A stretch of 64,000 bases of DNA from assembly GCF_003669035.1 (NCBI RefSeq), contig NZ_CP033070.1, positions 1,054,001 through 1,118,000 on the forward strand, in the 5' to 3' direction. The DNA comes from Chryseobacterium sp. 3008163. GTDB taxonomy: Bacteria > Bacteroidota > Bacteroidia > Flavobacteriales > Weeksellaceae. The translations under genes and the position numbers were made by a program. The notes beneath the pieces were generated by a model. The model did no database searches and was not told the origin of the DNA. It worked only from the letters and a program-made list of their open reading frames with translations. Shown here in pieces: positions 1-64,000 of the stretch (positions are counted from its first letter, which is position 1; each line of letters starts with the position of its first letter).

Positions 1-1
1 T

Positions 2-460
2 GCAAAACTGATGAAAGCTGAGGGAACAGGAAAATTATATGTTGCCGATTCAGGAAAAAAGGTTAGAATCCTATATTTGAACAATGAAACTCTTTTCGTG
101 AACGGAAATGATGTTTTAGCACACGAACAAAGCATTAAAAGCGACATTACTATGTTGAAAAGCATTGCCGGAATGATGTCTGGAGGACTTTTTCAGGTAA
201 AACTTTCAGGAACGGGACACATTGCCATTACTACTCATGGTGAGCCTTTAACCTTAATGGTAACTCCTGACGCTCCGGTTTTTACTGATCCAAATGCCAC
301 GGTTGCATGGTCTGGAAATTTAAGTCCGGAACTTAAAACCAATGTTTCTTTTAAAAGTTTGATTGGAAGAGGCAGTGGTGAAGAATTTCAGATGAAATTT
401 TCTGGTAATGGATGGGTGTTGATACAGCCGTATGAGGAGGTTTATGTGGTAACTAAGTAA
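2..460 (+). CDS. AIM24 family protein (5' end outside window)
   Basis: C-terminal part of an AIM24-family (formerly DUF124) beta-rich protein. The frame is open to the window edge (codons for Ala-Lys-Leu precede the first ATG at 11), so the true start lies upstream. The family is usually about 220-260 residues and about 150 are visible. Glycine-rich beta hairpins such as [12 protein letters not shown] and [10 protein letters not shown] are typical of the fold. The bacterial role is not established. It converges on the next gene with a shared terminator at 481-512. Confidence 0.8.
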
Positions 461-480
461 CTTACAATGATATATTATTA

Positions 481-512
481 AAAAATGTCAACCAAGTTGG
501 GTTGACATTTTT
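481..512. terminator. Bidirectional intrinsic terminator
   Basis: Perfect 13-bp stem (481-493 with 500-512) and a 6-nt loop. It begins with five A and ends with five T, so it has a U-tract in both directions and serves the convergent genes on either side. Confidence 0.85.
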
Positions 513-1190
513 CTAGTCTTCAAAATCTGACCAATGGTTAGGTTCTTTTAAAACTTTTGGAACAACTAACGTTAAATTAATTTTCTGAACATTTTCTATA
601 TAAGTAGAAAAGGATTTGCCATAGCTATATTTATAATCAATTTTTCTTGTGATAAATTTAAAATTAGGATCCAGTAATTTTTTCAGTTCAGTTTCTATAC
701 TGTTTGATATTATATGATCTACTTTAAACTCAATATCTTCAAATTCAGCTTTTTCCAAATCTATTACGGCATTAATTTTCCATTTCTTTGATTTTGAATT
801 TTTGAAAACAACAACATTATACTTCAATGAGTCAATTTTCTTAATCTTAAAAACCTGTTTACTTACGTAAGGAACTTTAGGCTGATAATCTTGATTAATT
901 TTGCTTGAATGTTTATAAATAAAATTAAACTGATTGTTTAGTTTCCTAACATCAAAAACATGCTTTAATTTATTATCATTAGCATATAATATGGCCGTAA
1001 TTTTATTATTTTTGTTCCACAAACAAATCATTGTTCCTGTTTTCGAATTCACCAGCTTCTCCGTAAATAACACATTTTCATCTGGTTTCACACGTGTAGA
1101 TTTTTCTTTGACAAAATAATCAAAGTGATATTCCTGAGAGAATGTAAGTATCGAGGCAGAAAAAAATAATATTGAAAAAAAGTTTCTCAT
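513..1190 (-). CDS. Secreted protein of unknown function
   Basis: 225 residues with a clear Sec signal peptide (MRNFF...LTFSQ, cleavage probably after residue 19), so the mature protein is periplasmic or secreted. The rest is Lys/Asn-rich and probably mostly beta structure. No catalytic motif is recognised. The gene lies 26 bp downstream of another signal-peptide protein of similar length on the same strand, and both mature proteins begin with an aromatic [EK]Y-x-F-x-Y pattern. They may be diverged tandem paralogues in one operon. Function unknown. Confidence 0.7.
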   Translation of the reverse strand: MRNFFSILFFSASILTFSQEYHFDYFVKEKSTRVKPDENVLFTEKLVNSKTGTMICLWNKNNKITAILYANDNKLKHVFDVRKLNNQFNFIYKHSSKINQDYQPKVPYVSKQVFKIKKIDSLKYNVVVFKNSKSKKWKINAVIDLEKAEFEDIEFKVDHIISNSIETELKKLLDPNFKFITRKIDYKYSYGKSFSTYIENVQKINLTLVVPKVLKEPNHWSDFED

Positions 1191-1216
1191 TTTAAAAAGA
1201 CATCTAACTTATAATT

Positions 1217-1870
1217 TTAATCACATGTATTTTTAGTTACTTTTTCCTGACCAAAATGACCAATTTCGCTAAGATTCTTATATGAAGTTGACACAATACA
1301 TGCTGTTAGATTTTGAATTTTTGAGAATGAAATATTTTTCAACTTCATTGGTAAATGTATCACTACTTCCTTTTTAATTGTAGGATTGAGTCGTATTTCT
1401 TTTAGTTGACGCAACGTTTCACTTTTTGATGTATACATAAGAACTTCTTCTTCATTCACATTATCTTTTGTTACATAATATGCATTATTTTCACCAAATT
1501 CCTTATGAAGAAGGATTATTTTTTCAATTTTAGTATATTCTTGATCAGTAATAGACTTAATATTAAACAAATCTTTCATTTCCTTCATATCAGAGACTGT
1601 ACCTATATATTTATATTTTTCTCCGTTTTTATTCGAATAATAAAAATAGTGTCTTTTTTTATTTGCAAAGTCTCGAATTACAGCAAAAAGATGGTCATTG
1701 GGTTTATATAGTTGTAAAACAGGTTCTGCTTCATTTAAGCCTAGGCGCATGATGCCTAATTTTGTATTCCCATTCGCCTTATGGTAATCCAACTCATAGT
1801 AGAAAGTGTACTTCTGACAGAAAACGAAAGTTGTAATAAAACAAAAAAGCAATAAGAAATTTTTCTTCAT
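1217..1870 (-). CDS. Secreted protein of unknown function
   Basis: 217 residues with an N-terminal signal peptide (MKKNFLLLFCFITTFVFCQ). The mature part opens KYTFYYELDY and is Lys/Asn/Glu-rich with no family motif I recognise. It is the first gene of a likely two-gene unit with 513-1190. A -7 promoter box lies at 1891-1898, about 20 bp before the ATG, which supports this start. Confidence 0.7.
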   Translation of the reverse strand: MKKNFLLLFCFITTFVFCQKYTFYYELDYHKANGNTKLGIMRLGLNEAEPVLQLYKPNDHLFAVIRDFANKKRHYFYYSNKNGEKYKYIGTVSDMKEMKDLFNIKSITDQEYTKIEKIILLHKEFGENNAYYVTKDNVNEEEVLMYTSKSETLRQLKEIRLNPTIKKEVVIHLPMKLKNISFSKIQNLTACIVSTSYKNLSEIGHFGQEKVTKNTCD

Positions 1871-1890
1871 CTAAAATTATTTGTGGAGTG

Positions 1891-1898
1891 CAAATATA
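1891..1898 (-). promoter_or_regulatory. Bacteroidota -7 promoter box
   Basis: Reads TATATTTG on the minus strand, matching TAnnTTTG, 20 bp upstream of the ATG at 1870. Confidence 0.6.
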
Positions 1899-1922
1899 TC
1901 TTTTTCAAATGAATATTCAATT

Positions 1923-2411
1923 TCATAAATACTCTAAAATCCTTTTCCAATCTTCAAATTTTCTTTCAAAAGAAATGGTGTGAAGTGGGCTTGTCGAAGG
2001 TAATAAGTAAATTGAAATTCTAAAATTTTCGCCTAATAGTTTCTGTAGATTTTTATAAGATTTTCCACCGTTGCAAAAGATTGCTTGGATGTTTGGGTAT
2101 TCTTCTAAAAGTTCAGGAATTTGGTTAGCTTCTTCATTTTTTATTTCTGAATCGAGGCTTCCTTTTCTTTCGCAGGAATCAATCACATCCCAGATTGCAA
2201 TATTATTTTTCTTTAAAACAGCAATTCGTTTGGCATAATCTTCTGTAAACTCTTCATTGAATAACTCAAAAATAATCTTCCAGAATTTGTTTTGAGGATG
2301 TGCATAATATTGCTGCTTTTCTAATGATTTCACACCGGGAATTGAACCTAAAATTAAAATTTTCGATTGATGATCAATAAATGGCGGGAAAGAAGAAATA
2401 CGGTTTTGCAT
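1923..2411 (-). CDS. Hypoxanthine-DNA glycosylase (UDG superfamily family 6)
   Basis: 162 residues, normal length. It would excise deaminated adenine (hypoxanthine) from DNA at the start of base excision repair. Visible motifs are the N-terminal LGSIPGVKSLEKQQYYAHP followed by NKFW (motif I), IWDVIDSCERKGSLD in the middle, and LPSTSPLHT (motif II, where family members have LPSTSPAN-like). Motif I of this family lacks the classic uracil-DNA-glycosylase Asp/His activation pair. The gene is a single transcription unit with its own -7 box 5 bp upstream, giving an almost leaderless mRNA. Annotators often name it DNA-deoxyinosine glycosylase. Confidence 0.85.
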   Translation of the reverse strand: MQNRISSFPPFIDHQSKILILGSIPGVKSLEKQQYYAHPQNKFWKIIFELFNEEFTEDYAKRIAVLKKNNIAIWDVIDSCERKGSLDSEIKNEEANQIPELLEEYPNIQAIFCNGGKSYKNLQKLLGENFRISIYLLPSTSPLHTISFERKFEDWKRILEYL

Positions 2412-2415
2412 CGTT

Positions 2416-2423
2416 CAAATATA
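2416..2423 (-). promoter_or_regulatory. -7 promoter box adjacent to start codon
   Basis: TATATTTG on the minus strand ends 4 bp before the ATG at 2411, so transcription would begin at or within a few bases of the start codon. Confidence 0.55.
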
Positions 2424-2429
2424 TAAATT

Positions 2430-2567
2430 TTGGCTAAAGCCTTACAATATTGAAAACAAAAAGCGGGCTAAAGCCCGCTCGTATTCATATTTTAATTTTA
2501 GATTTATTAAAACCACCCCGTCAAAAATTCTCTGAATTTTCACCACCCCTCCAAAGGAGGGGAATTT
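2430..2567. repeat. Dispersed-type hairpin repeat cluster
   Basis: Intergenic block with three stem-loops in a row: GGCTAAAGCC near 2433, AGCGGGC-TAAA-GCCCGCT at 2462-2479, and CCCCTCC-AAA-GGAGGGG at 2546-2562 followed by AATTTTTAAA. An AAATTC/GAATTT pair lies at about 2525-2540. The G/C-rich hairpins stand out from the AT-rich background and resemble the dispersed intergenic repeats of flavobacteria. The block sits at the 3' ends of a divergent/convergent junction and may also work as a terminator for the peptidase gene. Confidence 0.55.
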
Positions 2568-4562
2568 TTAAAGTGTTTCCTTTAACCAATCAAAAAATTC
2601 TCTCTGCCAAACCAAACCGTTTTGTGGATGAAGTACCCAATGGTTTTCATTTGGAAAATAGACAAATTTTGATTTTAAACCCTTCAGTTTTGCCGCTTGG
2701 AAAGCCTCCTGACCTTGCTCATATCCTACTCTGAAATCAATTCCCCCTTGAAAAATCATGATAGGTTTATTCCATTTATCAACAAAATTACTTGGGTTGA
2801 ATTCTGTATAAGCTTTCGGAAGTGGTTTTTCCCACGGAGAACCCAAATCCCAATTTGCAAACCAAAGTTCTTCAGTCGTTAAATACCAAGATTTCATGTC
2901 AAATAAACCATCGTGAGCAATGAATGTTTTGAATCTGTTGTTGTGAACTCCTGCCAGCATAAATACGCTGTAACCACCGTAACTTGCACCAACTGCCGCT
3001 ACTCTATCGCCGTCAACATACGGTAAAGTTTTGGCGTAATCAGTAGCAGACAGATAATCTCTTATCGGTTGTCCGCCCCAATCTCTTGAGATTTCTTTGT
3101 TCCATTTTGTTCCCCAACCCGGCATTCCTCTTCTGTTTGGTGCAACGACGATGTATCCGTTGGCTGCCATTAAAGCAAAATTCCATCTTGTGCTGAAAAA
3201 TTGGGTTAACGCAGATTGCGGACCGCCCTGACAATACACTAAAGTCGGATATTTTTTATTAGGATCGAAGTTGGGCGGATAATGAAACCAAACTCCCATT
3301 TCTTTTCCGTCTGTGGTTTTCACCATCTTCAATTCAGATTTCCCTTGCGCTAATTTTGCATAAGAATCTTTATTAGCTTCAGTAACCTGTTTTAATTCTC
3401 CGTTTTTAAGATTTACAGAAAACAGTTCTGACGCATGGTTAATATCTGTTTTTGAAACTAGAAGTGAACTTTTTTGATCTGCAAAAATTTCATTTATATC
3501 AAAATCACCTTTGGTAATCTGCTGAACTTTTGAAGATTTTGTATCTAAAGAAAACAACTGTTTTGTCCCTCTGTAAGCTGCTGTGAAATAAATATTTTTT
3601 GAATCTCCGCTCCAGAAAACATCGCCGGAAACACTTTCGTCCCAAGCTTTCGTAAGGTTTGATAATTTCCCTGATTTCCAGTCCATCATTTTGATGTCGT
3701 TTTTATCAGCTTCGTAGCCATCTCTTTCCATACTTTGCCAAAGCAAAGATTTTCCATCCGGACTAAATTTAGGATTTACATCGTAACCTTTATTAGTTTC
3801 AGTTAAATTTTTAGTTGCTCCTGATGCTAAATCGTAAGCAAAAATATCGGTGTTGGTACTTGTAGAATATTCTTTTCCGCTTTTTGGTTTTGTCACATAT
3901 AAAAGCTGCGTAGAATCTGGACTGAAAACGAAATCTTCAGCTCCACCGAAAGGTCTTTGCGGAGAATCCCAGGTTTTTCCTTCCAATAAATCTTTTGCAG
4001 AATCTACGTTTGCAGAAGTATCTACTATAAAAACGTGATTATATTTTCCTTCATTGAAGTAATCCCAATGTCTGTGATTCAAATCTGTGTAAACCTGAGC
4101 AGTGGTTTTAGGAGTATCAGCATATTTATCTTTCCCCATTAATTTTTCAACCAAAACCTGCTTGCTGAAAGCTATTTTCTTTCCGTCAGGAGAAATTACG
4201 ATGTTATCAACCTCGCCGATCGTGTAAAATTCTGTCCAAGTTTTTCCGCTATCTTTTGAAAGGAAAATTTTGTCGCCTTCCTGAGCATACAATCCGTTTT
4301 TATCCCACTGAATTAATGCTTTTTTACCTAAATCAATTTTAGAAGATTGATTGTTTAAAACATTCAGGAAATAGTTTTCGTTTTTAGTTTTTTCAGTCTT
4401 TAAATCAACTTGTCCTACTTTATAAATAAGTGAAGACTGATCAGGTGAAACTGCCTGAACTCCGACTTTCTTTAAAGTCCAGAGAATTTCGGGAGTCATT
4501 ACTTGTTGTGCATTCATTAAAAATGGTGCTGCCAAAGCGAGCAGACTGTGCTTTAATTTCAT
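2568..4562 (-). CDS. S9 family prolyl oligopeptidase, secreted
   Basis: 664 residues. Signal peptide at residues 1-18 (MKLKHSLLALAAPFLMNAQQ), then a WD40/PD40-type beta-propeller region (repeats such as SPDGKKIAFS, SPDSTQLLYV, SPDGKSLLW) up to about residue 400. A C-terminal alpha/beta hydrolase domain carries the nucleophile in GASYGGYS (Ser527), Asp609 (GGIDFRVG) and His641 (NENHW), a complete catalytic triad. It probably cleaves peptides in the periplasm, for example as an acylaminoacyl or dipeptidyl peptidase. It is monocistronic with a -7 box at 4629-4636. Confidence 0.92.
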   Translation of the reverse strand: MKLKHSLLALAAPFLMNAQQVMTPEILWTLKKVGVQAVSPDQSSLIYKVGQVDLKTEKTKNENYFLNVLNNQSSKIDLGKKALIQWDKNGLYAQEGDKIFLSKDSGKTWTEFYTIGEVDNIVISPDGKKIAFSKQVLVEKLMGKDKYADTPKTTAQVYTDLNHRHWDYFNEGKYNHVFIVDTSANVDSAKDLLEGKTWDSPQRPFGGAEDFVFSPDSTQLLYVTKPKSGKEYSTSTNTDIFAYDLASGATKNLTETNKGYDVNPKFSPDGKSLLWQSMERDGYEADKNDIKMMDWKSGKLSNLTKAWDESVSGDVFWSGDSKNIYFTAAYRGTKQLFSLDTKSSKVQQITKGDFDINEIFADQKSSLLVSKTDINHASELFSVNLKNGELKQVTEANKDSYAKLAQGKSELKMVKTTDGKEMGVWFHYPPNFDPNKKYPTLVYCQGGPQSALTQFFSTRWNFALMAANGYIVVAPNRRGMPGWGTKWNKEISRDWGGQPIRDYLSATDYAKTLPYVDGDRVAAVGASYGGYSVFMLAGVHNNRFKTFIAHDGLFDMKSWYLTTEELWFANWDLGSPWEKPLPKAYTEFNPSNFVDKWNKPIMIFQGGIDFRVGYEQGQEAFQAAKLKGLKSKFVYFPNENHWVLHPQNGLVWQREFFDWLKETL

Positions 4563-4628
4563 AAGAGAATCATTTTAAAAGAATTTCAGAATTTTGATTC
4601 ATCAATCCATATTAATTTCAAAGAATGC

Positions 4629-4636
4629 CAAAGTTA
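4629..4636 (-). promoter_or_regulatory. -7 promoter box of the S9 peptidase gene
   Basis: TAACTTTG on the minus strand, about 67 bp upstream of the ATG at 4562, leaving a leader of about 60 nt. Confidence 0.5.
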
Positions 4637-4756
4637 ATATTTAAAATAAAATTGAGCGATAGAATTAACAATTTAGTTTTAATTTTTTAAACACAAATCG
4701 AAGATTCGACGAAGTCAAATGGCATGAGTATTTTTCACAAATATTACAAATAAAAA

Positions 4757-4780
4757 ATCGCCAGCTAAAAAACTGGCGAT
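4757..4780 (-). terminator. Intrinsic terminator of the holin-like gene
   Basis: 8-bp stem ATCGCCAG/CTGGCGAT with an 8-nt loop. On the minus strand it is followed by TTTTTATTT. It lies 24 bp past the stop codon of the gene ending at 4804. Confidence 0.8.
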
Positions 4781-4803
4781 TGATCATCTTTATATTTTCA
4801 ATT

Positions 4804-5148
4804 CTAATCTTTGTCTGAAAAGATAGAATTCGCTAATGAAGTCACTACCGTTAACAAAATACTGAAGATAAACGCCCACCAAAAGCCATTCACAACCATT
4901 CCGTCTATAAAATAATCTGCTAAAAGAATAATTGCGGCGTTGATCACCAATGCAAATAATCCTAAAGTAATAATCGTAAGAGGCAATCCGAAAAGGCTTA
5001 GAATCGGCTTTACAAATAAATTGAGCAATCCTAAAACGATGGCAAATATAATTGCTGTTCCGAAGCTTTCAAATTTTACTCCAGACAAAACGTATGTCAG
5101 TAAAAATGCTGCGGCAGCAGTGATTAATAGTCGAATAATAAAGTTCAT
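4804..5148 (-). CDS. Phage_holin_4_2-family (YvlD-like) membrane protein
   Basis: 114 residues, four hydrophobic segments (about 5-22, 29-50, 55-78 and 88-106). The pattern GLLNLFVKPILSLFGLPLTIITLGLF is typical of PF04020, a small four-helix inner-membrane family named for holin-like topology. No phage genes surround it, and the family is common on bacterial chromosomes with an unclear envelope role. It has its own terminator, and a thioesterase gene follows the same direction 103 bp upstream. Confidence 0.85.
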   Translation of the reverse strand: MNFIIRLLITAAAAFLLTYVLSGVKFESFGTAIIFAIVLGLLNLFVKPILSLFGLPLTIITLGLFALVINAAIILLADYFIDGMVVNGFWWAFIFSILLTVVTSLANSIFSDKD

Positions 5149-5251
5149 GATTTAATTTTTTAATGTTATTTTGACTTTTGAACAAATCCTATTCCAAATT
5201 TGTGAAAACATCTTTAGACTCTGACATTTTCAATTTCAATAAAATTTATTC

Positions 5252-5674
5252 CTATTTAATTTTCATCATGGTGACGAGAGAAGTTGCAACATGGCTTTCT
5301 GAAGAATGATCTTCATTCACCGTATAAATTTCTGTGCGAATTACGCTTATTTTTGCTCCTCCTTTCACCACATACGCTTTTGAAACTAACGCATCGCCAA
5401 TCGCAGGACGGAGATAATTTACTTTCAATTCTACAGTCACAACATAGCAATCTTGCTCGTAATGGCTGACAGCGGCATAACCTGAAGAAACATCAACCAA
5501 CGAAGCAATCATTGCACCATTGAACATTCCGGCAGTGCGAGTCATCATTTCCATTTTTGGAATTTTAATGGAGACGAAATCGGTTTCTACTTCGAGAAGT
5601 TCGGCATTGTAGAATTTCAACGTTTCTGAACGGTTGAAACTGTCGGTCATGAGTTTTCTTTTCTCTGGAGTCAT
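5252..5674 (-). CDS. PaaI-family hotdog-fold thioesterase
   Basis: 140 residues, a single hotdog domain. The segment MFNGAMIASLVDVSSGYAA matches the central hotdog helix, where PaaI-type enzymes have HGG...D..., here NGA...D. The following TVELKVNYLRPA strand is also characteristic. Members hydrolyse acyl- or aryl-CoA thioesters, and the substrate cannot be deduced here. The usual His of the HGG motif is Asn in this protein, which is tolerated in some subfamilies. Monocistronic on the minus strand, divergent from the helicase gene at 5795. Confidence 0.8.
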   Translation of the reverse strand: MTPEKRKLMTDSFNRSETLKFYNAELLEVETDFVSIKIPKMEMMTRTAGMFNGAMIASLVDVSSGYAAVSHYEQDCYVVTVELKVNYLRPAIGDALVSKAYVVKGGAKISVIRTEIYTVNEDHSSESHVATSLVTMMKIK

Positions 5675-5782
5675 GGGATAATAGTTGATGGTTGAAATTA
5701 TCTCTTTAGATTAAATCTTTAAATATTTTGATGTAAAGTTCTTTAAATTAATTTAAAAATTTCAACAAAAATTCTTTTCCCT

Positions 5783-5790
5783 TACCTTTG
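5783..5790 (+). promoter_or_regulatory. -7 promoter box, near-leaderless gene
   Basis: TACCTTTG ends 4 bp before the ATG at 5795. Transcription would start roughly at the start codon. Confidence 0.6.
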
Positions 5791-5794
5791 CAAA

Positions 5795-7102
5795 ATGGAA
5801 TTAGAATCTATTTATAAAAAACTGCAGATTCAGGATATGAATCAGATGCAGAAATCTACATACAAAACAACGGAAAACAATACAGATGTTGTTTTACTTT
5901 CCCCAACAGGTTCAGGAAAAACATTGGCTTTTCTTTTTCCGGTTCTAAGAAATCTTAAGAAAGAATCTACAGGAATTCAGGCTTTAATATTGGTTCCGGC
6001 GAGAGAATTAGCTTTACAGATTGAGCAGGTTTTCAAATCAATGGGAACAGATTTTAAGGTGACGGTGTGCTACGGCGGCCACGATAAAAAGATTGAAATA
6101 AACAATCTCAAAGAAGCCCCTGCAGTTTTAATTGGAACTCCAGGAAGGATTGCCTATCACATGAGAAATAAAAATCTGGATGTAAAAACAATCAAAAATC
6201 TGGTACTTGATGAATTTGATAAGGCTTTAGAATTAGGTTTTCATGATGATATGGAATATATTATCGAAAATATGTACAACCTTTTTCAGAGAATCCTGAC
6301 ATCAGCAACTTCTATGGATGAAATTCCGAAATTTACTGGTCTGAAAAATGAAAAAATAGTCGATTTCTTAAAATTAGGTGAGAATAAGCCTGACATTCAG
6401 TTAAGAAAAGTAATGACGATTTCTGAGGAAAAACTAGATACTTTATTTCATCTGATTTGTAAAATCGGGAATAAAAGAACGCTGATTTTCTGTAATCACA
6501 GAGAAACCGTTGACCGTATCGCTGATTTGCTTTTAGATAAAGGCATTGCCAGAGAAACTTTCCACGGTGGTATGGAACAGGATGAAAGAGAGCGTGCCCT
6601 GCTGAAATTCAGAAATGATACAGCGAGAGTTTTAATTACGACCGATTTGGCTGCACGAGGTTTAGACGTTCCTGAAGTTGAATCGATTGTTCATTATCAG
6701 TTACCGACCACGGAAGACGCTTTTATTCACAGAAACGGTCGTACTGCGAGAATGAATGCTAAAGGTTTTGCATATTTGGTGATGACAGAGGATGAAAAAT
6801 TTCCTTTCATTAAAAAAGATACACCTGAAGAATCTGTAAAAGAATTTTCTAAAGTTCCTGCCAATCCGCCATTTCAGACGATTTACATCAGTGCCGGAAA
6901 AAAAGACAAAGTCAACAAAGTAGACATCGTTGGATACTTATTGAAAAAAGGGGAATTGCAGAAAGAAGATTTAGGTCTGATTGAGGTAAAAGATACGACG
7001 TCTTATGTGGCTGTCTCAAGAACAAAAGTAAGAGATTTACTGAAAAAACTAAGCACTGAAAAGTTAAAAGGCAAGAAAGTGAAAATGGAGGTCGCTTATT
7101 AG
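5795..7102 (+). CDS. DEAD-box-type RNA helicase with DbpA-like C-terminal domain
   Basis: 435 residues, RNA-dependent ATPase of superfamily 2. Motif I is SPTGSGKT (36-43), Ia PARELA, Ib TPGR, II LDEFD (138-142), III SAT (170-172), V TDLAARGLD (283-291) and VI HRNGRTAR (312-319). Motif II is DEFD rather than DEAD, with the metal-binding Asp-Glu kept. From about residue 360 there is a small domain like the RNA-binding domain of DbpA (QTIYISAGKKDKV ... KVRDLLKKL). That domain targets 23S rRNA in known relatives, so a role in ribosome assembly is inferred. A strong -7 box sits 4 bp before the ATG. Confidence 0.9.
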   Translation: MELESIYKKLQIQDMNQMQKSTYKTTENNTDVVLLSPTGSGKTLAFLFPVLRNLKKESTGIQALILVPARELALQIEQVFKSMGTDFKVTVCYGGHDKKIEINNLKEAPAVLIGTPGRIAYHMRNKNLDVKTIKNLVLDEFDKALELGFHDDMEYIIENMYNLFQRILTSATSMDEIPKFTGLKNEKIVDFLKLGENKPDIQLRKVMTISEEKLDTLFHLICKIGNKRTLIFCNHRETVDRIADLLLDKGIARETFHGGMEQDERERALLKFRNDTARVLITTDLAARGLDVPEVESIVHYQLPTTEDAFIHRNGRTARMNAKGFAYLVMTEDEKFPFIKKDTPEESVKEFSKVPANPPFQTIYISAGKKDKVNKVDIVGYLLKKGELQKEDLGLIEVKDTTSYVAVSRTKVRDLLKKLSTEKLKGKKVKMEVAY

Positions 7103-7109
7103 GATAAGG

Positions 7110-7159
7110 CAAAGGTTGAGGCTTACTGAAAATTCTTTCACTTTAAACCTCAACCTTTG
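7110..7159. terminator. Bidirectional terminator between convergent genes
   Basis: 12-bp perfect stem, CAAAGGTTGAGG at 7110-7121 with CCTCAACCTTTG at 7148-7159, and a 26-nt loop. It lies between the stop codons at 7102 and 7167. Confidence 0.65.
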
Positions 7160-7166
7160 TTTCAAT

Positions 7167-8057
7167 TTATTTCAATCCACTCGTTTTTGTTGGTAAAGTA
7201 TAGACTGATTTTGAAGCGGTAATAAACAGAATATTATTATTTTCACCTCCAAAAGTCACATTCCCCGTCCAGTCTTCAGGAATTTTGATGTGATGAACTT
7301 TTTGTCCTTTGCTGTTGAAAACTGTCACGCCGTCGCCTGTTAAATATAAGTTTCCTTCTTTATCAAGCGTCATTCCGTCTGAGCCCATTTCGCAAAATAA
7401 TTTCTTTTCAGACAATTTTCCTTCACCTAAAATATCGTAGACATACGTCTTTCCGGCATCAATGTCTGAAACATATAGTTTCTTCAATTTAGTGCTTCCA
7501 ATAATTCCATTGGGCTGTACAAAAGTTTCCAACTTTGATATCTTGCCATCTTTATTTCTGTAGTAAAGATTTTTTTCAGGAATCTCTACTTTGAAATTTT
7601 CCCAGTAATCTCTTTTGTACAAAGGATCGGTGAAATAAATTCCGCCATTTCCATCGAGCCAAAGATCATTAGGACCATTGAGCCTTTTACCCTCAAAACC
7701 TTTAGATAAAACCTCAACTGATTTGTCTTTACCTATTTTCCAGATTTCACCTTCATTGTCTGAACAAGTAATCAGATTGTCATTATCATCGAAATACGTT
7801 CCGTTGGCACGACCTGTTTTATCTAAAAACAAGGATACTTTATCGGTTTTCCAATCCCAGACATAAATTTTATCATTGGGTTGGTCTGTGAAGTAAACAT
7901 TTCCGATTTTGTCGGTTGCAGGACCTTCTGTAAATGTAAATTTATTTGAAATTAATTTTGGTTCGGTGTTCTCCAACATAGCATTATAATTTTGTGATTT
8001 GCAACTGAGAAATGCCAAAACCAAACCAACAAGACCTGCATTCAATATATTTTTCAT
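7167..8057 (-). CDS. SMP-30/gluconolactonase-like lipoprotein
   Basis: About 296 residues from the chosen start. A longer frame begins at 8108, but the ATG at 8057 begins a lipoprotein signal peptide (MKNILNAGLVGLVLAFLSC) with an AAAG-containing upstream region, so it is preferred. The body is a six-bladed SMP-30 propeller: EGPATDKIGNVYFTD, NGPNDLWLDGNGGIYFTDP, PNGIIGS, LYVSDIDAGKTYVYD and MGSDGMTLDKEGNLYLTGDG. The metal-ligand Glu, Asn and Asp of the family are present. It would hydrolyse sugar lactones or related esters at the periplasmic face. The substrate is not known. Confidence 0.85.
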   Translation of the reverse strand: MKNILNAGLVGLVLAFLSCKSQNYNAMLENTEPKLISNKFTFTEGPATDKIGNVYFTDQPNDKIYVWDWKTDKVSLFLDKTGRANGTYFDDNDNLITCSDNEGEIWKIGKDKSVEVLSKGFEGKRLNGPNDLWLDGNGGIYFTDPLYKRDYWENFKVEIPEKNLYYRNKDGKISKLETFVQPNGIIGSTKLKKLYVSDIDAGKTYVYDILGEGKLSEKKLFCEMGSDGMTLDKEGNLYLTGDGVTVFNSKGQKVHHIKIPEDWTGNVTFGGENNNILFITASKSVYTLPTKTSGLK

Positions 8058-8301
8058 TCTTTGAAAATTTAAAGCTGACAATTTACGATTTGTAAAAAGG
8101 TCTGACAATTTTAAATTATCAATTATTTAATTTAAGCAAAACAGAAGCAATGTCCTTTTTGTCCTATTCTGTAAGTATTTAATATTATTTATCAAAACTT
8201 ATTATCAGGAGCTTTGCATCATCTTTTATTGAAGGAAAATGGAGCATGAAAATAATTTCATTACAATCTAAAAAGTCCTTTTAATTAAATAAAATTCAAA
8301 G

Positions 8302-9744
8302 ATGAGTATTCAGCAGGGCAATATAAAAATTCCGGGAAGTGATGGTGAGGCTTTCAGAGATTCTGTAGGAACAATGGACGATACGGGAAAACGAAAATGG
8401 GTTTTCCCAAGAAAGCCAAAAGGGAAATTTACCAATTACAGAGATTACACAAGTTATGTTTTATTGGCATTATTTTTTGGAATTCCGTTTTTAAAGATTA
8501 ACAACAATCCGTTTCTTCTTATCAATCTTATTGACAGAAAATTCTTCATTATTGGTATGCCTTTTTACCTTCAGGACTTCTTTATTTTAGCTTTAGGAGC
8601 TGTAATTTCAGTGATTTTCGTAATGATTTTCACGGTAGTTTTCGGAAGAATATTTTGTGGATGGCTGTGTCCTCAAACTATTTTCATGGAAATGGTTTTC
8701 CGTAAAATTGAATACTTGATTGAAGGCGACCGAAACAAACAAATGAAGCTCGACAGACAAAGTTGGGATTCTGAAAAGATCCAAAAAAGAGTTTTAAAAT
8801 GGTCTGTTTTCTTTATGATTTCACTGGTCATTTCACATTTCATGTTTATGTATATCATCGGATATGAAAATATGTTCAGAATTATTGCAGAAGGCCCCTT
8901 AGAACATCCTTTACATTTCACATCAATGTTGTCGTTCTCATTGGTTTTCTATTTCGTTTTTGCATGGCTTCGTGAGCAGGTCTGCACATTGGTTTGTCCG
9001 TACGGACGACTTCAGGGTGTATTGATCGATAAACAAACCATCAATGTCTATTACGATACTAAAAGAGGAGAAAACCGGGCAAAATGGAGAAACGGAGAAG
9101 ACAGAAAGACCTCTTCAAAAGGCGACTGTATCGACTGCGGACAATGTGTAGTGGTTTGCCCTACAGGAATTGACATTAGAAATGGTCAGCAATTAGAATG
9201 CATCAATTGTACAGCCTGCATCGACGCTTGTGATGAAGTAATGACAAAAGTAGGTTTGCCAACCGGATTGGTTCGTTATGCCACAGAAGCAGAAATTGAA
9301 AGCGGAAAAAAAACTGGGATAACTTCCAGGATGATTGTGACAACAGTTTTTCTGGGATTACTTATCGGTCTTCTAGGATTTTTGATTTACGACCGAGGTT
9401 CTATGGAAGCTAAATTTATCAAACCTGCAGGATCAACATTTTTTGTGCGGGACGGAAAAATCATCAACAATTTCACGTATACATTTCTGAATAAAACCAA
9501 TGAGAAGAAAGTAGTTTCAATAAAAGTACTTTATCCCGATAATGCCGAAGTTATTTCTTCAGGTTCAAGCAAAATTATATTGAAAGGCGATGAAATTCTG
9601 AAAGGTTCTATTAGTATTTCTTTCCCTGAAAAAGACGTCAAATTTTCTAAACAAAACATTACCATCGCTGTAGTAGACGATAAAGGAGAGATTTTAGATA
9701 CTTTCGAAACGACATTTGAAGGACCGTTTAAACTTTTATTATAA
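8302..9744 (+). CDS. ccoG: Cytochrome c oxidase accessory protein CcoG (FixG/RdxA)
   Basis: 480 residues, integral-membrane protein with two [4Fe-4S] clusters that supports copper handling and assembly of cbb3-type oxidase. Hydrophobic segments lie near 50-66, 88-115, 165-188, 205-222 and 340-360. There are Cys pairs CGWLCP (119-124) and CTLVCP (228-233). Two ferredoxin motifs follow, with Cys at 276/279/282/286 and 300/303/306/310. An immunoglobulin-like C-terminal domain (about 375-480) faces the periplasm. Family members are normally next to the cco oxidase genes. Here the gene is isolated between a lipoprotein gene and an AraC gene, so the oxidase must lie elsewhere. Confidence 0.93.
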   Translation: MSIQQGNIKIPGSDGEAFRDSVGTMDDTGKRKWVFPRKPKGKFTNYRDYTSYVLLALFFGIPFLKINNNPFLLINLIDRKFFIIGMPFYLQDFFILALGAVISVIFVMIFTVVFGRIFCGWLCPQTIFMEMVFRKIEYLIEGDRNKQMKLDRQSWDSEKIQKRVLKWSVFFMISLVISHFMFMYIIGYENMFRIIAEGPLEHPLHFTSMLSFSLVFYFVFAWLREQVCTLVCPYGRLQGVLIDKQTINVYYDTKRGENRAKWRNGEDRKTSSKGDCIDCGQCVVVCPTGIDIRNGQQLECINCTACIDACDEVMTKVGLPTGLVRYATEAEIESGKKTGITSRMIVTTVFLGLLIGLLGFLIYDRGSMEAKFIKPAGSTFFVRDGKIINNFTYTFLNKTNEKKVVSIKVLYPDNAEVISSGSSKIILKGDEILKGSISISFPEKDVKFSKQNITIAVVDDKGEILDTFETTFEGPFKLLL

Positions 9745-9747
9745 AGC

Positions 9748-10626
9748 TTAATTTTTATGATTTTTAACGAATTGGGAAGGGGTAATTCCTGCATTTTTGC
9801 GAAACACTCTTGCGAAATAAGAATACTCTTCGTAACCTAATCTGAAAGCGATTTCCACCAAACTTTCATCAAGATAAATGAGCATTCTTTTGGCTTCTAA
9901 AATTACTCTTTCAGTAATAATCTCTGAAGCAGTTTTTTGCATGACGGTCTGCGTAATTCTGTTGAGATGTTTCGGAGAAATATTCATCATGGAAGCATAA
10001 TAAGAAATAGATTTTTGTGAAACGAAAAACTCTTCCAATAAACTTTCAAAATCCTGGTAATGTTTAAAATAAGATATACCGGCAGCAGAAATTTCATGAT
10101 CATTTTTAGAAAAATCTCTCACCGAATGAATATAAATTTGGGTAATCAACGAAAGAATGAAGCTATGTTTCATCACATTTTTAGACAAATGCTCGTTTTC
10201 AATTGCTTTAAAAAGATGAATCATGCCCTCCAATTCTTCTGATTGAATCTGAAGTTTTCTCGGAAAGCTTGGAGAATTGAAAAATGGAAAGTTTTTCAGT
10301 TTTTGATTCACATAATGCATCTCGTAATAAGGCTGAGAAAAAAAGAAAATATAACCGTCAGTATCCGCAGAAAGTTCCCAGCTGTGAACTTGCCCCGGAG
10401 AAAGAAAAAATAAACTCCCTTCAGAAACATCATATTTTTGGAAATCTATTTCGTGAATTCCCTGTCCTTTGGTAAAAATAACTGTGACATAGAAATCATG
10501 ACGATGCGGCTTCTCAATATGCTTGTGACTCGAAACCAGGTGATTTTTTAAAGTATTAAAATAAAAATCCGGAGCGTTTTTCTCTGACTGAAAAAGATTG
10601 ATATGCAATACCGAGATAGAATTCAT
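9748..10626 (-). CDS. AraC-family transcriptional regulator
   Basis: About 292 residues from the ATG at 10626. The longer frame to 10677 would start upstream of the -7 box at 10654-10661, so the shorter start is chosen. There is an N-terminal cupin-like sensing domain (HRHDFYVTVIFTKGQGIHEIDF, LFFLSPGQVHSW) and a C-terminal double helix-turn-helix (MNISPKHLNRITQTVM; LVEIAFRLGYEEYSYFARVFRKNAGITPSQF). This is the usual layout for a ligand-responsive activator. The ligand is unknown. It ends 3 bp from the ccoG stop on the other strand with no visible terminator between. Confidence 0.87.
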   Translation of the reverse strand: MNSISVLHINLFQSEKNAPDFYFNTLKNHLVSSHKHIEKPHRHDFYVTVIFTKGQGIHEIDFQKYDVSEGSLFFLSPGQVHSWELSADTDGYIFFFSQPYYEMHYVNQKLKNFPFFNSPSFPRKLQIQSEELEGMIHLFKAIENEHLSKNVMKHSFILSLITQIYIHSVRDFSKNDHEISAAGISYFKHYQDFESLLEEFFVSQKSISYYASMMNISPKHLNRITQTVMQKTASEIITERVILEAKRMLIYLDESLVEIAFRLGYEEYSYFARVFRKNAGITPSQFVKNHKN

Positions 10627-10653
10627 CCTGATTTTATTAAGTGTGAAAGAACA

Positions 10654-10661
10654 CAAAAATA
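10654..10661 (-). promoter_or_regulatory. -7 promoter box of the AraC gene
   Basis: TATTTTTG on the minus strand, 27 bp upstream of the ATG at 10626. It lies inside the longer reading frame, supporting the shorter start. Confidence 0.5.
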
Positions 10662-10715
10662 CATTTAACCTGAACATTTTACAACGTGTATTTGTACCCG
10701 AGCTTAAAAAATATT

Positions 10716-10723
10716 TATCTTTG
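10716..10723 (+). promoter_or_regulatory. -7 promoter box of the MerR gene
   Basis: TATCTTTG, 20 bp before the ATG at 10744. Confidence 0.6.
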
Positions 10724-10743
10724 AATTTTCAGGATCATCTACA

Positions 10744-11088
10744 ATGAAGACAAATTTACCCGACAAACTGTATTATTCGATAGGAGAAGTTGCTAAGGCA
10801 TTCGACGTAAACGCTTCATTGATAAGATATTGGGAACAGGAATTCCCTATTATCAAACCAAAAAAAAACAAGAAAGGAAACCGATATTTCACTCCGGAAG
10901 ACATCAAAAACCTGAAAATCATCTATCACTTGGTGAAAGAAAAAGGTTACACTCTTGACGGAGCAAGAATTGCACTTACCACCAACTCAAAAATCTCTGA
11001 AACGGTTACTTTAATCGACCGACTGGAATTTGTAAAGGCTGAATTGCTGAAACTGAAAGATTCATTGGTAGAAAAAGATTCTGAATAA
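10744..11088 (+). CDS. MerR-family transcriptional regulator
   Basis: 114 residues. Winged-helix MerR DNA-binding domain at residues 9-80: YYSIGEVAKAFDVNASLIRYWE (HTH plus the RYWE signature), then KKNKKGNRYFTPEDI (wing) and a dimerisation helix rich in Leu/Lys to the end. There is no extra effector domain or Cys cluster, so a metal-sensing role is not suggested. A 56-codon membrane-protein gene follows 14 bp later. After that comes a decayed copy of the MerR C-terminal coding sequence (11303-11398), a sign of local duplication. Confidence 0.88.
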   Translation: MKTNLPDKLYYSIGEVAKAFDVNASLIRYWEQEFPIIKPKKNKKGNRYFTPEDIKNLKIIYHLVKEKGYTLDGARIALTTNSKISETVTLIDRLEFVKAELLKLKDSLVEKDSE

Positions 11089-11102
11089 AAATATAATTCC
11101 GA

Positions 11103-11273
11103 ATGATCAAAATAAAAAACCTGAAGTACTTAAAGATAATAGCCAGTATCTCCTTATTTCTAGTAATTATGGGTGCGATTTTTAATGTGAATACCTACCT
11201 AATGAGTGCGGCGATTGGAATTTTTGTCGGTTCGCTTGTACAAATTTTCATTCACGGAAAAAGAACTTTTTAA
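11103..11273 (+). CDS. Small two-helix membrane protein
   Basis: 56 codons starting 14 bp after the MerR stop. Residues 9-28 (YLKIIASISLFLVIMGAIF) and 33-50 (LMSAAIGIFVGSLVQIFI) form two transmembrane helices separated by a short NVNTY loop, with a basic tail (HGKRTF). Coding support comes from length, composition and position downstream of MerR in the same direction, not from a recognised family. It probably shares the MerR promoter. Function unknown. Confidence 0.6.
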   Translation: MIKIKNLKYLKIIASISLFLVIMGAIFNVNTYLMSAAIGIFVGSLVQIFIHGKRTF

Positions 11274-11302
11274 ATTTATTTTTTTCTTATTCTACACTCA
11301 CA

Positions 11303-11398
11303 ACCTATTCTAAAATTTCTGAAATTAGAACTTTAATTGACCGATTAAAATTTCCAAAAGCTGAATTGCTTAGACTGAAAGATTCTTTGGTAGAATAA
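11303..11398 (+). pseudogene. Decayed duplicate of the MerR C-terminal coding end
   Basis: Read in frame, this tract encodes a peptide ending in stop at 11396-11398. It aligns without gaps to the last third of the MerR protein: TLIDRL, then KAELL and LKDSLVE are all shared. The downstream bases (AAGATTCAGAG) still resemble the MerR terminus, although a stop now falls earlier. There is no start codon, so this is a relic of a tandem duplication that included or flanked the small membrane-protein gene. The rest of 11274-11616 holds no other gene that I can support. Confidence 0.75.
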
Positions 11399-11616
11399 GA
11401 TTCAGAGTACATTCAACTTAATCCCAATACCAAGTTTGCACCACAATCAACTTATAACCAAACATTTGTTTTAAAATATTTTTTATTCTCATTAAGTTTT
11501 GAATTAAATTAATTCATAACTTTATTCTGTGACATTTCACTTTTGACCCCATTTTTACAATCGGTAGAAATGCTCAAATGATTTGCACCTCACCAAATAA
11601 AACATAAAATAAACGG

Positions 11617-12924
11617 ATGAAAAAAAATTACTACCAGCAGATGGCATTTCTTGGAATGCTCTTACTCACGCTACTTGCCTTTCAAAAATATACCGAAAAA
11701 TCTGATGAACCTTTTCCTGAAGTCACCTTTATTTCTGAAAGCTTACCCGTAGAATCCCTTTCTGAGTTCGATCCGAATGATTTAGACGAAAACCAATGGC
11801 AAAAACTTGGATTTTCTGAAAAACAAACCGCTACGATTTTAAAATACAAGAAAATTGTTGGAGGAAAATTTCTTTCTAAAGAGCAATTCAAAAAATGCTA
11901 TGCGATTTCTGAAGAAAAATTTTCGCAGCTTAGTTCTTTTATTTTGTTGCCTGAAACCAATTTGGAAGCAAAATCTGGAAATTCTGGATTTAAAAATTAT
12001 GAAAAGAAAACTTTAAACATTACAAGGAAATTTAATCCGGATCAGCTTTCACAAACTGATTGGGAAAATATGGGTTTTTCAGAAAGACAATCTGCTGCTA
12101 TTTTAAAATATAAAAGTTATTTGGGTGGAAGTTTTGTGAGCAAAGAAAAGTTTAAAGAGTGTTTTATCATCAACGAAGAAAATTATGCTAAACTTGAGCC
12201 TTACTTAATTCTTCCTGCAAAAACTCCGGCTAATTTTGATGTTTATGCAGGAAAATCTAATTCATTCAAATCTAAAACTCCACAAACTTCTTTTGATCCG
12301 AATACGTTGGATGTGAACGGTTGGATGGCACTAGGATTTTCTGAAAAACAAGCCAATGTGATTGTAAATTACCGTGATCGAAATTTGAAAGGAAGCTTTA
12401 AAACTTTAGATGATATTAAAAATTGCTTTGTCATTTCAGCAGAAAAGTTTGAAGAATTAAAACCTTTCATCAAATTAAATTCTTCAACAATGGTGAAAAA
12501 TTCCGATGATAAAAAGCCAGAATTTAAGCAGGAAAAAACTAATTTCTCAAAAACAGATATGAATTCTGTTACATTCAAACAGCTATTAGAATTTGGCTTG
12601 GACGAAAAAAGTGCCGGTTCAATGATTGGTTTTAGAAAAAAGCTGGGCGGCTTTATGACGAAAGAACAGATTTTAGAAACCTATAATATCGACAAAGAAT
12701 TGGTTCAGAAATTATTAAGCATTGCATCGCTCGATAACTCAAAAGTTGAAAGACATACTTTGGTCGACGCTCCTGAAGACTGGCTGAAAAATCATCCTTA
12801 TTTTAAATATTCGGCAGATAAAATTATATTTTACAGAGTAAGCAATCCTGACGACAAAAAGATTTGGAAATTCTTGAAAACCAAACCAGAGTATGAAGCG
12901 AAAATGAGATTGTATTTGAAGTAA
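11617..12924 (+). CDS. Helix-hairpin-helix repeat protein, membrane anchored
   Basis: 435 residues. One N-terminal hydrophobic segment (MAFLGMLLLTLLAF, residues 9-22) is followed by at least four HhH units of the form FDPNxLDxxxWxxLGFSExQxxxILxYK...GGxFxSKExFKxCYxIS. They begin near residues 51, 146, 228 and 315. HhH motifs bind DNA backbone without sequence preference, and ComEA-like proteins use them in DNA uptake. An anchored, periplasm-facing DNA-binding role is inferred only. It is common in flavobacteria as an uncharacterised HhH protein. Monocistronic. Confidence 0.8.
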   Translation: MKKNYYQQMAFLGMLLLTLLAFQKYTEKSDEPFPEVTFISESLPVESLSEFDPNDLDENQWQKLGFSEKQTATILKYKKIVGGKFLSKEQFKKCYAISEEKFSQLSSFILLPETNLEAKSGNSGFKNYEKKTLNITRKFNPDQLSQTDWENMGFSERQSAAILKYKSYLGGSFVSKEKFKECFIINEENYAKLEPYLILPAKTPANFDVYAGKSNSFKSKTPQTSFDPNTLDVNGWMALGFSEKQANVIVNYRDRNLKGSFKTLDDIKNCFVISAEKFEELKPFIKLNSSTMVKNSDDKKPEFKQEKTNFSKTDMNSVTFKQLLEFGLDEKSAGSMIGFRKKLGGFMTKEQILETYNIDKELVQKLLSIASLDNSKVERHTLVDAPEDWLKNHPYFKYSADKIIFYRVSNPDDKKIWKFLKTKPEYEAKMRLYLK

Positions 12925-12960
12925 TTATTGAAATTCAATGACTAGATTATCATGCGTTTT

Positions 12961-13011
12961 GTCATTCCGGAGGAATCTCAACTGTAATAAACTAGAGTCC
13001 TTAGAAAGGAC
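12961..13011. repeat. Partial dispersed repeat (GTCATTCC... type)
   Basis: Starts GTCATTCCGGAGGAATCTCA and contains the hairpin GTCCTT-AGA-AAGGAC at 12997-13011. Related tracts occur at 15561-15633, near 25924 and at 60026-60076. Confidence 0.55.
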
Positions 13012-13033
13012 AAACGGTATATTAATCAATCGA

Positions 13034-15159
13034 TTATGAATTCAAATGAATTATAAATTCAGGAGACAATGAAATTATGCCTTCGCTTAAACTTTCCGGA
13101 TGCGTTGTAAAACCTTTTAACTTTGACGTTTTTCCCTTTAATACTAAATCCATCAGCTGCTTATCAGAAAGCTTTTTGCCAAAAATATCGAATGAAACTT
13201 TGAAGCCGCAGTTTTTAAAATCGGAACATCCGACTGCGGTTTTTCCTTTCATCAGATTGTGCGATTTGCATTTCGGGCATTTTGTTTCTTCCCAAGACTG
13301 TAATTCTTTTTTTACGGCTGGCTCACGTTTTTTCTTTTCTTTGACTTCTTCTTTTTCTTCGTGTAAAGTGAAGACTTTAGCTTTTCCGTCAACAACTTTT
13401 TTGGTCAGCTCCCTGATCATCTGAATCAACTCGTCTTTGAACTGATTGGCTTCATATTCACCACTCTCGATCTTACGAAGTTTCAGTTCCCACTCCCCTG
13501 TTAACTCAGGACTTTTCAGCAGCTCATCTTCGATCGTGTCGATTAACTGAATTCCTGTAGAAGTTGCGACCAAATTTTTCTTTTTCCTTTCTATATATTT
13601 TCTTTTGAAAAGCGTTTCGATAATGTTAGCACGGGTTGAAGGTCTTCCTATTCCGTTATTTTTCAACATTTCACGAAGTTCTTCGTCATCGACCTGTTTT
13701 CCTGCAGTTTCCATGGCACGAAGTAAAGTTGCTTCGGTGTACGCTTTTGGTGGAGAGGTTTTTCCCTGATGAATCATCGGTTCGTGCGGTCCGGTTTCCC
13801 CCACTTTAAATTCAGGAATGGTCTGTTCTTCGTCCTTATCTTTTTCTTTATCGGTAGGTTCCTCTTTGACATCTTTTGCATAAACTGCTCTCCAACCCGG
13901 CTCAAGAATCTGTCTTCCGCTTGTTTTAAACGGAATCGTTCCTACCTGAGCTTCCACCAAGGTATTTGAAATTTTACATTCAGGATAAAAGACGGCGATA
14001 AAACGCTTAGCGATTAAATCATAAATGAGTTTTTCTTCTCTGCTTAAATTCTGTGTCGGCGGAATTTCAGTCGGAATAATTGCATGGTGATCGGTTACTT
14101 TCGCATCATCAAACACGGCTTTCGATTTTGGAATAGGCTGTTCCAGCAATGGCGAAATCAAATCTTTGTAAATAACCATGCTTTGAAGAATTCCTCCGAT
14201 CTTTGGGTATAGACTTTCGGATAGATACGTTGTATCAACACGCGGGTACGTGACGTGCTTTTTCTCGTAAAGACTCTGAATATATTTTAAAGTACTGTCT
14301 GCAGAATAACCAAACTTTTTATTGGCCTCCACCTGAAGTCCGGTCAAGTCAAACAATCTTGGATTTTTTCTTTTCCTTCTTTAATTTCAAATGAAACAAT
14401 CTCAAAAGGATTAACCTTTAAATATTCTAAACCTTTTTCGGCTCGGTCTAATGTTTTTAAACGGTCGATTGCCGCATTGAAAATAACATCACGGTATTTG
14501 GTTTTAAGTTCCCAATATTCTTCGGTGGAGAATGCATCAATTTCTTTCTGACGCTGAACGAGCATTGCTAAAGTCGGAGTCTGTACTCTTCCGATGGATA
14601 AAACTGCTTTATTTCCTCCAAATTTCTTGGTAAAAAGTCTTGTGGCATTGATTCCCAACAACCAGTCTCCTATCGCTCTTGCATTTCCTGCGAGGTAGAG
14701 ATTTTTGTAATCTTCGGCTGGTTTTAATTTTTGAAAACCTTCTTTAATTGCTTCTTCCGTCAAGGATGAAATCCACAAACGCTGTACGGGTTTGTCGCAT
14801 TTTGCTTTCTGCAAAACCCAACGCTGAATGAGTTCTCCCTCCTGCCCGGCATCCCCGCAATTGATGACCTCATCACATTCGGCGACTAATCTTTCGATGA
14901 CTTTAAACTGATTTTCAACCCCTTGATTCGGAATTAATTTTATTCCGAAATTGGTGGGAATAATCGGCAGCAAAAACAAATTCCAAGATTTGTATTGCGG
15001 ACCGTAATCGTGAGGTTCTTTGAGGGTACAGAGATGTCCGAAAGTCCATGTCACGCAATAGCCGTTTCCTTCCATATAGCCTTGTTTAGGCATGGTTGCG
15101 CCCAATACTTTGGCAATATCTCTGGCAACGCTGGGTTTTTCGGCAATACAAAGTTTCAT
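13034..15159 (-). CDS. topB: DNA topoisomerase III (type IA), one-base frameshift
   Basis: Single-strand-passing type IA topoisomerase, about 708 residues when read across the break. N-terminal Toprim starts MKLCIAEKPSVARDIAKVLG, with the acidic NCGDAGQEGELIQ. The central part has SIGRVQTPTLAMLVQRQ. The active-site region reads VTYPRVDTTYLSE (catalytic Tyr), followed by GIGRPSTRANIIETL. A C-terminal Cys4 motif (CPKC...CSDFKNC) is zinc-finger-like. The frame breaks at the T6 run 14364-14369. One added base restores EKNPRLFDLTGLQ and makes the total length divisible by three. This is likely a sequencing deletion. If real, the protein would stop before its catalytic Tyr. Confidence 0.9.
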
Positions 15160-15250
15160 GAATATTCGGAATTATTGAAAGGGTTGCAAAAATCGGGAAT
15201 TTTTTTGGATTTATAGATTGGGATTTTAGAAAAGATTGTATAGTATTTTC

Positions 15251-15460
15251 TCAGCAGGTTCTAATATTATCATTTACATCACAAACTTTATGAGATACAC
15301 CACTTATTTTATCAGTCACATCGCTAATATTATAGTTACAGCTGTCTACATTATCATTTATACTTGTAGTTTTATAAGAGCAGTTACTTATATTATTGAT
15401 AATAACGGTTAATTTATCATTTATACTGTGTATTATATTGTAGTGATTGGCTACTTTATA
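15251..15460 (-). repeat. Degenerate 21-bp tandem repeat encoding heptads (relic)
   Basis: Nine to ten imperfect copies of a 21-bp unit (core TATTATCATTTA on the + strand). On the minus strand this gives an open stretch of 69 codons with 7-residue periodicity, e.g. YNISDVT, DKISGVS, HKVCDVN. It is bounded by stop codons (TAG before 15460, TGA at 15251-15253) and has no ATG. It looks like the remains of a coiled-coil gene or a neutral expansion. The flanks of the 15160-15699 gap hold only this tract, the palindromic repeat and a terminator. Confidence 0.6.
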
Positions 15461-15560
15461 CTACCCGGCGAGAGTTTTATGAGAGAAGTTAAGAATTTTA
15501 TAATGGCTTTTCAATATAACCACCCTATAATATTTCGTTAAAATTTAAATTAAAATATTG

Positions 15561-15633
15561 GTCATTCTGACGAAGAAGAATCTCAACAATAAAAAAAAGA
15601 TTCTTCACTCCATTTCATTTCGTTCAGAATGAC
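15561..15633. repeat. Palindromic dispersed element (MITE-like)
   Basis: Outer arms GTCATTCTGACGAA and TTCGTTCAGAATGAC pair with one bulge. An inner AGAATCT/AGATTCT pair encloses an A-rich loop. Same family of ends as the tracts at 12961 and 60026. Confidence 0.65.
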
Positions 15634-15651
15634 ATTTAATCATAAGGCAAA

Positions 15652-15675
15652 AACGTCCGAATTTCTGCAGACGTT
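15652..15675 (-). terminator. Terminator of the DUF2652 gene
   Basis: AACGTC/GACGTT stem. On the minus strand it is followed by TTTTTGCC, 25 bp after the stop codon. Confidence 0.55.
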
Positions 15676-15699
15676 AACAATAGAATTAATAATAAATTG

Positions 15700-16254
15700 C
15701 TAATCTATACTTCCAAAATATTGAATCGCTCCAACTTCCGACACATGCATTGCTTCTTTATTTGAATCAGCTTCGTCGTTCTGCGAATTCTCCAAAAAAG
15801 AATGACTGTACAAAGCATAAGAAGGTTGCTCAGCCAAATCATTTTTCAGCATTTGATGAGCTTCTACAACGGGCTTACCGTATAGTTTTTTGAAACTTCC
15901 GATGTTGTATTGCGAAAACCTGCCGTAATGAACGATAAATTTTAATGATAATTCGATGTTGGTATTCAACATTTCGCTCAGTTCCAGAATTTTCATGTTG
16001 AAAGCATTTCTCATATTTCGAAGCATCTTTGAAACTTTTTGGTAGGAAGGTTTTTGATCGTATTTATAGAACAAAATCGCATCGCCCTCAATTTCAGAAA
16101 TATCAAAATATTGATTGTTTACATCAATCAAAATAGAAAGTAGTTGTCTTACAATATATTCTCCGGTATAAAGTTTTGTATTGAACACAAATTCAGTGAA
16201 TCCACTGAAATCGGGAATCAGAATAATTCCGTTTTGAATGTTTGTATTCTTCAT
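15700..16254 (-). CDS. DUF2652 protein (class III nucleotidyl cyclase-like fold)
   Basis: About 184 residues from the ATG at 16254. The frame is open to 16263, with a second ATG three codons earlier. GIILIPDFSGFTEFV followed by EIEGDAILFYKY matches the two metal-binding segments of the adenylate/guanylate cyclase homology domain (D...F...E.DA). Substrate-specifying residues of true cyclases cannot be verified by eye, so catalytic activity is uncertain. Cytosolic, no membrane segment. The gene is followed by its own terminator, with the metallophosphatase gene upstream in the same direction. Confidence 0.75.
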   Translation of the reverse strand: MKNTNIQNGIILIPDFSGFTEFVFNTKLYTGEYIVRQLLSILIDVNNQYFDISEIEGDAILFYKYDQKPSYQKVSKMLRNMRNAFNMKILELSEMLNTNIELSLKFIVHYGRFSQYNIGSFKKLYGKPVVEAHQMLKNDLAEQPSYALYSHSFLENSQNDEADSNKEAMHVSEVGAIQYFGSID

Positions 16255-16353
16255 AATTTCCACGGTTTAAAACCTTTGCTGAAAGAGACGAAGATGGGAG
16301 GTTTTTACTTTATAGGAATTGAAAAATGATGTACATTTTTTAAAACTAAAAAA

Positions 16354-17100
16354 TTAAATTTCAATAATCAACTCTTTCTCATAGCCATTATATTTTTCAG
16401 TAACATAGCCGTGAGGATTGCAGATAATTTCTGTGTTGCCAATTTTATATCTTGTAGGCGTATGAATGTGCCCGTGAACCCAATACAACGGCTGATATTC
16501 TTCAATAAAGTTTTCAAGATTGGAAGCATACGCTGAAGTGACCGGATCATTTTTAAAATGTTCAGGAACAGATTGTAAACTTGGTGCATGATGCGTAACG
16601 ACAATATTTTTCATTTCTTTTGAATTTTCCAGACTTTCCTTGAGCCAATGCCTTGAAAATTGATGAATTTTGAAAGTATCAATACTGCGCATTTTAGAAT
16701 AAGAAGGATCGCGTCTGATTAATTTATAATCATTCATCTGAGTTTGGCAAAGACTTCCATAAGCCATCGGACTTCCAAATAACGAAAAATCTGTCCACAA
16801 AGTTGCTCCGTGAAATCTTACATCTTCAATATTTACAAAAGAATCTTCCAGAACAAATACATTGGAATTTTTTGCAGCTTCTTTTATTTTGTTTAAAGTT
16901 TTCGGATAAGAACCTTTGTAATATTCATGATTTCCAAGAACGTAAATGACGGGCTTGTCAAAAATTTTAGTTTTAATCCATTCAATTCCTTTCGTTCCCA
17001 AATTGATGTCTCCTGCCAACACAACAACATCTGCGTTATCAAAAGATAAATCAGTTGAACCAAATTCCTGATGCAAGTCGCTGATGATTTGAATTTTCAT
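16354..17100 (-). CDS. Calcineurin-like metallophosphoesterase
   Basis: 248 residues. The dinuclear-metal motifs appear in order: ISDLHQEF (D-x-H), VVLAGDINLG (G-D), VLGNHEYY (G-N-H-E), VVTHHAPS (H) and WVHGHIHTPT (G-H-x-H). A cytosolic phosphoesterase of unknown substrate; the family includes nucleases, cyclic-nucleotide phosphodiesterases and protein phosphatases. The gene is divergent from the methionine unit, separated by 97 bp that includes an 8-bp palindrome. Confidence 0.87.
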   Translation of the reverse strand: MKIQIISDLHQEFGSTDLSFDNADVVVLAGDINLGTKGIEWIKTKIFDKPVIYVLGNHEYYKGSYPKTLNKIKEAAKNSNVFVLEDSFVNIEDVRFHGATLWTDFSLFGSPMAYGSLCQTQMNDYKLIRRDPSYSKMRSIDTFKIHQFSRHWLKESLENSKEMKNIVVTHHAPSLQSVPEHFKNDPVTSAYASNLENFIEEYQPLYWVHGHIHTPTRYKIGNTEIICNPHGYVTEKYNGYEKELIIEI

Positions 17101-17197
17101 GTTTTAAAAATAGTTTAATTTAAATAAAACTGAAATATCAACTTAATTAAAAAAATAAAACTCTAAAAATCAAAAGGTTAATTATAAACAATCAAAA

Positions 17198-17218
17198 AGT
17201 CTACTAAAAAAGTAGACT
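17198..17218. promoter_or_regulatory. Perfect palindrome, candidate operator
   Basis: AGTCTACT-AAAAA-AGTAGACT, 8-bp arms and 5-bp spacer. It occupies the region where the -33 element of the downstream promoter (box at 17236) would lie, which suits a repressor or a replacement activator site. Confidence 0.5.
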
Positions 17219-17235
17219 AATAAAAATATATGTTT

Positions 17236-17243
17236 TATATTTG
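17236..17243 (+). promoter_or_regulatory. -7 promoter box of the methionine unit
   Basis: TATATTTG. Transcription would begin near 17250, 15 bp before the leader peptide ATG. No good -33 TTTG is visible. Confidence 0.65.
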
Positions 17244-17264
17244 CACCCGTAATCAGGTTTGGAA

Positions 17265-17369
17265 ATGAAAATGAAAACAACATTCAGATACAATACAATG
17301 AAAATGATCAACATCAATGATATGATGATGCAATGCTGTATGCCTTTATATGTGAATTTTAGTGGATGA
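17265..17369 (+). CDS. Methionine/cysteine-rich leader peptide
   Basis: 34-codon frame just after the promoter, with 8 Met and 2 Cys. Regulatory codons cluster late: residues 20-26 read MMMQCCM (17322-17342), followed by PLYVNFSG and stop. It lies directly before an attenuator hairpin and the EamA-metNIQ genes. This is the classical arrangement of translation-coupled attenuation, in which scarcity of charged Met-tRNA or Cys-tRNA stalls the ribosome. The composition is far from that expected of random frame in this AT-rich DNA. No named family is claimed. Confidence 0.75.
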   Translation: MKMKTTFRYNTMKMININDMMMQCCMPLYVNFSG

Positions 17370-17427
17370 CCTTACTTTTTATTATGACATATTTTTAAAG
17401 GCTTTACCACGTTGTAGAGCCTTTTTT
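17342..17427 (+). promoter_or_regulatory. Attenuator: antiterminator/terminator switch
   Basis: Terminator: AGGCTTTAC (17399-17407) pairs with GTAGAGCCT (17414-17422) with one T-G wobble, followed by a T6 run. Antiterminator: GCCTTTA (17342-17348) pairs with TAAAGGC (17396-17402), extended by TATG/CATA after a small bulge. This occludes the 5' arm of the terminator. The antiterminator's 5' strand starts immediately after the MMMQCCM codons, so a ribosome stalled there leaves it free, while one reaching the stop codon at 17367 covers much of it. Confidence 0.7.
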
Positions 17428-17457
17428 ATTTGCAAAAACCGATAAACAAAAAATAAC

Positions 17458-18455
17458 ATGAGTACTTTTAATTTAAAAAACAAATGGCTGATTCCCGTAG
17501 CATTTGCCAATATCTATATCATCTGGGGAATCACTTTCCTTGCCATATCATTCGGATTGACGGGATTTCCGCCTTTTATTCTTTCAGGGTTAAGATTTTT
17601 CGCTGCAGGAATATTACTGATCGGCTATTTATTAGCAAAAGGTGAAAAAGCTAATTCATTAAAAAACTGGTGGAAAAATGCAGTCACCGGAATTCTGATT
17701 CTGACAGGGGGAACCGGTCTTGTCGCCTGGGGGGAACAATATGTCACGGCTTCCGAAGCTGCCATTACGATTGCGACAGGTCCTTTCTGGTTTATAGCGA
17801 TTGATAAAAAAATTGGAGCTATTATTTTTCAGATAAATTTATCCCTATCGGATTATTATTAGGATTTGCCGGACTGATTTTATTCTTAAACGGAAGCGTC
17901 AACTCGCACACCGAAAATGTAAGCTCTTCGCTTCGGGTTACTGCATTTATTGTTTTGGCTTTAAGCTCAATTGCCTGGGTTATGGGATCTTTGTATTCAA
18001 AGAAGAATCCTGCGGATCATTCAACTTTTATGAATATTTCGCAGCAGTTGATTGTGGCGGGTTTAGCTTCATTTGCAGTTGCCTTTTTCAGAAGTGAATG
18101 GACTGGATTTTCAGTGGCAACAATTCCGCTTTCGGCATGGCTGGGTTTACTTTTTCTTATTTTCTTCGGATCAATTATCGCTTATATTTCTTACATCTGG
18201 CTTCTTTCGGTAAAACCTGCTGCCATCGTAAGTACGCATACTTATATCAACCCAATCGTAACCGTTATTGCAGGATTCATCATTGCCAATCAAACCATTA
18301 ACGGAAATCAACTGTATGGATTAGCCATCATATTAATTGGAGTTTTGTTAACCAATGTGACCAAATATTTCAGACTTTCAAAACGGTCAAAAGCCAAGAT
18401 CAGAAGAGTTGCAAGACATTTCGGAAGAATCAGCAGACCTTATCAACCCATGTAA
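17458..18455 (+). CDS. EamA/DMT-superfamily exporter, one-base frameshift
   Basis: About 332 residues when read across the break, ten-helix drug/metabolite transporter with two EamA repeats (first from IIWGITFLAISFGL, second from SSIAWVMGSLYSKK). The frame breaks at the A7 run 17806-17812. One extra A restores IDKKNWSYYFSDKFIPIG and a length divisible by three. As first gene behind the Met/Cys leader and joined to metNIQ (15 bp gap), it probably moves a sulphur amino acid or related metabolite. A basic C-terminal tail (RRVARHFGRISRPYQPM) is present. If the frameshift were real, the second EamA repeat would be lost. Confidence 0.85.
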
Positions 18456-18470
18456 TTTTAAAAAAATAAA

Positions 18471-19499
18471 ATGATAGAAATCAAAAACATATCAAAGACT
18501 TTTCATCAGAAAAAGCAGTCTTTTAAAGCTTTAGATGATGTCAATCTCAGCATTGAAAAAGGCGATATCGTAGGCATCATCGGATTTTCGGGAGCCGGAA
18601 AAAGTACACTGATAAGAACCGTCAATCTTCTGGAAAGACCGGATAACGGACAAATCATCATCAACGGAACCGATTTCACAAAATTAAAATCAAAACAACT
18701 GGCGAAAGAGCGTAAAAAAATCGGGATGATTTTTCAGCATTTCAATCTTCTTTCTTCAAGAACCGTTTTTGAAAACATTGCGCTTCCTCTGGAATTGGAC
18801 AATTTAAGTAAAGAAAAAATTCGAGACAAGGTCAGCGAACTTTTAAAAATCGTCGGCTTGGAAGATAAAGCCCATGATTATCCTAAAAGTTTATCGGGCG
18901 GACAAAAACAAAGGGTTGCTATTGCAAGAGCTTTAGCCAACGACCCCTATCTCCTACTCTGTGACGAAGCGACAAGTGCGCTGGATCCGGCAACCACGCA
19001 ATCTATTTTGCAGTTGTTGAGAGACATCAACCACCGTTTGGGAATCACGATTTTACTGATCACCCACGAAATGGAAGTCATCAAAGCGATCTGCAACCAT
19101 GTTGCCGTCATCGACAAAGGACAATTAGTAACAAAAGGGACTTTGAGCGAAATTATTTCTAACAAAGAAAATCCTATCATTAAACAATTTTTAAACTCAG
19201 GTGTTATGACTATACCGCAAGAACTCAACAAAAAACTACAGAAAGAGCCGCAAGCCGGACTTTTTCCGCTGGTTGAAATCGAATTAAACGAAAAAATAAG
19301 CGTTGAAGAACTGCTTTCAATCATTTACGATCAATATAAAATTCCATACAAACTTCTGAAAGCTGATGTAGAATATCTGGGAGACTCCAACTTTGGAAAA
19401 CTTCTTCTGCACCTGAAAGGTGAAAGTGAAGAAAACCAGAAAGCTATCTATTATTTTAATCAGAATAACATTCAAAATACTTTAAAAGGATATGCTTAG
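18471..19499 (+). CDS. metN: Methionine ABC transporter ATP-binding protein
   Basis: 342 residues. Walker A GFSGAGKST (38-46), ABC signature LSGGQKQRVAIARALA, Walker B YLLLCDEATSALDP and switch His in LLITHEME. A C-terminal NIL/ACT-like domain (from about residue 260) is the allosteric methionine-binding domain that closes the transporter when the cell is Met-replete. It overlaps metI by 8 bp, showing translational coupling. MetN energises uptake of methionine with MetI and MetQ. Confidence 0.95.
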   Translation: MIEIKNISKTFHQKKQSFKALDDVNLSIEKGDIVGIIGFSGAGKSTLIRTVNLLERPDNGQIIINGTDFTKLKSKQLAKERKKIGMIFQHFNLLSSRTVFENIALPLELDNLSKEKIRDKVSELLKIVGLEDKAHDYPKSLSGGQKQRVAIARALANDPYLLLCDEATSALDPATTQSILQLLRDINHRLGITILLITHEMEVIKAICNHVAVIDKGQLVTKGTLSEIISNKENPIIKQFLNSGVMTIPQELNKKLQKEPQAGLFPLVEIELNEKISVEELLSIIYDQYKIPYKLLKADVEYLGDSNFGKLLLHLKGESEENQKAIYYFNQNNIQNTLKGYA

Positions 19500-20148
19500 T
19501 GACACTGTACTTTCACTTCTTTCAAAAGGAGTCTGGGAAACCGTTTATATGACTTTTGTATCAGGATTTTTCGGTTTCGTGCTTGGTCTTCCCATCGGAA
19601 TTCTTCTTTTTATTACAAGAAAAGGACAGCTTTTAGAGAATACTATTTACAATAGAATTCTGTCGGTTTTGGTTAATATTTTCAGATCGATTCCTTTTAT
19701 TATTCTGATTGTCTGGATGATTCCCTTTACAAGATCTTTGGTAGGAACTTCCATAGGAATGAATGCAGCATTGGTTCCTCTAAGCATTGGCGCAGCACCA
19801 TTTATCGCAAGATTAGTTGAAAACAGTCTTTTGGAAATTCCAAACGGTTTAATTGAAACTGCGAGAGCTTTGGGAGCAACACCGTTTCAGATTATTAAAA
19901 AAGTTTTACTGCCTGAAGCTTTGCCTTCACTCATTAATAATGCGACGATCACTCTCATCACATTGGTCGGATATTCCGCAATGGGTGGAGCTGTGGGAGC
20001 CGGTGGATTGGGACAAATCGGGTATCAGTACGGATATATTGGTTATGATGCATTGATTATGAATCTTGTGCTTGGTCTTTTGGTCGCTTTGGTGTTTATC
20101 ATTCAGTTTTCGGGCGACCGCTTGGCGAAGAGGTTTGATCATCGATGA
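19492..20148 (+). CDS. metI: Methionine ABC transporter permease
   Basis: 218 residues, five to six membrane spans. The EAA coupling motif ETARALGATPFQIIKKVLLPEALP contacts MetN. Typical MetI features are TLITLVGYSAMGGAVGAGGLG near the C-terminus. It overlaps metN, and metQ follows after 37 bp. Confidence 0.95.
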   Translation: MLSDTVLSLLSKGVWETVYMTFVSGFFGFVLGLPIGILLFITRKGQLLENTIYNRILSVLVNIFRSIPFIILIVWMIPFTRSLVGTSIGMNAALVPLSIGAAPFIARLVENSLLEIPNGLIETARALGATPFQIIKKVLLPEALPSLINNATITLITLVGYSAMGGAVGAGGLGQIGYQYGYIGYDALIMNLVLGLLVALVFIIQFSGDRLAKRFDHR

Positions 20149-20185
20149 GTTTAATAGTTATACAGTTAATAAAAAATAATTTACA

Positions 20186-20994
20186 ATGAAAAAAATAAAA
20201 ATTCTAAGTTTAGCAGCAGGACTGCTTTTGTTCGGAGCGTGTAATTCACCTAAAAAAGATGATCCCAATTTCATCAAAGTCGGGATAACTTCCGGACCGG
20301 AACAACAGATTGCAGAAACTGCTAAAAAAGTTGCCAAAGAAAAATACAATTTGGAAGTGGAACTCGTTTCATTCAACGATTATGTAGTTCCCAACGAGGC
20401 TTTGAACAATGGTGATATCGATGCCAACGCGTTTCAACACGTTCCTTATCTTACTGAACAGTCAAAACAGCGTGGGTATAAATTAGCTGTGATTGGAAAT
20501 ACTTTCGTCTATCCGATTGTCGCTTATTCAAAAAGATAAAAAACATCGCCGAATTACAAAACGGAAGCACGATTGTGATTCCCAATGACCCAACCAACGG
20601 CGGTCGTTCTCTTCTTCTTTTACAAAAAAACGGACTTTTAAAATTAAAAGAAGGCATCGGATTATTGCCTAAAGTAACAGACATTGCCGAAAATCCGAAA
20701 CAGCTGAAGATTCTCGAAATAGAGGCACCTCAACTTCCGAGGGTTCTGGATGATAAAGAAGTCGTAATCGCTATTATCAATAATAATTTCGCAGCACAAG
20801 CCGGACTAGACGCCAACAAAAATGGAATCTTTAAAGAAGATAAAGATTCTCCTTACATGAATGTTGTGGTTTCACGAGAAGACAATAAGAATGATGAAAA
20901 AGTGAAGAACTTTTTAAAAGCGTATCAGTCTAAAGAAGTGGAAGACAAAGCCAAAGAAATTTTCAAAGGCGGCGCTGTAAAAGGCTGGAAGTAA
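20186..20994 (+). CDS. metQ: Methionine-binding lipoprotein, one-base frameshift
   Basis: About 269 residues when read across the break. Lipoprotein signal MKKIKILSLAAGLLLFGAC (lipid Cys19), then the NlpA-family core (IKVGITSGPEQQIAETAKKVAKE in two segments, NDYVVPNEALNNGDIDANAFQHVPYL). After the break come IVIPNDPTNGGRSLLLLQ and FAAQAGLDANKNG. The frame breaks at the A5 run 20530-20534. One extra A gives YSKKIKNIAELQNG and a length divisible by three. The protein captures methionine for MetNI. A strong terminator follows at 21138. Confidence 0.92.
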
Positions 20995-21137
20995 TTATTG
21001 TTGGTTGGCAGTTGATGGTTGGTTAATGGTGAAACTAAAAATGCCTCTTCTCTGAAGGGATGGATTTTTGCAAAAGCAAAAAGACTGGGTAGCTAAACAA
21101 TATTAAACATTGAACTTGTAAAAGATCTATTATATGC

Positions 21138-21180
21138 AAACATCGTTTCGGAAAAACCTTTGCCTCCGAAACGATGTTTT
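21138..21180 (+). terminator. Terminator of the methionine operon
   Basis: Perfect 15-bp stem AAACATCGTTTCGGA (21138-21152) with 21165-21179, 12-nt loop, then TTTATTTT. It ends the EamA-metNIQ unit. The intervening 20995-21137 has no gene. Confidence 0.9.
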
Positions 21181-21293
21181 TATTTTAAAATTATTTTTAT
21201 TCCCACTAAATAATTAAAAAATTTATCTCGCTGATTAAGCTAATTAGGCAGATTTTATTTTACGCTTTTATTAATCTGTATAATTTGCGAGAA

Positions 21294-21340
21294 TAATTTT
21301 TCACATTTAAATTTTTAAATATTTAAAATGTGAAAAATTA
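21294..21340. promoter_or_regulatory. 15-bp perfect inverted repeat upstream of bglX
   Basis: TAATTTTTCACATTT (21294-21308) with its exact complement at 21326-21340, 17-nt AT-only spacer. It lies 67 bp upstream of the -33 box of the GH3 gene. It may be an operator or a cruciform. It has no following T-run of its own, so a terminator is less likely. Confidence 0.45.
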
Positions 21341-21406
21341 ACCCTACAATTAATCACAGTGTATTGGTTAAAAATAACCATTTTTCCAAAAAACTCATTT
21401 TCTCAA

Positions 21407-21437
21407 TTTGAGATAATAATTATTTTACCTACTTTTG
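21407..21437 (+). promoter_or_regulatory. Full consensus Bacteroidota promoter
   Basis: TTTG (21407-21410), 19-bp spacer, TACTTTTG (21430-21437): exact TTTG-N19-TAnnTTTG. It drives the GH3 gene at 21463. Confidence 0.8.
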
Positions 21438-21462
21438 TAAGTAATCAAATAAAAAGTTTTTT

Positions 21463-23724
21463 ATGTTGAAGAAAACTGTACTCTTAAGTTTGTTTATGTT
21501 AATATCTGCCTCAGCAATGGCTCAAACCAATACAACTCCTGTTTACTTAGACGAATCTAAACCTGTCGAACAGCGAATTCAGGATGCGCTTTCCAGAATG
21601 ACACTTGAAGAAAAAATTGCGATGCTTCACGCACAGTCAAAGTTCAGTTCGCCCGGTGTTCCGAGATTAGGAATTCCTGAATTCTGGACAACAGACGGCC
21701 CGCACGGAGTTCGCCCTGAAGTAATGTGGGACGAATGGGATCAGGCCGGATGGACCAACGACTCTATTATCGCCTACCCTGCTCTAACCGCTTTATCCGC
21801 AACATGGAATAAGAAAATGTCTTGGAACTACGGTAAGGCATTAGGTGAGGAAGCAAGATACAGAAAGAAAGACATCCTTTTAGGCCCAGGCATTAACATC
21901 TACAGAACACCTTTGAACGGAAGAAACTTCGAATACATGGGAGAAGATCCGTATCTGACTTCCAAAATGGTGGTTCCGTACATTCAGGGAGTACAATCCA
22001 ACGGAGTGGCCACTTCTGTGAAACATTTTGCCTTAAATAATCAGGAAATGTTCCGTCATACAAGCAATGTGATTGTGGATGACAGAACGTTGTATGAAAT
22101 TTACCTTCCGCCTTTTAAAGCAGCGGTGACTGAGGGAGATTCATGGACGATTATGGGCGCTTATGATATGTACAAAAATCAGTATGCAAGCCAGAACAAA
22201 TATCTTTTAAATGACATTCTGAAAGGAGAATGGAAATACAAAGGCGTGGTGGTTTCAGACTGGGGTGCAGTAAACAATACCGAGCAAGCGATTCACAACG
22301 GATTAGACGTAGAATTCGGAAGCTGGACGAACGGACTTTCTGCCGGAACCAGAAATGCGTATGACAACTATTATTTAGCAAAACCCTATTTAGATTTAAT
22401 TAAATCAGGAAAAGTAGGAACTGCAGAGCTTGACGACAAAGTGACAAGACTTTTACGTTTAGCTTATAAAACCACGATGAATACCAAAAAACCATTTGGT
22501 AATATCGCTTCTGAAGAACATAAAGCAGTCGCAAAAGAAATCGGTGAAGAAGGAATTGTTTTGTTAAAAAACCAAGGAAACGTACTTCCCATCGACATCA
22601 ATAAAGCTAAAAAAATTGCCGTTATTGGTGAAAATGCCATCAAAGTAATGACTGTCGGTGGTGGTTCATCTTCTTTAAAAGTAAAATATGAAACTTTACC
22701 TTTAGATGGAATCAAAGCCAAGTTTGGTAAGAACTCTGACGTACAATATGCGAGAGGTTATGTAGGAGATGTCGGTGGAGAGTACAATGGCGTAAAGTCT
22801 GGTCAGGATTTGAAAGACAGCCGTTCGCCTGAAGAATTACTGAACGAAGCTGTTGAATTGGCAAAGAAATCAGACTACGTAATTTTTGTAGGTGGTTTAA
22901 ATAAGTCCGACTTTCAGGACAGCGAAGGAAACGACAGAAAAAGTTACGGACTTCCGTATAATCAGGACAACGTAATTTCAGCTTTGGCAAAAGCAAATAA
23001 GAATTTCACCGTAGTTTTAGTAAGCGGAAATGCTGTTGCAATGCCGTGGATTAAAGAAGTTCCTTCTATCGTTCAAGGCTGGTACTTAGGCTCTGAAGCA
23101 GGAAATTCTATCGCTTCTGTTTTGTCCGGTGATGCGAATCCTTCAGGAAAACTTCCGTTTACATTTCCTGTAAAGCTGGAAGATAACTCAGCTCACACAA
23201 TGGGTGAATATCCCGGAAATAAAGAAGAGTTAGCAGCAGGAAAAGGTAAAGACCAGAAAAACCCAATCAATATTAAATACAACGAAGGAATTTTCGTAGG
23301 GTATCGTTGGCATGACACGAAAAAGATCAAACCATTATTCAGCTTCGGTCATGGTTTAAGCTACACCACTTTTGAGTTCGGAAAAGCAAAAGCAGACAAA
23401 TCAACGATGACTCAGGACGATAAAATCACGTTTACGGTTACTGTAAAAAATACAGGTAAAAAAGCGGGTGCTGAAGTGGCTCAGTTATACATCACTGACG
23501 TAAAATCATCTGTTGAACGTCCTGCAAAGGAGCTAAAAGGTTTTGAAAAAGTATTTTTAAATCCTGGTGAACAAAAAGAAGTGACTTTCACAATCGACAA
23601 AACGGCGTTAAGTTATTTTGATGCTCAAAAGCACGACTGGGTTGCAGAACCCGGAGATTTTGAAGCGCAAATCGGAAACTCTTCTGATGCGATTAAAACT
23701 AAGGTAAAGTTTACTTTGAAGTAA
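21463..23724 (+). CDS. bglX: GH3 family beta-glucosidase, periplasmic
   Basis: 753 residues, normal for BglX. Signal peptide MLKKTVLLSLFMLISASAMAQ (1-21). The N-terminal GH3 barrel has TTDGPHGVRPEV, KHFALNNQE and the nucleophile in GVVVSDWGAV (Asp266). The C-terminal GH3 sandwich has KIAVIGENA and SGDANPSGKLPFTFP. A fibronectin-III-like domain follows from about residue 640 (FSFGHGLSYTTFEF, VTVKNTGKKAGAEVAQLYI). It removes terminal beta-linked glucose from oligosaccharides. The gene is monocistronic with a consensus promoter and terminator and is not in a polysaccharide-utilisation locus. Confidence 0.93.
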   Translation: MLKKTVLLSLFMLISASAMAQTNTTPVYLDESKPVEQRIQDALSRMTLEEKIAMLHAQSKFSSPGVPRLGIPEFWTTDGPHGVRPEVMWDEWDQAGWTNDSIIAYPALTALSATWNKKMSWNYGKALGEEARYRKKDILLGPGINIYRTPLNGRNFEYMGEDPYLTSKMVVPYIQGVQSNGVATSVKHFALNNQEMFRHTSNVIVDDRTLYEIYLPPFKAAVTEGDSWTIMGAYDMYKNQYASQNKYLLNDILKGEWKYKGVVVSDWGAVNNTEQAIHNGLDVEFGSWTNGLSAGTRNAYDNYYLAKPYLDLIKSGKVGTAELDDKVTRLLRLAYKTTMNTKKPFGNIASEEHKAVAKEIGEEGIVLLKNQGNVLPIDINKAKKIAVIGENAIKVMTVGGGSSSLKVKYETLPLDGIKAKFGKNSDVQYARGYVGDVGGEYNGVKSGQDLKDSRSPEELLNEAVELAKKSDYVIFVGGLNKSDFQDSEGNDRKSYGLPYNQDNVISALAKANKNFTVVLVSGNAVAMPWIKEVPSIVQGWYLGSEAGNSIASVLSGDANPSGKLPFTFPVKLEDNSAHTMGEYPGNKEELAAGKGKDQKNPINIKYNEGIFVGYRWHDTKKIKPLFSFGHGLSYTTFEFGKAKADKSTMTQDDKITFTVTVKNTGKKAGAEVAQLYITDVKSSVERPAKELKGFEKVFLNPGEQKEVTFTIDKTALSYFDAQKHDWVAEPGDFEAQIGNSSDAIKTKVKFTLK

Positions 23725-23749
23725 TTTTAATTATATATTTCTAAAACTA

Positions 23750-23776
23750 ATGCCCGAATTTCTTCGGGCATTTTTA
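23750..23776 (+). terminator. Terminator of bglX
   Basis: ATGCCCGAA-TTTC-TTCGGGCAT followed by TTTTATTTT. Confidence 0.9.
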
Positions 23777-23803
23777 TTTTCAAAAGTTATCTATTAGAAT
23801 GTA

Positions 23804-24190
23804 TTATTTACGAGTGTAAATAATTTCTGAATTCAAAAAAGTATACGTTAAAGTAGTTTTTGTGACTTTATAGTCGTTGCATTGAAACTCATCACGATCA
23901 TAATCATTCGTACAAAGCTTTCCGTTTTCTATTTTCCATTTCGTTTTTGTTGTTCTTTTTGGGTATTTTGTAATAATTACACCGTTAGCAGCAAATATTT
24001 TTGTTACGTTTTCCTTCACGACTTTTCCATCTGCTTTATAGAGTTTCCAAGTGCCTTCAACACCAATATCCTGTTTTTTTTCAGCTAATGTAACTGGAGT
24101 AATTGTGTTAAAAGATTTTTGTCCAAATAATGCAGCCGTTCCTAAAATTAATCCGGCTCCAACGATTAAATTAAATGTTACTTTTTTCAT
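23804..24190 (-). CDS. Secreted lipocalin-like protein
   Basis: 128 residues, signal peptide about 1-23 (MKKVTFNLIVGAGLILGTAALFG). The mature part EGTWKLYKADGK followed by alternating beta strands, KTKWKIENGKLC and LTYTFLNSEIIYTRK resembles the lipocalin-like family common in Bacteroidota. Ligand unknown. Two Cys (in KLCTND and FQCND) could form a disulphide in the periplasm. Converges on bglX. Confidence 0.65.
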   Translation of the reverse strand: MKKVTFNLIVGAGLILGTAALFGQKSFNTITPVTLAEKKQDIGVEGTWKLYKADGKVVKENVTKIFAANGVIITKYPKRTTKTKWKIENGKLCTNDYDRDEFQCNDYKVTKTTLTYTFLNSEIIYTRK

Positions 24191-24295
24191 GGTTCTTTTT
24201 AAAACTTAAATAGCTGTAAATATAAATCGAAAAAAATATATTTTCAAGGATATATTTGTCAATGACAAAGCTGAGTAATTCTAAAATATTTTAAG

Positions 24296-24400
24296 GAACA
24301 ACGAAAATCCTAGCCCCGATTGCAACGACATCCTTTTGTGCAGCAAAGCGGAACAAAAGATATAGTGAAAAGCGGGAAAAGCTCCTAATAAAACTTTAAA
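24296..24400. repeat. Dispersed-type intergenic element with hairpin
   Basis: Contains TCCTAGCCCCGATTGCAACG, a CTTTTGT/ACAAAAG hairpin (24333-24339 with 24353-24359) and AAAGCGGGAAAAGCTCC. The composition and phrases resemble a dispersed intergenic element of flavobacterial genomes, by recollection and not by comparison. The 24191-24492 gap holds nothing else. Confidence 0.5.
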
Positions 24401-24492
24401 TTTTATCAGAAGCTTCCCTTCTTAATTATATTTTCCTGAGATTATTTGACGTCTTATCCTTTTTGCATCAAAGCAAAAGAACTTAAAAAATA

Positions 24493-25041
24493 TTACAAAT
24501 TCTGATCTTCATGCTGCCCTTCATTAATTTCCTCTACCATTTTGGCGTTAAAGGCAGGAAGATCTTCGGGAGTACGGCTTGTAACCAAACCATTGTCTAC
24601 CACTACTTCGCTGTCTTCCCATTGTGCGCCTGCATTTTTAAGATCGATGCTAATGGATTTGACAGAAGTCAGATTTCTACCTTCAACAGCACCTGCATTA
24701 ATCAGAATTTGCGGCCCGTGACAGATGGCAGCAACCGGTTTGTGTTGTTTGAAAAAATCCTGAACAAAAGACAAAACTTTTTCGTTTGTTCTTAACTGAT
24801 CGGGATTGATAACTCCTCCCGGAAGTACCAAGGCGTCGTATTCTGAGGCAGAAACCTCATCTAAAGTTTTATCGACATTATATTCCTGTCCCCAGTCTTT
24901 TTCTGCCCATGCTTTGATGGTTCCTGCTTTCGGGCTGACGATGTGAGCCGTCCAGCCTTGTTTTTCTAAATGTTCTTTTGGAGATTTTAATTCGCTTTCT
25001 TCAAATCCGTGTGTTGCTAAGATTGCAATTTTCTTTGACAT
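24493..25041 (-). CDS. DJ-1/PfpI family protein (type 1 glutamine amidotransferase-like)
   Basis: 182 residues. The nucleophile elbow is AAICHGPQILINAG, with the catalytic Cys followed by His. The Glu of ATHGFEESELKSP and the typical LPGGVINPDQLR are also present. Members act as deglycases, chaperones or peptidases in stress, and the exact activity is not deducible. Cytosolic and monocistronic. A related DJ-1-like domain forms the C-terminus of the catalase at 49277. Confidence 0.85.
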   Translation of the reverse strand: MSKKIAILATHGFEESELKSPKEHLEKQGWTAHIVSPKAGTIKAWAEKDWGQEYNVDKTLDEVSASEYDALVLPGGVINPDQLRTNEKVLSFVQDFFKQHKPVAAICHGPQILINAGAVEGRNLTSVKSISIDLKNAGAQWEDSEVVVDNGLVTSRTPEDLPAFNAKMVEEINEGQHEDQNL

Positions 25042-25181
25042 ATTATTTTATTTTTGGTGTTATATGCTAATGACTAAGAAAATATAATGCCGTGAAGGGT
25101 TGGTGTGGTATTTAAAGAGTGTTAAATTAGTTGTTGGTTGTTGGTTGTCGGTTTTTGGTTGTCAGCTTCCTGATTTTCAAT

Positions 25182-25454
25182 CTACTCAAAACTTCCAATA
25201 CCCCATTTCCAATATCCAACAAAAATAATAATCTGCAATACAATAATTCCGCACAGTTTAAGCAAAAAACTTTTCTTAGAAACCTTATGTCTGAATATGA
25301 GCATTGCCAAAACGGCTCCCACTGTCCCTCCAATAAACGTTAAGGCCAGCAAAGAAAATTCTGAGATTCTTCTTTTGTGTTGGGTCGCTTTCCATTTGTC
25401 TAAAGCAAAGGTTATGAAAGTGATCAGATTGATTATTAAAAGTAAGTACAACAT
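25182..25454 (-). CDS. DUF1294 small membrane protein
   Basis: About 90 residues from the ATG at 25454. The longer frame to 25514 runs upstream of a -7 box at 25460-25467, so the shorter start is chosen. Membrane segments lie near residues 1-15, 36-55 and 67-83. FALDKWKATQHKRRISE between the first two is the DUF1294 signature. Function unknown. Confidence 0.75.
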   Translation of the reverse strand: MLYLLLIINLITFITFALDKWKATQHKRRISEFSLLALTFIGGTVGAVLAMLIFRHKVSKKSFLLKLCGIIVLQIIIFVGYWKWGIGSFE

Positions 25455-25459
25455 CACAG

Positions 25460-25467
25460 CAAATCTA
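25460..25467 (-). promoter_or_regulatory. -7 promoter box of the DUF1294 gene
   Basis: TAGATTTG on the minus strand, 5 bp before the ATG at 25454, a near-leaderless arrangement. Confidence 0.5.
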
Positions 25468-25479
25468 AAATAAAAATAA

Positions 25480-25911
<432 letters not shown>

Positions 25912-26226
25912 TTTCCCTTCTGGTCATTGCGAGCGAAGCGAAGCAATCTCACAGCCTTATAGATAATAGAACAATTTAATCAAATGCAGTGGTGCTTTCA
26001 ATCACCACCCTATTTGTAATGCCATAGGCATCTAAGCAATTTATTTAAATACCAAACTGTTCACAAGCATTTGTCCGAACTTTGGTAGATTATTCTTTTT
26101 ATTAAATTTCAAAGAAAATTGTATCTAGTAGTTTTCCTCCCACTACAAACCTTGGCAAGGTTCATCAGCGCAATGCGAATATCCTTGACAAGGTTAGCTT
26201 GCAGAAAGTCGTTCATTAATCCCTCG
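25912..26226. other. Intergenic border of the restriction island
   Basis: 315 bp without a gene. It begins with a GC-richer dispersed repeat (GGTCATTGCGAGCGAAGCGA, then AGCAATCTCAC, near 25922-25952). No integrase, tRNA or attachment repeat is visible. The hsdR stop codon follows immediately. Confidence 0.5.
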
Positions 26227-29200
26227 TTATAAAAAGGTATACGAATAAACATGCTGATAAACTGCAATACTTTTCAAACTCACTTCTTCATCTGTATATT
26301 TTTGTTCTGGTAGCCATAGTAACTGATCGTAAATAGCCGTTTTTACTCCAGCTTTTAATTCACGACTTTCTTTCCAATTCGGAATGTTGAGTTTTTCTTT
26401 TTGAAGGGTTTCTAAAGTTTTTTGAGCTACATTTTTCACTTGTTCTCTTTCTGATTTAGTTAAATCTTTATTTTGAATAAGCAAATCAAAAATTGATAAG
26501 GTTGGTTGATCTAAATTTTCAGTGTAAGCTCTTTTTTCCTCTTGTGATAAAGTTGCTATAAATGCAGTTAAATTATCAAAACTCCGCTTCAATTCTACTT
26601 CACTTTTACCATTATTATAAGCCTCTACTATTTCTTGGTATCGCTCATAAAAATCTAAACGCAAAGGATTTTCTTTTAGCATCTGCTCTAATTTTTGCTC
26701 AACCGCTTTATTTAAATCATACACTAATTCGTTTTTACGTTGAACTTTCTCAAAAGCTTTTCTTAATTCCTCAAAATTTAATTTTGATAAATCGATTTCG
26801 ATATTTTTTGGTTCAGCAGTTACATTGTCAATTACTACAGAATTATTAACTACACTTTGTAATTTGGAAATAATTTCAGTTACATCTGCAGATTTAATTT
26901 TTTGATTGAGCTTATTGTAAATGGCGTCGATGGCATTGTATTGTTTAGTAAATTTCTTTGCCTGTTTCTCGGGAAATAAGGCTTTGTATTTACGAAATAC
27001 ATTGCGGGCTGCAATTTCAAATTTTGCACGGGTTTCATCGTTTCTGCAAACGGCATTTGCTCCGTTGTTTACAGCAGCAATTTTTCCCATTGGAACAGCA
27101 TCAATTAATGTCAGTATATCAAAATTTAAATCTCTCAACATTAAAATGACCTCATCGATTGCTTCTTTTATTTCAGTTGACATTGACTCCAACTGTTCGA
27201 AAGCTTTTTTCTCCTCTTTATCATTTCCTGAGCCTGCTCCCTTAGAACCTTCACCATAAACTGAATACGCTTTTTCTAATTGCTGATATACATTACCATA
27301 ATCTACAATTAACCCATTTTCCTTTTCATCATCATAAACCCTATTTGCACGGGCAATGGTCTGCATTAAAGTATGTCCTTTAATGGGTTTGTCTAGATAA
27401 ACTGTAGAAACACATGGTGCATCAAAACCTGTAATCCACATCGCACAAACGATTGCTAAACGAAACGGATTATCTTCATCTTTGAATTCTTTTTCCAGAT
27501 TGCTACTCACCATTCTTCGGCGGTGTTGTTCTATATCTAAGTTCATTTTTCTAAACTTATCCATTTCATTTTGCTCTGAACTAATCACGACGCAAACTTC
27601 TGTGGAGGAAACCAAATTATATTTTCTTTGTAGTTCCTGTTCTTCCTGAATATCCTTCGATTTCTTAATTTGATTTTGTAAGTCAAATAAATATTCGGGG
27701 AAATATTCCATTACGTAATCATACATTCGAACGGCAGTTGGTTTGTCTAATGCTACAAACATCGCTTTACCCTGATAACCTCGTTCATTGAAATGCCAAA
27801 CCAAATCTTTTGCGATTGCACGCAATCGATGTTCTGAAGTTAGGATTGGATATTCCTTTTTAAACAAGTAAGCCAATTTCTTTTTTTGGTCTTCGTCTAA
27901 ATCCTCTTCCTCCAGAATTTCCGCCATTTGCTCATTCAAAGCAGGATTTTCAATATTCAAGCGTTCACCACGGTTGAGATATTTTAATGGAAGTGTTGCT
28001 TCATCCTCTATGGCTCTTTTAAAATCATAAACTGAAACATATTCACCAAAAATATTCTTGGTTACCTCTTCTTCATCTTTGATGATTGGTGTTCCTGTAA
28101 ATCCTAAATAAGAAGCATTGGGTAAACCAAAGAAACGCATATTTCTGGCATATTTTCCACCTTGGGTACGGTGTGCTTCGTCGGAAATGACGATGATATT
28201 TTTTCTGTCGGTAATTAAAGGATATTCTGTTTCAAGATTAGGATCGATGGAGAATTTGTGAATTAATGAAAATACATACCTATGATTTTCACTCAGCAAT
28301 TCCCTCAAATGTTCTCTTCCTGTAATGCCTTTCTTTTTTCCTGCAATTACATTTTTATTCTTGACAATTCCTACTCCCGAAAAAGTGTCATATGCCTGAT
28401 TTTCTAATTCTGTGCGATCTACAACGATCAGAAATGTGTATGAACCACCGAATTTACGATGAATCTTTTCACAGAGAAAAACCATAGAATAGGTTTTTCC
28501 GGAACCTTGCGTATGCCAATAAACTCCTAATTTCCCTTCAAGATCTTCAATGTTTTCAACATTATCCAAAACTCTATTAACTCCGATGAATTGGTGGTTT
28601 TTAGCCATCAGCTTTACAATATTTCCGTTGCTCTCGTCAAACAGCAAAAAGTTTTCAAAAATATCCATTAAGTTTTGAGGCGAACAAACGCCACGAAGCA
28701 TTGTATCTAAACTTACAATTCCTTCTGCATCCTCTGTAATTCTTTTCCAGTCTAAAAAGTATTTATACGGACTTGTCACCGTTCCTACTTTTGCATCAGT
28801 ACCGTTGGACAGAATGACAAATGCATTGTGATAAAAAAGATGCTGAATTGTGTCCTTGTAATCTTTTAAATTATCATCATACGCCGATCTCAAATCATTG
28901 GCGTGTGCTTTCAGTTCAAAAAACACCAATGGAATTCCATTGACAAATCCAATCACATCAGGTCTGCGATTGTGTAATTCGCCGGTGATTTCCAATTGTC
29001 TTACTGCCAGAAAATCATTGTTAGCGTAATCTTGATAATCAAAAATTTTCAAGGTTTTCTTTATCGTTTTGCCTTCTTCATTGGTAAATGTAACCTCAAC
29101 ACCATTTTTTAACAAAAGATATTTAGCTTTGTTTTCTTGGACAATGGTTTTGCCCGCTTCTCGCTGTACAATTTTTTCAACCGCACGCATGTAAGCCAAG

Positions 29201-29403
29201 TCCGGCAAGTGCGGATTGTATTTTTGCAAAGCCTTTCGCAAAGTTCGTTCTAAAATAACTTCTGTTTTATTATCTCTGCCTAATAAACCATTTTCCCCAA
29301 AAGTCTCATTTTGCCAAGCTGTGATTACAGTCCAGCCCAATTCCTTGAGAACGTCTTCGGTTGCTTGCTCTATGAGTTGATCTTCTGAGTATTCGTAGGA
29401 CAT
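26227..29403 (-). CDS. hsdR: Type I restriction endonuclease subunit R
   Basis: 1058 residues, usual size. The N-terminal PD-(D/E)xK nuclease has RRPDVIGF (Asp149) and FFELK (163-165). The SF2 translocase motor has HTQGSGKT (297-304), VVDRTELENQ, DEAH (408-411), LGFTGTP and motif VI QTIARANRVYDDEKENG. A helical C-terminus would bind the M2S core. It pumps DNA and cuts at a distance when its methylated target is missing. It is the last gene of the operon, starting 3 bp after the DUF262-DUF1524 gene. That is unusual, because hsdR is normally adjacent to hsdM/S. Confidence 0.95.
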   Translation of the reverse strand: MSYEYSEDQLIEQATEDVLKELGWTVITAWQNETFGENGLLGRDNKTEVILERTLRKALQKYNPHLPDLAYMRAVEKIVQREAGKTIVQENKAKYLLLKNGVEVTFTNEEGKTIKKTLKIFDYQDYANNDFLAVRQLEITGELHNRRPDVIGFVNGIPLVFFELKAHANDLRSAYDDNLKDYKDTIQHLFYHNAFVILSNGTDAKVGTVTSPYKYFLDWKRITEDAEGIVSLDTMLRGVCSPQNLMDIFENFLLFDESNGNIVKLMAKNHQFIGVNRVLDNVENIEDLEGKLGVYWHTQGSGKTYSMVFLCEKIHRKFGGSYTFLIVVDRTELENQAYDTFSGVGIVKNKNVIAGKKKGITGREHLRELLSENHRYVFSLIHKFSIDPNLETEYPLITDRKNIIVISDEAHRTQGGKYARNMRFFGLPNASYLGFTGTPIIKDEEEVTKNIFGEYVSVYDFKRAIEDEATLPLKYLNRGERLNIENPALNEQMAEILEEEDLDEDQKKKLAYLFKKEYPILTSEHRLRAIAKDLVWHFNERGYQGKAMFVALDKPTAVRMYDYVMEYFPEYLFDLQNQIKKSKDIQEEQELQRKYNLVSSTEVCVVISSEQNEMDKFRKMNLDIEQHRRRMVSSNLEKEFKDEDNPFRLAIVCAMWITGFDAPCVSTVYLDKPIKGHTLMQTIARANRVYDDEKENGLIVDYGNVYQQLEKAYSVYGEGSKGAGSGNDKEEKKAFEQLESMSTEIKEAIDEVILMLRDLNFDILTLIDAVPMGKIAAVNNGANAVCRNDETRAKFEIAARNVFRKYKALFPEKQAKKFTKQYNAIDAIYNKLNQKIKSADVTEIISKLQSVVNNSVVIDNVTAEPKNIEIDLSKLNFEELRKAFEKVQRKNELVYDLNKAVEQKLEQMLKENPLRLDFYERYQEIVEAYNNGKSEVELKRSFDNLTAFIATLSQEEKRAYTENLDQPTLSIFDLLIQNKDLTKSEREQVKNVAQKTLETLQKEKLNIPNWKESRELKAGVKTAIYDQLLWLPEQKYTDEEVSLKSIAVYQHVYSYTFL

Positions 29404-29406
29404 AGA

Positions 29407-31470
29407 TTAATAATTTAAATCGTTAATAAAGTATTTTATAATTTCATTTCGATGCTGGGAAGCTTTCTTCCAATCCCAAAATTCACTTTTAAATATTAGG
29501 TCTGACTTTAATGAATCTACATTTGGTTTAGAAATAAACTGAGCTCGCTTTTCAGCATAGGGCTTATTGCTATATTCAGAATTCATACCTGGAGATAAAA
29601 GCACTAAATTACCAAAATCATCTTTGAATGGGTACCTTTGGACTTCTTCAAATCCACTTAATGAATTAAACTCATTATTTAATTGTTCTTCCTCGTCTTC
29701 ATCTATAAAAATAATATGTTTATTTTCTTCTTTCTGGTTCTGCGGAAAGATGTGTTCTACTGAATTTTTTGCAGTCATTCTATAATTTTCCCACTTTGCT
29801 TGATCAATATTATGTTGGTTCAAATTGCTTTTATTTTTCCATAAAATGTATTCTGTTTTATAGAATAAATAATGCGGAAATTGAACACCTTGAGGTTTTC
29901 TCAATTCATTTTCTACAAAAACAATGTTGCCTTTTAGATCATTAAAATCAACAAACATCATTGAATAACTCATAGTGCGTAAATCTTCTCTGGGGTTACA
30001 AAACATTGCATTATCCAAACGCTCTAAATAGGTTAGGTTTATATCAACTTTTTTATTTTCTAGCAAAAAGTTTAAAAATGGTGTTAACCAATAGTGTGTA
30101 ATCAACTGTTGCGAATGATAAAGCATACTTTGCAACAATGCAAATTGATCACTACCAATTGGTTTTTTTCTTTGAAATGCAGTTTTACTTTGATACAAAC
30201 GTTGAATAATTTGCTGTTCTGATTTGCGATCACTATCTTCTTCAACTACCCATTTAATTACAAATCGATCAAACTTTTCACGAACTTCCCATAAAAGTTT
30301 GAAGTAGTTAGACACATCTTGCTCATTTTGAAGATATTTTTCGTTCTTTTTAAAAATTGATATTAGTTCTTTACCATTTACTTCTACACTCTCATTTGCA
30401 TCGATTACATTTTTATATCGTTTTTGATAGATACGTAGAGTATGAAGTAACAGCATCGGAAAAGATATTACACTTCTCACTTTAGCGGATTCATAAAGCT
30501 CATCTTTGTTAGTATCATACTTTAACTCCTTCTCTTCCTCATCAGTAATTTCTTTGCCTATGATTGTACTTAATCTAAAATCTACTTTGTTCGTAGTATT
30601 AACCTTTAAAACATCTAAAATATTTGCTGGCAAATCAACCTTCTTCTCATCTTCTTCTGTATCTGAAAATAGTTGTTTCCATTGAAGACCAGCTACATCT
30701 TTTATGTTTTTCTCTAAGTAATTATCCATCATAGAGCAAGCATCCCATATTTGAGCATATCTGTTTCGAAGTGAAACTTCGCTAATAATGTACTTCAGTA
30801 GATTTGATTTTAAAATCTCGTGTTGTTGTAGCTGTACTCCACGATTATTCATCGCTTCAAAAACTTTGTTTTCATCTGTATTTTCTGGCATTTCTGTGAT
30901 TACAAAAAATACCTTTTTATAAATAAAGCTGGCAAAATCAATTATATCCGATTTTTTGATTTTACAGTTCTCGTTTTTGAAATAATTATTAATTGTCGAA
31001 ACTGCAATTCTCAAAGGTTTCAATTCCTTTTCTTCTTGTTCAGTATATATTTTAGAATTGTCTATATCTGAAAAATAAATGTTTGCAAAATCACGTACAG
31101 AAAATGAAATACGCGGTATAGATTCTTGCTTGTCTTTATAAAAAACAAAATTTCCCAAATCATATCCCAAACATTGGCTTATAAGCCATAATGTTGTAAA
31201 ACGTTGTTGCCCATCAATCAGATCGTATTTGGTGGTTGATAAGATTTCATTACTATTGTTTTTAGTAATCATTATACCTCCTAAATAATATTGATTTTCA
31301 TTCTTCATAAATGAATTTACCAAATCGTCAAGTAAGGTATTTATTTGGTCTGTTCCCCAAACATACAAGCGCTGATAAATAGGAATATTGAAAATAAAAC
31401 TAGAATTTACAATGTTACTTAATGTGCTGTCTTCTGAAGAAATGGGAAGTTTACTTTTTAAGTCGCTCAT
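29407..31470 (-). CDS. DUF262-DUF1524 protein (GmrSD-like restriction factor)
   Basis: 687 residues. The N-terminal DUF262 has IPIYQRLYVW (29-38) and YDLIDGQQRFTTL (DGQQR at 86-90), a ParB-like NTP-binding core. The C-terminal DUF1524 is an HNH-type nuclease: VEHIFPQ (His573) and GNLVLLSPGMNSEYSNK (from 620). This is the single-chain form of GmrS plus GmrD, the type IV enzyme known to cut glucosylated hydroxymethylcytosine DNA. It overlaps the upstream DUF262 gene by 20 bp and is followed 3 bp later by hsdR, so it is translated within the type I operon. The target modification is unknown. Confidence 0.85.
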   Translation of the reverse strand: MSDLKSKLPISSEDSTLSNIVNSSFIFNIPIYQRLYVWGTDQINTLLDDLVNSFMKNENQYYLGGIMITKNNSNEILSTTKYDLIDGQQRFTTLWLISQCLGYDLGNFVFYKDKQESIPRISFSVRDFANIYFSDIDNSKIYTEQEEKELKPLRIAVSTINNYFKNENCKIKKSDIIDFASFIYKKVFFVITEMPENTDENKVFEAMNNRGVQLQQHEILKSNLLKYIISEVSLRNRYAQIWDACSMMDNYLEKNIKDVAGLQWKQLFSDTEEDEKKVDLPANILDVLKVNTTNKVDFRLSTIIGKEITDEEEKELKYDTNKDELYESAKVRSVISFPMLLLHTLRIYQKRYKNVIDANESVEVNGKELISIFKKNEKYLQNEQDVSNYFKLLWEVREKFDRFVIKWVVEEDSDRKSEQQIIQRLYQSKTAFQRKKPIGSDQFALLQSMLYHSQQLITHYWLTPFLNFLLENKKVDINLTYLERLDNAMFCNPREDLRTMSYSMMFVDFNDLKGNIVFVENELRKPQGVQFPHYLFYKTEYILWKNKSNLNQHNIDQAKWENYRMTAKNSVEHIFPQNQKEENKHIIFIDEDEEEQLNNEFNSLSGFEEVQRYPFKDDFGNLVLLSPGMNSEYSNKPYAEKRAQFISKPNVDSLKSDLIFKSEFWDWKKASQHRNEIIKYFINDLNY

Positions 31471-32952
31471 AAATCCATCGTTTTTTATTGGTTAATTCTT
31501 GCTCAATCTCTAAATTTTGATTCTTATAAAAGACTAAATTGTCTTTTCTGTATTGATTCCTTACACCATTTTCTGCTCCATAATCTTTAACCTCTTTACC
31601 GTAGAAATAATTAATATTACTGCCATTGATATTGAGCTTCCTGATAAATTCAAATATCTCTTCAGGGCGGTACGCTAATTCTATAACATCAAAAAAGTTT
31701 TGATTTGAATCTCTTAAAATTTTCACCGGTGTTTGCGCCACAATTGTTGCCTGATTTACTCGTAAGCTTCCCAAAAGAAAATCTAACCACAGTGCAAATT
31801 CAAAAACTTTCTCTTCCTTGAATTTGTCATAGTAAATAACAACAGCCAATTTAAAGAAAGACTTGAAATAACTATTAAAGCTTTGAACTAAAGTATTTAA
31901 TACTTCTATGACCTCTGGCACTTCCTTTTTATCAAATAACAATTCATATAGTGAATAATATTTTTCTGCATAAAGAAAGAAACCAATACCCTTTTGTATA
32001 GGTTGTCTTAAAGCAAATGGATACAAAGCAGGCGACAATTGCATACTCAAAGGATTGAGTTGCATCAATATTCCTTTTTTAGCATCGTAAATCAAGCTGG
32101 ATGCAAAGCGATTGTTTACATTGGAATACAATTTTAGCTGGTCGTTGTTATCCTCTTTATAGGTGTCTTTTTGAAAATTTTTAAGAATTAAATCTTTATT
32201 TTCAAACTGTATATTTTTTCCTTTCCAATTTCTGGAACGCCATAGAGTCTGCGAGAACAGTTCATCCAAAAATTGATTAGCATTATTACTGTCCCATTGT
32301 TTTACAAATTTGGTTTGTATATCAATTTTATCTTTTAATTCACGCAAATGATAAGATTTTAAAAAATCTACTGCTCCCAAACTTACTCCTCTATTATTTT
32401 GACTATCAAAAAAAGTAAATGCATCGTCCTCAGAATTGGTAATGATTATTGTAAATATAAGTTTTTCAAAAATAGAAGAAATGAAATCTTTAATTTTCAC
32501 AAGTGATTCAGAACGCCTTAAATAACTGTAATTAATTTTTATGTTAGCCGATGAAAGCAATGAATTATAGTTCAAATCCCATTTATTCTGATTCAAATAA
32601 GAGTTAGAATCATTTATGAATTGGTCAATAAGTAACAATGTTGTAATCCTTTGTTGACCATCTATTACGTCAAACTTTGTTTTATTTTTATAAAAAAGAA
32701 CAGCTCCCATATAATAAAAAGGAGCATCTTCCTTATACTTTTCCTCAGTAGAAAAAAAATGTTCATACCAATCCAATAAAAGTTGCTCCACTTTTTCATC
32801 ATTCCAAACATAAGGTCTTTGATAATCTGGCAACCCGACAGTACCAAGTGGATTTTCAAAAAATCATTAACCTTTTGAGTGTAAACACTTAATTCTTTTG
32901 TTGGCAAAACCGTTACTAAGTCACTTACTGAACAATCACTTTCACAATTCAT
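31451..32952 (-). CDS. DUF262 protein, one-base frameshift
   Basis: About 500 residues when read from the ATG at 32952. DUF262 core LPDYQRPYVWNDEKVEQLL and FDVIDGQQRITTLLLI; later FTFFDSQNNRGVSLGAVDFLKSYHLR, like the N-x-R-G segment of the family. No DUF1524/HNH motif is visible, so it is a likely NTP-dependent partner of the next protein. The frame breaks at the A6 run 32858-32863. One extra base gives NDFFENPLGTVGLPDYQRP and a length divisible by three. Phase variation of a defence gene at a homopolymer is a possible alternative to sequencing error. It overlaps the next gene by 20 bp. Confidence 0.8.
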
Positions 32953-32977
32953 AACGTGATTTTATTTTTTTTATATC

Positions 32978-33547
32978 TTATTTTTCCCAATTCTTAACTC
33001 TAAAAATCCTTTCATCAGGAGACTTGGTAACAAACTCAAAAGCCTCATCATTCACCAAAATATATTTTAACTTTTCTCTGTTATCTTCTTTATTCCATTT
33101 AGAGATTGTATTTCTAAGTTTTACATTCAAAAAAGAAGGTGCAACATTAAAAGCTTCTCCTTCAAAATCTTCATTTTCTAAATGGATGGTAAAATCTCCT
33201 TTACCCTTTTCGTGCAAGATTCCCAATCTTAAAGTGAAACGTGCATTTTCTAATAATGGATTATTTTGAACTAACTGAATAATTCCATTAATAATGACCA
33301 AATCAGAAGCGATGCGATTAGCTGCTTCAAAAATTGTGATATTTTCATAAGGTCCTATTTTTTGAGGATTGTTGATATCTTTTCTCTTCAGATAATGAAT
33401 CATTTCAAAATAAGCTCCCGTACCTGGCGGCTTGGGAAAAGGATTATCAGTCAAAAAACTAAAATACCTTTCTTTAAAAATCTGTAGAGTTTGATAATCA
33501 ATATTGATTAATTCAGCTGATCCAAATAAATAAGTTACCTTTTTCAT
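32978..33547 (-). CDS. Unrecognised 189-residue protein in the restriction operon
   Basis: 189 residues, soluble. It begins KKVTYLFGSAELINIDYQTLQ. The middle part is helical (FEAANRIASDLVIINGIIQLV), followed by beta-rich RFTLRLGILHEKGKGDFTIHL. No catalytic motif is evident. It sits 25 bp before the DUF262 gene and 9 bp after the HNH gene, so it is surely co-transcribed. A structural or sensing subunit is plausible but unsupported by similarity. Confidence 0.75.
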   Translation of the reverse strand: MKKVTYLFGSAELINIDYQTLQIFKERYFSFLTDNPFPKPPGTGAYFEMIHYLKRKDINNPQKIGPYENITIFEAANRIASDLVIINGIIQLVQNNPLLENARFTLRLGILHEKGKGDFTIHLENEDFEGEAFNVAPSFLNVKLRNTISKWNKEDNREKLKYILVNDEAFEFVTKSPDERIFRVKNWEK

Positions 33548-33556
33548 TTTAGTTAC

Positions 33557-34402
33557 TTACTCATTTAAAAAAACAGGATAATTACCCTCTGTCGGCAACT
33601 TAATTTTCTCACCGTTATATTTCCAATACTCAGAATTTATTAAAGAAGAATGCACTTCAATCTTATAATCTGCAGAAATATTAATTAGTCTTTTTCCATC
33701 AGTATAAATATCAAACAAATCGTGAATATCCGATCTCAGTAAAATTCCATTGCTTACAACACTTGTATGAATACCATCGTATGGTTGAATATGAGCAGCT
33801 TCTAATAATTCAATGACTTTACTTCTAGAGACTGCACAAGTATAATCATAAGCAACCAAAAGTTCTTTTCTGAACTTCGATTGGCGTAAACGCTTTTTTA
33901 CTTTCTGATAAGTGTATTGTAACTCATCTTCATTTTGATTATTTATTATTTCTTGGTTTACAATTAGTTGTGTAGAAGAATTCCTAAACAACTCATTCCA
34001 ATCATTTTCATCTAAATCAGACGTTATTAGTAAGCGTTTGTGAATTGAGCCATTGGGTGTTTCCGGATTGACCTTACCTTTTTCCCTGATCTCATCATTT
34101 GCATTAGACATAAATCTATCCAAGTCGATTGTTTTAAAATCAAATTCAGTCTGATCTTCAAATCTGATTTTTCGATATTCATTGTTCGGATAACTGTTAG
34201 CAGCTGTTGGTGTTGCAGCAACATAAATGGTAACCTTACGAGCATTAATTGCTTTTAATTTACCTAAAATATCTCTGAATAAAATTGTATGATCAGGATA
34301 TTTACCGCCTCCACCTGCTTTAAGTACGAGTCCCTCAAAGCCTGTAACTTTATCAATTTCAAATGATAATTTCGCTACATAATTTGTAATAATTTCATTC
34401 AT
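33557..34402 (-). CDS. HNH_2-type endonuclease
   Basis: 281 residues. The C-terminal nuclease has CAVSRSKVIELLEAAHIQPY followed by NGILLRSDIHDLFD, matching HNH_2 (PF13391): His of AAH, Asn of NG, His of DIHDLFD. The Cys normally forming a zinc knuckle is only partly represented. The N-terminal 140 residues (VLKAGGGGKYPDHTILFRD, RKVTIYVAATPTAANSYP) are unfamiliar and could recognise the DNA or protein target. Located 29 bp after hsdS. HNH_2 proteins are frequent in defence islands. Confidence 0.82.
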   Translation of the reverse strand: MNEIITNYVAKLSFEIDKVTGFEGLVLKAGGGGKYPDHTILFRDILGKLKAINARKVTIYVAATPTAANSYPNNEYRKIRFEDQTEFDFKTIDLDRFMSNANDEIREKGKVNPETPNGSIHKRLLITSDLDENDWNELFRNSSTQLIVNQEIINNQNEDELQYTYQKVKKRLRQSKFRKELLVAYDYTCAVSRSKVIELLEAAHIQPYDGIHTSVVSNGILLRSDIHDLFDIYTDGKRLINISADYKIEVHSSLINSEYWKYNGEKIKLPTEGNYPVFLNE

Positions 34403-34431
34403 AGGTATTAGTTTTTAGTTTTTTTTAATTA

Positions 34432-36306
34432 TTACCCATACTCCAACACACCCCTTAAAAACCCGATCGCTCTCTCCACATTCGCATCACTAAAAATCGT
34501 TCGTTCCAACTTTGCCTCCCATTCCTTTTCAGATTTAATAATGTCCAAAACATTGCTGGAAGTAAACTCAAGATTCTTTTTAGAAAGCTCCAACAAACTG
34601 TTATCAACTGTTGCTAAAAGTTCTAACTCATCATTAGATTTGAATTTAAACTCCGCAGTCAACCAATCTAAATTTGAGATTTGCCAATAGTTGGAAAAAT
34701 ATGTTTTAGCATCTTCTATTTTTTCGGCAGATACAAAACCAGTCAATTTATTATCGCTTTTCCAGTTTTGAATGTATTTGTTGTTTATAGCAATCTTTTC
34801 AGGACCGCCGTATTTTGTTTTTGGATTGTAAGGACCTGCGGCTTTTCTCAGATAATCCTGAATTTTATTGTCTGAATATCTGTGAAAGAGATAAGAAAGC
34901 TTGGTATATCTTTTTCTGCCCAAAGGGAATTTTTCGCTACCAAATCTTTCAGTTAAACAAGCAATTAGAACTGCTTCTTTAAATTCTTTGGAAGCTTCTT
35001 TTTTAGGTTGTTCTAAAGGAATTATTTTAGTCTCAGTTGGTTTTGTTTCTAAACTTTCCACAAGCTGTGCAGAGCTTCCCGAAACATCTATCATCCCCAT
35101 CATCAACCTTGGCAACAAAATATCACGTGCCTCGCTTAAGCGCTGGTTTTGAGTATTTAAATTATTAATTGATTTATAGATAGAATTACAATACTCATTA
35201 AATTTTGAAATTAACTCGATAGTAGGGAAAATGTCGTCATAATTACGAATGTATCCGAGACTGATAAACTTTTGGGTTGAACCTGAAGCTTCACCTAAAA
35301 TTTTATTCTTTGTGTTCTCATTGAATAAATATGTGTAGATAAAATATTCGAAATTCTTTTTTGGTCTAAAAACAATCATATTTTTACAACTGTATTCAAA
35401 ATCTTCATAAACCATTGATAGATTTCCAATTGTCCCAATGTTTGAATACATTATATCATTTTTTACAAGACCGCTTCTTTTTTTAATCTTGAAATGATCT
35501 TCTTCTGAAATGTTGTAGGCAGTTTCAAAATCTACCTTCCCTTTTTGTAAATGTTTTCCTGTAATTAATTTAAATCCAGACTCTGTCTGTTTTGGAGAGT
35601 CGTGAGTTCCATCAAAAATTTTTTCACATAAATCCCCCAACTTTAGTTTCTCCCAACCTTCCGGCAAACCATTCTCATCGAAAACCGCAGTTTCATAACT
35701 CGGGAAACGCATCCGCACAAACCATTCTTCGTAGGTTTGTTGTGCCATTTCTTCCAAAAGTTTTATACGTTTTAGGTTGTTCTCTATCAAATCATCATAA
35801 CCTGATAAAATGCTGGCGATTTTGCGCTGGGTTTCAGTTGGTGGGAGATTTATAACTATTTTTTTTAAGCCTTCAATTGTCAAAGCTTTTTGAGAAGATC
35901 CAATCAAAATTGAGTCTAGCTTTGCTTTTCCGTTATTGCTGGAAATAAAATAATATAAATATTTAGAATCTAGAATTTTGGAATTACCACAATGTAGCCA
36001 TATCAAATTACCATCTTTAAAATAAAATTTTCTCTTATCAACAATGAACGGTATACCAATGGTTCCCACCGACGTTAATATTATATCGTTTTCATTGGGT
36101 ATTCCATATTTATCTTTAATGATTTCATATTTCTCATTTGTAATGAACAATTCGTTAGAAATATCCTCACCTTTATAATTTTCAATAATTTCCTTTGACC
36201 TATAAAAGGGAATACCTTTATCAACATAATCTGATAAATAAATTCTTTTACTTGAACCAATTTTAAATAACTCTCCTAGCTTCACATCTTTCCAACCTTC
36301 CCTCAT
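34432..36306 (-). CDS. hsdS: Type I specificity subunit S with extra C-terminal domain
   Basis: 624 residues, against about 400-450 usual. TRD1 spans about 1-160 (WKDVKLGELFKIGSS...LPPTETQRKIASILSGYD), then a central conserved helix, TRD2 from about 215 (LPEGWEKLKLGDLCEKIFDG) and the distal helix QNQRLSEARDILLPRLM. Residues 442-624 form an added domain (FKEAVLIACLTERFG, KRYTKLSYLFHRY, YLRKAAGPYNPK) ending in a short helical tail (ANVERAIGFLRGVLEYG). TRD1 and TRD2 define the bipartite target. The added domain may dock the accessory proteins (inference). Its ATG overlaps the hsdM stop by 4 bp. Confidence 0.92.
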   Translation of the reverse strand: MREGWKDVKLGELFKIGSSKRIYLSDYVDKGIPFYRSKEIIENYKGEDISNELFITNEKYEIIKDKYGIPNENDIILTSVGTIGIPFIVDKRKFYFKDGNLIWLHCGNSKILDSKYLYYFISSNNGKAKLDSILIGSSQKALTIEGLKKIVINLPPTETQRKIASILSGYDDLIENNLKRIKLLEEMAQQTYEEWFVRMRFPSYETAVFDENGLPEGWEKLKLGDLCEKIFDGTHDSPKQTESGFKLITGKHLQKGKVDFETAYNISEEDHFKIKKRSGLVKNDIMYSNIGTIGNLSMVYEDFEYSCKNMIVFRPKKNFEYFIYTYLFNENTKNKILGEASGSTQKFISLGYIRNYDDIFPTIELISKFNEYCNSIYKSINNLNTQNQRLSEARDILLPRLMMGMIDVSGSSAQLVESLETKPTETKIIPLEQPKKEASKEFKEAVLIACLTERFGSEKFPLGRKRYTKLSYLFHRYSDNKIQDYLRKAAGPYNPKTKYGGPEKIAINNKYIQNWKSDNKLTGFVSAEKIEDAKTYFSNYWQISNLDWLTAEFKFKSNDELELLATVDNSLLELSKKNLEFTSSNVLDIIKSEKEWEAKLERTIFSDANVERAIGFLRGVLEYG

Positions 36307-37901
36307 AATTTATAAGCTTGAATTTGATTCATCAATTGGTTGGCTTCGGTATTCAGTTCGGCTAATTCGCTGTGCAATTCCTGCATTCGGGTTTTGTAAT
36401 CAAAATCCATATCAATGTCGATGTTTACGCCTACATATCGTCCCGGTGTAAGGCTGTAATCCTGTTCTGCCACTTCTTCCAAATTTACCACTTTGCACAA
36501 ACCTTCTACATCACGATAAGTTCCATCAGGGAAATGTTCATTAAACCAAGCATTGTCTTTCGCAACATTCGGTTTTTCGCCACGGTAAAGCGCCATTATT
36601 GCAGTTAAACCTTCCAACTGCTCATCAGAGAAATCATTGATAGTGGTGCTTACTTTTCGGTAGACATTTCGCGCATCAATCATCAGAATTTTATCTTTAT
36701 TCTCTTTCGGTTTTCCTTTATCAAAAAACCAAAGATGACAAGGTAAACTTCGGGTATAGAAAAAATTATTGCTTACCGAAACAATACAATCTACATTGCC
36801 GGTTTTTATCAACTCTTCACGAATTCTTTTCTCGGCATTTCCTGCATCCGTCGCAGAAGAAGCCATAACAAATCCTGCACGACCCATCGGATTGAGGTAA
36901 GACATAAAATACTGAATCCAAAGGTAATTGGCATTTCCAATGGTTCCTTTTCCGGTCAAAGGTGCACCAAAAGGCAAACGTTTGTCTTCTGCCAAAAACT
37001 TATTTTTCGCATCTACTTTATCTACATTAAACGGAGGATTGGCCATCAGGAAATCGCACTTTCCATATAGTTCGTGCGGATCGGAATAAAAGGAATTGTT
37101 ATTGGCAATCTTTCCTTCAATCCCGTGAATGGCTAAGTTCATTTTCGCCAAACGCGTGTTGTTGCTTTTGTATTCGGTACCATAAACCTTTACGGCTTGG
37201 TTCACACTTTTGTTTTGGGTGTTTTTAATAAAATGTGCGGTTTGCACGAACATTCCGCCCGATCCACACGCAGGATCGTGAATAATCCCGTGATCTGGCT
37301 GAATGAAATTCACAATGAGTTGCACCAAAGACGGCGGCGTAAAAAATTCCCCACCTTCCTGCGCACCTGCTCCCATCATCGAGAGTTTCATCAAAAAATA
37401 TTCGTACACTCTACCGAACACATCGCCTTTTGCATTGCGCACCGAATCGCTGTTGAAAATACGAATCAAATTTGCTAAGAGGTTATTATCAGAATCATCT
37501 TCGGGCGTGAGTTCCTGATAATTTTTAGGTAAAATACCCGCTAAATCTTCATACTCCGTTTCAATCAGTTTCATCGCCGTGTTGATGGCTTCCGCTAAAT
37601 CTTCGCTTTCGGGCAGACTTGCTAAATAACTGTATTGGGCTTTTTCAGGCAATTGCATAGCGCCAGCTTGAGCAAAATCATCTTTCGTAGCTTCACGTCT
37701 TTGTTTCGTTCTTGGATTGATGGGTAAAGTTTCCGCCAAATGTTCTTTGGCTTCTTCATATTTATTTTCAGCAAAGCGGAGTAAAATTAATCCCAATAAA
37801 GGATCTTTGTATTCCGCAGCTGTCAGTTTTGAGTTGGCTCTTAATTCGTCTGCAGCTTCCCACAGTTCTATTTCGAGTTGTTTGATACTTTTTTGAGTCA
37901 T
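36303..37901 (-). CDS. hsdM: Type I N6-adenine DNA methyltransferase subunit M
   Basis: 532 residues. N-terminal helical HsdM_N domain, then the gamma-class methyltransferase: FFTPPSLVQLIV, SAM-binding DPACGSGG (209-216) and catalytic NPPF (288-291). It methylates adenine in the HsdS-defined site to protect self DNA. It is the first gene of the seven-gene operon and reads into hsdS with a 4-bp ATGA overlap. No exact TAnnTTTG box is visible upstream. Confidence 0.96.
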   Translation of the reverse strand: MTQKSIKQLEIELWEAADELRANSKLTAAEYKDPLLGLILLRFAENKYEEAKEHLAETLPINPRTKQRREATKDDFAQAGAMQLPEKAQYSYLASLPESEDLAEAINTAMKLIETEYEDLAGILPKNYQELTPEDDSDNNLLANLIRIFNSDSVRNAKGDVFGRVYEYFLMKLSMMGAGAQEGGEFFTPPSLVQLIVNFIQPDHGIIHDPACGSGGMFVQTAHFIKNTQNKSVNQAVKVYGTEYKSNNTRLAKMNLAIHGIEGKIANNNSFYSDPHELYGKCDFLMANPPFNVDKVDAKNKFLAEDKRLPFGAPLTGKGTIGNANYLWIQYFMSYLNPMGRAGFVMASSATDAGNAEKRIREELIKTGNVDCIVSVSNNFFYTRSLPCHLWFFDKGKPKENKDKILMIDARNVYRKVSTTINDFSDEQLEGLTAIMALYRGEKPNVAKDNAWFNEHFPDGTYRDVEGLCKVVNLEEVAEQDYSLTPGRYVGVNIDIDMDFDYKTRMQELHSELAELNTEANQLMNQIQAYKL

Positions 37902-38039
37902 TCTAATTTATTGAAAACCAAACAAATATTCTTTTTAGAAAGTTTTGCTTAGAATTTATAAAAATATATCAATTTATTCAAGTTAAGAAGACTTAACCAA
38001 TGATTCTTTGCATTTTTTTGAAATCAATTCCAATATTTT

Positions 38040-38123
38040 TTATCCATTAATAAAATCCCTGACCAACCCCAAAAGTTCCTCTTCACTCATCACCGCAATA
38101 CTCAAAGCATAAATCTTTTCCAT
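38040..38123 (-). CDS. Possible 27-residue peptide or gene remnant
   Basis: Short frame beginning MEKIYALSIAVMSEEELLGL and ending FING. It is amphipathic and helical, with no promoter box or family match. It could be a C-terminal scrap of a lost gene at the island border. The rest of 37902-38452 holds only the inverted repeat listed next and frames that I do not trust. Confidence 0.25.
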   Translation of the reverse strand: MEKIYALSIAVMSEEELLGLVRDFING

Positions 38124-38201
38124 CTTTTAAGGTCCGGCTCCGGAATCACTGTTTGCTTGAATCACTCGCAAAAAAACCGACTGGTTTTTGATCATTTTTT
38201 T

Positions 38202-38285
38202 ATATTTCTTCGGGTCTTCTCCCACTCTCCTTCGGGTCTTCTTCTGAAAATGATTCTTTTTTCCGAAGAAGACCCGAAGAAATAT
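38202..38285. repeat. 19-bp perfect inverted repeat with internal direct copy
   Basis: ATATTTCTTCGGGTCTTCT (38202-38220) and its exact complement at 38267-38285. A third partial direct copy (TTCGGGTCTTCT) lies at 38231-38242 inside the 46-bp spacer. The GC-rich core is unlike the surrounding DNA. It lies between hsdM and the aldo/keto reductase gene. Confidence 0.7.
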
Positions 38286-38452
38286 CAAAAAGCAGTAAGC
38301 TTTTAATTAAAAGATGATCATTAGCTATAATAAAAAAATCCGGCTCACGAATAAGCACGGATTCTATTAATTGATCATAAAAAAAGAAATTACAGTTTGG
38401 CACTTGTAGAACTTCAGTACCGGGATCTTTATTACAAAAAAGTTTAAAACAT

Positions 38453-39397
38453 TTATTGACTCATTTTATTTAAAAGTTCAATATCATCTGAGCTTAATTT
38501 TAATTCAGGTGCCTGAAATAAAGTTTTCAATTGAGATTCACTTGTTGCGCTTACAATAGGTGCAGTCACCAAAGGATTTGCCAACAGCCAGGCTAATGCT
38601 ACAGATGCTTGGGTAGTCTCATGCTTTTCACTCATCTGGTCTAAAGCTTTCAATACTTCAAGGCCTTTTTTATCCAGATATTTTCTGACCCCTTCTCCCC
38701 TTGTACTTTTCGCTAAATCATCTTCTGTACGGTATTTTCCCGTTAAAAATCCTGCTGCCAAAGACCAATAAGTGAAGACGCTTACATCATATTCCTTTAC
38801 CAAATCTGCATACTCGGTTTCAAATTTTTCTCTTTCCAGCAAATTGTAGTGAGGCTGCAATGCAACATATTTGGGAAGATTATTTTTCTTTGCAGCTTCA
38901 AAAGATGCCTTTAATCTTTCAGGAGAAAGATTAGACGCTGCGATATATCTTACTTTTCCGGCTTTAATGATTTCATCATAAGCTTCCAAGGTTTCTTCAA
39001 CCGGAGTTTTGTTATCGTCAAAGTGTGTATAATACAAATCGATATGATCTGTCTGAAGTCTTGCTAAAGATTCGTCTACCGATTTTAAAATATGCTTTTT
39101 ACTGATATCAAAACCATGTTCTTTAGTTTCTGAACCTACTTTTGTAGCAATTATCAAATCATTTCGGTTTCCGCGCTGCTTCAGCCATTTGCCGATAATT
39201 TCTTCTGACTGTCCGCCTTTTCCGTTGACCCACCATGAGTAGGTATCTGCAGTATCAATGAAATTGAAACCTCCGCCCACAAATTGGTCTAAGATGTCAA
39301 ATGACTGTTTTTCATCTAATGTCCAGCCAAAAACATTTCCTCCAAAATTAATCGGAGCTACTTCTAAATCTGTATTTTTAATTTTTCTCTTTTGCAT
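38453..39397 (-). CDS. Aldo/keto reductase
   Basis: 314 residues, NADPH-dependent (alpha/beta)8 oxidoreductase. FIDTADTYSWW gives the catalytic Asp and Tyr, IATKVGSE the Lys and YYTHFDD the His of the AKR tetrad. APIVSATSESQLKTL near the end is the cofactor-binding loop. Carbonyl substrate unknown. Monocistronic with a -7 box at 39429-39436. Confidence 0.9.
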   Translation of the reverse strand: MQKRKIKNTDLEVAPINFGGNVFGWTLDEKQSFDILDQFVGGGFNFIDTADTYSWWVNGKGGQSEEIIGKWLKQRGNRNDLIIATKVGSETKEHGFDISKKHILKSVDESLARLQTDHIDLYYTHFDDNKTPVEETLEAYDEIIKAGKVRYIAASNLSPERLKASFEAAKKNNLPKYVALQPHYNLLEREKFETEYADLVKEYDVSVFTYWSLAAGFLTGKYRTEDDLAKSTRGEGVRKYLDKKGLEVLKALDQMSEKHETTQASVALAWLLANPLVTAPIVSATSESQLKTLFQAPELKLSSDDIELLNKMSQ

Positions 39398-39428
39398 GCG
39401 CTTGTTTTAATATTTTATTTTTCAAACT

Positions 39429-39436
39429 CAAATTTA
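39429..39436 (-). promoter_or_regulatory. -7 promoter box of the aldo/keto reductase gene
   Basis: TAAATTTG on the minus strand, 31 bp upstream of the ATG at 39397. Confidence 0.5.
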
Positions 39437-39650
39437 CGAACGATAAAAAAGCTTAGGCCAAGGTTTCAGCTTAAAATTTAATTAGTGATGATAGAGAGAA
39501 TAAATATTTTCAGGGAGATTTAATTAAATTCTGAATTCTAATAATTGTGCCGCGCCTTTTGCGCTCTTAGCTTTACTATTGATTTTTGAAATACAACATT
39601 TTGCTCCTCCGGAGCTTAGAATATCAATCATTCCTGCGCCAAACAGAAAA

Positions 39651-39673
39651 ACCTTCTCATTTCAAGAAAAGGT
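39651..39673 (-). terminator. Terminator of the LOV kinase operon
   Basis: ACCTTCTC (39651-39658) with GAAAAGGT (39666-39673), one wobble. On the minus strand it is followed by TTTTT. The remaining 39398-39709 gap has a GCTCC-TCC-GGAGC mini-palindrome at 39603-39615 and no gene. Confidence 0.65.
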
Positions 39674-39709
39674 CTTACAAGTTTATAATTATTTAAATAA
39701 AATTTAAGT

Positions 39710-40120
39710 TTATACGATCAAATCAAGCTTTGTATCAACCTCATCCGAGTAAGGCAACAATCCTCTGATTTTAGCAATCAAATCATCCATATCAAAAGGT
39801 TTCGGAACGAAATCTGTAGCCCCTGCATTTCCTGCAATACTGCTTCCGTCAACACTTGCAGAAAGTACAATCACTGGTAAATGTTCAAATTCTTCTGTTG
39901 CCCTGATGGCTTTCAGAACCTGATCTCCTGATAAAACAGGCATCCAAAGATCTAATAAAAGCAGATCGGGAAGTTCAGTTTTTATTTCTTTAATCAGATT
40001 TGTACTGTTGATTTCAGTGAAAACATCATACCCTTCAGACTCCAGCAACATTTGCAGAACATCCAATATTCCTTGGTCATCGTCACAGACCATTATTTTC
40101 TTATTGTCCATTGTTTTCAT
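39710..40120 (-). CDS. Single-domain response regulator
   Basis: 136 residues, receiver domain only. Acidic pocket CDDD (13-15), phosphoacceptor Asp57 in LLLLDLWMP, Ser/Thr in VLSAS and Lys107 in VPKPF. With no output domain it probably works by protein contact. Its start overlaps the end of the LOV kinase gene by 20 bp, so it is the likely cognate partner. Confidence 0.92.
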   Translation of the reverse strand: MKTMDNKKIMVCDDDQGILDVLQMLLESEGYDVFTEINSTNLIKEIKTELPDLLLLDLWMPVLSGDQVLKAIRATEEFEHLPVIVLSASVDGSSIAGNAGATDFVPKPFDMDDLIAKIRGLLPYSDEVDTKLDLIV

Positions 40121-41654
40121 CTTTCATGATTGGTAATGTAAAGCTAAAAGTTGATCCTTTACCTATTTCACTTTCTACCCACAGCGTTCCTTTGTGATTG
40201 GCAATAATTTCGTGAGAAATATAAAGACCAATTCCTAAACCGGGAAATTTTTTCTGAATATCTCTAGCCCTGAAGAATCTCTCAAAAATTTTGGCTTTGT
40301 CCTGCGGACTAATTCCCATTCCGTAATCAGTGACTGATATTTTAACAAAATCTCCAACTTTATTTAAATAAATCTCAATTTTATCAGAACCCGGAGAATA
40401 TTTAATCGCATTGGAAATTAAATTATTAATCACTTGCGAAATTTGCAGTTCGTCACCAAGAATTACAGCTTCGGTATTGCCAGACAAGATAATCTTATAA
40501 TCAGGAGTTGCCAAAGACAAATTTTCTACTGTATCCCGAATCGTTTTATTAAGATCAAAGGGTTCATTGTGCAGCTCTATATTTCCTGACTGTATTTTTG
40601 AGGTATCTAAAAGTTCTGTAATCAAATTATTGAGCCTATCTACATAAGTTCCCACTTTATCAAGTGTCGATATGTATTTGTCGGATGAACCTTCAGGCGG
40701 CATTCTTTGAAGAAGCTGTACAAGACCTTTAATAGTTGTTAAAGGAGTCTTTAGTTCATGGCTTGCGATAGAAAGAAAGTCGTCTTTGCGGCGATCTGTT
40801 TCTCTTTTTTCTGTAATATCTTCGATGGCGATTAGAATTCTGTCTTTATACTGACCTTCAAACTCTATTCGATAGGCATTCAGCAGCATAATCTTTTTAC
40901 CAATATGCGGAAAATCGTGCTCTACTTCAAAATCAATAACAGGATTGTTGGTCGGTAATATCTTTAATAGAAGCTCTCTAAGCGGATCGATATCCCATTG
41001 ATGGTTTCCCAACTCAAACAATAATGCTCCTACAGTATCTTCTGAAGTCACTTTAAAGGTATGTAAAAAGTGACTGTTAGCACTTAGAACCGTATATTTT
41101 GCATCTAAAACCAATAAGCTTTCTCTCACCGTCTGGATAATACTTGAAAGAAATATTTCATTATCAACCAGCTCTTTTGTTCTGTCCATAATTTTTCTTT
41201 CTACCGAAGCTTTTTCTTCCCTCAGTTCATGCTCAGCTTTTTTACGGTCGGTAATATCATTTTGAACTCCTATGAAATGAGTAATTTCATCTTTTTCATT
41301 TCTAACTGGGGACACAAACAACTCATTCCAGAATAATTTACCGTTTTTTCTGTAGTTTCTGATTTCAACTCTGCATTCCTTTCCGTTTTTTATAGCTTCT
41401 TTCAACTCATTTCTTTCAGACTGCATTCTGTCTTGTAATTGCAGAAACCGACAGTTGTGACCAATGATTTCGTTATGTTTATAACCGCTAATCGTTTCAA
41501 ATGCTTTATTGCAATAGATAATCGGATTATCTGGTTGCATATTGTCAGTAATGATAATACCCGAGTTGGCAGAATTGAGTGCTTTAAGATAAAGATCAAG
41601 ATGAGTCCCTGAGTTACTCCGATGATCGGGGCGGGCGTTATGTGATGTTTCCAA
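40101..41654 (-). CDS. LOV-domain (blue-light) hybrid-PAS histidine kinase
   Basis: 517 residues, soluble. Residues 20-140 form a LOV-type PAS domain: NPIIYCNKAFETISGY, GHNCRFLQ (65-72, adduct Cys68), NYRKNGKLFWNELFVSPVRN and FIGVQNDITDR. These are the flavin-contact segments of photoactive LOV proteins. A coiled-coil (about 137-163), a second PAS (164-283), HisKA with SHELKTP (His299) and HATPase_c (NNLISNAIKYS, DYGMGIS, GLGIGLYIS) follow. Blue light would form a Cys-FMN adduct and switch kinase output to the overlapping response regulator. The family call rests on the intact Cys motif. Photochemistry is inferred. Confidence 0.9.
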   Translation of the reverse strand: METSHNARPDHRSNSGTHLDLYLKALNSANSGIIITDNMQPDNPIIYCNKAFETISGYKHNEIIGHNCRFLQLQDRMQSERNELKEAIKNGKECRVEIRNYRKNGKLFWNELFVSPVRNEKDEITHFIGVQNDITDRKKAEHELREEKASVERKIMDRTKELVDNEIFLSSIIQTVRESLLVLDAKYTVLSANSHFLHTFKVTSEDTVGALLFELGNHQWDIDPLRELLLKILPTNNPVIDFEVEHDFPHIGKKIMLLNAYRIEFEGQYKDRILIAIEDITEKRETDRRKDDFLSIASHELKTPLTTIKGLVQLLQRMPPEGSSDKYISTLDKVGTYVDRLNNLITELLDTSKIQSGNIELHNEPFDLNKTIRDTVENLSLATPDYKIILSGNTEAVILGDELQISQVINNLISNAIKYSPGSDKIEIYLNKVGDFVKISVTDYGMGISPQDKAKIFERFFRARDIQKKFPGLGIGLYISHEIIANHKGTLWVESEIGKGSTFSFTLPIMKDENNGQ

Positions 41655-41830
41655 TTCTTAGCTATTTTATTAACACTATTTCACAAAATAAGAAGACAAA
41701 ATATTCATCATTCTTATGTTGCTGATACTTTCGTAAACCAAATACTATGCCCATAGCATAAAAGATTTTCAAAATTTCAAATTGCTTTAATTTAAATGAT
41801 TCTTAAATTGCTTTTAATAATCTTCAAATC

Positions 41831-42172
41831 ATGAATAATAAAGAAATACTGCAAAAAGCCAATTCGCTAATTACAGAAGGTGATTACGAAGGATTTTTAT
41901 CATTCTGCACAGAAGATACAAAGTGGACTTTCGTAGGTGATCAGATTCTCAACGGTAAAAATGAAGTTCGTGAATACATGAAAAAAGCTTACGCAGAACC
42001 TCCAAAATTCATGGTTGACCATTTGATTGCTGAGAACGATTTTGTAACTGCTGTCGGAAAAATAAGCATAAAAAACAGAGATGGAGAAACAGTAGAATAT
42101 TTTTACTGTGACGTCTGGAAATTTAAAAACAATAAAATGGATGAACTGACTGCTTTCGTTATTGAAAATTAA
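41831..42172 (+). CDS. NTF2-like/SnoaL-fold protein
   Basis: 113 residues, a single cone-shaped NTF2-like domain: ILQKANSLITEGDYEGFLSFCTEDTKWTFVGDQILNG split over helix and strand, then EYFYCDVWKFKNNKMDELTAFVIE. Members bind small hydrophobic ligands or act as isomerases, and no specific activity is assignable. It is divergent from the LOV kinase gene across 176 bp, so shared control is possible. Confidence 0.8.
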   Translation: MNNKEILQKANSLITEGDYEGFLSFCTEDTKWTFVGDQILNGKNEVREYMKKAYAEPPKFMVDHLIAENDFVTAVGKISIKNRDGETVEYFYCDVWKFKNNKMDELTAFVIEN

Positions 42173-42203
42173 AATCAGAAACCTTTTACAATTTAAGCAT
42201 AAA

Positions 42204-42231
42204 AAAAGCTGCCTCTTGCGAAGCAGCTTTT
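42204..42231. terminator. Bidirectional terminator
   Basis: AAAAGCTGC/GCAGCTTTT stem (42204-42212 with 42223-42231) between the convergent NTF2-like and cold-shock genes. Confidence 0.8.
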
Positions 42232-42250
42232 CTTTTACGATATATATCGA

Positions 42251-42445
42251 TTATGCAAGTCTTACGTTAACTGCATTTAATCCTTTTTCGCTTTTTTCTA
42301 CGTCGAAAACTACTTTATCATTCTCACGAATCATTTTAGTGTTCAATCCTGAAGAATGTACAAAAATGTCTTGTCCTCCTTCTGCTGGAGAAATAAATCC
42401 GAAACCTTTTGTTTCGTTAAAAAATTTTACTGTGCCTTGTTGCAT
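42251..42445 (-). CDS. cspA: CspA-family cold shock protein
   Basis: 64 residues, a single OB-fold. RNP1 is KGFGFISP and RNP2 DIFVHSSG. It binds single-stranded RNA/DNA and melts RNA structure in the cold. It lies 69 bp downstream of a half-helicase gene on the same strand, so the two probably form a cold or RNA-remodelling unit. Confidence 0.94.
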   Translation of the reverse strand: MQQGTVKFFNETKGFGFISPAEGGQDIFVHSSGLNTKMIRENDKVVFDVEKSEKGLNAVNVRLA

Positions 42446-42514
42446 TGTATTGGTATTAAAAATTGTTTTATTATTGGGTGTCTAATTCTGGATTAAACTT
42501 TTTATTTTATTATT

Positions 42515-43158
42515 TCAAGAAACAGCTGAATAGACGGTTGTTTTCTTAATCTGCACTCCTCCATCTATAATCTTGTCTGCGAAGGTAGTGACTTCTGGCG
42601 AGATAATCGATGAAAAAGAATATTTTGTCGTTTTATCGGAAGTTTACTGATCAATTTTTTAAGCTCATTGCTTTTATCTTTCAATAAAATCTCGATATCA
42701 TCTATAATCAGAACTTCTATCTTCGAAAGGCTGATGTGCCTCTGATCATCAAGTTCCATTAATTTTTCAGGAGTCGCAATCAATACATCTAATCTTCTTC
42801 TCAACGAAGATAATTGCGTTCCGTTTGAAATCCCTTCATACACAGAAAGCTGTGATAATGGTAAATATTTGGTATAAATTTCAAAATTTTTCTCAATCTC
42901 TAACACCGTTTCTTTAGTAGGCGTCAGAACCAAAACCCTCGTGTCATTATGATCCGGATTGTTCTTTTTCAGTGCCTGTAGAACCGGCATTGTAAAAGAA
43001 GTCATCCTTTCTGTTCCGCGGGGAATAACACATAAAACATCTTTACCATTTAAGATTTGCGGAATAATTCTAGTCTGCAATTCGGTAGGCTTCGGACATC
43101 CTGCTTCTGTAGCGGCACGAACGATGGGATTGATTAAGTTTAAATTCTTAAAACTCAT
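42515..43158 (-). CDS. Degenerate DEAD-box-like protein, N-terminal domain only, frameshifted
   Basis: About 214 residues when read across the break. It resembles the first RecA domain of a DEAD-box helicase: CPKPTELQTRIIPQILNGKD (Q motif), LVLTPTKE (Ia) and IATPEKLMEL (Ib). The ATPase motifs are ruined: Walker A reads PRGTERMTS instead of GTGKT, and motif II IDDIE instead of DEAD. There is no second RecA domain. The frame breaks at the A5 run 42613-42617. One extra base gives ILFSSIISPEVTTFADKII and ends at 42515 with a length divisible by three. It is probably a non-catalytic RNA-binding relative, co-transcribed with cspA. Confidence 0.75.
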
Positions 43159-43475
43159 AGTATTTGCTTGCCGAGTTGCGGCTCTCCTTTGTCAAAATAA
43201 CGTTCGGAAACTTTATTAATGGTCTTTTGGGGAATTATAATTTTGGGGAACTCAATATAGAAACTGGAATTTCTTTTCGAAGAATATTTTCTGGATAAAC
43301 TTTATAACTGAGTTACTTTAATATATAACTCTGATGTGCTGTAATTACTTTCAACTTCTTCCATTTTATTTGAAGAACAGTCTTATGGTATTTATTTCAC
43401 AGTACAAAGATGGGTCAATAATGAGATGAAAAGGTTACATAAATAAATATTAAACTTACATAAATCACACATTAT
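43159..43475. other. Gene-free intergenic region
   Basis: 317 bp, AT-rich, between the half-helicase and AraC genes on the same strand. No convincing hairpin, repeat, small frame or exact promoter box is visible. It presumably contains the half-helicase promoter and AraC terminator. Confidence 0.4.
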
Positions 43476-44036
43476 TTATAAGTCTTCAAGATTCTTTAGT
43501 CTTTTTTGCTTTAAACTTTTATAGAAAGATGGCGCCAGACCGGTAATCTTTTTAAACTGATAAGAAAGATGCGCAACACTGCTGTAATTGAGTTTATAGG
43601 CAATTTCTGTAAGGTTCAGTTCGTTATATAACAGCAATTCTTTTACCTTTTCAATCTTATTGATGATGATAAAATGCTGTATCGTGTAACCATTCACTTC
43701 AGAAAATATATTAGACAGATAAGTGTAATCGTAACCCAGTTTTTCGCTTAAGTATTCTGAGTAGTTTTCTTTTGGCTGTTCATCGGCATTATGAACCATT
43801 TCTGTAATTGTATTTTTAATTTTTTCAATTAAAATACTTTTCTTGTCGTCTAAAAGTTCAAGTCCAAGATGCTCTAATTTTATTCTGAAAACTTCCAGCT
43901 GCTCATTCGTAATTCCATCGGGAATATCAACGGTACCAAGGTTTACAACAGCATTCTTTAAGCCCAGCTGCTCAATTTCTTGCTGCACCATCATTTTACA
44001 TCGCAGACTGACCATATATTTTATGTAAATCCTCAT
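43476..44036 (-). CDS. AraC-family regulator without cupin domain
   Basis: 186 residues. A long helical N-terminal half (ITNEQLEVFRIKLEHLGLELL) is followed by a C-terminal AraC DNA-binding domain: YTYLSNIFSEVNGYTIQHF and LTEIAYKLNYSSVAHLSYQFKKITGLAPSFYK. No ligand domain is recognised, as in other short Bacteroidota AraC proteins starting MRIYIKYMVSLRCK. It is divergent from the GT14 gene and could control it through the palindrome at 44258-44282. Confidence 0.85.
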   Translation of the reverse strand: MRIYIKYMVSLRCKMMVQQEIEQLGLKNAVVNLGTVDIPDGITNEQLEVFRIKLEHLGLELLDDKKSILIEKIKNTITEMVHNADEQPKENYSEYLSEKLGYDYTYLSNIFSEVNGYTIQHFIIINKIEKVKELLLYNELNLTEIAYKLNYSSVAHLSYQFKKITGLAPSFYKSLKQKRLKNLEDL

Positions 44037-44257
44037 ACATTTTAGTAATTTCCGGCAATCTGAATAAATTTTTCACACAATTAAAACGATGACCAAAATG
44101 ATTAGGTAAGTTACATTAATTAAATAAAATATTGATTGAAAATATTTAAAACATTCTTTGAAAGGAATCATTTATTTTAAACAAACGCTGTACAATTATT
44201 TAAAAATCAAATATTTACAAATAAATCAAATTTCTTACAGAAAGTATGCCTATCTTT

Positions 44258-44282
44258 AGTATCAAGTTGTTTGCTTGATACT
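44258..44282. promoter_or_regulatory. 9-bp perfect inverted repeat at the GT14 transcription start
   Basis: AGTATCAAG-TTGTTTG-CTTGATACT. It directly follows a near-consensus -7 box (TATCTTTA at 44251-44258), so it would span +1 and the first bases of the mRNA. An operator or a 5' stabilising hairpin. Confidence 0.5.
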
Positions 44283-44308
44283 TGGTAAATGACTTTAACC
44301 GTAAAGTC

Positions 44309-45256
44309 ATGCGCACAACTTTTCACCAACCTCAGTCGCAGCCAAAACCTTTGGTTCGTGCTCCCTCTTCATCGGTGCGGATTGCCTATTTTATTATGGT
44401 TCACGATGAGCCTGAGCAATTCATCAGAATGTTTAGAAAAATCTATACTAGAGATCAGTTTTACCTCATCCATATCGACAGAAAAGCAAATGAGGAAGTA
44501 ACAGAGATGATTCAGGGATTTTTAATTCAATATCCAAACGCTTATATTTTAGAAAGCATGAATATTACCTCGGGCGGTTTTAATATGGTTCAAATTGAGC
44601 TCAATGCTATGGAATTTTTGTTAAACGTCAGCAATGAATGGGAATATTTCATCAATCTGAGTGGTGAAGATTATCCTTTAAAGTCTCAGACAATCATCCG
44701 GAAATTTCTGACTGCCCAAAAAGGTAAAAATTATCTCTTTTATTATGATCAAAAATTTTACAGACCCGATACGCTAAAACGTATTCAAAATCATTTCACA
44801 GAACTGGCATTTCGTATCTCATCTTTTATTTACAAAAGGGAATTTATGAAAGATGTCATCCCATTTATTGGTGGAAAATGGATGATTTTAACGAGGGATA
44901 CATGTTCTTTTCTGTGCAATAGCGAAAAAGTAATGGCTTTTAAAGATTATTATCTGCATACGTTACTTCCTGCGGAATCTTTCTTTCAAACTGTGCTGAT
45001 GAATACACCTTTTCATTCTGTTATTGTGAATGATGACAAACGAGCCATTATAGACATTAATGCATTGAACATCAATGATATTGCTTCAGTTTTTGAAAAT
45101 TATTTAAAATCAAATAATCATCTTTTTATAAGAAAACTGAATTATACAAATCATCAGGATTTGCTGAAATATATCGATGAAAATTTCCATTCTGCTTTGC
45201 CGGAAATCAATGATGTAGACAAAGAACTTAGAAACAATTTAGGTCAAAATAACTAA
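44309..45256 (+). CDS. GT14 (core-2/I-branching type) glycosyltransferase
   Basis: About 315 residues from the ATG at 44309. The frame extends back to a TTG at 44282, but that lies in the palindrome at the presumed transcription start. IAYFIMVHDEPEQFIRMF opens the fold, with YLIHIDRKA and FINLSGEDYPLK, which are hallmarks of beta-1,6-N-acetylglucosaminyltransferase-like GT14 proteins. It has no membrane anchor. In bacteria it probably adds a sugar to a surface glycan. Donor and acceptor unknown. It is isolated from other glycan genes. Confidence 0.83.
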   Translation: MRTTFHQPQSQPKPLVRAPSSSVRIAYFIMVHDEPEQFIRMFRKIYTRDQFYLIHIDRKANEEVTEMIQGFLIQYPNAYILESMNITSGGFNMVQIELNAMEFLLNVSNEWEYFINLSGEDYPLKSQTIIRKFLTAQKGKNYLFYYDQKFYRPDTLKRIQNHFTELAFRISSFIYKREFMKDVIPFIGGKWMILTRDTCSFLCNSEKVMAFKDYYLHTLLPAESFFQTVLMNTPFHSVIVNDDKRAIIDINALNINDIASVFENYLKSNNHLFIRKLNYTNHQDLLKYIDENFHSALPEINDVDKELRNNLGQNN

Positions 45257-45285
45257 TTTGTATTAAATTTTAAATTAAAAAAAAA

Positions 45286-45307
45286 CTCCCCAAATAAATT
45301 TGAGGAG
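45286..45307. terminator. Terminator between convergent genes
   Basis: CTCCCCAAAT/ATTTGAGGAG with one C-A mismatch and a 2-nt loop, preceded by eight A. This forms a T-run for the minus-strand gene. Confidence 0.65.
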
Positions 45308-45331
45308 AAGTATATTTAAAATATTTTTAGA

Positions 45332-46843
45332 TTAAACTAAAGACATCCAATTGCTGTTTTCTGAGTAATCATCCAACGGCTTCAAATCCTGATGATGATT
45401 CATTGATGCAAGAAGTGTAACAATATCTTGTCTTGTCATCTCCACAGCATTATCAACCAATTTTTGGTTAAATCCTGCGTTGCTCAATTCCAAAAGGTCA
45501 TTCACAGTGATGATTCTTGCCACTACTTTACCAAGATCAATCATTTTTCTTTGAGAAATTGCTGTATTGATGGTGAAATCTAAATTTTGAGTGTATAATT
45601 TAGCAGCATTTTCACTTAAAACATTTTGCTGAAGATACTCACCTACATTTTCCAGTTTCTTTTTCTTCATATCTTTCAAAATCCCTTCTGAAATCTGCGT
45701 GTACAGCATTTCATTAGAACCTTCAAAAATCTGGAACGGACGGCTGTCCATAATTCCTCTTCCCCCGATGTGGCTGATTCTGTAGCCTTTTCCACCTGAA
45801 AGCTGTACCAAAATCTGTGCAGCTTCCTGCATCATATCGGTAACCAAAGCCTTCATAGAATTCGCATGAACACCTTCTGATGAAAGGTTGTGATCAATTC
45901 CGCTGATCTTAGAACTTTTTGCGCACATTGCAGAACACAATGTGAAAAATGACTCTAATCTTGTCAGCTGATACTGCACCTGATCTAATGCATAAAGATT
46001 TGAATTTCCTACAATTCTGGTTCTTGTATGACTTAAAGCTTCATCAAGCATTCTTTTCAGGAAGCCCATTCCCATTCCCGGGAACTGAAATCTGCTTCTG
46101 TGAAGAATATCAAGCATCATTTTAAGACCTGTAGATTCAGGAATCAATTTGTTGGCTTGAGGAACTTTTATGTCAATTTTATTAAGACCGTAAGGAATCA
46201 TGTATAATCCTGGATTATCATAATATTCCAAAACCTCAATATTTTGTTCAGGTTGATGAGTGTCTGCGATGAAGAAATCAACATCTCTCGATAAATTTCC
46301 TTCTGCATTGGCACTTCTTGAGGTAATCAGCCAATAATTAGCCAAACCTGTAAGACCTTGCCAGTGTTTTGTACCTTTTACTTCGTAAGAATCTCCTTTC
46401 AACTCGTTTTGAGTCTTCATATTTAAGGCATCACTTCCAAAGTCCGGCTCTGTGATCATCAAACCACCCATTGCACCGTAATCTAAGAAATGTTTAAAGA
46501 TATTTTCTTTAATCGATTCATTTCCGTATTTGGCTAACGGCTCAAGAAAAAGAGCGATGTTGATCCCAAAAGTTAATGATAAAGGAAGAGACTCATAAGA
46601 AGCGGCAGATAAAATCCCCAAACACTCTTTCACTTTCAATCCGCGACCTCCGAATTCAGTGGGAACAGCAACCGAAAGCGGCTTGAGATTCATGATTTCT
46701 TTCCATACACTTGGCGGAAGACCTCTTGAAAGACTTAGCTGGTCGATGTTTTCTCTCTGAAAAAGATGATGGAGTGAAGTTTTAAAATGATCAAGAAATT
46801 CAGGGTAATTTTCCCCGGATAACTTGTTTGAAGATTCAGTCAT
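45332..46843 (-). CDS. Acyl-CoA dehydrogenase family protein
   Basis: About 503 residues from the ATG at 46843. Ten codons of open frame upstream begin at 46873 but look like leader. Flavoprotein fold: N-terminal helices (VAVPTEFGGRGL), middle barrel (GGLMITEPDFGSDALNMKT, KHWQGLTGLANYWLI) and C-terminal helical domain (SGGKGYRISHIGGRGIMDSRPFQIFEGSNEMLY). The GGRG...IFEGSNE segment is the dehydrogenase C-terminal signature. A C-terminal extension of about 100 residues follows. It oxidises an acyl-CoA to the enoyl form. Chain length unknown. Confidence 0.88.
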   Translation of the reverse strand: MTESSNKLSGENYPEFLDHFKTSLHHLFQRENIDQLSLSRGLPPSVWKEIMNLKPLSVAVPTEFGGRGLKVKECLGILSAASYESLPLSLTFGINIALFLEPLAKYGNESIKENIFKHFLDYGAMGGLMITEPDFGSDALNMKTQNELKGDSYEVKGTKHWQGLTGLANYWLITSRSANAEGNLSRDVDFFIADTHQPEQNIEVLEYYDNPGLYMIPYGLNKIDIKVPQANKLIPESTGLKMMLDILHRSRFQFPGMGMGFLKRMLDEALSHTRTRIVGNSNLYALDQVQYQLTRLESFFTLCSAMCAKSSKISGIDHNLSSEGVHANSMKALVTDMMQEAAQILVQLSGGKGYRISHIGGRGIMDSRPFQIFEGSNEMLYTQISEGILKDMKKKKLENVGEYLQQNVLSENAAKLYTQNLDFTINTAISQRKMIDLGKVVARIITVNDLLELSNAGFNQKLVDNAVEMTRQDIVTLLASMNHHQDLKPLDDYSENSNWMSLV

Positions 46844-47134
46844 ACAAAATAAAAAATATGTGCCGTATGCCATTGATACAGCGGGATTACATAATGAAGC
46901 GAATGGCGCAGTTTAAACTCTAAATCTGTTGCTTCATAAAATATGCGACTAAGATACAAATTTTCGGTCACCAAATAAACTACAAGTTCAAAAATTGATG
47001 TATTATTAACGTAACATTATGATTTTTGCACAAATCCTAATAATTAACTGATATTTATCAGGAATATTTAACCAAAATTAGATTAATTAGAATAATTCTT
47101 TCTATTGGGTAATAAAGTTGTCAAGATAATATTT
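46844..47134. other. Intergenic region without recognised features
   Basis: 291 bp, AT-rich, holding the promoter side of the dehydrogenase gene and the 3' side of the SemiSWEET gene. No gene, strong hairpin or repeat was found. Confidence 0.4.
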
Positions 47135-47395
47135 TTAAGATTTTTTTCTAAATAACAGATAGCAAATAAACAAAGTTAAATTCACCAACACTGCAAAAGC
47201 ATTTGATAGAATAATAGGTAATTCATCCTGAATAAATCCGTACCAAACCCACAGAGAGAGCCCGCAGATTAAGACCAAAATCATAACCCAAGATAAATCT
47301 TCGACGTTTTTTTCTTTGATAACTTTAATCAACTGCGGAATCATGGCAATTGAAGTGAGAAATCCTGCTACTATCCCTAAAATATTTACATCCAT
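47135..47395 (-). CDS. SemiSWEET sugar transporter
   Basis: 86 residues, one triple-helix bundle: helices about 4-23, 36-54 and 62-81. PQ motif in SIAMIPQLIKVI, then NVEDLSWVMILVLICGLSLW and NAFAVLVNLTLF. It dimerises to form a bidirectional sugar pore in known relatives. Substrate not deducible. Confidence 0.9.
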   Translation of the reverse strand: MDVNILGIVAGFLTSIAMIPQLIKVIKEKNVEDLSWVMILVLICGLSLWVWYGFIQDELPIILSNAFAVLVNLTLFICYLLFRKKS

Positions 47396-47469
47396 AATCT
47401 AAGTATACTGAGTTAAACAGTAAGCGGCTATGACCTCAATCACAACCGCTTATTTTTATTTTAAATAAT

Positions 47470-47796
47470 TTAGCGATGCCTCTTCCCTCTTTGATGATAA
47501 TCAACATTTTGAGGTTTCGCCTGATAATTTTTTGAAAGCTTATCATCATGCAAATGATTAAAAGCATTGTTTGAATGAGGTTCATTTTCAAATTCTAAAG
47601 TATCGAAATGCACAACTTTACCATTTCTATAAGCTTTACCTTCTGAATTACGATAAATTTGATTTTCCTTGTAGGTAGTTCCGTCTGGTGCAGTAAAAGT
47701 TTTTACTTTTCGACTCAGTTTCTTTCTTCTTTGATTAAGGAGAATTGCCGTACCCCCGGCAATTAATGCCAGAGCTATTTTTACTTTATTATTCAT
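47470..47796 (-). CDS. Small membrane-anchored protein of unknown function
   Basis: 108 residues from the ATG at 47796. The frame reaches 47847, but the downstream start gives a clean MNNKVKIALALIAGGTAILL anchor followed by a strongly basic stretch (QRRKKLSRKVK). The soluble part has FTAPDGTTYKENQIYRNSEG and NGKVVHFD, then a His-rich tail (HLHDDK, DYHQRGKRHR). No family recognised. It is divergent from the DUF892 gene. Confidence 0.65.
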   Translation of the reverse strand: MNNKVKIALALIAGGTAILLNQRRKKLSRKVKTFTAPDGTTYKENQIYRNSEGKAYRNGKVVHFDTLEFENEPHSNNAFNHLHDDKLSKNYQAKPQNVDYHQRGKRHR

Positions 47797-47937
47797 GTGA
47801 TTTGTTTGAGATTGATTAAACAAAACACTTGCCATTAAAACTGACACAAAGCTTTTCTTTATTTATATCATTTAATTTTTTTTTGGTCTTAAAATTGAAT
47901 AATAAAACACAATATAAAATCACTAAAACAAAACAAT

Positions 47938-48546
47938 ATGGCAACTAAAACAGCAACAGTTAAAAAAACTACAGCTCCCAAGAAAACTGTAGCACCAAAA
48001 AAACCGACTGCTTCAAAAAGCACAGCATCAAAATCTTCTAAAACACCAGCTAAAAAAGATGCTTCTGCAGATTTAAGAGAATTCTTTGAAGACGCATTGA
48101 AAGATATCTATTGGGCAGAAAAAGCCTTGACAAAAGCACTTCCGAAAATGGAGAAAAATGCAACGCATCCGGATTTGAAAAATGCAATTTCTTCACATTT
48201 AGCTGAAACGAAAGTTCATGTAATGAGATTAGAAGAATGCTTCAAGTCTTTAGGATTAAAACCGGAAGCCAAAAAATGCGACGCGATGCAAGGATTATTA
48301 GATGAAGGAAATGGCATCATGGAAGAGACAAAAGCTGGCGCAATTCGTGATGTAGGAATCATTGCTGCTTCTCAAAAAGTAGAACATTATGAGATTGCGA
48401 CCTACGGAAGTCTTGCTGCTTATGCGAAAGTTTTAAAAGAGAAAAAATGCTTAAGCAACTTTTTAGCAACCTTAAAAGAAGAAAAAAATTGCGATAAATT
48501 ATTGTCAACGATTGCAGACACAGCGCTGAACAGCAAGGCAAAATAA
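47938..48546 (+). CDS. DUF892 ferritin-like protein with histone-H1-like tail
   Basis: 202 residues. Residues 1-44 are almost purely Ala, Lys, Pro, Ser and Thr (TATVKKTTAPKKTVAPKK, ASKSSKTPAKKDAS), like H1 or AlgP tails that bind DNA. Residues 47-198 are a YciF/YciE-type four-helix DUF892 domain (LREFFEDALKDIYWAEKAL, EECFKSLGLKPEAKKCDAM, KVEHYEIATYGSLAAYAK) with di-metal-ligand Glu/His pattern. The combination suggests a DNA-associated stress protein, comparable in idea to Dps. Terminator at 48572. Confidence 0.85.
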   Translation: MATKTATVKKTTAPKKTVAPKKPTASKSTASKSSKTPAKKDASADLREFFEDALKDIYWAEKALTKALPKMEKNATHPDLKNAISSHLAETKVHVMRLEECFKSLGLKPEAKKCDAMQGLLDEGNGIMEETKAGAIRDVGIIAASQKVEHYEIATYGSLAAYAKVLKEKKCLSNFLATLKEEKNCDKLLSTIADTALNSKAK

Positions 48547-48571
48547 TTTTTCAAAATCAATATTAAGTCAA

Positions 48572-48607
48572 AAAGAAATTCCTCAATTTATATTGAGGAA
48601 TTTCTTT
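48572..48607. terminator. Strong bidirectional terminator
   Basis: 15-bp perfect stem, AAAGAAATTCCTCAA with its complement and a TTTATA loop. It lies between the convergent DUF892 and CinA-like genes. Confidence 0.85.
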
Positions 48608-48644
48608 ATTGATATAGCTTCAAAAAACATTGAGAGCTTTTATA

Positions 48645-49147
48645 TTAATTATTTAAAATAAGCAAATTATTCAATTCACTTTTGAAGCAGCCTAAAATAA
48701 ATTCCGCATAATACAGTTGCGCATTCAAAGCTTGGGTTTTTGGATGAAGCTCTAGTTTTTTTGATACTATAATTTCACCTTTGTAAGCAATTGTATAATG
48801 TGCGTAAACACTGTACGTCGAATGTCTGACAGGAGTGCAATATCCTGTTGTTGCAATTGACCAATCGCTTTCGAATAATTTCGCAACATTCAGCGCCATT
48901 GTGTCCGCTATATTTTCTGATACGCAATCACTGTTTTCAGCTTCCCGCTTGTCTACGTTTAAAAGTCTCACTTTTTCCGCTAAAGTAAATGCTGTCATTC
49001 CACCTTTATAAAACATTGATGCATTGGGCATCTGTGAAAAAGCCAATTGAAGCATTCCGGAGGTTACACTTTCGGCGACAGCAACTGTTTCGCCGGCTGT
49101 CATCATACATTCACTGATGTATTCTAATATTTTTTTTGAAATTCCAT
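48645..49147 (-). CDS. CinA-family (nicotinamide-nucleotide amidohydrolase) protein, one-base frameshift
   Basis: About 167 residues when read from the ATG at 49147. Single CinA C-terminal domain: VAVAESVTSGMLQLAFSQM (where active PncC has AESCTGG), YKGGMTAFTLAEKVRLLNV and ATTGYCTP. It would deamidate NMN in pyridine-nucleotide recycling. The frame between 49147 and 49106 breaks at the T8 run 49130-49137. One extra base gives the N-terminus MEFQKKILEYISECMM and a length divisible by three. Without it the protein would begin at the internal ATG at 49106. Grouped with stress genes. Confidence 0.78.
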
Positions 49148-49276
49148 AATAGTAAAATTTTAGTTTGATTAAATTTTAGCACCTGCAATCTCATGTTCAT
49201 GTAAGAAAAATGAAGAACGAAAAACTGCTGCTTTCATAAATATATTGGCTTGGCTGTAATGAGAATCTATCTATTT

Positions 49277-51421
49277 CTATGCCATAGAGTTACGCTCTTT
49301 CTCAAGATCCCAAACTCTGTGTTTGGCAATTGCTGAAATAAATTTCTCATCAGAATCACCTCCTGAAGTATTGATGATTGCTGGATCTTCATGTTTTTTG
49401 GCGCTGATTCTGGTTGCATTGTATATTTCGTCAGTATCTTTCCCAAAATAGATTGCCTTGCAATGTTTGTACGCTTCGTTCATGAATTCTGTAACAATTG
49501 GTTTTCTTTCCGGATGCATCAATTCTTTGGCAGATTTTTCACCTGAACAGATGTATAAAGCATCGAAAGATACACTTGCTGTACTTGTAATCGAATGTTT
49601 TGGTTCAAATTTACTTCCGTCATCAGCTTTCACCGGTGCCACACTTGGTGCAATGATCTGAACAACCGCTCCTTCACTTTCCAATTTACTTTTTAAAGAT
49701 TTTACAGCCTGAGTATTTACTCCGTCTGCCATGATGAAACCAATCACACGACTTTCGATTGTATCTTTCACTGTATTTTTCATGCTTAGAGCTTTCGAAC
49801 TTTTAGTCTCAGGTTCTCTTTCTTCGCTTTGTAAACTTGCGGCATCTGCATCTGCAGGAATGCTTTGATTAGGCATATCTAATTTCTTAACTTTAACACC
49901 TACTTTTTCGGCAACATTTGAAGCAAGCTCAGCATCAATAAAAGCCAATTGCCCTACTACCCTTTCTCTGATTTCTAAGATGGTCACTTTTGACAATTCA
50001 AATATCAAGGCATTCTGAAGGTGAGTTTTTTCCGGTGCTGACTGACTGTTTAAAAACATTTTTGCCTGAGAATAATGATCAACAAAACTGTCGCTTCTTG
50101 CTCTTATTTTATGACCGTCTACCCTTTCGTTATTTGATGTAAATCCGCCATCTTTCATCATTGCCTGAAAAGGACATCCTCCACCAATAGAATTGGGCTC
50201 ATAACTTACTTTCCCTTTTACGATCTGCTGTCTCATGTGACCATCACGCTGATTGTTGTGAACTGTATTGATCGATCTATTGATCGGAATTTCGTGAAAA
50301 TTAGGTGAGCCCAATCTTGATAACTGTGTATCTGTGTAAGAAAACAATCTTCCCTGTAAAAGCGGATCATTAGAGAAATCAATTCCCGGAACCAAATGCC
50401 CTGGGTGGAATGCCACCTGCTCTGTTTCTGCAAAAAAGTTATCAGGGTTTCTGTTTAAAGTTAAAGTTCCGACAAGCTGAACAGGAACCAATTCTTCAGG
50501 AACTAATTTTGTAGGATCAAGAAGATCAAAATCAAAATCGTGCTCATTTTCTTCAGGAATGATTTGTACTCCAAAATCCCATTCAGGAAAAGCACCATTT
50601 TCAATAGATTCCCAAAGATCTCTTCTATGAAAATCCGGGTCTGTACCTGAAATCTTCTGTGCTTCACTCCATGCAACAGAATGCACACCTAATTTAGGTT
50701 TGAAATGAAATTTAACGAAATGAACAGAACCTTCACTATTGATAAATTTAAATGAATGCACCCCGAAACCTTCCATCATTCTGTAGCTTCTTGGGATGGC
50801 ACGATCGCTCATTGCCCACATAATCATGTGCATACTTTCGGGCATTAATGATATAAAATCCCAAAATGTATCGTGCGCTGAGGCAGCCTGCGGAATAGCA
50901 TTATCAGGTTCTGGTTTTACCGCATGTACCAAGTCCGGAAATTTCATCGCATCCTGAATAAAGAATACAGGAATATTATTTCCTACCAAATCATAATTTC
51001 CTTCTTCGGTATAGAATTTTACCGCAAAACCTCTTACGTCTCTTGCTAAATCTGTACTTCCTGCGCTTCCCGCAACGGTAGAAAACCTTACGAAAACAGG
51101 TGTTTCTTTATCAACATCATTTAAAAATTTAGCTTTAGTGTATTTGGCTAAACTTTTATTCAGTTTAAAAACCCCATGAGCACCAGAACCTCTTGCATGA
51201 ACAATTCTTTCTGGAATTCTCTCGTGATCGAAATGCGTAATTTTTTCTCTTAAAATAAAATCTTCCAACAAAGTTGCACCCCTTTGATCAGTCTTCAGTG
51301 AATCCTGATTGTTGTTGACTTTTAATCCCTGATTGGTTGTCAGTTTCGTATCCTGATTATCTGTTGTGTGATCATGAAGCTGATTCAGCTTTTCATTTGG
51401 TTTAAAGTCTTTATTGTCCAT
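49277..51421 (-). CDS. katE: Large-subunit catalase (HPII type)
   Basis: 714 residues, long-form monofunctional heme catalase with an extra C-terminal DJ-1-like domain (about 565-714, IGFIMADGVNTQAVKSL...). Catalytic His75 in RIVHARGSGAHGVF, followed by FVRFSTVAGSAGS, with the heme-ligand region RLFSYTDTQLSRLG. The N-terminal 45 residues are Asn/Gln/Thr-rich and probably disordered. It decomposes hydrogen peroxide, probably in stationary phase or stress. It starts 1 bp after the stop of a 206-residue protein gene, so both are translated from one mRNA. Confidence 0.94.
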   Translation of the reverse strand: MDNKDFKPNEKLNQLHDHTTDNQDTKLTTNQGLKVNNNQDSLKTDQRGATLLEDFILREKITHFDHERIPERIVHARGSGAHGVFKLNKSLAKYTKAKFLNDVDKETPVFVRFSTVAGSAGSTDLARDVRGFAVKFYTEEGNYDLVGNNIPVFFIQDAMKFPDLVHAVKPEPDNAIPQAASAHDTFWDFISLMPESMHMIMWAMSDRAIPRSYRMMEGFGVHSFKFINSEGSVHFVKFHFKPKLGVHSVAWSEAQKISGTDPDFHRRDLWESIENGAFPEWDFGVQIIPEENEHDFDFDLLDPTKLVPEELVPVQLVGTLTLNRNPDNFFAETEQVAFHPGHLVPGIDFSNDPLLQGRLFSYTDTQLSRLGSPNFHEIPINRSINTVHNNQRDGHMRQQIVKGKVSYEPNSIGGGCPFQAMMKDGGFTSNNERVDGHKIRARSDSFVDHYSQAKMFLNSQSAPEKTHLQNALIFELSKVTILEIRERVVGQLAFIDAELASNVAEKVGVKVKKLDMPNQSIPADADAASLQSEEREPETKSSKALSMKNTVKDTIESRVIGFIMADGVNTQAVKSLKSKLESEGAVVQIIAPSVAPVKADDGSKFEPKHSITSTASVSFDALYICSGEKSAKELMHPERKPIVTEFMNEAYKHCKAIYFGKDTDEIYNATRISAKKHEDPAIINTSGGDSDEKFISAIAKHRVWDLEKERNSMA

Positions 51422-51422
51422 A

Positions 51423-52043
51423 TTATATAGTTTGATTTTTTAAAAATTCTTCTGTGAAATCCTGCCATTGAATTTTGCTTCCTCCAAAAATTCCTCCGCT
51501 TGCAACAAATAAATTTCTCAAAACATCCATAAATCCTACTTTAGTTGTATTAGGCATTTCATTTCTTCCATGAATGCTTAATTGCAGAGTTTTATCTTTT
51601 TTGACCAAAATAAAAGTATTTGAAGCTTCACCTTTATAAAAATGCGCAATGCTTCCACTCGAATTGTCGGGACAATAATGGGGTTTCATCTGTATTAAAA
51701 AAGCTTTTACCCCTTTCTGCTCTATTGTCTGAATTTGATTCACTTTCACCCAGTCAAAACCTTTTCCTAAATTATTTTTCGGAGCAGGCATTTTTATTTT
51801 TACTAAATCATTTAACTGGGCAATTGTTGACTTGTCGCTTTCATTATGGTAGATATAAAACTCGGTTGGATTTTTACCTGCACTTACTTTCCAATTATTT
51901 ATTTGTAATAGCTTTTGTGATAGTTTCCTAAACTTGTCGAAAGCTTCAGTTTCAGAATTACAAAGTAGAAAGGATATTGCATTGTTTTCAGAGCCATTAT
52001 TGTTGATTGGTACCAAATGCCGAACATCTATTTTGTATTTCAT
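51423..52043 (-). CDS. Catalase-operon partner of unknown function
   Basis: 206 residues, soluble. Begins MKYKIDVRHLVPINNNGSEN. The middle (KGEASNTFILVKKDKTLQLS) and the end (GFMDVLRNLFVASGGIFGGS, WQDFTEEFLKN) match no family I recognise. Its stop codon is 1 bp from the katE start, suggesting translational coupling and a shared oxidative-stress role. Confidence 0.7.
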   Translation of the reverse strand: MKYKIDVRHLVPINNNGSENNAISFLLCNSETEAFDKFRKLSQKLLQINNWKVSAGKNPTEFYIYHNESDKSTIAQLNDLVKIKMPAPKNNLGKGFDWVKVNQIQTIEQKGVKAFLIQMKPHYCPDNSSGSIAHFYKGEASNTFILVKKDKTLQLSIHGRNEMPNTTKVGFMDVLRNLFVASGGIFGGSKIQWQDFTEEFLKNQTI

Positions 52044-52183
52044 ATTTTTTTAAAATGCATGGATGATTAAAATGATTTTGTAAACTGTCTTATTCCGATT
52101 AACAACGTAATAAAGCATCATTATCACGCTGCGAAAACTTTTCCTAGAATTTCAGTTAAGAAATGAACCGCTAAAAACCTCAT

Positions 52184-52387
52184 TTATTTAGCAGAATCTT
52201 TCTTCAAAGATGCTGTATCAGATTTTGGAGCCGCGACTAAAGTATCTACTAGAGCCGGCACCGGAATCTTGCTTACAGTATCTGGAGTGGTAATTGAATC
52301 TGAATTGGTCGCAGTGTTTTGCGATTCTTTTTTGCAACTCATCAGAGTGATACTCGTGACAAGCAGTGAGAAAAATATCGTTTTCAT
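52184..52387 (-). CDS. Small lipoprotein
   Basis: 67 residues from the ATG at 52387. The frame reaches 52411, but the -7 box at 52409-52416 overlaps that start, so the shorter one is chosen. Signal MKTIFFSLLVTSITLMSC with lipid Cys18, then a Ser/Thr/Asp/Lys-rich low-complexity chain with three repeats of the form DTxxxK. No known domain. Confidence 0.75.
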   Translation of the reverse strand: MKTIFFSLLVTSITLMSCKKESQNTATNSDSITTPDTVSKIPVPALVDTLVAAPKSDTASLKKDSAK

Positions 52388-52408
52388 ATTTTGGTATTTG
52401 GTGTATTT

Positions 52409-52416
52409 CAAATGTA
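52409..52416 (-). promoter_or_regulatory. -7 promoter box of the small lipoprotein gene
   Basis: TACATTTG on the minus strand, 22 bp before the ATG at 52387. The remaining 52412-52766 gap contains only this box and a hairpin at 52673. Confidence 0.6.
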
Positions 52417-52672
52417 TAAACTAATCTTATGCCTGATTTATGATTTGAATCACAATTTATTATTCATATAAATAATAAACTATAATTTAATTTTTCAAAC
52501 CATAATCTTTTAATAATAATTACAACACTAATTTTTATACATTAATAATGCCAATATGAAATTTTTATGTTTTATTCAGGATAATCTATTTTTTAGGCAC
52601 AAAATTTGAAAATAAAATTTAAACAAATGATAAGAAAGTAAATTAAACCAAATTCACATCATATTAATAATG

Positions 52673-52704
52673 AAATCCCTGAACATAATGTTTAGGGATT
52701 TTTG
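52673..52704 (+). terminator. Orphan hairpin with T-run
   Basis: AAATCCCT (52673-52680) with AGGGATTT (52694-52701), extended by AACAT/ATGTT, then TTTG. It lies upstream of the gene at 52767 and has no + strand gene before it. It could end a short unannotated transcript or act as a leader hairpin. Confidence 0.5.
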
Positions 52705-52766
52705 TTTGATGAAATATTTAAACCATGAATTTATTCGTAACTTAGATAAATACTAAAACCATTATC

Positions 52767-52991
52767 ATGGCACACAAAGATTTTACAAAAGAAGATTTTA
52801 TAAAAACCGAAGACGGCACTTACCAGTTGGAATACTTAAAATCAGAAATAGGTGAAGGAAGCAATCTGATTGTTGAACAGAAAAATGAAGATGGAACTTA
52901 CACAGTCATTCAAATACCTATTAAAAGACATAATGAAAGCATCTTTATTGCCATACAGCAGCCGGTTGACGGCAGAATAATTTTTAACTAA
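52767..52991 (+). CDS. Small acidic protein of unknown function
   Basis: 74 residues. Two strand-rich halves: DGTYQLEYLKSEIGEGSN and DGTYTVIQIPIKRHNESI, with repeated DGTY openings, then VDGRIIFN. Cytosolic, probably a small beta protein. Own terminator follows. Unknown family. Confidence 0.6.
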   Translation: MAHKDFTKEDFIKTEDGTYQLEYLKSEIGEGSNLIVEQKNEDGTYTVIQIPIKRHNESIFIAIQQPVDGRIIFN

Positions 52992-52995
52992 AACA

Positions 52996-53024
52996 AATCC
53001 CCATTTCTATTTAAAATGGGGATT
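52996..53024. terminator. Terminator between convergent genes
   Basis: AATCCCCATTT/AAATGGGGATT stem (52996-53006 with 53014-53024), 7-nt loop. Confidence 0.8.
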
Positions 53025-53036
53025 AATTTATATAAT

Positions 53037-54560
53037 CTATATTATTGGATTTTTGTCTTTAATAAGATAAGTTTCATACAAGTCTTTTCGCCTGTCGTTC
53101 AGAATCTGAACAGAACCGTGATAATGAAGATCTTTTAACAGATTTAAATCTACATCCACAATCAACGTCATCTCTGTATTTGGTGTCGCCTCACCTTTCA
53201 CCGCATTCGATGGAAAAGCAAAATCTGAAGGTGTAAATACCGCAGCCTGACCAAACTGAATATCCATATTGTTAACACCCGGCAAATTCCCGACACAGCC
53301 TGCAATGGCTACATAGCATTCGTTTTCAATAGCCCTTGCCGCAGCACAATGACGCACTCTCATGTAAGCATTCTGAGTGTCGGTAAGATAAGGAACAAAT
53401 AGAATTTTCATTCCCTGATCGGCTAATAGTCTTGGTAATTCCGGAAATTCAACATCGTAGCAAATCACTAAACCAATTTTTCCACAATCAGTATCGAAAA
53501 CTTTGATTTCGCTCCCACCTTTCATTCCGTAATATTTCCTCTCATTTGGCGTAATGTGAATTTTTCTATATTCGTCAATCCGCCCGTCACGATGCAAAAG
53601 GTAACTTACATTATATAAATCATTGTTTTCAAAAACAGGCATACTTCCTGAAATAATATTGACATTGTAGCTGATCGCCAATTCAGAAATTTTAGTTTTA
53701 ATCTGATCCGTAATTTTTGCCAACTCAATCATACTATCACGTTCCGAAAGATTATTGAAGGGCGCAAGCAAAGGCGTGTTAAACAACTCCGGAAAAAGCA
53801 CAAAATCAGACTTGTAATCTCCCATCACATTTACAAAAAACTCTACCTGCTCATAAAACGCATTGATATCTTTGAAATGCCTCATCTGCCACTGCACCAA
53901 ACCCAATCGAATAGTACTATCCTGCATTGTATTTGGCTTTTTGCTGTAATAAATATTATTCCATTGAAGCAAAACAGCATTTTCTCTGGAAGCCTCGTCC
54001 TCCGGAAGATATTTTTTCAGAACCCTGATTGGTAAAAAATTATTGGAAAGCTGAAAAGAAAGCACAGGATCGTAGATTTCTTTATCTCTCACTCTTCTGA
54101 TGTATTCTCTTGGGGAAATCTCGTGACTGTATTTATGATAATCAGGAATTCTTCCACCCAGAATAATTGATTTTAAATTTAATTGTTCACATAGTTCTTT
54201 ACGGGCATCATAAAGCCTTCTTCCCAATCTCAATTCACGATAAACCGGATCTACGAAAATTTCAATTCCGTACAACACATTTCCGGTTGAAGAATGGGTA
54301 TTAAAAGTATAGTTCCCTGTAATGTCACTATAAGTATGCTCATCATCGAATTCTTCATAGTTGACAACGATAGAAAGCGCAACTGCAGCAATTTTCTCGT
54401 CAACAGTAATACAAATCTGGCCGGCTTCAAAAATTTTGGTAAGTTTTAAAATGCTTTTTTTAGACCAAACGTATTCGGACATTTTCGGATAAGCCCGACG
54501 CATTGCCGAAACCAATTCATCATAATCATCAATATTCAGTGTACGAGTATCTATCTGCAT
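53037..54560 (-). CDS. GNAT acetyltransferase-nitrilase fusion
   Basis: 507 residues, two domains. Residues 1-200 are GNAT-like (ILYGIEIFVDPVYRELRLGRRLYDARKEL: CoA-binding R-x-x-x-x-G-R/L). Residues 220-505 are a carbon-nitrogen hydrolase with the Glu-Lys-Cys triad: LFPELFN (Glu), EYRKIHITPNE (Lys) and LVICYDVEFPE (Cys). The fusion is known in several bacterial phyla and hydrolyses or transfers an amide/nitrile. A substrate-channelling role is inferred. Cytosolic and monocistronic. Confidence 0.9.
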   Translation of the reverse strand: MQIDTRTLNIDDYDELVSAMRRAYPKMSEYVWSKKSILKLTKIFEAGQICITVDEKIAAVALSIVVNYEEFDDEHTYSDITGNYTFNTHSSTGNVLYGIEIFVDPVYRELRLGRRLYDARKELCEQLNLKSIILGGRIPDYHKYSHEISPREYIRRVRDKEIYDPVLSFQLSNNFLPIRVLKKYLPEDEASRENAVLLQWNNIYYSKKPNTMQDSTIRLGLVQWQMRHFKDINAFYEQVEFFVNVMGDYKSDFVLFPELFNTPLLAPFNNLSERDSMIELAKITDQIKTKISELAISYNVNIISGSMPVFENNDLYNVSYLLHRDGRIDEYRKIHITPNERKYYGMKGGSEIKVFDTDCGKIGLVICYDVEFPELPRLLADQGMKILFVPYLTDTQNAYMRVRHCAAARAIENECYVAIAGCVGNLPGVNNMDIQFGQAAVFTPSDFAFPSNAVKGEATPNTEMTLIVDVDLNLLKDLHYHGSVQILNDRRKDLYETYLIKDKNPII

Positions 54561-54981
54561 AAATTTATTTTTACTAAAGTTAAGGAAATTTGTAAGAACA
54601 GAGGACGGAACACTGCTTAATAAAAGTTAAAGCATCTGGGGAATTGAGGATTTTAAAAGTAAATTTTATAAAAATCTAACAAAATCGAGGCAATTTCAAA
54701 ATAAAAATATGAATTTTACAAATTCATTCTCACCCTATTGTAAATATTTGAATAATAACAATTTACAACACACAACATTCGTATTGATTTATAAATTACT
54801 ACGTAAATATTTATAAATGTGCCCAGCATCACCTTGCAATAGATTGTAAAACTTTATACTTTAGCATTATAATAATTGACAGACATGATACAGAGTAATC
54901 TAAGATTTTCTTATCAAAATTGAACATTCATCATTATCACAATAAAATATATTGTTTCATCACTTAGTTTCTATTAGTAGT

Positions 54982-55007
54982 ATGCCCAGATTTCACAATC
55001 TGGGCAT
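54982..55007. terminator. Hairpin terminator after the AraC/TPR gene
   Basis: Perfect 11-bp stem ATGCCCAGATT/AATCTGGGCAT with loop TCAC, and T-rich on the + side. The remaining gap 54561-55052 has no gene or repeat, only AT-rich DNA with the nitrilase promoter region. Confidence 0.65.
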
Positions 55008-55052
55008 CTACTTTTATATTCGTTAAAACTTTTACTCTTTATTCACCAACTT

Positions 55053-56732
55053 CTAACTCCTTGACTCTTTTTTGATGAAATCAACAGGTCGTATTCCATT
55101 TATTTCAAGGAAAATATTAGAAAAACTTTGTCTATTACTGAATCCAGAAGCTGAGGCAACATGCTCGATTGAGTATTTTCTCCACTCTTTCTCATGATAA
55201 ATTTTTTGCGTAGCATAATTGATTCTAAGAACATTAATGTAAACACTGAAATTACTTCCTTTATATTCATTAATAACTTGTGAAAGATAAGAAGTATTGG
55301 TTTTGAAGTGCTCGGCTAATTTTTTCAGCGTCAATCCACGTTCAAGGAAGCCTTCGTTAGCTTCAAAAGCGCTGATATCTTTCAACAATTTCTCTACAAT
55401 ATTCTGATCGAGTTTTACATTTTTACTTTCATCGAATTTTAACGGTTCATTGACAGCAACAGAATCAGACAATTTTTCATCCTCTATTTTCACTAATAAC
55501 TCTTCATACTTTTGCTGTATTTGTTTTTGTTTTCTATTTCTGTAAAACATCATAAAACCCAGCAATATGATAACAATACCGCAAATAACCAATAAACCAA
55601 TTCCTAAAGTGTTTGTCTTTTCTAGATTTTCTTTTACCTCTAATAATTGTTTCGTATCGTAATCTTTATAAATACGAGTGGAGAGATATTTGAAGTCTGA
55701 AGATATAATACTGTCTACTTTCAGAAGCTGATTAGTGTAATACAATTCATTTTCAGAATTATTTTGCTTTTTATAGTAATTAATAAGCTCTTCGTAATTA
55801 CTTCGTAATTCAGGAAGTATGAATTGATGTTTATTAAATATAGAATCAACCTTTTTATAATTTTCAACACCTAGTTGTTTGTCACCGAGATTTGTATAAC
55901 TCTTTCCTTTATAAAAGTAAACATAAGATGCCCAAGTGAAATCATTCACTTTCAGAAGCCCAGGAAGCGATTGATTAAACTCTAAGATAGCTTCTTTATA
56001 ATTTTTTTTTGAAAAATTTAATACACCTAAACTTTTCTTAAAGTAGCTGTTTTCAAGGCTGAAGTCTTTAGTTTTAGGAGTAGATTCTTCAGCGAGTTCA
56101 AGCAGCTTTTGCACCTCGTCAAATTTCCCTAAAGCCTGATAGCAAATAATTGCCTGATGAAGCGAATTGAGATATCCTTTTTTATTATTATAAATAAGAT
56201 TTTCATGAAAATCGCCTTTAGCATTGGTCTCAAAGTAAGCAATACACTCTTTAAAAATCTGCAAAGCCTCGTCATAGTAGCCTAAATAACTTTTTACAAC
56301 GCCAATATGATATAGATTTTGATACTTTAAAAAATCATTTTTCGAATCTTTTAAATATTCATAAGCCGTCAAATATTCATTTAAAGCAGACTGAAATTTC
56401 CTGTGATTGAAATAGTAAATAGCACCCTTACCAAGATAGGAATCCCCTATCAAATCATTGTTACCAGACTTTTTTGCTGCAGAAATTGCACTATCTGAGT
56501 ATTGTATTTTTTGTTCTTTAGAAAACAATATAGCATCTTTGTATCCTTGAAATAATTCAGGATAATTTTTTTCAGATTTAGCTTTTTTAATGTATTGATT
56601 TAAATAGACAAAAGCACGACCATCGTTCTCTTCATATCCCCAATATTTTTTTCGCAATTCGGAATAGATATCCTGCGAAAATAAAAATGACGCGAAAAAA
56701 CAAAAGCAAAGCGCCAGCATTCTCTTTATCAT
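55053..56732 (-). CDS. Membrane TPR-AraC regulator with signal peptide
   Basis: About 559 residues from the ATG at 56732. The frame to 56762 starts inside the -7 box at 56760-56767. Signal peptide (MIKRMLALCFCFFASFLFSQ), then a periplasmic TPR array of about six repeats (SDSAISAAKKSGNNDLIGD, ALNEYLTAYEYL, YYDEALQIFKECIAYFE). A transmembrane helix lies near residues 378-398 (IGLLVICGIVIILLGFMMFY). The C-terminal AraC domain is cytoplasmic (LKKLAEHFKTNTSYLSQVI, VASASGFSNRQSFSNIF). It senses a periplasmic cue and switches genes across the membrane. It may control the adjacent lipoprotein/ABC group. Confidence 0.85.
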   Translation of the reverse strand: MIKRMLALCFCFFASFLFSQDIYSELRKKYWGYEENDGRAFVYLNQYIKKAKSEKNYPELFQGYKDAILFSKEQKIQYSDSAISAAKKSGNNDLIGDSYLGKGAIYYFNHRKFQSALNEYLTAYEYLKDSKNDFLKYQNLYHIGVVKSYLGYYDEALQIFKECIAYFETNAKGDFHENLIYNNKKGYLNSLHQAIICYQALGKFDEVQKLLELAEESTPKTKDFSLENSYFKKSLGVLNFSKKNYKEAILEFNQSLPGLLKVNDFTWASYVYFYKGKSYTNLGDKQLGVENYKKVDSIFNKHQFILPELRSNYEELINYYKKQNNSENELYYTNQLLKVDSIISSDFKYLSTRIYKDYDTKQLLEVKENLEKTNTLGIGLLVICGIVIILLGFMMFYRNRKQKQIQQKYEELLVKIEDEKLSDSVAVNEPLKFDESKNVKLDQNIVEKLLKDISAFEANEGFLERGLTLKKLAEHFKTNTSYLSQVINEYKGSNFSVYINVLRINYATQKIYHEKEWRKYSIEHVASASGFSNRQSFSNIFLEINGIRPVDFIKKESRS

Positions 56733-56759
56733 TGGATATGTATAATTAAAAATCATAGC

Positions 56760-56767
56760 CAAAAATA
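56760..56767 (-). promoter_or_regulatory. -7 promoter box of the AraC/TPR gene
   Basis: TATTTTTG on the minus strand, 27 bp before the ATG at 56732. Confidence 0.5.
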
Positions 56768-56933
56768 AGCAAATTCATTCATAACCACAATGCTGAAAAG
56801 TAAATAAAATCTAACTTTCAAAAAAACCATAAAATATTGTTTTACAAATAATTAAAAGTAAATATTTATAAATTTTTACAGCCATATTTATAAATTAACC
56901 TTAGATTAACTTGTAATAAGTACTTTACATATC

Positions 56934-56941
56934 TATCTTTG
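56934..56941 (+). promoter_or_regulatory. -7 promoter box of the lipoprotein gene
   Basis: TATCTTTG with a CTTG about 20 bp upstream, 34 bp before the ATG at 56976. Confidence 0.65.
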
Positions 56942-56975
56942 TAAAAAATAGGTCAGTCATTTTAAATCTTGCATC

Positions 56976-57380
56976 ATGATAAAAAAATATCTTTTCATAG
57001 CTTTTGCGATTATAAGTATTTCTGTTGTGTCTTGTCGTCAAGATGATGAAATGGTAAAAACAAAAAATGATAATAATCTAAAAGTTAAAGTTGATTCCGT
57101 AGAAAACCAAACCTCTTCAAAGATCAGTGATTCTTCGCTCACTGGAATCACTCTCAAAGATCCTCAAGAGAATGCAACGTATTCTAAACTTGATTCAATA
57201 TTAATATCTCCAGACCCTTATGATCCTCCAAAAAACGGAACCCATTGGAAAGAATCTGATTCAATAAAGCCAATTGATGATGTAACAGACCCTCCTAAAA
57301 ATGGAACACATTGGAGAAAAAAAACTAAGAACATTTACACCAAACAGTTATATATAGCAAAAAAGCAAAACTATCCATAG
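56976..57380 (+). CDS. Lipoprotein with repeated DPPKNGTHW motif
   Basis: 134 residues. Lipoprotein signal MIKKYLFIAFAIISISVVSC (Cys20), then a Ser/Asp/Lys-rich linker. Two identical 9-residue motifs DPPKNGTHW lie at 83-91 and 105-113, 22 residues apart, followed by a basic tail. The repeat is conspicuous and resembles a processed or receptor-binding core, but I know no family function. It lies between a membrane AraC sensor and a small ABC system. A terminator overlaps its stop codon. Confidence 0.75.
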   Translation: MIKKYLFIAFAIISISVVSCRQDDEMVKTKNDNNLKVKVDSVENQTSSKISDSSLTGITLKDPQENATYSKLDSILISPDPYDPPKNGTHWKESDSIKPIDDVTDPPKNGTHWRKKTKNIYTKQLYIAKKQNYP

Positions 57381-57392
57381 TTTTGCTTTTTT
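57361..57392 (+). terminator. Terminator overlapping the stop codon
   Basis: AAAAGCAAAACTA-TCCA-TAGTTTTGCTTTT, 13-bp stem followed by TT. It includes the TAG stop of the lipoprotein gene. Confidence 0.85.
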
Positions 57393-57447
57393 CATTATTT
57401 AACAATTAAAACTACATTCGAAAAATTTATAATTGCTTTTTCATATA

Positions 57448-57726
57448 ATGCAGACATTCATTAAAATTCTATGGATCTTTTATAAAAAATTGCTCATTCC
57501 GACAGTTTTGTTCTCATTGATACTTAATTTTGCAACAGGGATGAGCTATAAAAGTTTTGGATTATACTTTTTATTAATTTTCCCAATGATGCATTTTTTC
57601 ATCTATGAATTAAGACTTAAAAATGAATATTGCTTTTATGCAAATTTTGGATTCTCAAAAGCCTTTCTATGGACATTCACCTTGTCTTTCGGATTCTTCA
57701 TTAAAACATTAACCGCATTTTTATGA
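57448..57726 (+). CDS. Small three-helix membrane protein, ABC partner
   Basis: 92 residues from the ATG at 57448 (an in-frame TTG at 57433 is disregarded). Membrane segments lie near 17-35 (LIPTVLFSLILNFATG), 43-57 and 73-90. Its stop overlaps the ATG of the ABC ATPase gene by 4 bp. It is much smaller than a normal ABC permease and may be a minimal membrane subunit that homo-oligomerises. Function inferred only from coupling. Confidence 0.65.
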   Translation: MQTFIKILWIFYKKLLIPTVLFSLILNFATGMSYKSFGLYFLLIFPMMHFFIYELRLKNEYCFYANFGFSKAFLWTFTLSFGFFIKTLTAFL

Positions 57727-58385
57727 ACAGTCTTCACATCGACAGCATTACAAAATCATTTAGTGAAAAGAAAATTTTACAAGATGTTTATTTGTCTTGT
57801 GAAACAGGTAAAATCGTAAGTATTCTAGGCAGAAACGGATGTGGAAAATCAACTTTATTTCAGATTATTTTCGGAACATTGAAAGGCGATACTCAATATA
57901 TCAAATTTAATGATACTATACTGAAAAATCAGTTTGACAGGAAAAACAGAATTGCTTATTTACCACAGTATCCATTTTTACCAAAAAATGTAAAAGTTGA
58001 AAACTTAATTAAAATCTTCTGCAATCATGAAAATGCAAAAAAACTTAGAGATTTGAATCTAATCAAACCTCTCACTACTATAACTCCTAATAAATTATCT
58101 TGTGGCGAGGTCAGACTTTTAGAAGTTTTACTTATTATTTATTCATCAGCGGAATTTATTTTACTTGACGAGCCATTCCATAGTCTTTCGCCAAAAATTG
58201 TTTCAATAGTAAAATATTTGATTAAAGAACAGTCGCAGTTCAAAGGTTTTATTATTTCTGATCATTTATACCAAGATGTTTTAGACATTTCGGACGAGGT
58301 ATATTTGTTATCTGACTCTTATTTAAAGCCTATTAAAGATTTAACAGAATTGAAAAGGTTTAATTACCTTCCAAAAAATATTTAA
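57723..58385 (+). CDS. ABC transporter ATP-binding protein
   Basis: 220 residues. Walker A GRNGCGKST (36-44), signature LSCGEVRLLEVLLI (G to C in LSGGE), Walker B FILLDEPFHSLSP, and the switch-region ISDH. It translates by 4-bp overlap from the small membrane protein gene. It may export something made near the lipoprotein. Only 31 bp separate it from the next gene, but that gene has its own -7 box. Confidence 0.88.
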   Translation: MNSLHIDSITKSFSEKKILQDVYLSCETGKIVSILGRNGCGKSTLFQIIFGTLKGDTQYIKFNDTILKNQFDRKNRIAYLPQYPFLPKNVKVENLIKIFCNHENAKKLRDLNLIKPLTTITPNKLSCGEVRLLEVLLIIYSSAEFILLDEPFHSLSPKIVSIVKYLIKEQSQFKGFIISDHLYQDVLDISDEVYLLSDSYLKPIKDLTELKRFNYLPKNI

Positions 58386-58389
58386 TTTA

Positions 58390-58397
58390 TATCTTTG
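58390..58397 (+). promoter_or_regulatory. -7 promoter box
   Basis: TATCTTTG, 20 bp before the ATG at 58417. Confidence 0.6.
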
Positions 58398-58416
58398 GCT
58401 ATAAATACTCTTTATA

Positions 58417-59214
58417 ATGACGTTTATAAACAAAACAATCTACCTATCGGTATTCAGTATATTTTCTTTTTCGTTGATTTTTGCACAAAGCAAAGTTCCT
58501 TTTGGCGTTGTAAAAGCCGAGGAAGGCTATGCGATGGTGCGTGTACACAAAGAAGATTATCGTAAAATCGTAGATAAAATCAGAATGAAAAGAGGTGATG
58601 TTTTTGTTTATGTAAAGCCTGCTCCTGGCGAAACAGAATGGATCTGGATAAAATATCCTGAAAAAGCAGAAATAGAAAAACCTTTTGTAAGATATGACAG
58701 CCTAACCAAAGAAGGAATGGTCAATAAGAACCGTATTGCCTTCATTGATCAGCTTCCACAATACACGCCATCAAAATCTAAGAACGGAAAATCATTGATT
58801 TTCACCGACAATAGCAACCCTAAAATTCCTACAGCACAAAGAAGTAAAGTGGTAATTGACATTTATCCTTCTAATGCAGGTTTCCGTAAACAGGTAAAAG
58901 ATGCGGAAGGAAGCATTGTAACCATCGACAAAGTAAAACCTTGGGGTATTGATAAAGAATTGCCTGAAGGGGTGACCGAAATAAAATCGATCAGAGTGCA
59001 GCAACCCGGAAGAGGTTCTGTGTTTGTACGTGAATCCATTAAAAATATGTTCCAGCCAACCATGGATTTTGAGAACATCGGTGTAACTTCTATCGATAAC
59101 GACCATATTTTTCTTTATATGATCAACGGTTCTGGAGCGAATAGATACACGACGCTTTGGACAATCAAAGAGGGAAAAGTAATCAGCCAGATTATTTTTA
59201 AAAATCCTGAATAA
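58417..59214 (+). CDS. Secreted protein of unknown function
   Basis: 265 residues, signal peptide about 1-23 (YLSVFSIFSFSLIFA). Basic, with repeated beta-type segments; PGETEWIWIKYPEKAEIEKP and NGSGANRYTTLWTIKEGK are notable. No enzyme motif. Monocistronic. Confidence 0.65.
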   Translation: MTFINKTIYLSVFSIFSFSLIFAQSKVPFGVVKAEEGYAMVRVHKEDYRKIVDKIRMKRGDVFVYVKPAPGETEWIWIKYPEKAEIEKPFVRYDSLTKEGMVNKNRIAFIDQLPQYTPSKSKNGKSLIFTDNSNPKIPTAQRSKVVIDIYPSNAGFRKQVKDAEGSIVTIDKVKPWGIDKELPEGVTEIKSIRVQQPGRGSVFVRESIKNMFQPTMDFENIGVTSIDNDHIFLYMINGSGANRYTTLWTIKEGKVISQIIFKNPE

Positions 59215-59230
59215 TTCATCTATTTATCAT

Positions 59231-59238
59231 TATTTTTG
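59231..59238 (+). promoter_or_regulatory. -7 promoter box of the riboswitch transcript
   Basis: TATTTTTG. It places the transcript start near 59245, about 40 nt before the aptamer. Confidence 0.65.
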
Positions 59239-59284
59239 CATCCGAAAAGAATTGAGCTTTTGGCTAATACCTCATGCTTATAAT

Positions 59285-59450
59285 TTTCAGGAAATTGGTT
59301 CTGCCTAACCGCAGATGAAAAGGGAATCGTGTGAAAATCACGAACTGTCGCGCAACTGTAAAGTAACAGAAGTCTTTATTAAAATCCACTGTGTAAAAGG
59401 CATGGGAAGGAAATAAAGATGTTACAAGTCAGGAGACCTGCCTATTTCTT
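59285..59450 (+). promoter_or_regulatory. Cobalamin riboswitch aptamer
   Basis: Matches the B12 box architecture: AAAGGGAATCGTGTGAAAAT (59319-59338), ACTGTCGCGCAACTGTAA (59344-59361) and AGTCAGGAGACCTGCC (59427-59442), each a highly conserved piece of the cobalamin aptamer. Cobalamin aptamers in Bacteroidota usually precede TonB-dependent B12 receptors or synthesis genes. Here no such gene follows. Confidence 0.9.
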
Positions 59451-59489
59451 TAGACAAAAAACTTTCGCGATTTGAAGTTTGTTGATCTT

Positions 59490-59564
59490 ATGGTTTATCT
59501 CAGGAATTTCTTGTTCCTGAACTATCTGTTTGTTTCAATATATTTCATTTTCGCTTTAATTTAA
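59490..59564 (+). CDS. 24-residue hydrophobic frame, possible relic
   Basis: Starts MVYLRNFLFL and continues as a single hydrophobic stretch (SIYFIFALI) to a stop at 59562-59564. It resembles an isolated signal-peptide beginning. It ends 9 bp before the thioesterase ATG and lies just after the aptamer. It could be the stub of a lost B12 receptor gene or a non-functional frame. Confidence 0.35.
   Translation: MVYLRNFLFLNYLFVSIYFIFALI
59500..59520 (+). promoter_or_regulatory. Hairpin after the riboswitch (expression platform?)
   Basis: TCAGGAA-TTTCTTG-TTCCTGA, perfect 7-bp stem. No solid T-run follows, so it may act on translation or be a weak terminator. Confidence 0.5.
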
Positions 59565-59573
59565 TAATGAAAT

Positions 59574-59957
59574 ATGACTACAGAAGAAAGAATTGAAGCT
59601 TCCGAGACCCGAATTTTTAAAGCGGTTTTCCCCAACACTACCAATCATTACGACACCCTTTTCGGAGGCACTGCAATGCAGCTGATGGATGAAGTTGCCT
59701 TTATTACCGCTACCCGTTTTGCAAGAAAAAGAGTGGTAACCGTAAGCAGCGATAAAATTGACTTTAAAAAACCAATTCCTGCCGGAACGATTGTTGAACT
59801 AATCGGGAAAGTAATTTATGTCGGGAAAACAAGTATGAAAGTGAATGTCGAAATCTATACAGAGCAAATGTATTCTTACGAAAGGGAAAAGGCAATTGTA
59901 GGTGATTTTACTTTTGTGGCCATTGATGAATTTAAGAAACCAATTCAAATACTATAA
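59574..59957 (+). CDS. Acyl-CoA thioesterase (YciA-type hotdog)
   Basis: 127 residues, single hotdog domain: VFPNTTNHYDTLFGGTAMQ followed by LMDEVAFITATRFAR (central helix with catalytic-region Asn and Asp), RVVTVSSDKIDFKKPIPAG and GDFTFVAID. It hydrolyses acyl-CoA esters in the cytosol. It is the first full gene behind a cobalamin riboswitch, which is unexpected for the family. Its terminator is at 59968. Confidence 0.88.
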   Translation: MTTEERIEASETRIFKAVFPNTTNHYDTLFGGTAMQLMDEVAFITATRFARKRVVTVSSDKIDFKKPIPAGTIVELIGKVIYVGKTSMKVNVEIYTEQMYSYEREKAIVGDFTFVAIDEFKKPIQIL

Positions 59958-59967
59958 ATTCAGACCG

Positions 59968-60003
59968 GTTTCGGCAGGCCTTTGGCCCGCCGAAACTATT
60001 TTC
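59968..60003 (+). terminator. Terminator of the thioesterase gene
   Basis: GTTTCGGC-A-GGCC-TTT-GGCC-C-GCCGAAAC with one A-C mismatch, then TATTTTCTTCTT. Confidence 0.85.
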
Positions 60004-60025
60004 TTCTTATATTTAAATCTATTTT

Positions 60026-60076
60026 GTCATACTGGAAGCATCTCTATATAGTGAATTTAGATTCCTACGGAATGAC
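60026..60076. repeat. Dispersed palindromic element (GTCAT... ends)
   Basis: GTCATACTGGAAG...CCTACGGAATGAC imperfect inverted ends with inner ATCT/AGAT, related to 12961-13011 and 15561-15633. Confidence 0.55.
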
Positions 60077-60127
60077 AAACTTAAAATGAAAATTTGAATA
60101 ATCTAATAAGAGTATTTATTTTAAAAA

Positions 60128-60721
60128 TCATCTTAAAACCTTCTCCGTTTCAAGATTTTTAATCATCAAAAACTGAAAAGCCTCTCCCATTTCATCGGAT
60201 GCTCTGCTGATAGCATTTTCGAGCATATTTCTAACTTGTTTCTCGGTTACCGAAGCTTCTGTCCAGCTTTTTCCGGAAGTGTGGGAGTTGAGAATAAAAG
60301 GCATGATTCTATCAATAGCACAAGCAAAAATCGCATCAGGAGTTTGTTCTTCTTCAAATTCCAGCCAAAGATTGAAAAATTCTGAACGAATGGGTTCATC
60401 TAAAATTCCAAAAATATTTTTAGCAGAAAGTTTTTCTCTTTCAAATTTCCCAACCATTGCAGCTTCATCAAAAAGGAAAGTATCTCCCGCTTCAATTTCT
60501 ACCAAATCGTGAATTGACAACATTCTGATCACTCTCAACAAATCTATATCTGCTCTGTTTTTAGCATAAGGAAATAGAATTTGAGCTAGAATGATAATCT
60601 GCCAGGAATGTTCAGCTGTATTTTCTCTTCTGGAATCGTCTGCGTTGTAGTTTCTTCTCTGTACGTTTTTTAAAGCGTCTATAGCGACGATAAAATCAAT
60701 TTCTTTCTGTATTTTCATCAT
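60128..60721 (-). CDS. HD-domain hydrolase (YfbR/HDDC2-like)
   Basis: 197 residues. Metal-binding HD motifs: NTAEHSWQ (His38), LSIHDLVEIEAGD (His71-Asp72) and DRIMPF with Asp at about 136. This pattern fits 5'-nucleotidase-like HD_3 proteins that dephosphorylate deoxynucleoside monophosphates. Its ATG overlaps the end of the upstream 60696 gene by 26 bp, so translation is coupled. Confidence 0.8.
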   Translation of the reverse strand: MMKIQKEIDFIVAIDALKNVQRRNYNADDSRRENTAEHSWQIIILAQILFPYAKNRADIDLLRVIRMLSIHDLVEIEAGDTFLFDEAAMVGKFEREKLSAKNIFGILDEPIRSEFFNLWLEFEEEQTPDAIFACAIDRIMPFILNSHTSGKSWTEASVTEKQVRNMLENAISRASDEMGEAFQFLMIKNLETEKVLR

Positions 60722-61403
60722 TATTTTCTTTATAATAAACTTCTCTGGGATATTTTGTCGTCTTTGTAAACCATTTGTAATCTATAAACTCACTTTTCTT
60801 TGTGATTACAGTTTCCCGATCTCTGGTGTCTTCTTCAAATTCGTATACTTTTAAAGGATCTCTTTCCGGAATGACGTTATATTCTTTGGTAATATATAAG
60901 CAACATCCTGATTTCAAATACATGATTAGTCTTTTTCTTTCAGAATCTACGGTAAACATTGCTGAATTATCTTTTACCACAGTCGTCATTCCTTCATTCA
61001 TTAAAAACTGTTTTTGAATGGAATCAAAGGTATAAATATCATAAATGGATTTCTCAGAATTATCTGAAAATTTATTAATCAAAGCTAAATCTTCAAAACC
61101 ATCAAAATTAAAATCTTCAAAAATTAAAGATTGCGATTCTTCGTCAAATTTAGCTTTGTTTAAATTTAATGAATCTGTTTCAATCGTAAAAGTAAAATTA
61201 TCTGAAATCAAGGCTGGAAATTTCTCTGATGTTTTCTTATCTGTCAAATTAACGGATGATTTCCCAAAACATTCTTTTTCATTACATGTGGCTATATCAA
61301 TGCTCACATGATAATTTTTAGAGATTACATTTAATTCAAAATGATTCTGAGCCCAACATAAAGTTCCAAATAGACTTAACAGGTAGAAAAATTTGTACTT
61401 CAT
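60696..61403 (-). CDS. Secreted protein with FG-GAP-like segment
   Basis: About 235 residues from the ATG at 61403, signal peptide MKYKFFYLLSLFGTLCWAQ. FEDFNFDGFEDLALIN is a calcium-binding FG-GAP/VCBS-type loop with Asp at 1, 3 and 7. The two Cys of GCCLY and the CNEKEC segment may form disulphides. The layout resembles XAC2610-type secreted proteins. Function unknown. Confidence 0.65.
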   Translation of the reverse strand: MKYKFFYLLSLFGTLCWAQNHFELNVISKNYHVSIDIATCNEKECFGKSSVNLTDKKTSEKFPALISDNFTFTIETDSLNLNKAKFDEESQSLIFEDFNFDGFEDLALINKFSDNSEKSIYDIYTFDSIQKQFLMNEGMTTVVKDNSAMFTVDSERKRLIMYLKSGCCLYITKEYNVIPERDPLKVYEFEEDTRDRETVITKKSEFIDYKWFTKTTKYPREVYYKENNDENTERN

Positions 61404-61606
61404 TGTTTTTAGTTGTTTTTCCAAGTATCAATTTAACATAATATATTGCAAAAATAGAAAAATTAGGTTTTAAAATATCTTTTTTAAGTATAAATAATTC
61501 AGAATACAAAATCAGTTTAAAATTTATATAACTAAAAATCAACACTTTAAATTATATTTAAAAATAATTCCACTACTTTGTATTGCATATTACCATTTTA
61601 ATTACA

Positions 61607-61614
61607 TATCTTTG
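61607..61614 (+). promoter_or_regulatory. -7 promoter box of the padR-pspC unit
   Basis: TATCTTTG, transcript start near 61621 and about 75 nt of leader, in which AATCGG (61622) can pair with CCGATT (61658). The remainder of 61404-61695 is gene-free. Confidence 0.65.
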
Positions 61615-61695
61615 TAATGTAGAATCGGAGAAGGTTTAACTAGCTAGGAACTGAAAACCGATTTTATATAACTCAATAACAAAAACTTATTAAAG

Positions 61696-62025
61696 ATGAA
61701 TACTGAAAATACCAAAGCGCAAATGCGAAAAGGGATTCTGGAATTCTGTATTTTGAGTCTTATCAACAATCGCGAAATGTATGTTTCTGATTTAATAGAT
61801 GAACTGAAAAAAGGAAAACTGGATGTTGTGGAAGGAACCCTCTACCCTCTTTTAACAAGATTGAAAAACGGTGAATTTCTTTCTTACAGATGGGAAGAAT
61901 CTACAGGAGGCCCGCCAAGAAAATATTATCAGATCACAGAGAAAGGGGAAACTTTTTTAGCCGAGCTGCAAAATACCTGGAAAGAATTGACAGATTCTGT
62001 GAACCAAATCACTCAAAAAATTTAA
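61696..62025 (+). CDS. PadR-family transcriptional regulator
   Basis: 109 residues, winged helix: MRKGILEFCILSLINNREMY, then LDVVEGTLYPLLTRLKNGEF and GGPPRKYYQITEKGETFL, the hallmark EGTLYPLL...RKYY of PadR. It pairs with a PspC-domain gene 12 bp downstream, a recurrent couple in Bacteroidota in which PadR represses the membrane-stress gene. Confidence 0.92.
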   Translation: MNTENTKAQMRKGILEFCILSLINNREMYVSDLIDELKKGKLDVVEGTLYPLLTRLKNGEFLSYRWEESTGGPPRKYYQITEKGETFLAELQNTWKELTDSVNQITQKI

Positions 62026-62037
62026 AAAAACAAAGCT

Positions 62038-63765
62038 ATGAACAAGACACTCTCAATAGGACTCGCAGGTTTTTCTTTCACAATAGAAGAACACGCATAC
62101 ATAAAGCTCAGCGATTATCTTAACGCTCTTAGAAGCTCACTAGAGGCTTCTGAAGCAGACGAGGTAATGCACGACATAGAAATCAGAATGGTAGAAATCT
62201 TCAGAGATACTTTAGGAAAACGTGAAGTAATCAACGATGCTGATGTAGAAAAGGTAATTGCCCAAATCGGTTCTCCTGAAAAAATTGAAGAACAGGAAGA
62301 AGCTTATTATTCTGAGAAAAATACAAACTCAAATAGAAATAACTTCTCAGGAACTACACAGACTGATAAAAGACAGTTATTCCGTGATCCTGAAAGACAA
62401 AAGATTGCCGGAGTTTGCGCAGGTTTAGCCGCTTATTCAGGAATGGATATTACTTGGATGAGATTAATCTGGGTGGGTGCATTTATCTTTCTTTGGGTAG
62501 CACCGGGATCATCTTTCCTAGTGATTATTTTATATTTCATTCTTTGGGCTGTTTTACCGCAAGCAGAGACCGCATCAGATTTTTTGAAAATGAAGGGAAA
62601 GCCTTTGAATTTTGACAACCTGAAAGAAGAATCTAGCAAAATTGTACAGTTTGCGAATGAAACTACTACCAGAGCCGGAGAAATTTACATTGAAAATAAA
62701 CCTCATATCAATAATGCCGGAAGCGGTGTTTGGAATATTCTAAAATATTTAATAGGTGCATTATTTGTCTTTTTTGCATTTGGAAGCATCATTGGAGTAT
62801 TTGTGTTATTCGGACTTTTCGGAATAGATTCAAATTTTCCAGGAGCTAATGAAATGAAATTCCTTTTTGATGATGATGGATTGTACACTGTATTTACTGC
62901 ACTAATCATTATAGCATCATTGATTCCTGCAATATTATTCAGTTTGCTAAGCATCAAGATTTTCTCACCAAAAACTAAACTGAGAAACATTGGTTGGGTA
63001 ATAGGAGTTCTTTTTCTGGCAGTTATTGCATTAGGTACTTATTTTGGAGTGAGCATGGCAAAAAAAGAAATGTTCTTAAAAGGACAAAAAGAAGACACTG
63101 AAGAGGTAGCCATCAATACATTATCTGACACCATTTATGTGGACATGAAAAGTGTAACAATCCCTCAGAACTTCACTGCATACGACGATGATCTTTTTTC
63201 TGATAAAATATCTGTTTATGAGAAAGACTGGATTCATGTGGACGTTACAAGAAAAGCAGATATCAAAACCCCTTATTTAATTATTAAAAAGGAGGCGAAA
63301 GGATACAATATTCCGCTTAATGCAAGTGTTCCAGTGGAGATTGTTGGTAACAAAGTGATTCTTCCTAATTATATTAAATATCCTTACGATCACCGTTTCA
63401 GAGATTACAGCATTGATTACGAATTGGTAATTCCACAAAACTCAATTGTAATTCCTTTGAAGAAAGACGGAATCAATTTTGACGGAGATACAGACGGAAA
63501 TGGTATCAATGACAATGATGAAGAAGACAATAACGACGATGAAAATGGCAATATTTCAATTGAGAAAAACAAAATCTCTATCAACGGTTCTACCATAGAA
63601 TACAACGATAACGATAGAGACAGCGTCATCATCAATGGCAAGAAATATCAAAAAGATGAAGCCAAAAAGATTATGGATACGATGAAGATGAACATTGATA
63701 AAATGAAAGACGTTGATATCAAAATAAAAGATGGAAAAAAAGAAGTTTCTATCAAAACCAAATAA
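62038..63765 (+). CDS. PspC-domain membrane-stress protein
   Basis: 575 residues. N-terminal DUF1700-like region (VMHDIEIRMVEIFRDTLG, VIAQIGSPEKIEE), PspC domain at about 107-175 (QLFRDPERQKIAGVCAGLAAYSGMD split, LIWVGAFIFLWVAPGSS), then further membrane helices near 235-260, 280-300 and 318-340. A large periplasmic C-terminal part has an Asp/Asn-rich stretch (DGDTDGNGINDNDEEDNND) resembling calcium-binding thrombospondin-3-type repeats, and a Lys-rich end. It senses envelope stress with the PadR regulator. Confidence 0.88.
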   Translation: MNKTLSIGLAGFSFTIEEHAYIKLSDYLNALRSSLEASEADEVMHDIEIRMVEIFRDTLGKREVINDADVEKVIAQIGSPEKIEEQEEAYYSEKNTNSNRNNFSGTTQTDKRQLFRDPERQKIAGVCAGLAAYSGMDITWMRLIWVGAFIFLWVAPGSSFLVIILYFILWAVLPQAETASDFLKMKGKPLNFDNLKEESSKIVQFANETTTRAGEIYIENKPHINNAGSGVWNILKYLIGALFVFFAFGSIIGVFVLFGLFGIDSNFPGANEMKFLFDDDGLYTVFTALIIIASLIPAILFSLLSIKIFSPKTKLRNIGWVIGVLFLAVIALGTYFGVSMAKKEMFLKGQKEDTEEVAINTLSDTIYVDMKSVTIPQNFTAYDDDLFSDKISVYEKDWIHVDVTRKADIKTPYLIIKKEAKGYNIPLNASVPVEIVGNKVILPNYIKYPYDHRFRDYSIDYELVIPQNSIVIPLKKDGINFDGDTDGNGINDNDEEDNNDDENGNISIEKNKISINGSTIEYNDNDRDSVIINGKKYQKDEAKKIMDTMKMNIDKMKDVDIKIKDGKKEVSIKTK

Positions 63766-63771
63766 TTAAAC

Positions 63772-63837
63772 TTGAGAGAGTGGCGGAAGGTGTGGATGAA
63801 TAGCAACCGTTTGAAACCCACACCCTTCTACTCTCAA
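63772..63837 (+). other. Long imperfect RNA hairpin
   Basis: Outer stem TTGAGAG/CTCTCAA and inner stem GAAGGTGTGG with CCACACC-CTTC (one bulged C), separated by an internal loop. G/C-rich amid AT-rich DNA, directly after the pspC stop. A weak U-tract follows, so it may terminate pspC or start a structured RNA leading to the small gene at 63931. It has no tRNA arms. Confidence 0.55.
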
Positions 63838-63930
63838 ATAAATAGCAAAAATTTTCATTAATAAGTGGTTTATATGCTAAAATAGTCTTATATTCGTAAA
63901 AAAAATTAACCAATACAAAAACATCAAATC

Positions 63931-63993
63931 ATGGTACAATTAGTTTTAGAAATTGCAGTAAAAATCGCAGATTTAATCAGCGGATTATTTTAA
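63931..63993 (+). CDS. 20-residue amphipathic helical peptide
   Basis: Starts MVQLVLEIAV and ends LISGLF. Polar residues fall at 3, 7, 11, 14 and 17 and all others are hydrophobic, giving one narrow polar face on an alpha-helix, as in phenol-soluble modulins, small toxins or membrane micropeptides. A near-consensus -7 box (TATATTCG, 63889-63896) lies 34 bp upstream. It follows the padR-pspC unit, so a membrane-stress link is possible. Evidence is physical only, with no family known. The window ends 7 bp after the stop. Confidence 0.55.
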   Translation: MVQLVLEIAVKIADLISGLF

Positions 63994-64000
63994 GAGCCAT

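Follow-up and report, generated by a model that had tools for sequence, protein, structure and literature searches.

Which signal switches on methionine uptake in Chryseobacterium? In the usual account, methionine genes respond to methionine through SAM riboswitches or repressors. In Chryseobacterium sp. 3008163, the methionine transporter genes metNIQ and an EamA-type transporter gene are preceded by a leader of about 200 nt in which no Rfam family (SAM-I, other riboswitch or T-box) reached its gathering score. A first interpretation, made from the letters alone (hereafter the sequence-only reading), had proposed that this leader works by the logic of the his and trp attenuators. The locus lies in a 64 000-nucleotide stretch of contig NZ_CP033070.1 (positions 1,054,001 to 1,118,000), which was analysed as a whole and is called the window below. 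We compared the leader with its counterparts in the genus and in other Flavobacteriales, and we ask here which of its parts are conserved, which helix could compete with the terminator and to what the switch would respond.

A Met- and Cys-rich leader ORF followed by a terminator

The elements of the locus are collected in Table 1. The promoter box, the 34-codon frame with its 8 Met and 2 Cys codons clustered as MMMQCCM, and the strong terminator are all present as the sequence-only reading had described them. We take the promoter box to be of the Bacteroidota TAnnTTTG type; a loose box of that kind is found at most 170 nt upstream in 141 of 142 leaders.

Table 1. Features of the metNIQ leader region (coordinates are those of the window)
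Feature	Position	Strand	Remarks
Palindrome GTCTACTAAAAAAGTAGACT, candidate operator	17199-17218		just upstream of the promoter box
Promoter -7 box TATATTTG	17236-17243	+	presumably Bacteroidota TAnnTTTG type
Leader peptide ORF	17265-17369	+	34 codons, MKMKTTFRYNTMKMININDMMMQCCMPLYVNFSG; ATG 17265, stop TGA 17367-17369
Control codons Met-Met-Met-Gln-Cys-Cys-Met (MMMQCCM)	17322-17342	+	ORF codons 20-26
Competing helix of the sequence-only reading	17342-17352 with 17388-17402	+	stable in the window; covariation absent in relatives
Antiterminator 5' strand GUGG-A-UGACCUU (predicted)	17362-17373	+	overlaps last codons and stop codon; compensatory changes
Antiterminator 3' strand AAGG-CU-UUACCAC (predicted)	17398-17410	+	shared with terminator 5' arm and loop
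Intrinsic terminator stem-loop	17397-17424	+	11-pair stem, loop CACGUU, U run to 17427
EamA-type transporter	17458-18455	+	frame split, 17458-17862 and 17955-18455
metN, methionine ABC transporter ATPase	18471-19499	+	best NCBIfam TIGR02314, 450 bits, below cut-off 499.7
metI, methionine ABC transporter permease	19492-20148	+	NF008049, 381.7 bits, cut-off 212
metQ lipoprotein	20186-20994	+	frame split, 20186-20539 and 20575-20994; second piece matches MetQ

DNA similarity to the leader is found throughout most of the genus. The similarity matches were sampled rather than fetched in full, and 20 that had initially been omitted were added later. The main set consisted of 103 loci (30 first and 73 later ones, L002 having been removed from the first 104); from a later group of 40 loci, L309 was left out (its ORF was rejected by the parser, though a Met/Cys leader is readable there). 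An ORF of 29-36 codons was found at 103 of 103 loci, which is not in itself evidence, because the loci were picked by DNA similarity and the script kept the most Met/Cys-rich ORF at each. The alternative frames of these leaders are mostly closed (frame +1 is open in none and frame +2 in six). Of the control codons, MM is present in 102 leaders and CC in 59; Met-Pro is found in 93, and a C-terminal Gly ahead of the stop codon is common. At least four Met or Cys codons in six were counted in 88 of the 103 leaders, versus 8 of 5405 ATG-started background small ORFs (772 from the window and 4633 from loci L032-L104), a comparison that somewhat favours the leaders since the richest ORF was selected at each leader locus. 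None of these eight background ORFs has a terminator within 130 nt, i.e. 0 of 5405 is leader-like. Constraint on the peptide itself is weak: 64 synonymous changes were found versus 48.6 expected (codons with a single change, 55 close pairs).

The terminator folds at -13.0 kcal/mol, and four of its pairs show two-sided changes (29 cells) in an alignment of 47 leader sequences. The 2-kb stretch holds 4 terminator-like sites, versus 1.3 expected. A near-identical terminator stem, AAAGGCTTTAC...GTAGAGCCTTTTTT, ends the terC gene (Pfam TerC; L002, the same site as L106). The terC loop lacks CCAC, which suggests that the CCAC of the leader loop serves the antiterminator.

The leader goes with metN throughout the genus

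A covariance model (R1) built from the 47 leader sequences matched, under the stricter filters, in 166 of 173 Chryseobacterium genomes; the seven leaderless genomes (G145, G183, G193, G239, G249, G288 and G290) have no metN match at 1e-90. In an order-level draw, the leader was present in 40 of 42 members of the genus and metN in the same 40, while G145 and G183 had neither. In a wider set of metN genes, all 11 Chryseobacterium loci carried the leader, several of them in genomes already counted. Since the leader directly precedes metN in 49 of the 103 loci (its stop codon being 79-119 nt before metN) and is separated from it by the EamA gene in 52, it goes with metNIQ; the association claimed by the sequence-only reading thus holds for metNIQ, but the EamA gene is not a core part of it. 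The remaining two loci are a contig end and a reduced metN. The latter (L103, in G202) is an ORF with a C-terminal NIL domain (Pfam PF09383), and the leader in front of it is decayed, both Met-Pro and the match to the antiterminator having been lost, in what is a single case. The regulated genes agree with the amino acid of the control codons, as judged by their MetN, MetI and MetQ matches.

A search of the own genome with the covariance model gave 19 matches at E ≤ 5, and no second copy of the leader was found among those inspected. The best other match (41.7 bits) is the terC terminator, which by eye is, like L107-L109 and L111-L114, a gene end or a chance match. Several conserved genes are split between frames in this assembly, namely a DNA topoisomerase (13034-15159), EamA, metQ and hisG (G000:C1:4497489-4497952), which suggests small assembly indel errors rather than real gene loss.

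Two candidate helices that could compete for the terminator arm

The sequence-only reading had drawn the competing helix between the end of the Met/Cys codons and the base of the terminator (17342-17352 with 17388-17402). This helix does fold stably in the window, the region 17342-17402 giving -10.9 kcal/mol, but with 79.9% of cells paired and no two-sided change in the 47 sequences it did no better than shuffles. Covariation, which was to be looked for in both helices, is therefore a property of the terminator and not of the competing helix as drawn.

The best-supported antiterminator is a different pairing, predicted between 17362-17373 and 17398-17410. In the same 47 sequences, GUGG:CCAC plus CCUU:AAGG were paired in 95.2% of cells and three pairs were changed on both sides (three cells), a result seen in 0 of 500 shuffles. 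Taken alone, the count of two-sided pairs is modest: with the partner strand displaced by 1-3 columns there were still 0-2 of them, though only 32-67% of cells then paired. Sequences added later strengthened the support. Compensatory variants are GGAG with CUCC (L029, L050), CAUGG with CCAUG (L056), UUUGG with CCAAG (L300), UGCGG with CUGCA (L077), UGUAG with CUACA (L314) and, weaker, GGUAG with CUACC (L051). Seventeen distinct variant tail/arm pairs, not fully independent by descent, were drawn from 139 of the 142 leaders (three were omitted where the arm pattern failed). With their own partner they gave a mean of -6.3 kcal/mol, versus -4.3 kcal/mol with permuted partners (0 of 20 000 permutations); when ranked by longest helix run, the same variants gave p = 0.00035. 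The own arm was better than the consensus arm in 10 variants (trivially so for L103, at 0.0 kcal/mol), equal in 4 and worse in 3. Lastly, the tail-to-arm duplex beat shuffled tails (p ≤ 0.05) in 46.6% of the 103 leaders versus 4% of 75 gene-end terminators. Lack of conservation of the short frame or of compensatory changes in relatives had been named as what would speak against the attenuator; the frame is kept across the genus and compensatory changes are present in several of its lineages.

It is this comparison within the genus, and not fold energy in the window alone, that singles out the predicted antiterminator. In the window by itself the duplex is no better than with shuffled tails (p = 0.144) and its energy, -6.3 kcal/mol, is to be set against those of the terminator and of the originally drawn helix; nor was it predicted by RNAalifold on 96 sequences (the 103 leaders minus seven duplicates). 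Folding of partial transcripts gave two different answers. With RNA 17357-17411 the best structure is the 17362-17373/17398-17410 antiterminator; with RNA starting at 17343, 17331 or 17246 and ending at 17411, structures built on the originally drawn helix were obtained.

Could the originally drawn helix then be the working antiterminator, or the first one to form after an early stall at the Met codons? It would likewise block the terminator. It is the stabler of the two in the window and the best fold once the RNA is free downstream of its start at 17343. When RNAalifold was given transcripts ending before the 3' arm of the terminator, three of its pairs appeared in the consensus, at -0.15 kcal/mol. 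The GCCU that it uses (17342-17345) is itself conserved: the Pro codon after the control codons is CCT in 91 of the 93 leaders with Met-Pro, versus 1932 of 4831 Pro codons overall (counted at the same loci in ORFs of any frame that reach 120 codons), and this could mean a second role for GCCU. Against it stand the pairing statistics given above, the loss of the pair adjoining GCCU in 37 of 47 sequences and the fact that a ribosome on Cys24, Cys25 or Met26 would cover GCCU. On balance we consider such a role for it unlikely. Since the predicted fold depends on where the free RNA begins, a division of labour may exist, in which the originally drawn helix acts after a stall at the earliest Met codons, and the 17362-17373 antiterminator after any stall. 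A pseudoknot combining the originally drawn helix with GUGG:CCAC was dropped, because the nested GUGG-UGACCUU/AAGG-UUACCAC helix accounts for the conservation of both GUGG and CCUU.

A model for attenuation and its alternatives

In the his, trp and thr attenuators of Proteobacteria, the position of the ribosome on a leader peptide ORF selects terminator or antiterminator. The Chryseobacterium leader resembles them in its short ORF, control codons, intrinsic terminator and overlapping antiterminator, with ribosome position as the presumed deciding element. It departs from them in that Met and Cys codons occur together, in that the antiterminator strand overlaps the stop codon and in that no protecting or pausing 1:2 hairpin is seen. 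Comparison of sequences establishes the ORF, the control codons, the terminator, the antiterminator pairing, the geometry and the tie to metN. We think it very probable that the leader is a ribosome-mediated transcription attenuator that controls metNIQ, together with EamA where present, and senses the supply of Met and Cys. The his/trp-type logic put forward by the sequence-only reading is thereby kept, with Met/Cys codons, terminator and overlapping antiterminator in front of uptake genes; the helix as drawn is not.

We infer that the leader is translated, that ribosomes stall on it and that read-through rises as a result, as follows. When charged Met- and Cys-tRNAs are plentiful, the ribosome behind RNA polymerase would reach the leader stop codon and cover 17362-17373, so that the terminator would form and transcription would stop. 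When they are scarce, the ribosome would stall on MMMQCCM and leave the antiterminator strand free to pair with 17398-17410; the terminator would then be blocked and the uptake genes transcribed. A ribosome covers about 15 nt each way. On this figure, the ribosome that has reached the stop codon would cover about 17349-17380, and so the whole 5' strand of the antiterminator, and one stalled anywhere in MMMQCCM should reach no further than about 17357 and leave that strand exposed.

A 1:2 pause or protector hairpin is a part of the trp and his attenuators, though not of all attenuators. Here, RNAalifold on transcripts ending at columns 60-84 placed no helix of the consensus ahead of the antiterminator, and leader RNA 17246-17380 showed no sign of a 1:2 hairpin, as 199 of 200 shuffles folded equally well or better. 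Because no such protecting hairpin is seen, the operon would be expected to stay on likewise when too little fMet is available for initiation. The leader also raises the question of how a sensor of methionine starvation can work although the start of translation itself needs methionine.

Two other explanations dispense with the reading of individual codons. TnaC is an example of a nascent peptide that stalls the ribosome in response to tryptophan, and the leader peptide might similarly arrest the ribosome in response to a small molecule (SAM, Met, Cys or other). The Met-Pro of 93 of 103 leaders and the frequent Gly at the C-terminal end before the stop would suit such a peptide. The C-terminal residues are, however, accounted for by the antiterminator strand, and no motif beyond Met/Cys is, by eye, common to the leaders of other genera (see below). 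Decoding of the codons fits better, since the peptide is weakly constrained and, as far as inspection shows, only its Met/Cys content is kept across genera; we regard an arrest peptide as quite improbable. More improbable still, to the point of being hardly credible, is a terminator accompanied by a small ORF that arose by chance or is translated without further effect, with regulation exerted by the upstream palindrome alone. The palindrome is conserved at the promoter (its strict pattern lies upstream of 110 of 142 leaders), but this explanation has to face the rarity of leader-like ORFs in the background, the covariation of the antiterminator and the separate Met/Cys leaders of other genera.

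Differently worded leaders precede metN in other Flavobacteriales

Among 22 metN loci of other Flavobacteriales genera, 16 carry a Met/Cys or Cys-Cys leader that is differently worded. In g23 it reads MIMCYQMAMP or IIMCYQMAMP (2 of 2 loci); in Flavobacterium MMCC-like leaders were found at 8 of 10 loci, two of them reading MKCC or SMCC, and no leader was seen at the other two; in g9 tandem Cys codons are present at 5 of 5 loci. No leader was seen at metN in g16 (one locus), g17 (two) and g21 (one). Four further Flavobacterium loci also have a leader (L178 reads NNCC; L180 is G575 again). In g26 (G126), two ORF-plus-terminator units stand in tandem before EamA and metN (L144, G126:C1:2146300-2151600); their sequences differ and their logic is the same, the antiterminator predicted for one having 11 contiguous pairs and that for the other 15 pairs in three runs. 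An antiterminator is well supported in g26 and g23 (p 0.000-0.010). In Flavobacterium the support varies from locus to locus (p 0.002-0.37, 10 loci), and in g9 no antiterminator could be demonstrated (p 0.13-0.77, 5 loci).

When 11 of 12 retrieved stretches matched by the covariance model in other genera and families were inspected (all but L150), only those of G126 and G447 proved to be Met/Cys leaders. At 64 metN loci from outside Chryseobacterium and Flavobacterium, among them ones of Dyadobacter, Pedobacter and Apibacter, no ORF with at least three Met/Cys codons in six plus a terminator was found within 450 nt. Since the scan was confined to the 450 nt immediately upstream of metN (a shorter stretch in L222 and L255), it also failed to pick up the leader at 8 of the 11 Chryseobacterium loci, where it lies further upstream.

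A broader proposal, which we hold only tentatively and judge somewhat less probable than its contrary, is that of a dual sensor of Cys- and Met-tRNA charging, also on, for lack of a protecting hairpin, when fMet start fails, which would have arisen or been rebuilt repeatedly before metN of Flavobacteriales (and, by a printed proposal, in Streptomyces), once in tandem.

Relation to known leaders

A metL leader has been proposed before metNIQ of Streptomyces lividans TK24 (PMC8079986). It has the same target, and the peptide as printed ends in ...RCMCRRMCAF, i.e. mixed Cys and Met, although the residues are called methionines and threonines in that paper. It differs in belonging to an actinobacterium, in being a single-genome annotation and in having no typical Rho-independent terminator; the two leaders are likened here by description and not by sequence relation. 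Leader-peptide attenuation, the same mechanism, has been suggested for amino-acid biosynthesis operons of a flavobacterium, Flavobacterium psychrophilum (PMC9723704), the main text of which does not contain the word methionine. In Rhodobacterales, ribosome-mediated attenuation was proposed for the Cys leader uORFC-8-2 before cysS (PMC8632094); it shares tandem Cys codons and a terminator with the present leader, and differs in having Cys only, an aminoacyl-tRNA synthetase gene as target, an alphaproteobacterial host and control codons inside a stem. Actinobacterial cys operons have leaders with Cys runs (PMC1262725), in which a short ORF again has its Cys codons close to the stop codon; in the part of that paper available to us, the mycobacterial ones are without a conserved terminator hairpin, Met codons are unmentioned and conserved RNA structures before methionine operons are reported as not seen. 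A search of the open literature, taken as excluding supplements and most subscription papers, brought up no account of a Met/Cys leader from Bacteroidota. The trick is classic, and it is the Met plus Cys version in this bacterial group for which we found no such account. Its comparative analysis brings covariation-backed evidence for leader-peptide attenuation in Bacteroidota.

Other regulatory elements in the same genome

SAM-I riboswitches (RF00162) likewise precede methionine-related genes, and differ from the leader by binding SAM directly. None is present at the leader locus, as the sequence-only reading had stated, but two occur elsewhere in the genome, so that the leader adds to SAM sensing rather than being an alternative to it. 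One precedes a gene that, among NCBIfam models, matches those of MetX best, at scores below cut-off; the other precedes a SusC/RagA-type TonB receptor. If our reading of the leader is true, the metNIQ transporter would answer to the charging of tRNA, with metX in the same genome placed downstream of a SAM-I riboswitch, and this raises the question of whether methionine uptake and synthesis answer to different signals.

The palindrome GTCYAY-N6-8-RTRGACTAAT has three sites in this genome, at the metN leader, at a 1-Cys peroxiredoxin and at the SusC/RagA-type TonB receptor with the SAM riboswitch (L258 and L259 for the latter two), and is a candidate operator; the genes that it precedes may form a small sulphur regulon. 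In the window, the only Rfam matches at gathering score are a Cobalamin riboswitch (RF00174, 59279-59459, + strand, 117 bits) and a Flavo-1 RNA, a flavobacterial motif (RF01705, 24308-24383, + strand, 64 bits).

The hisG gene of the same genome (L328, G000) is preceded by a His-rich leader, MKPNFSTLHHYHHLS, and a terminator hairpin of -11.1 kcal/mol, which together are likely to constitute a his attenuator; attenuation may thus be a general habit in this genome.
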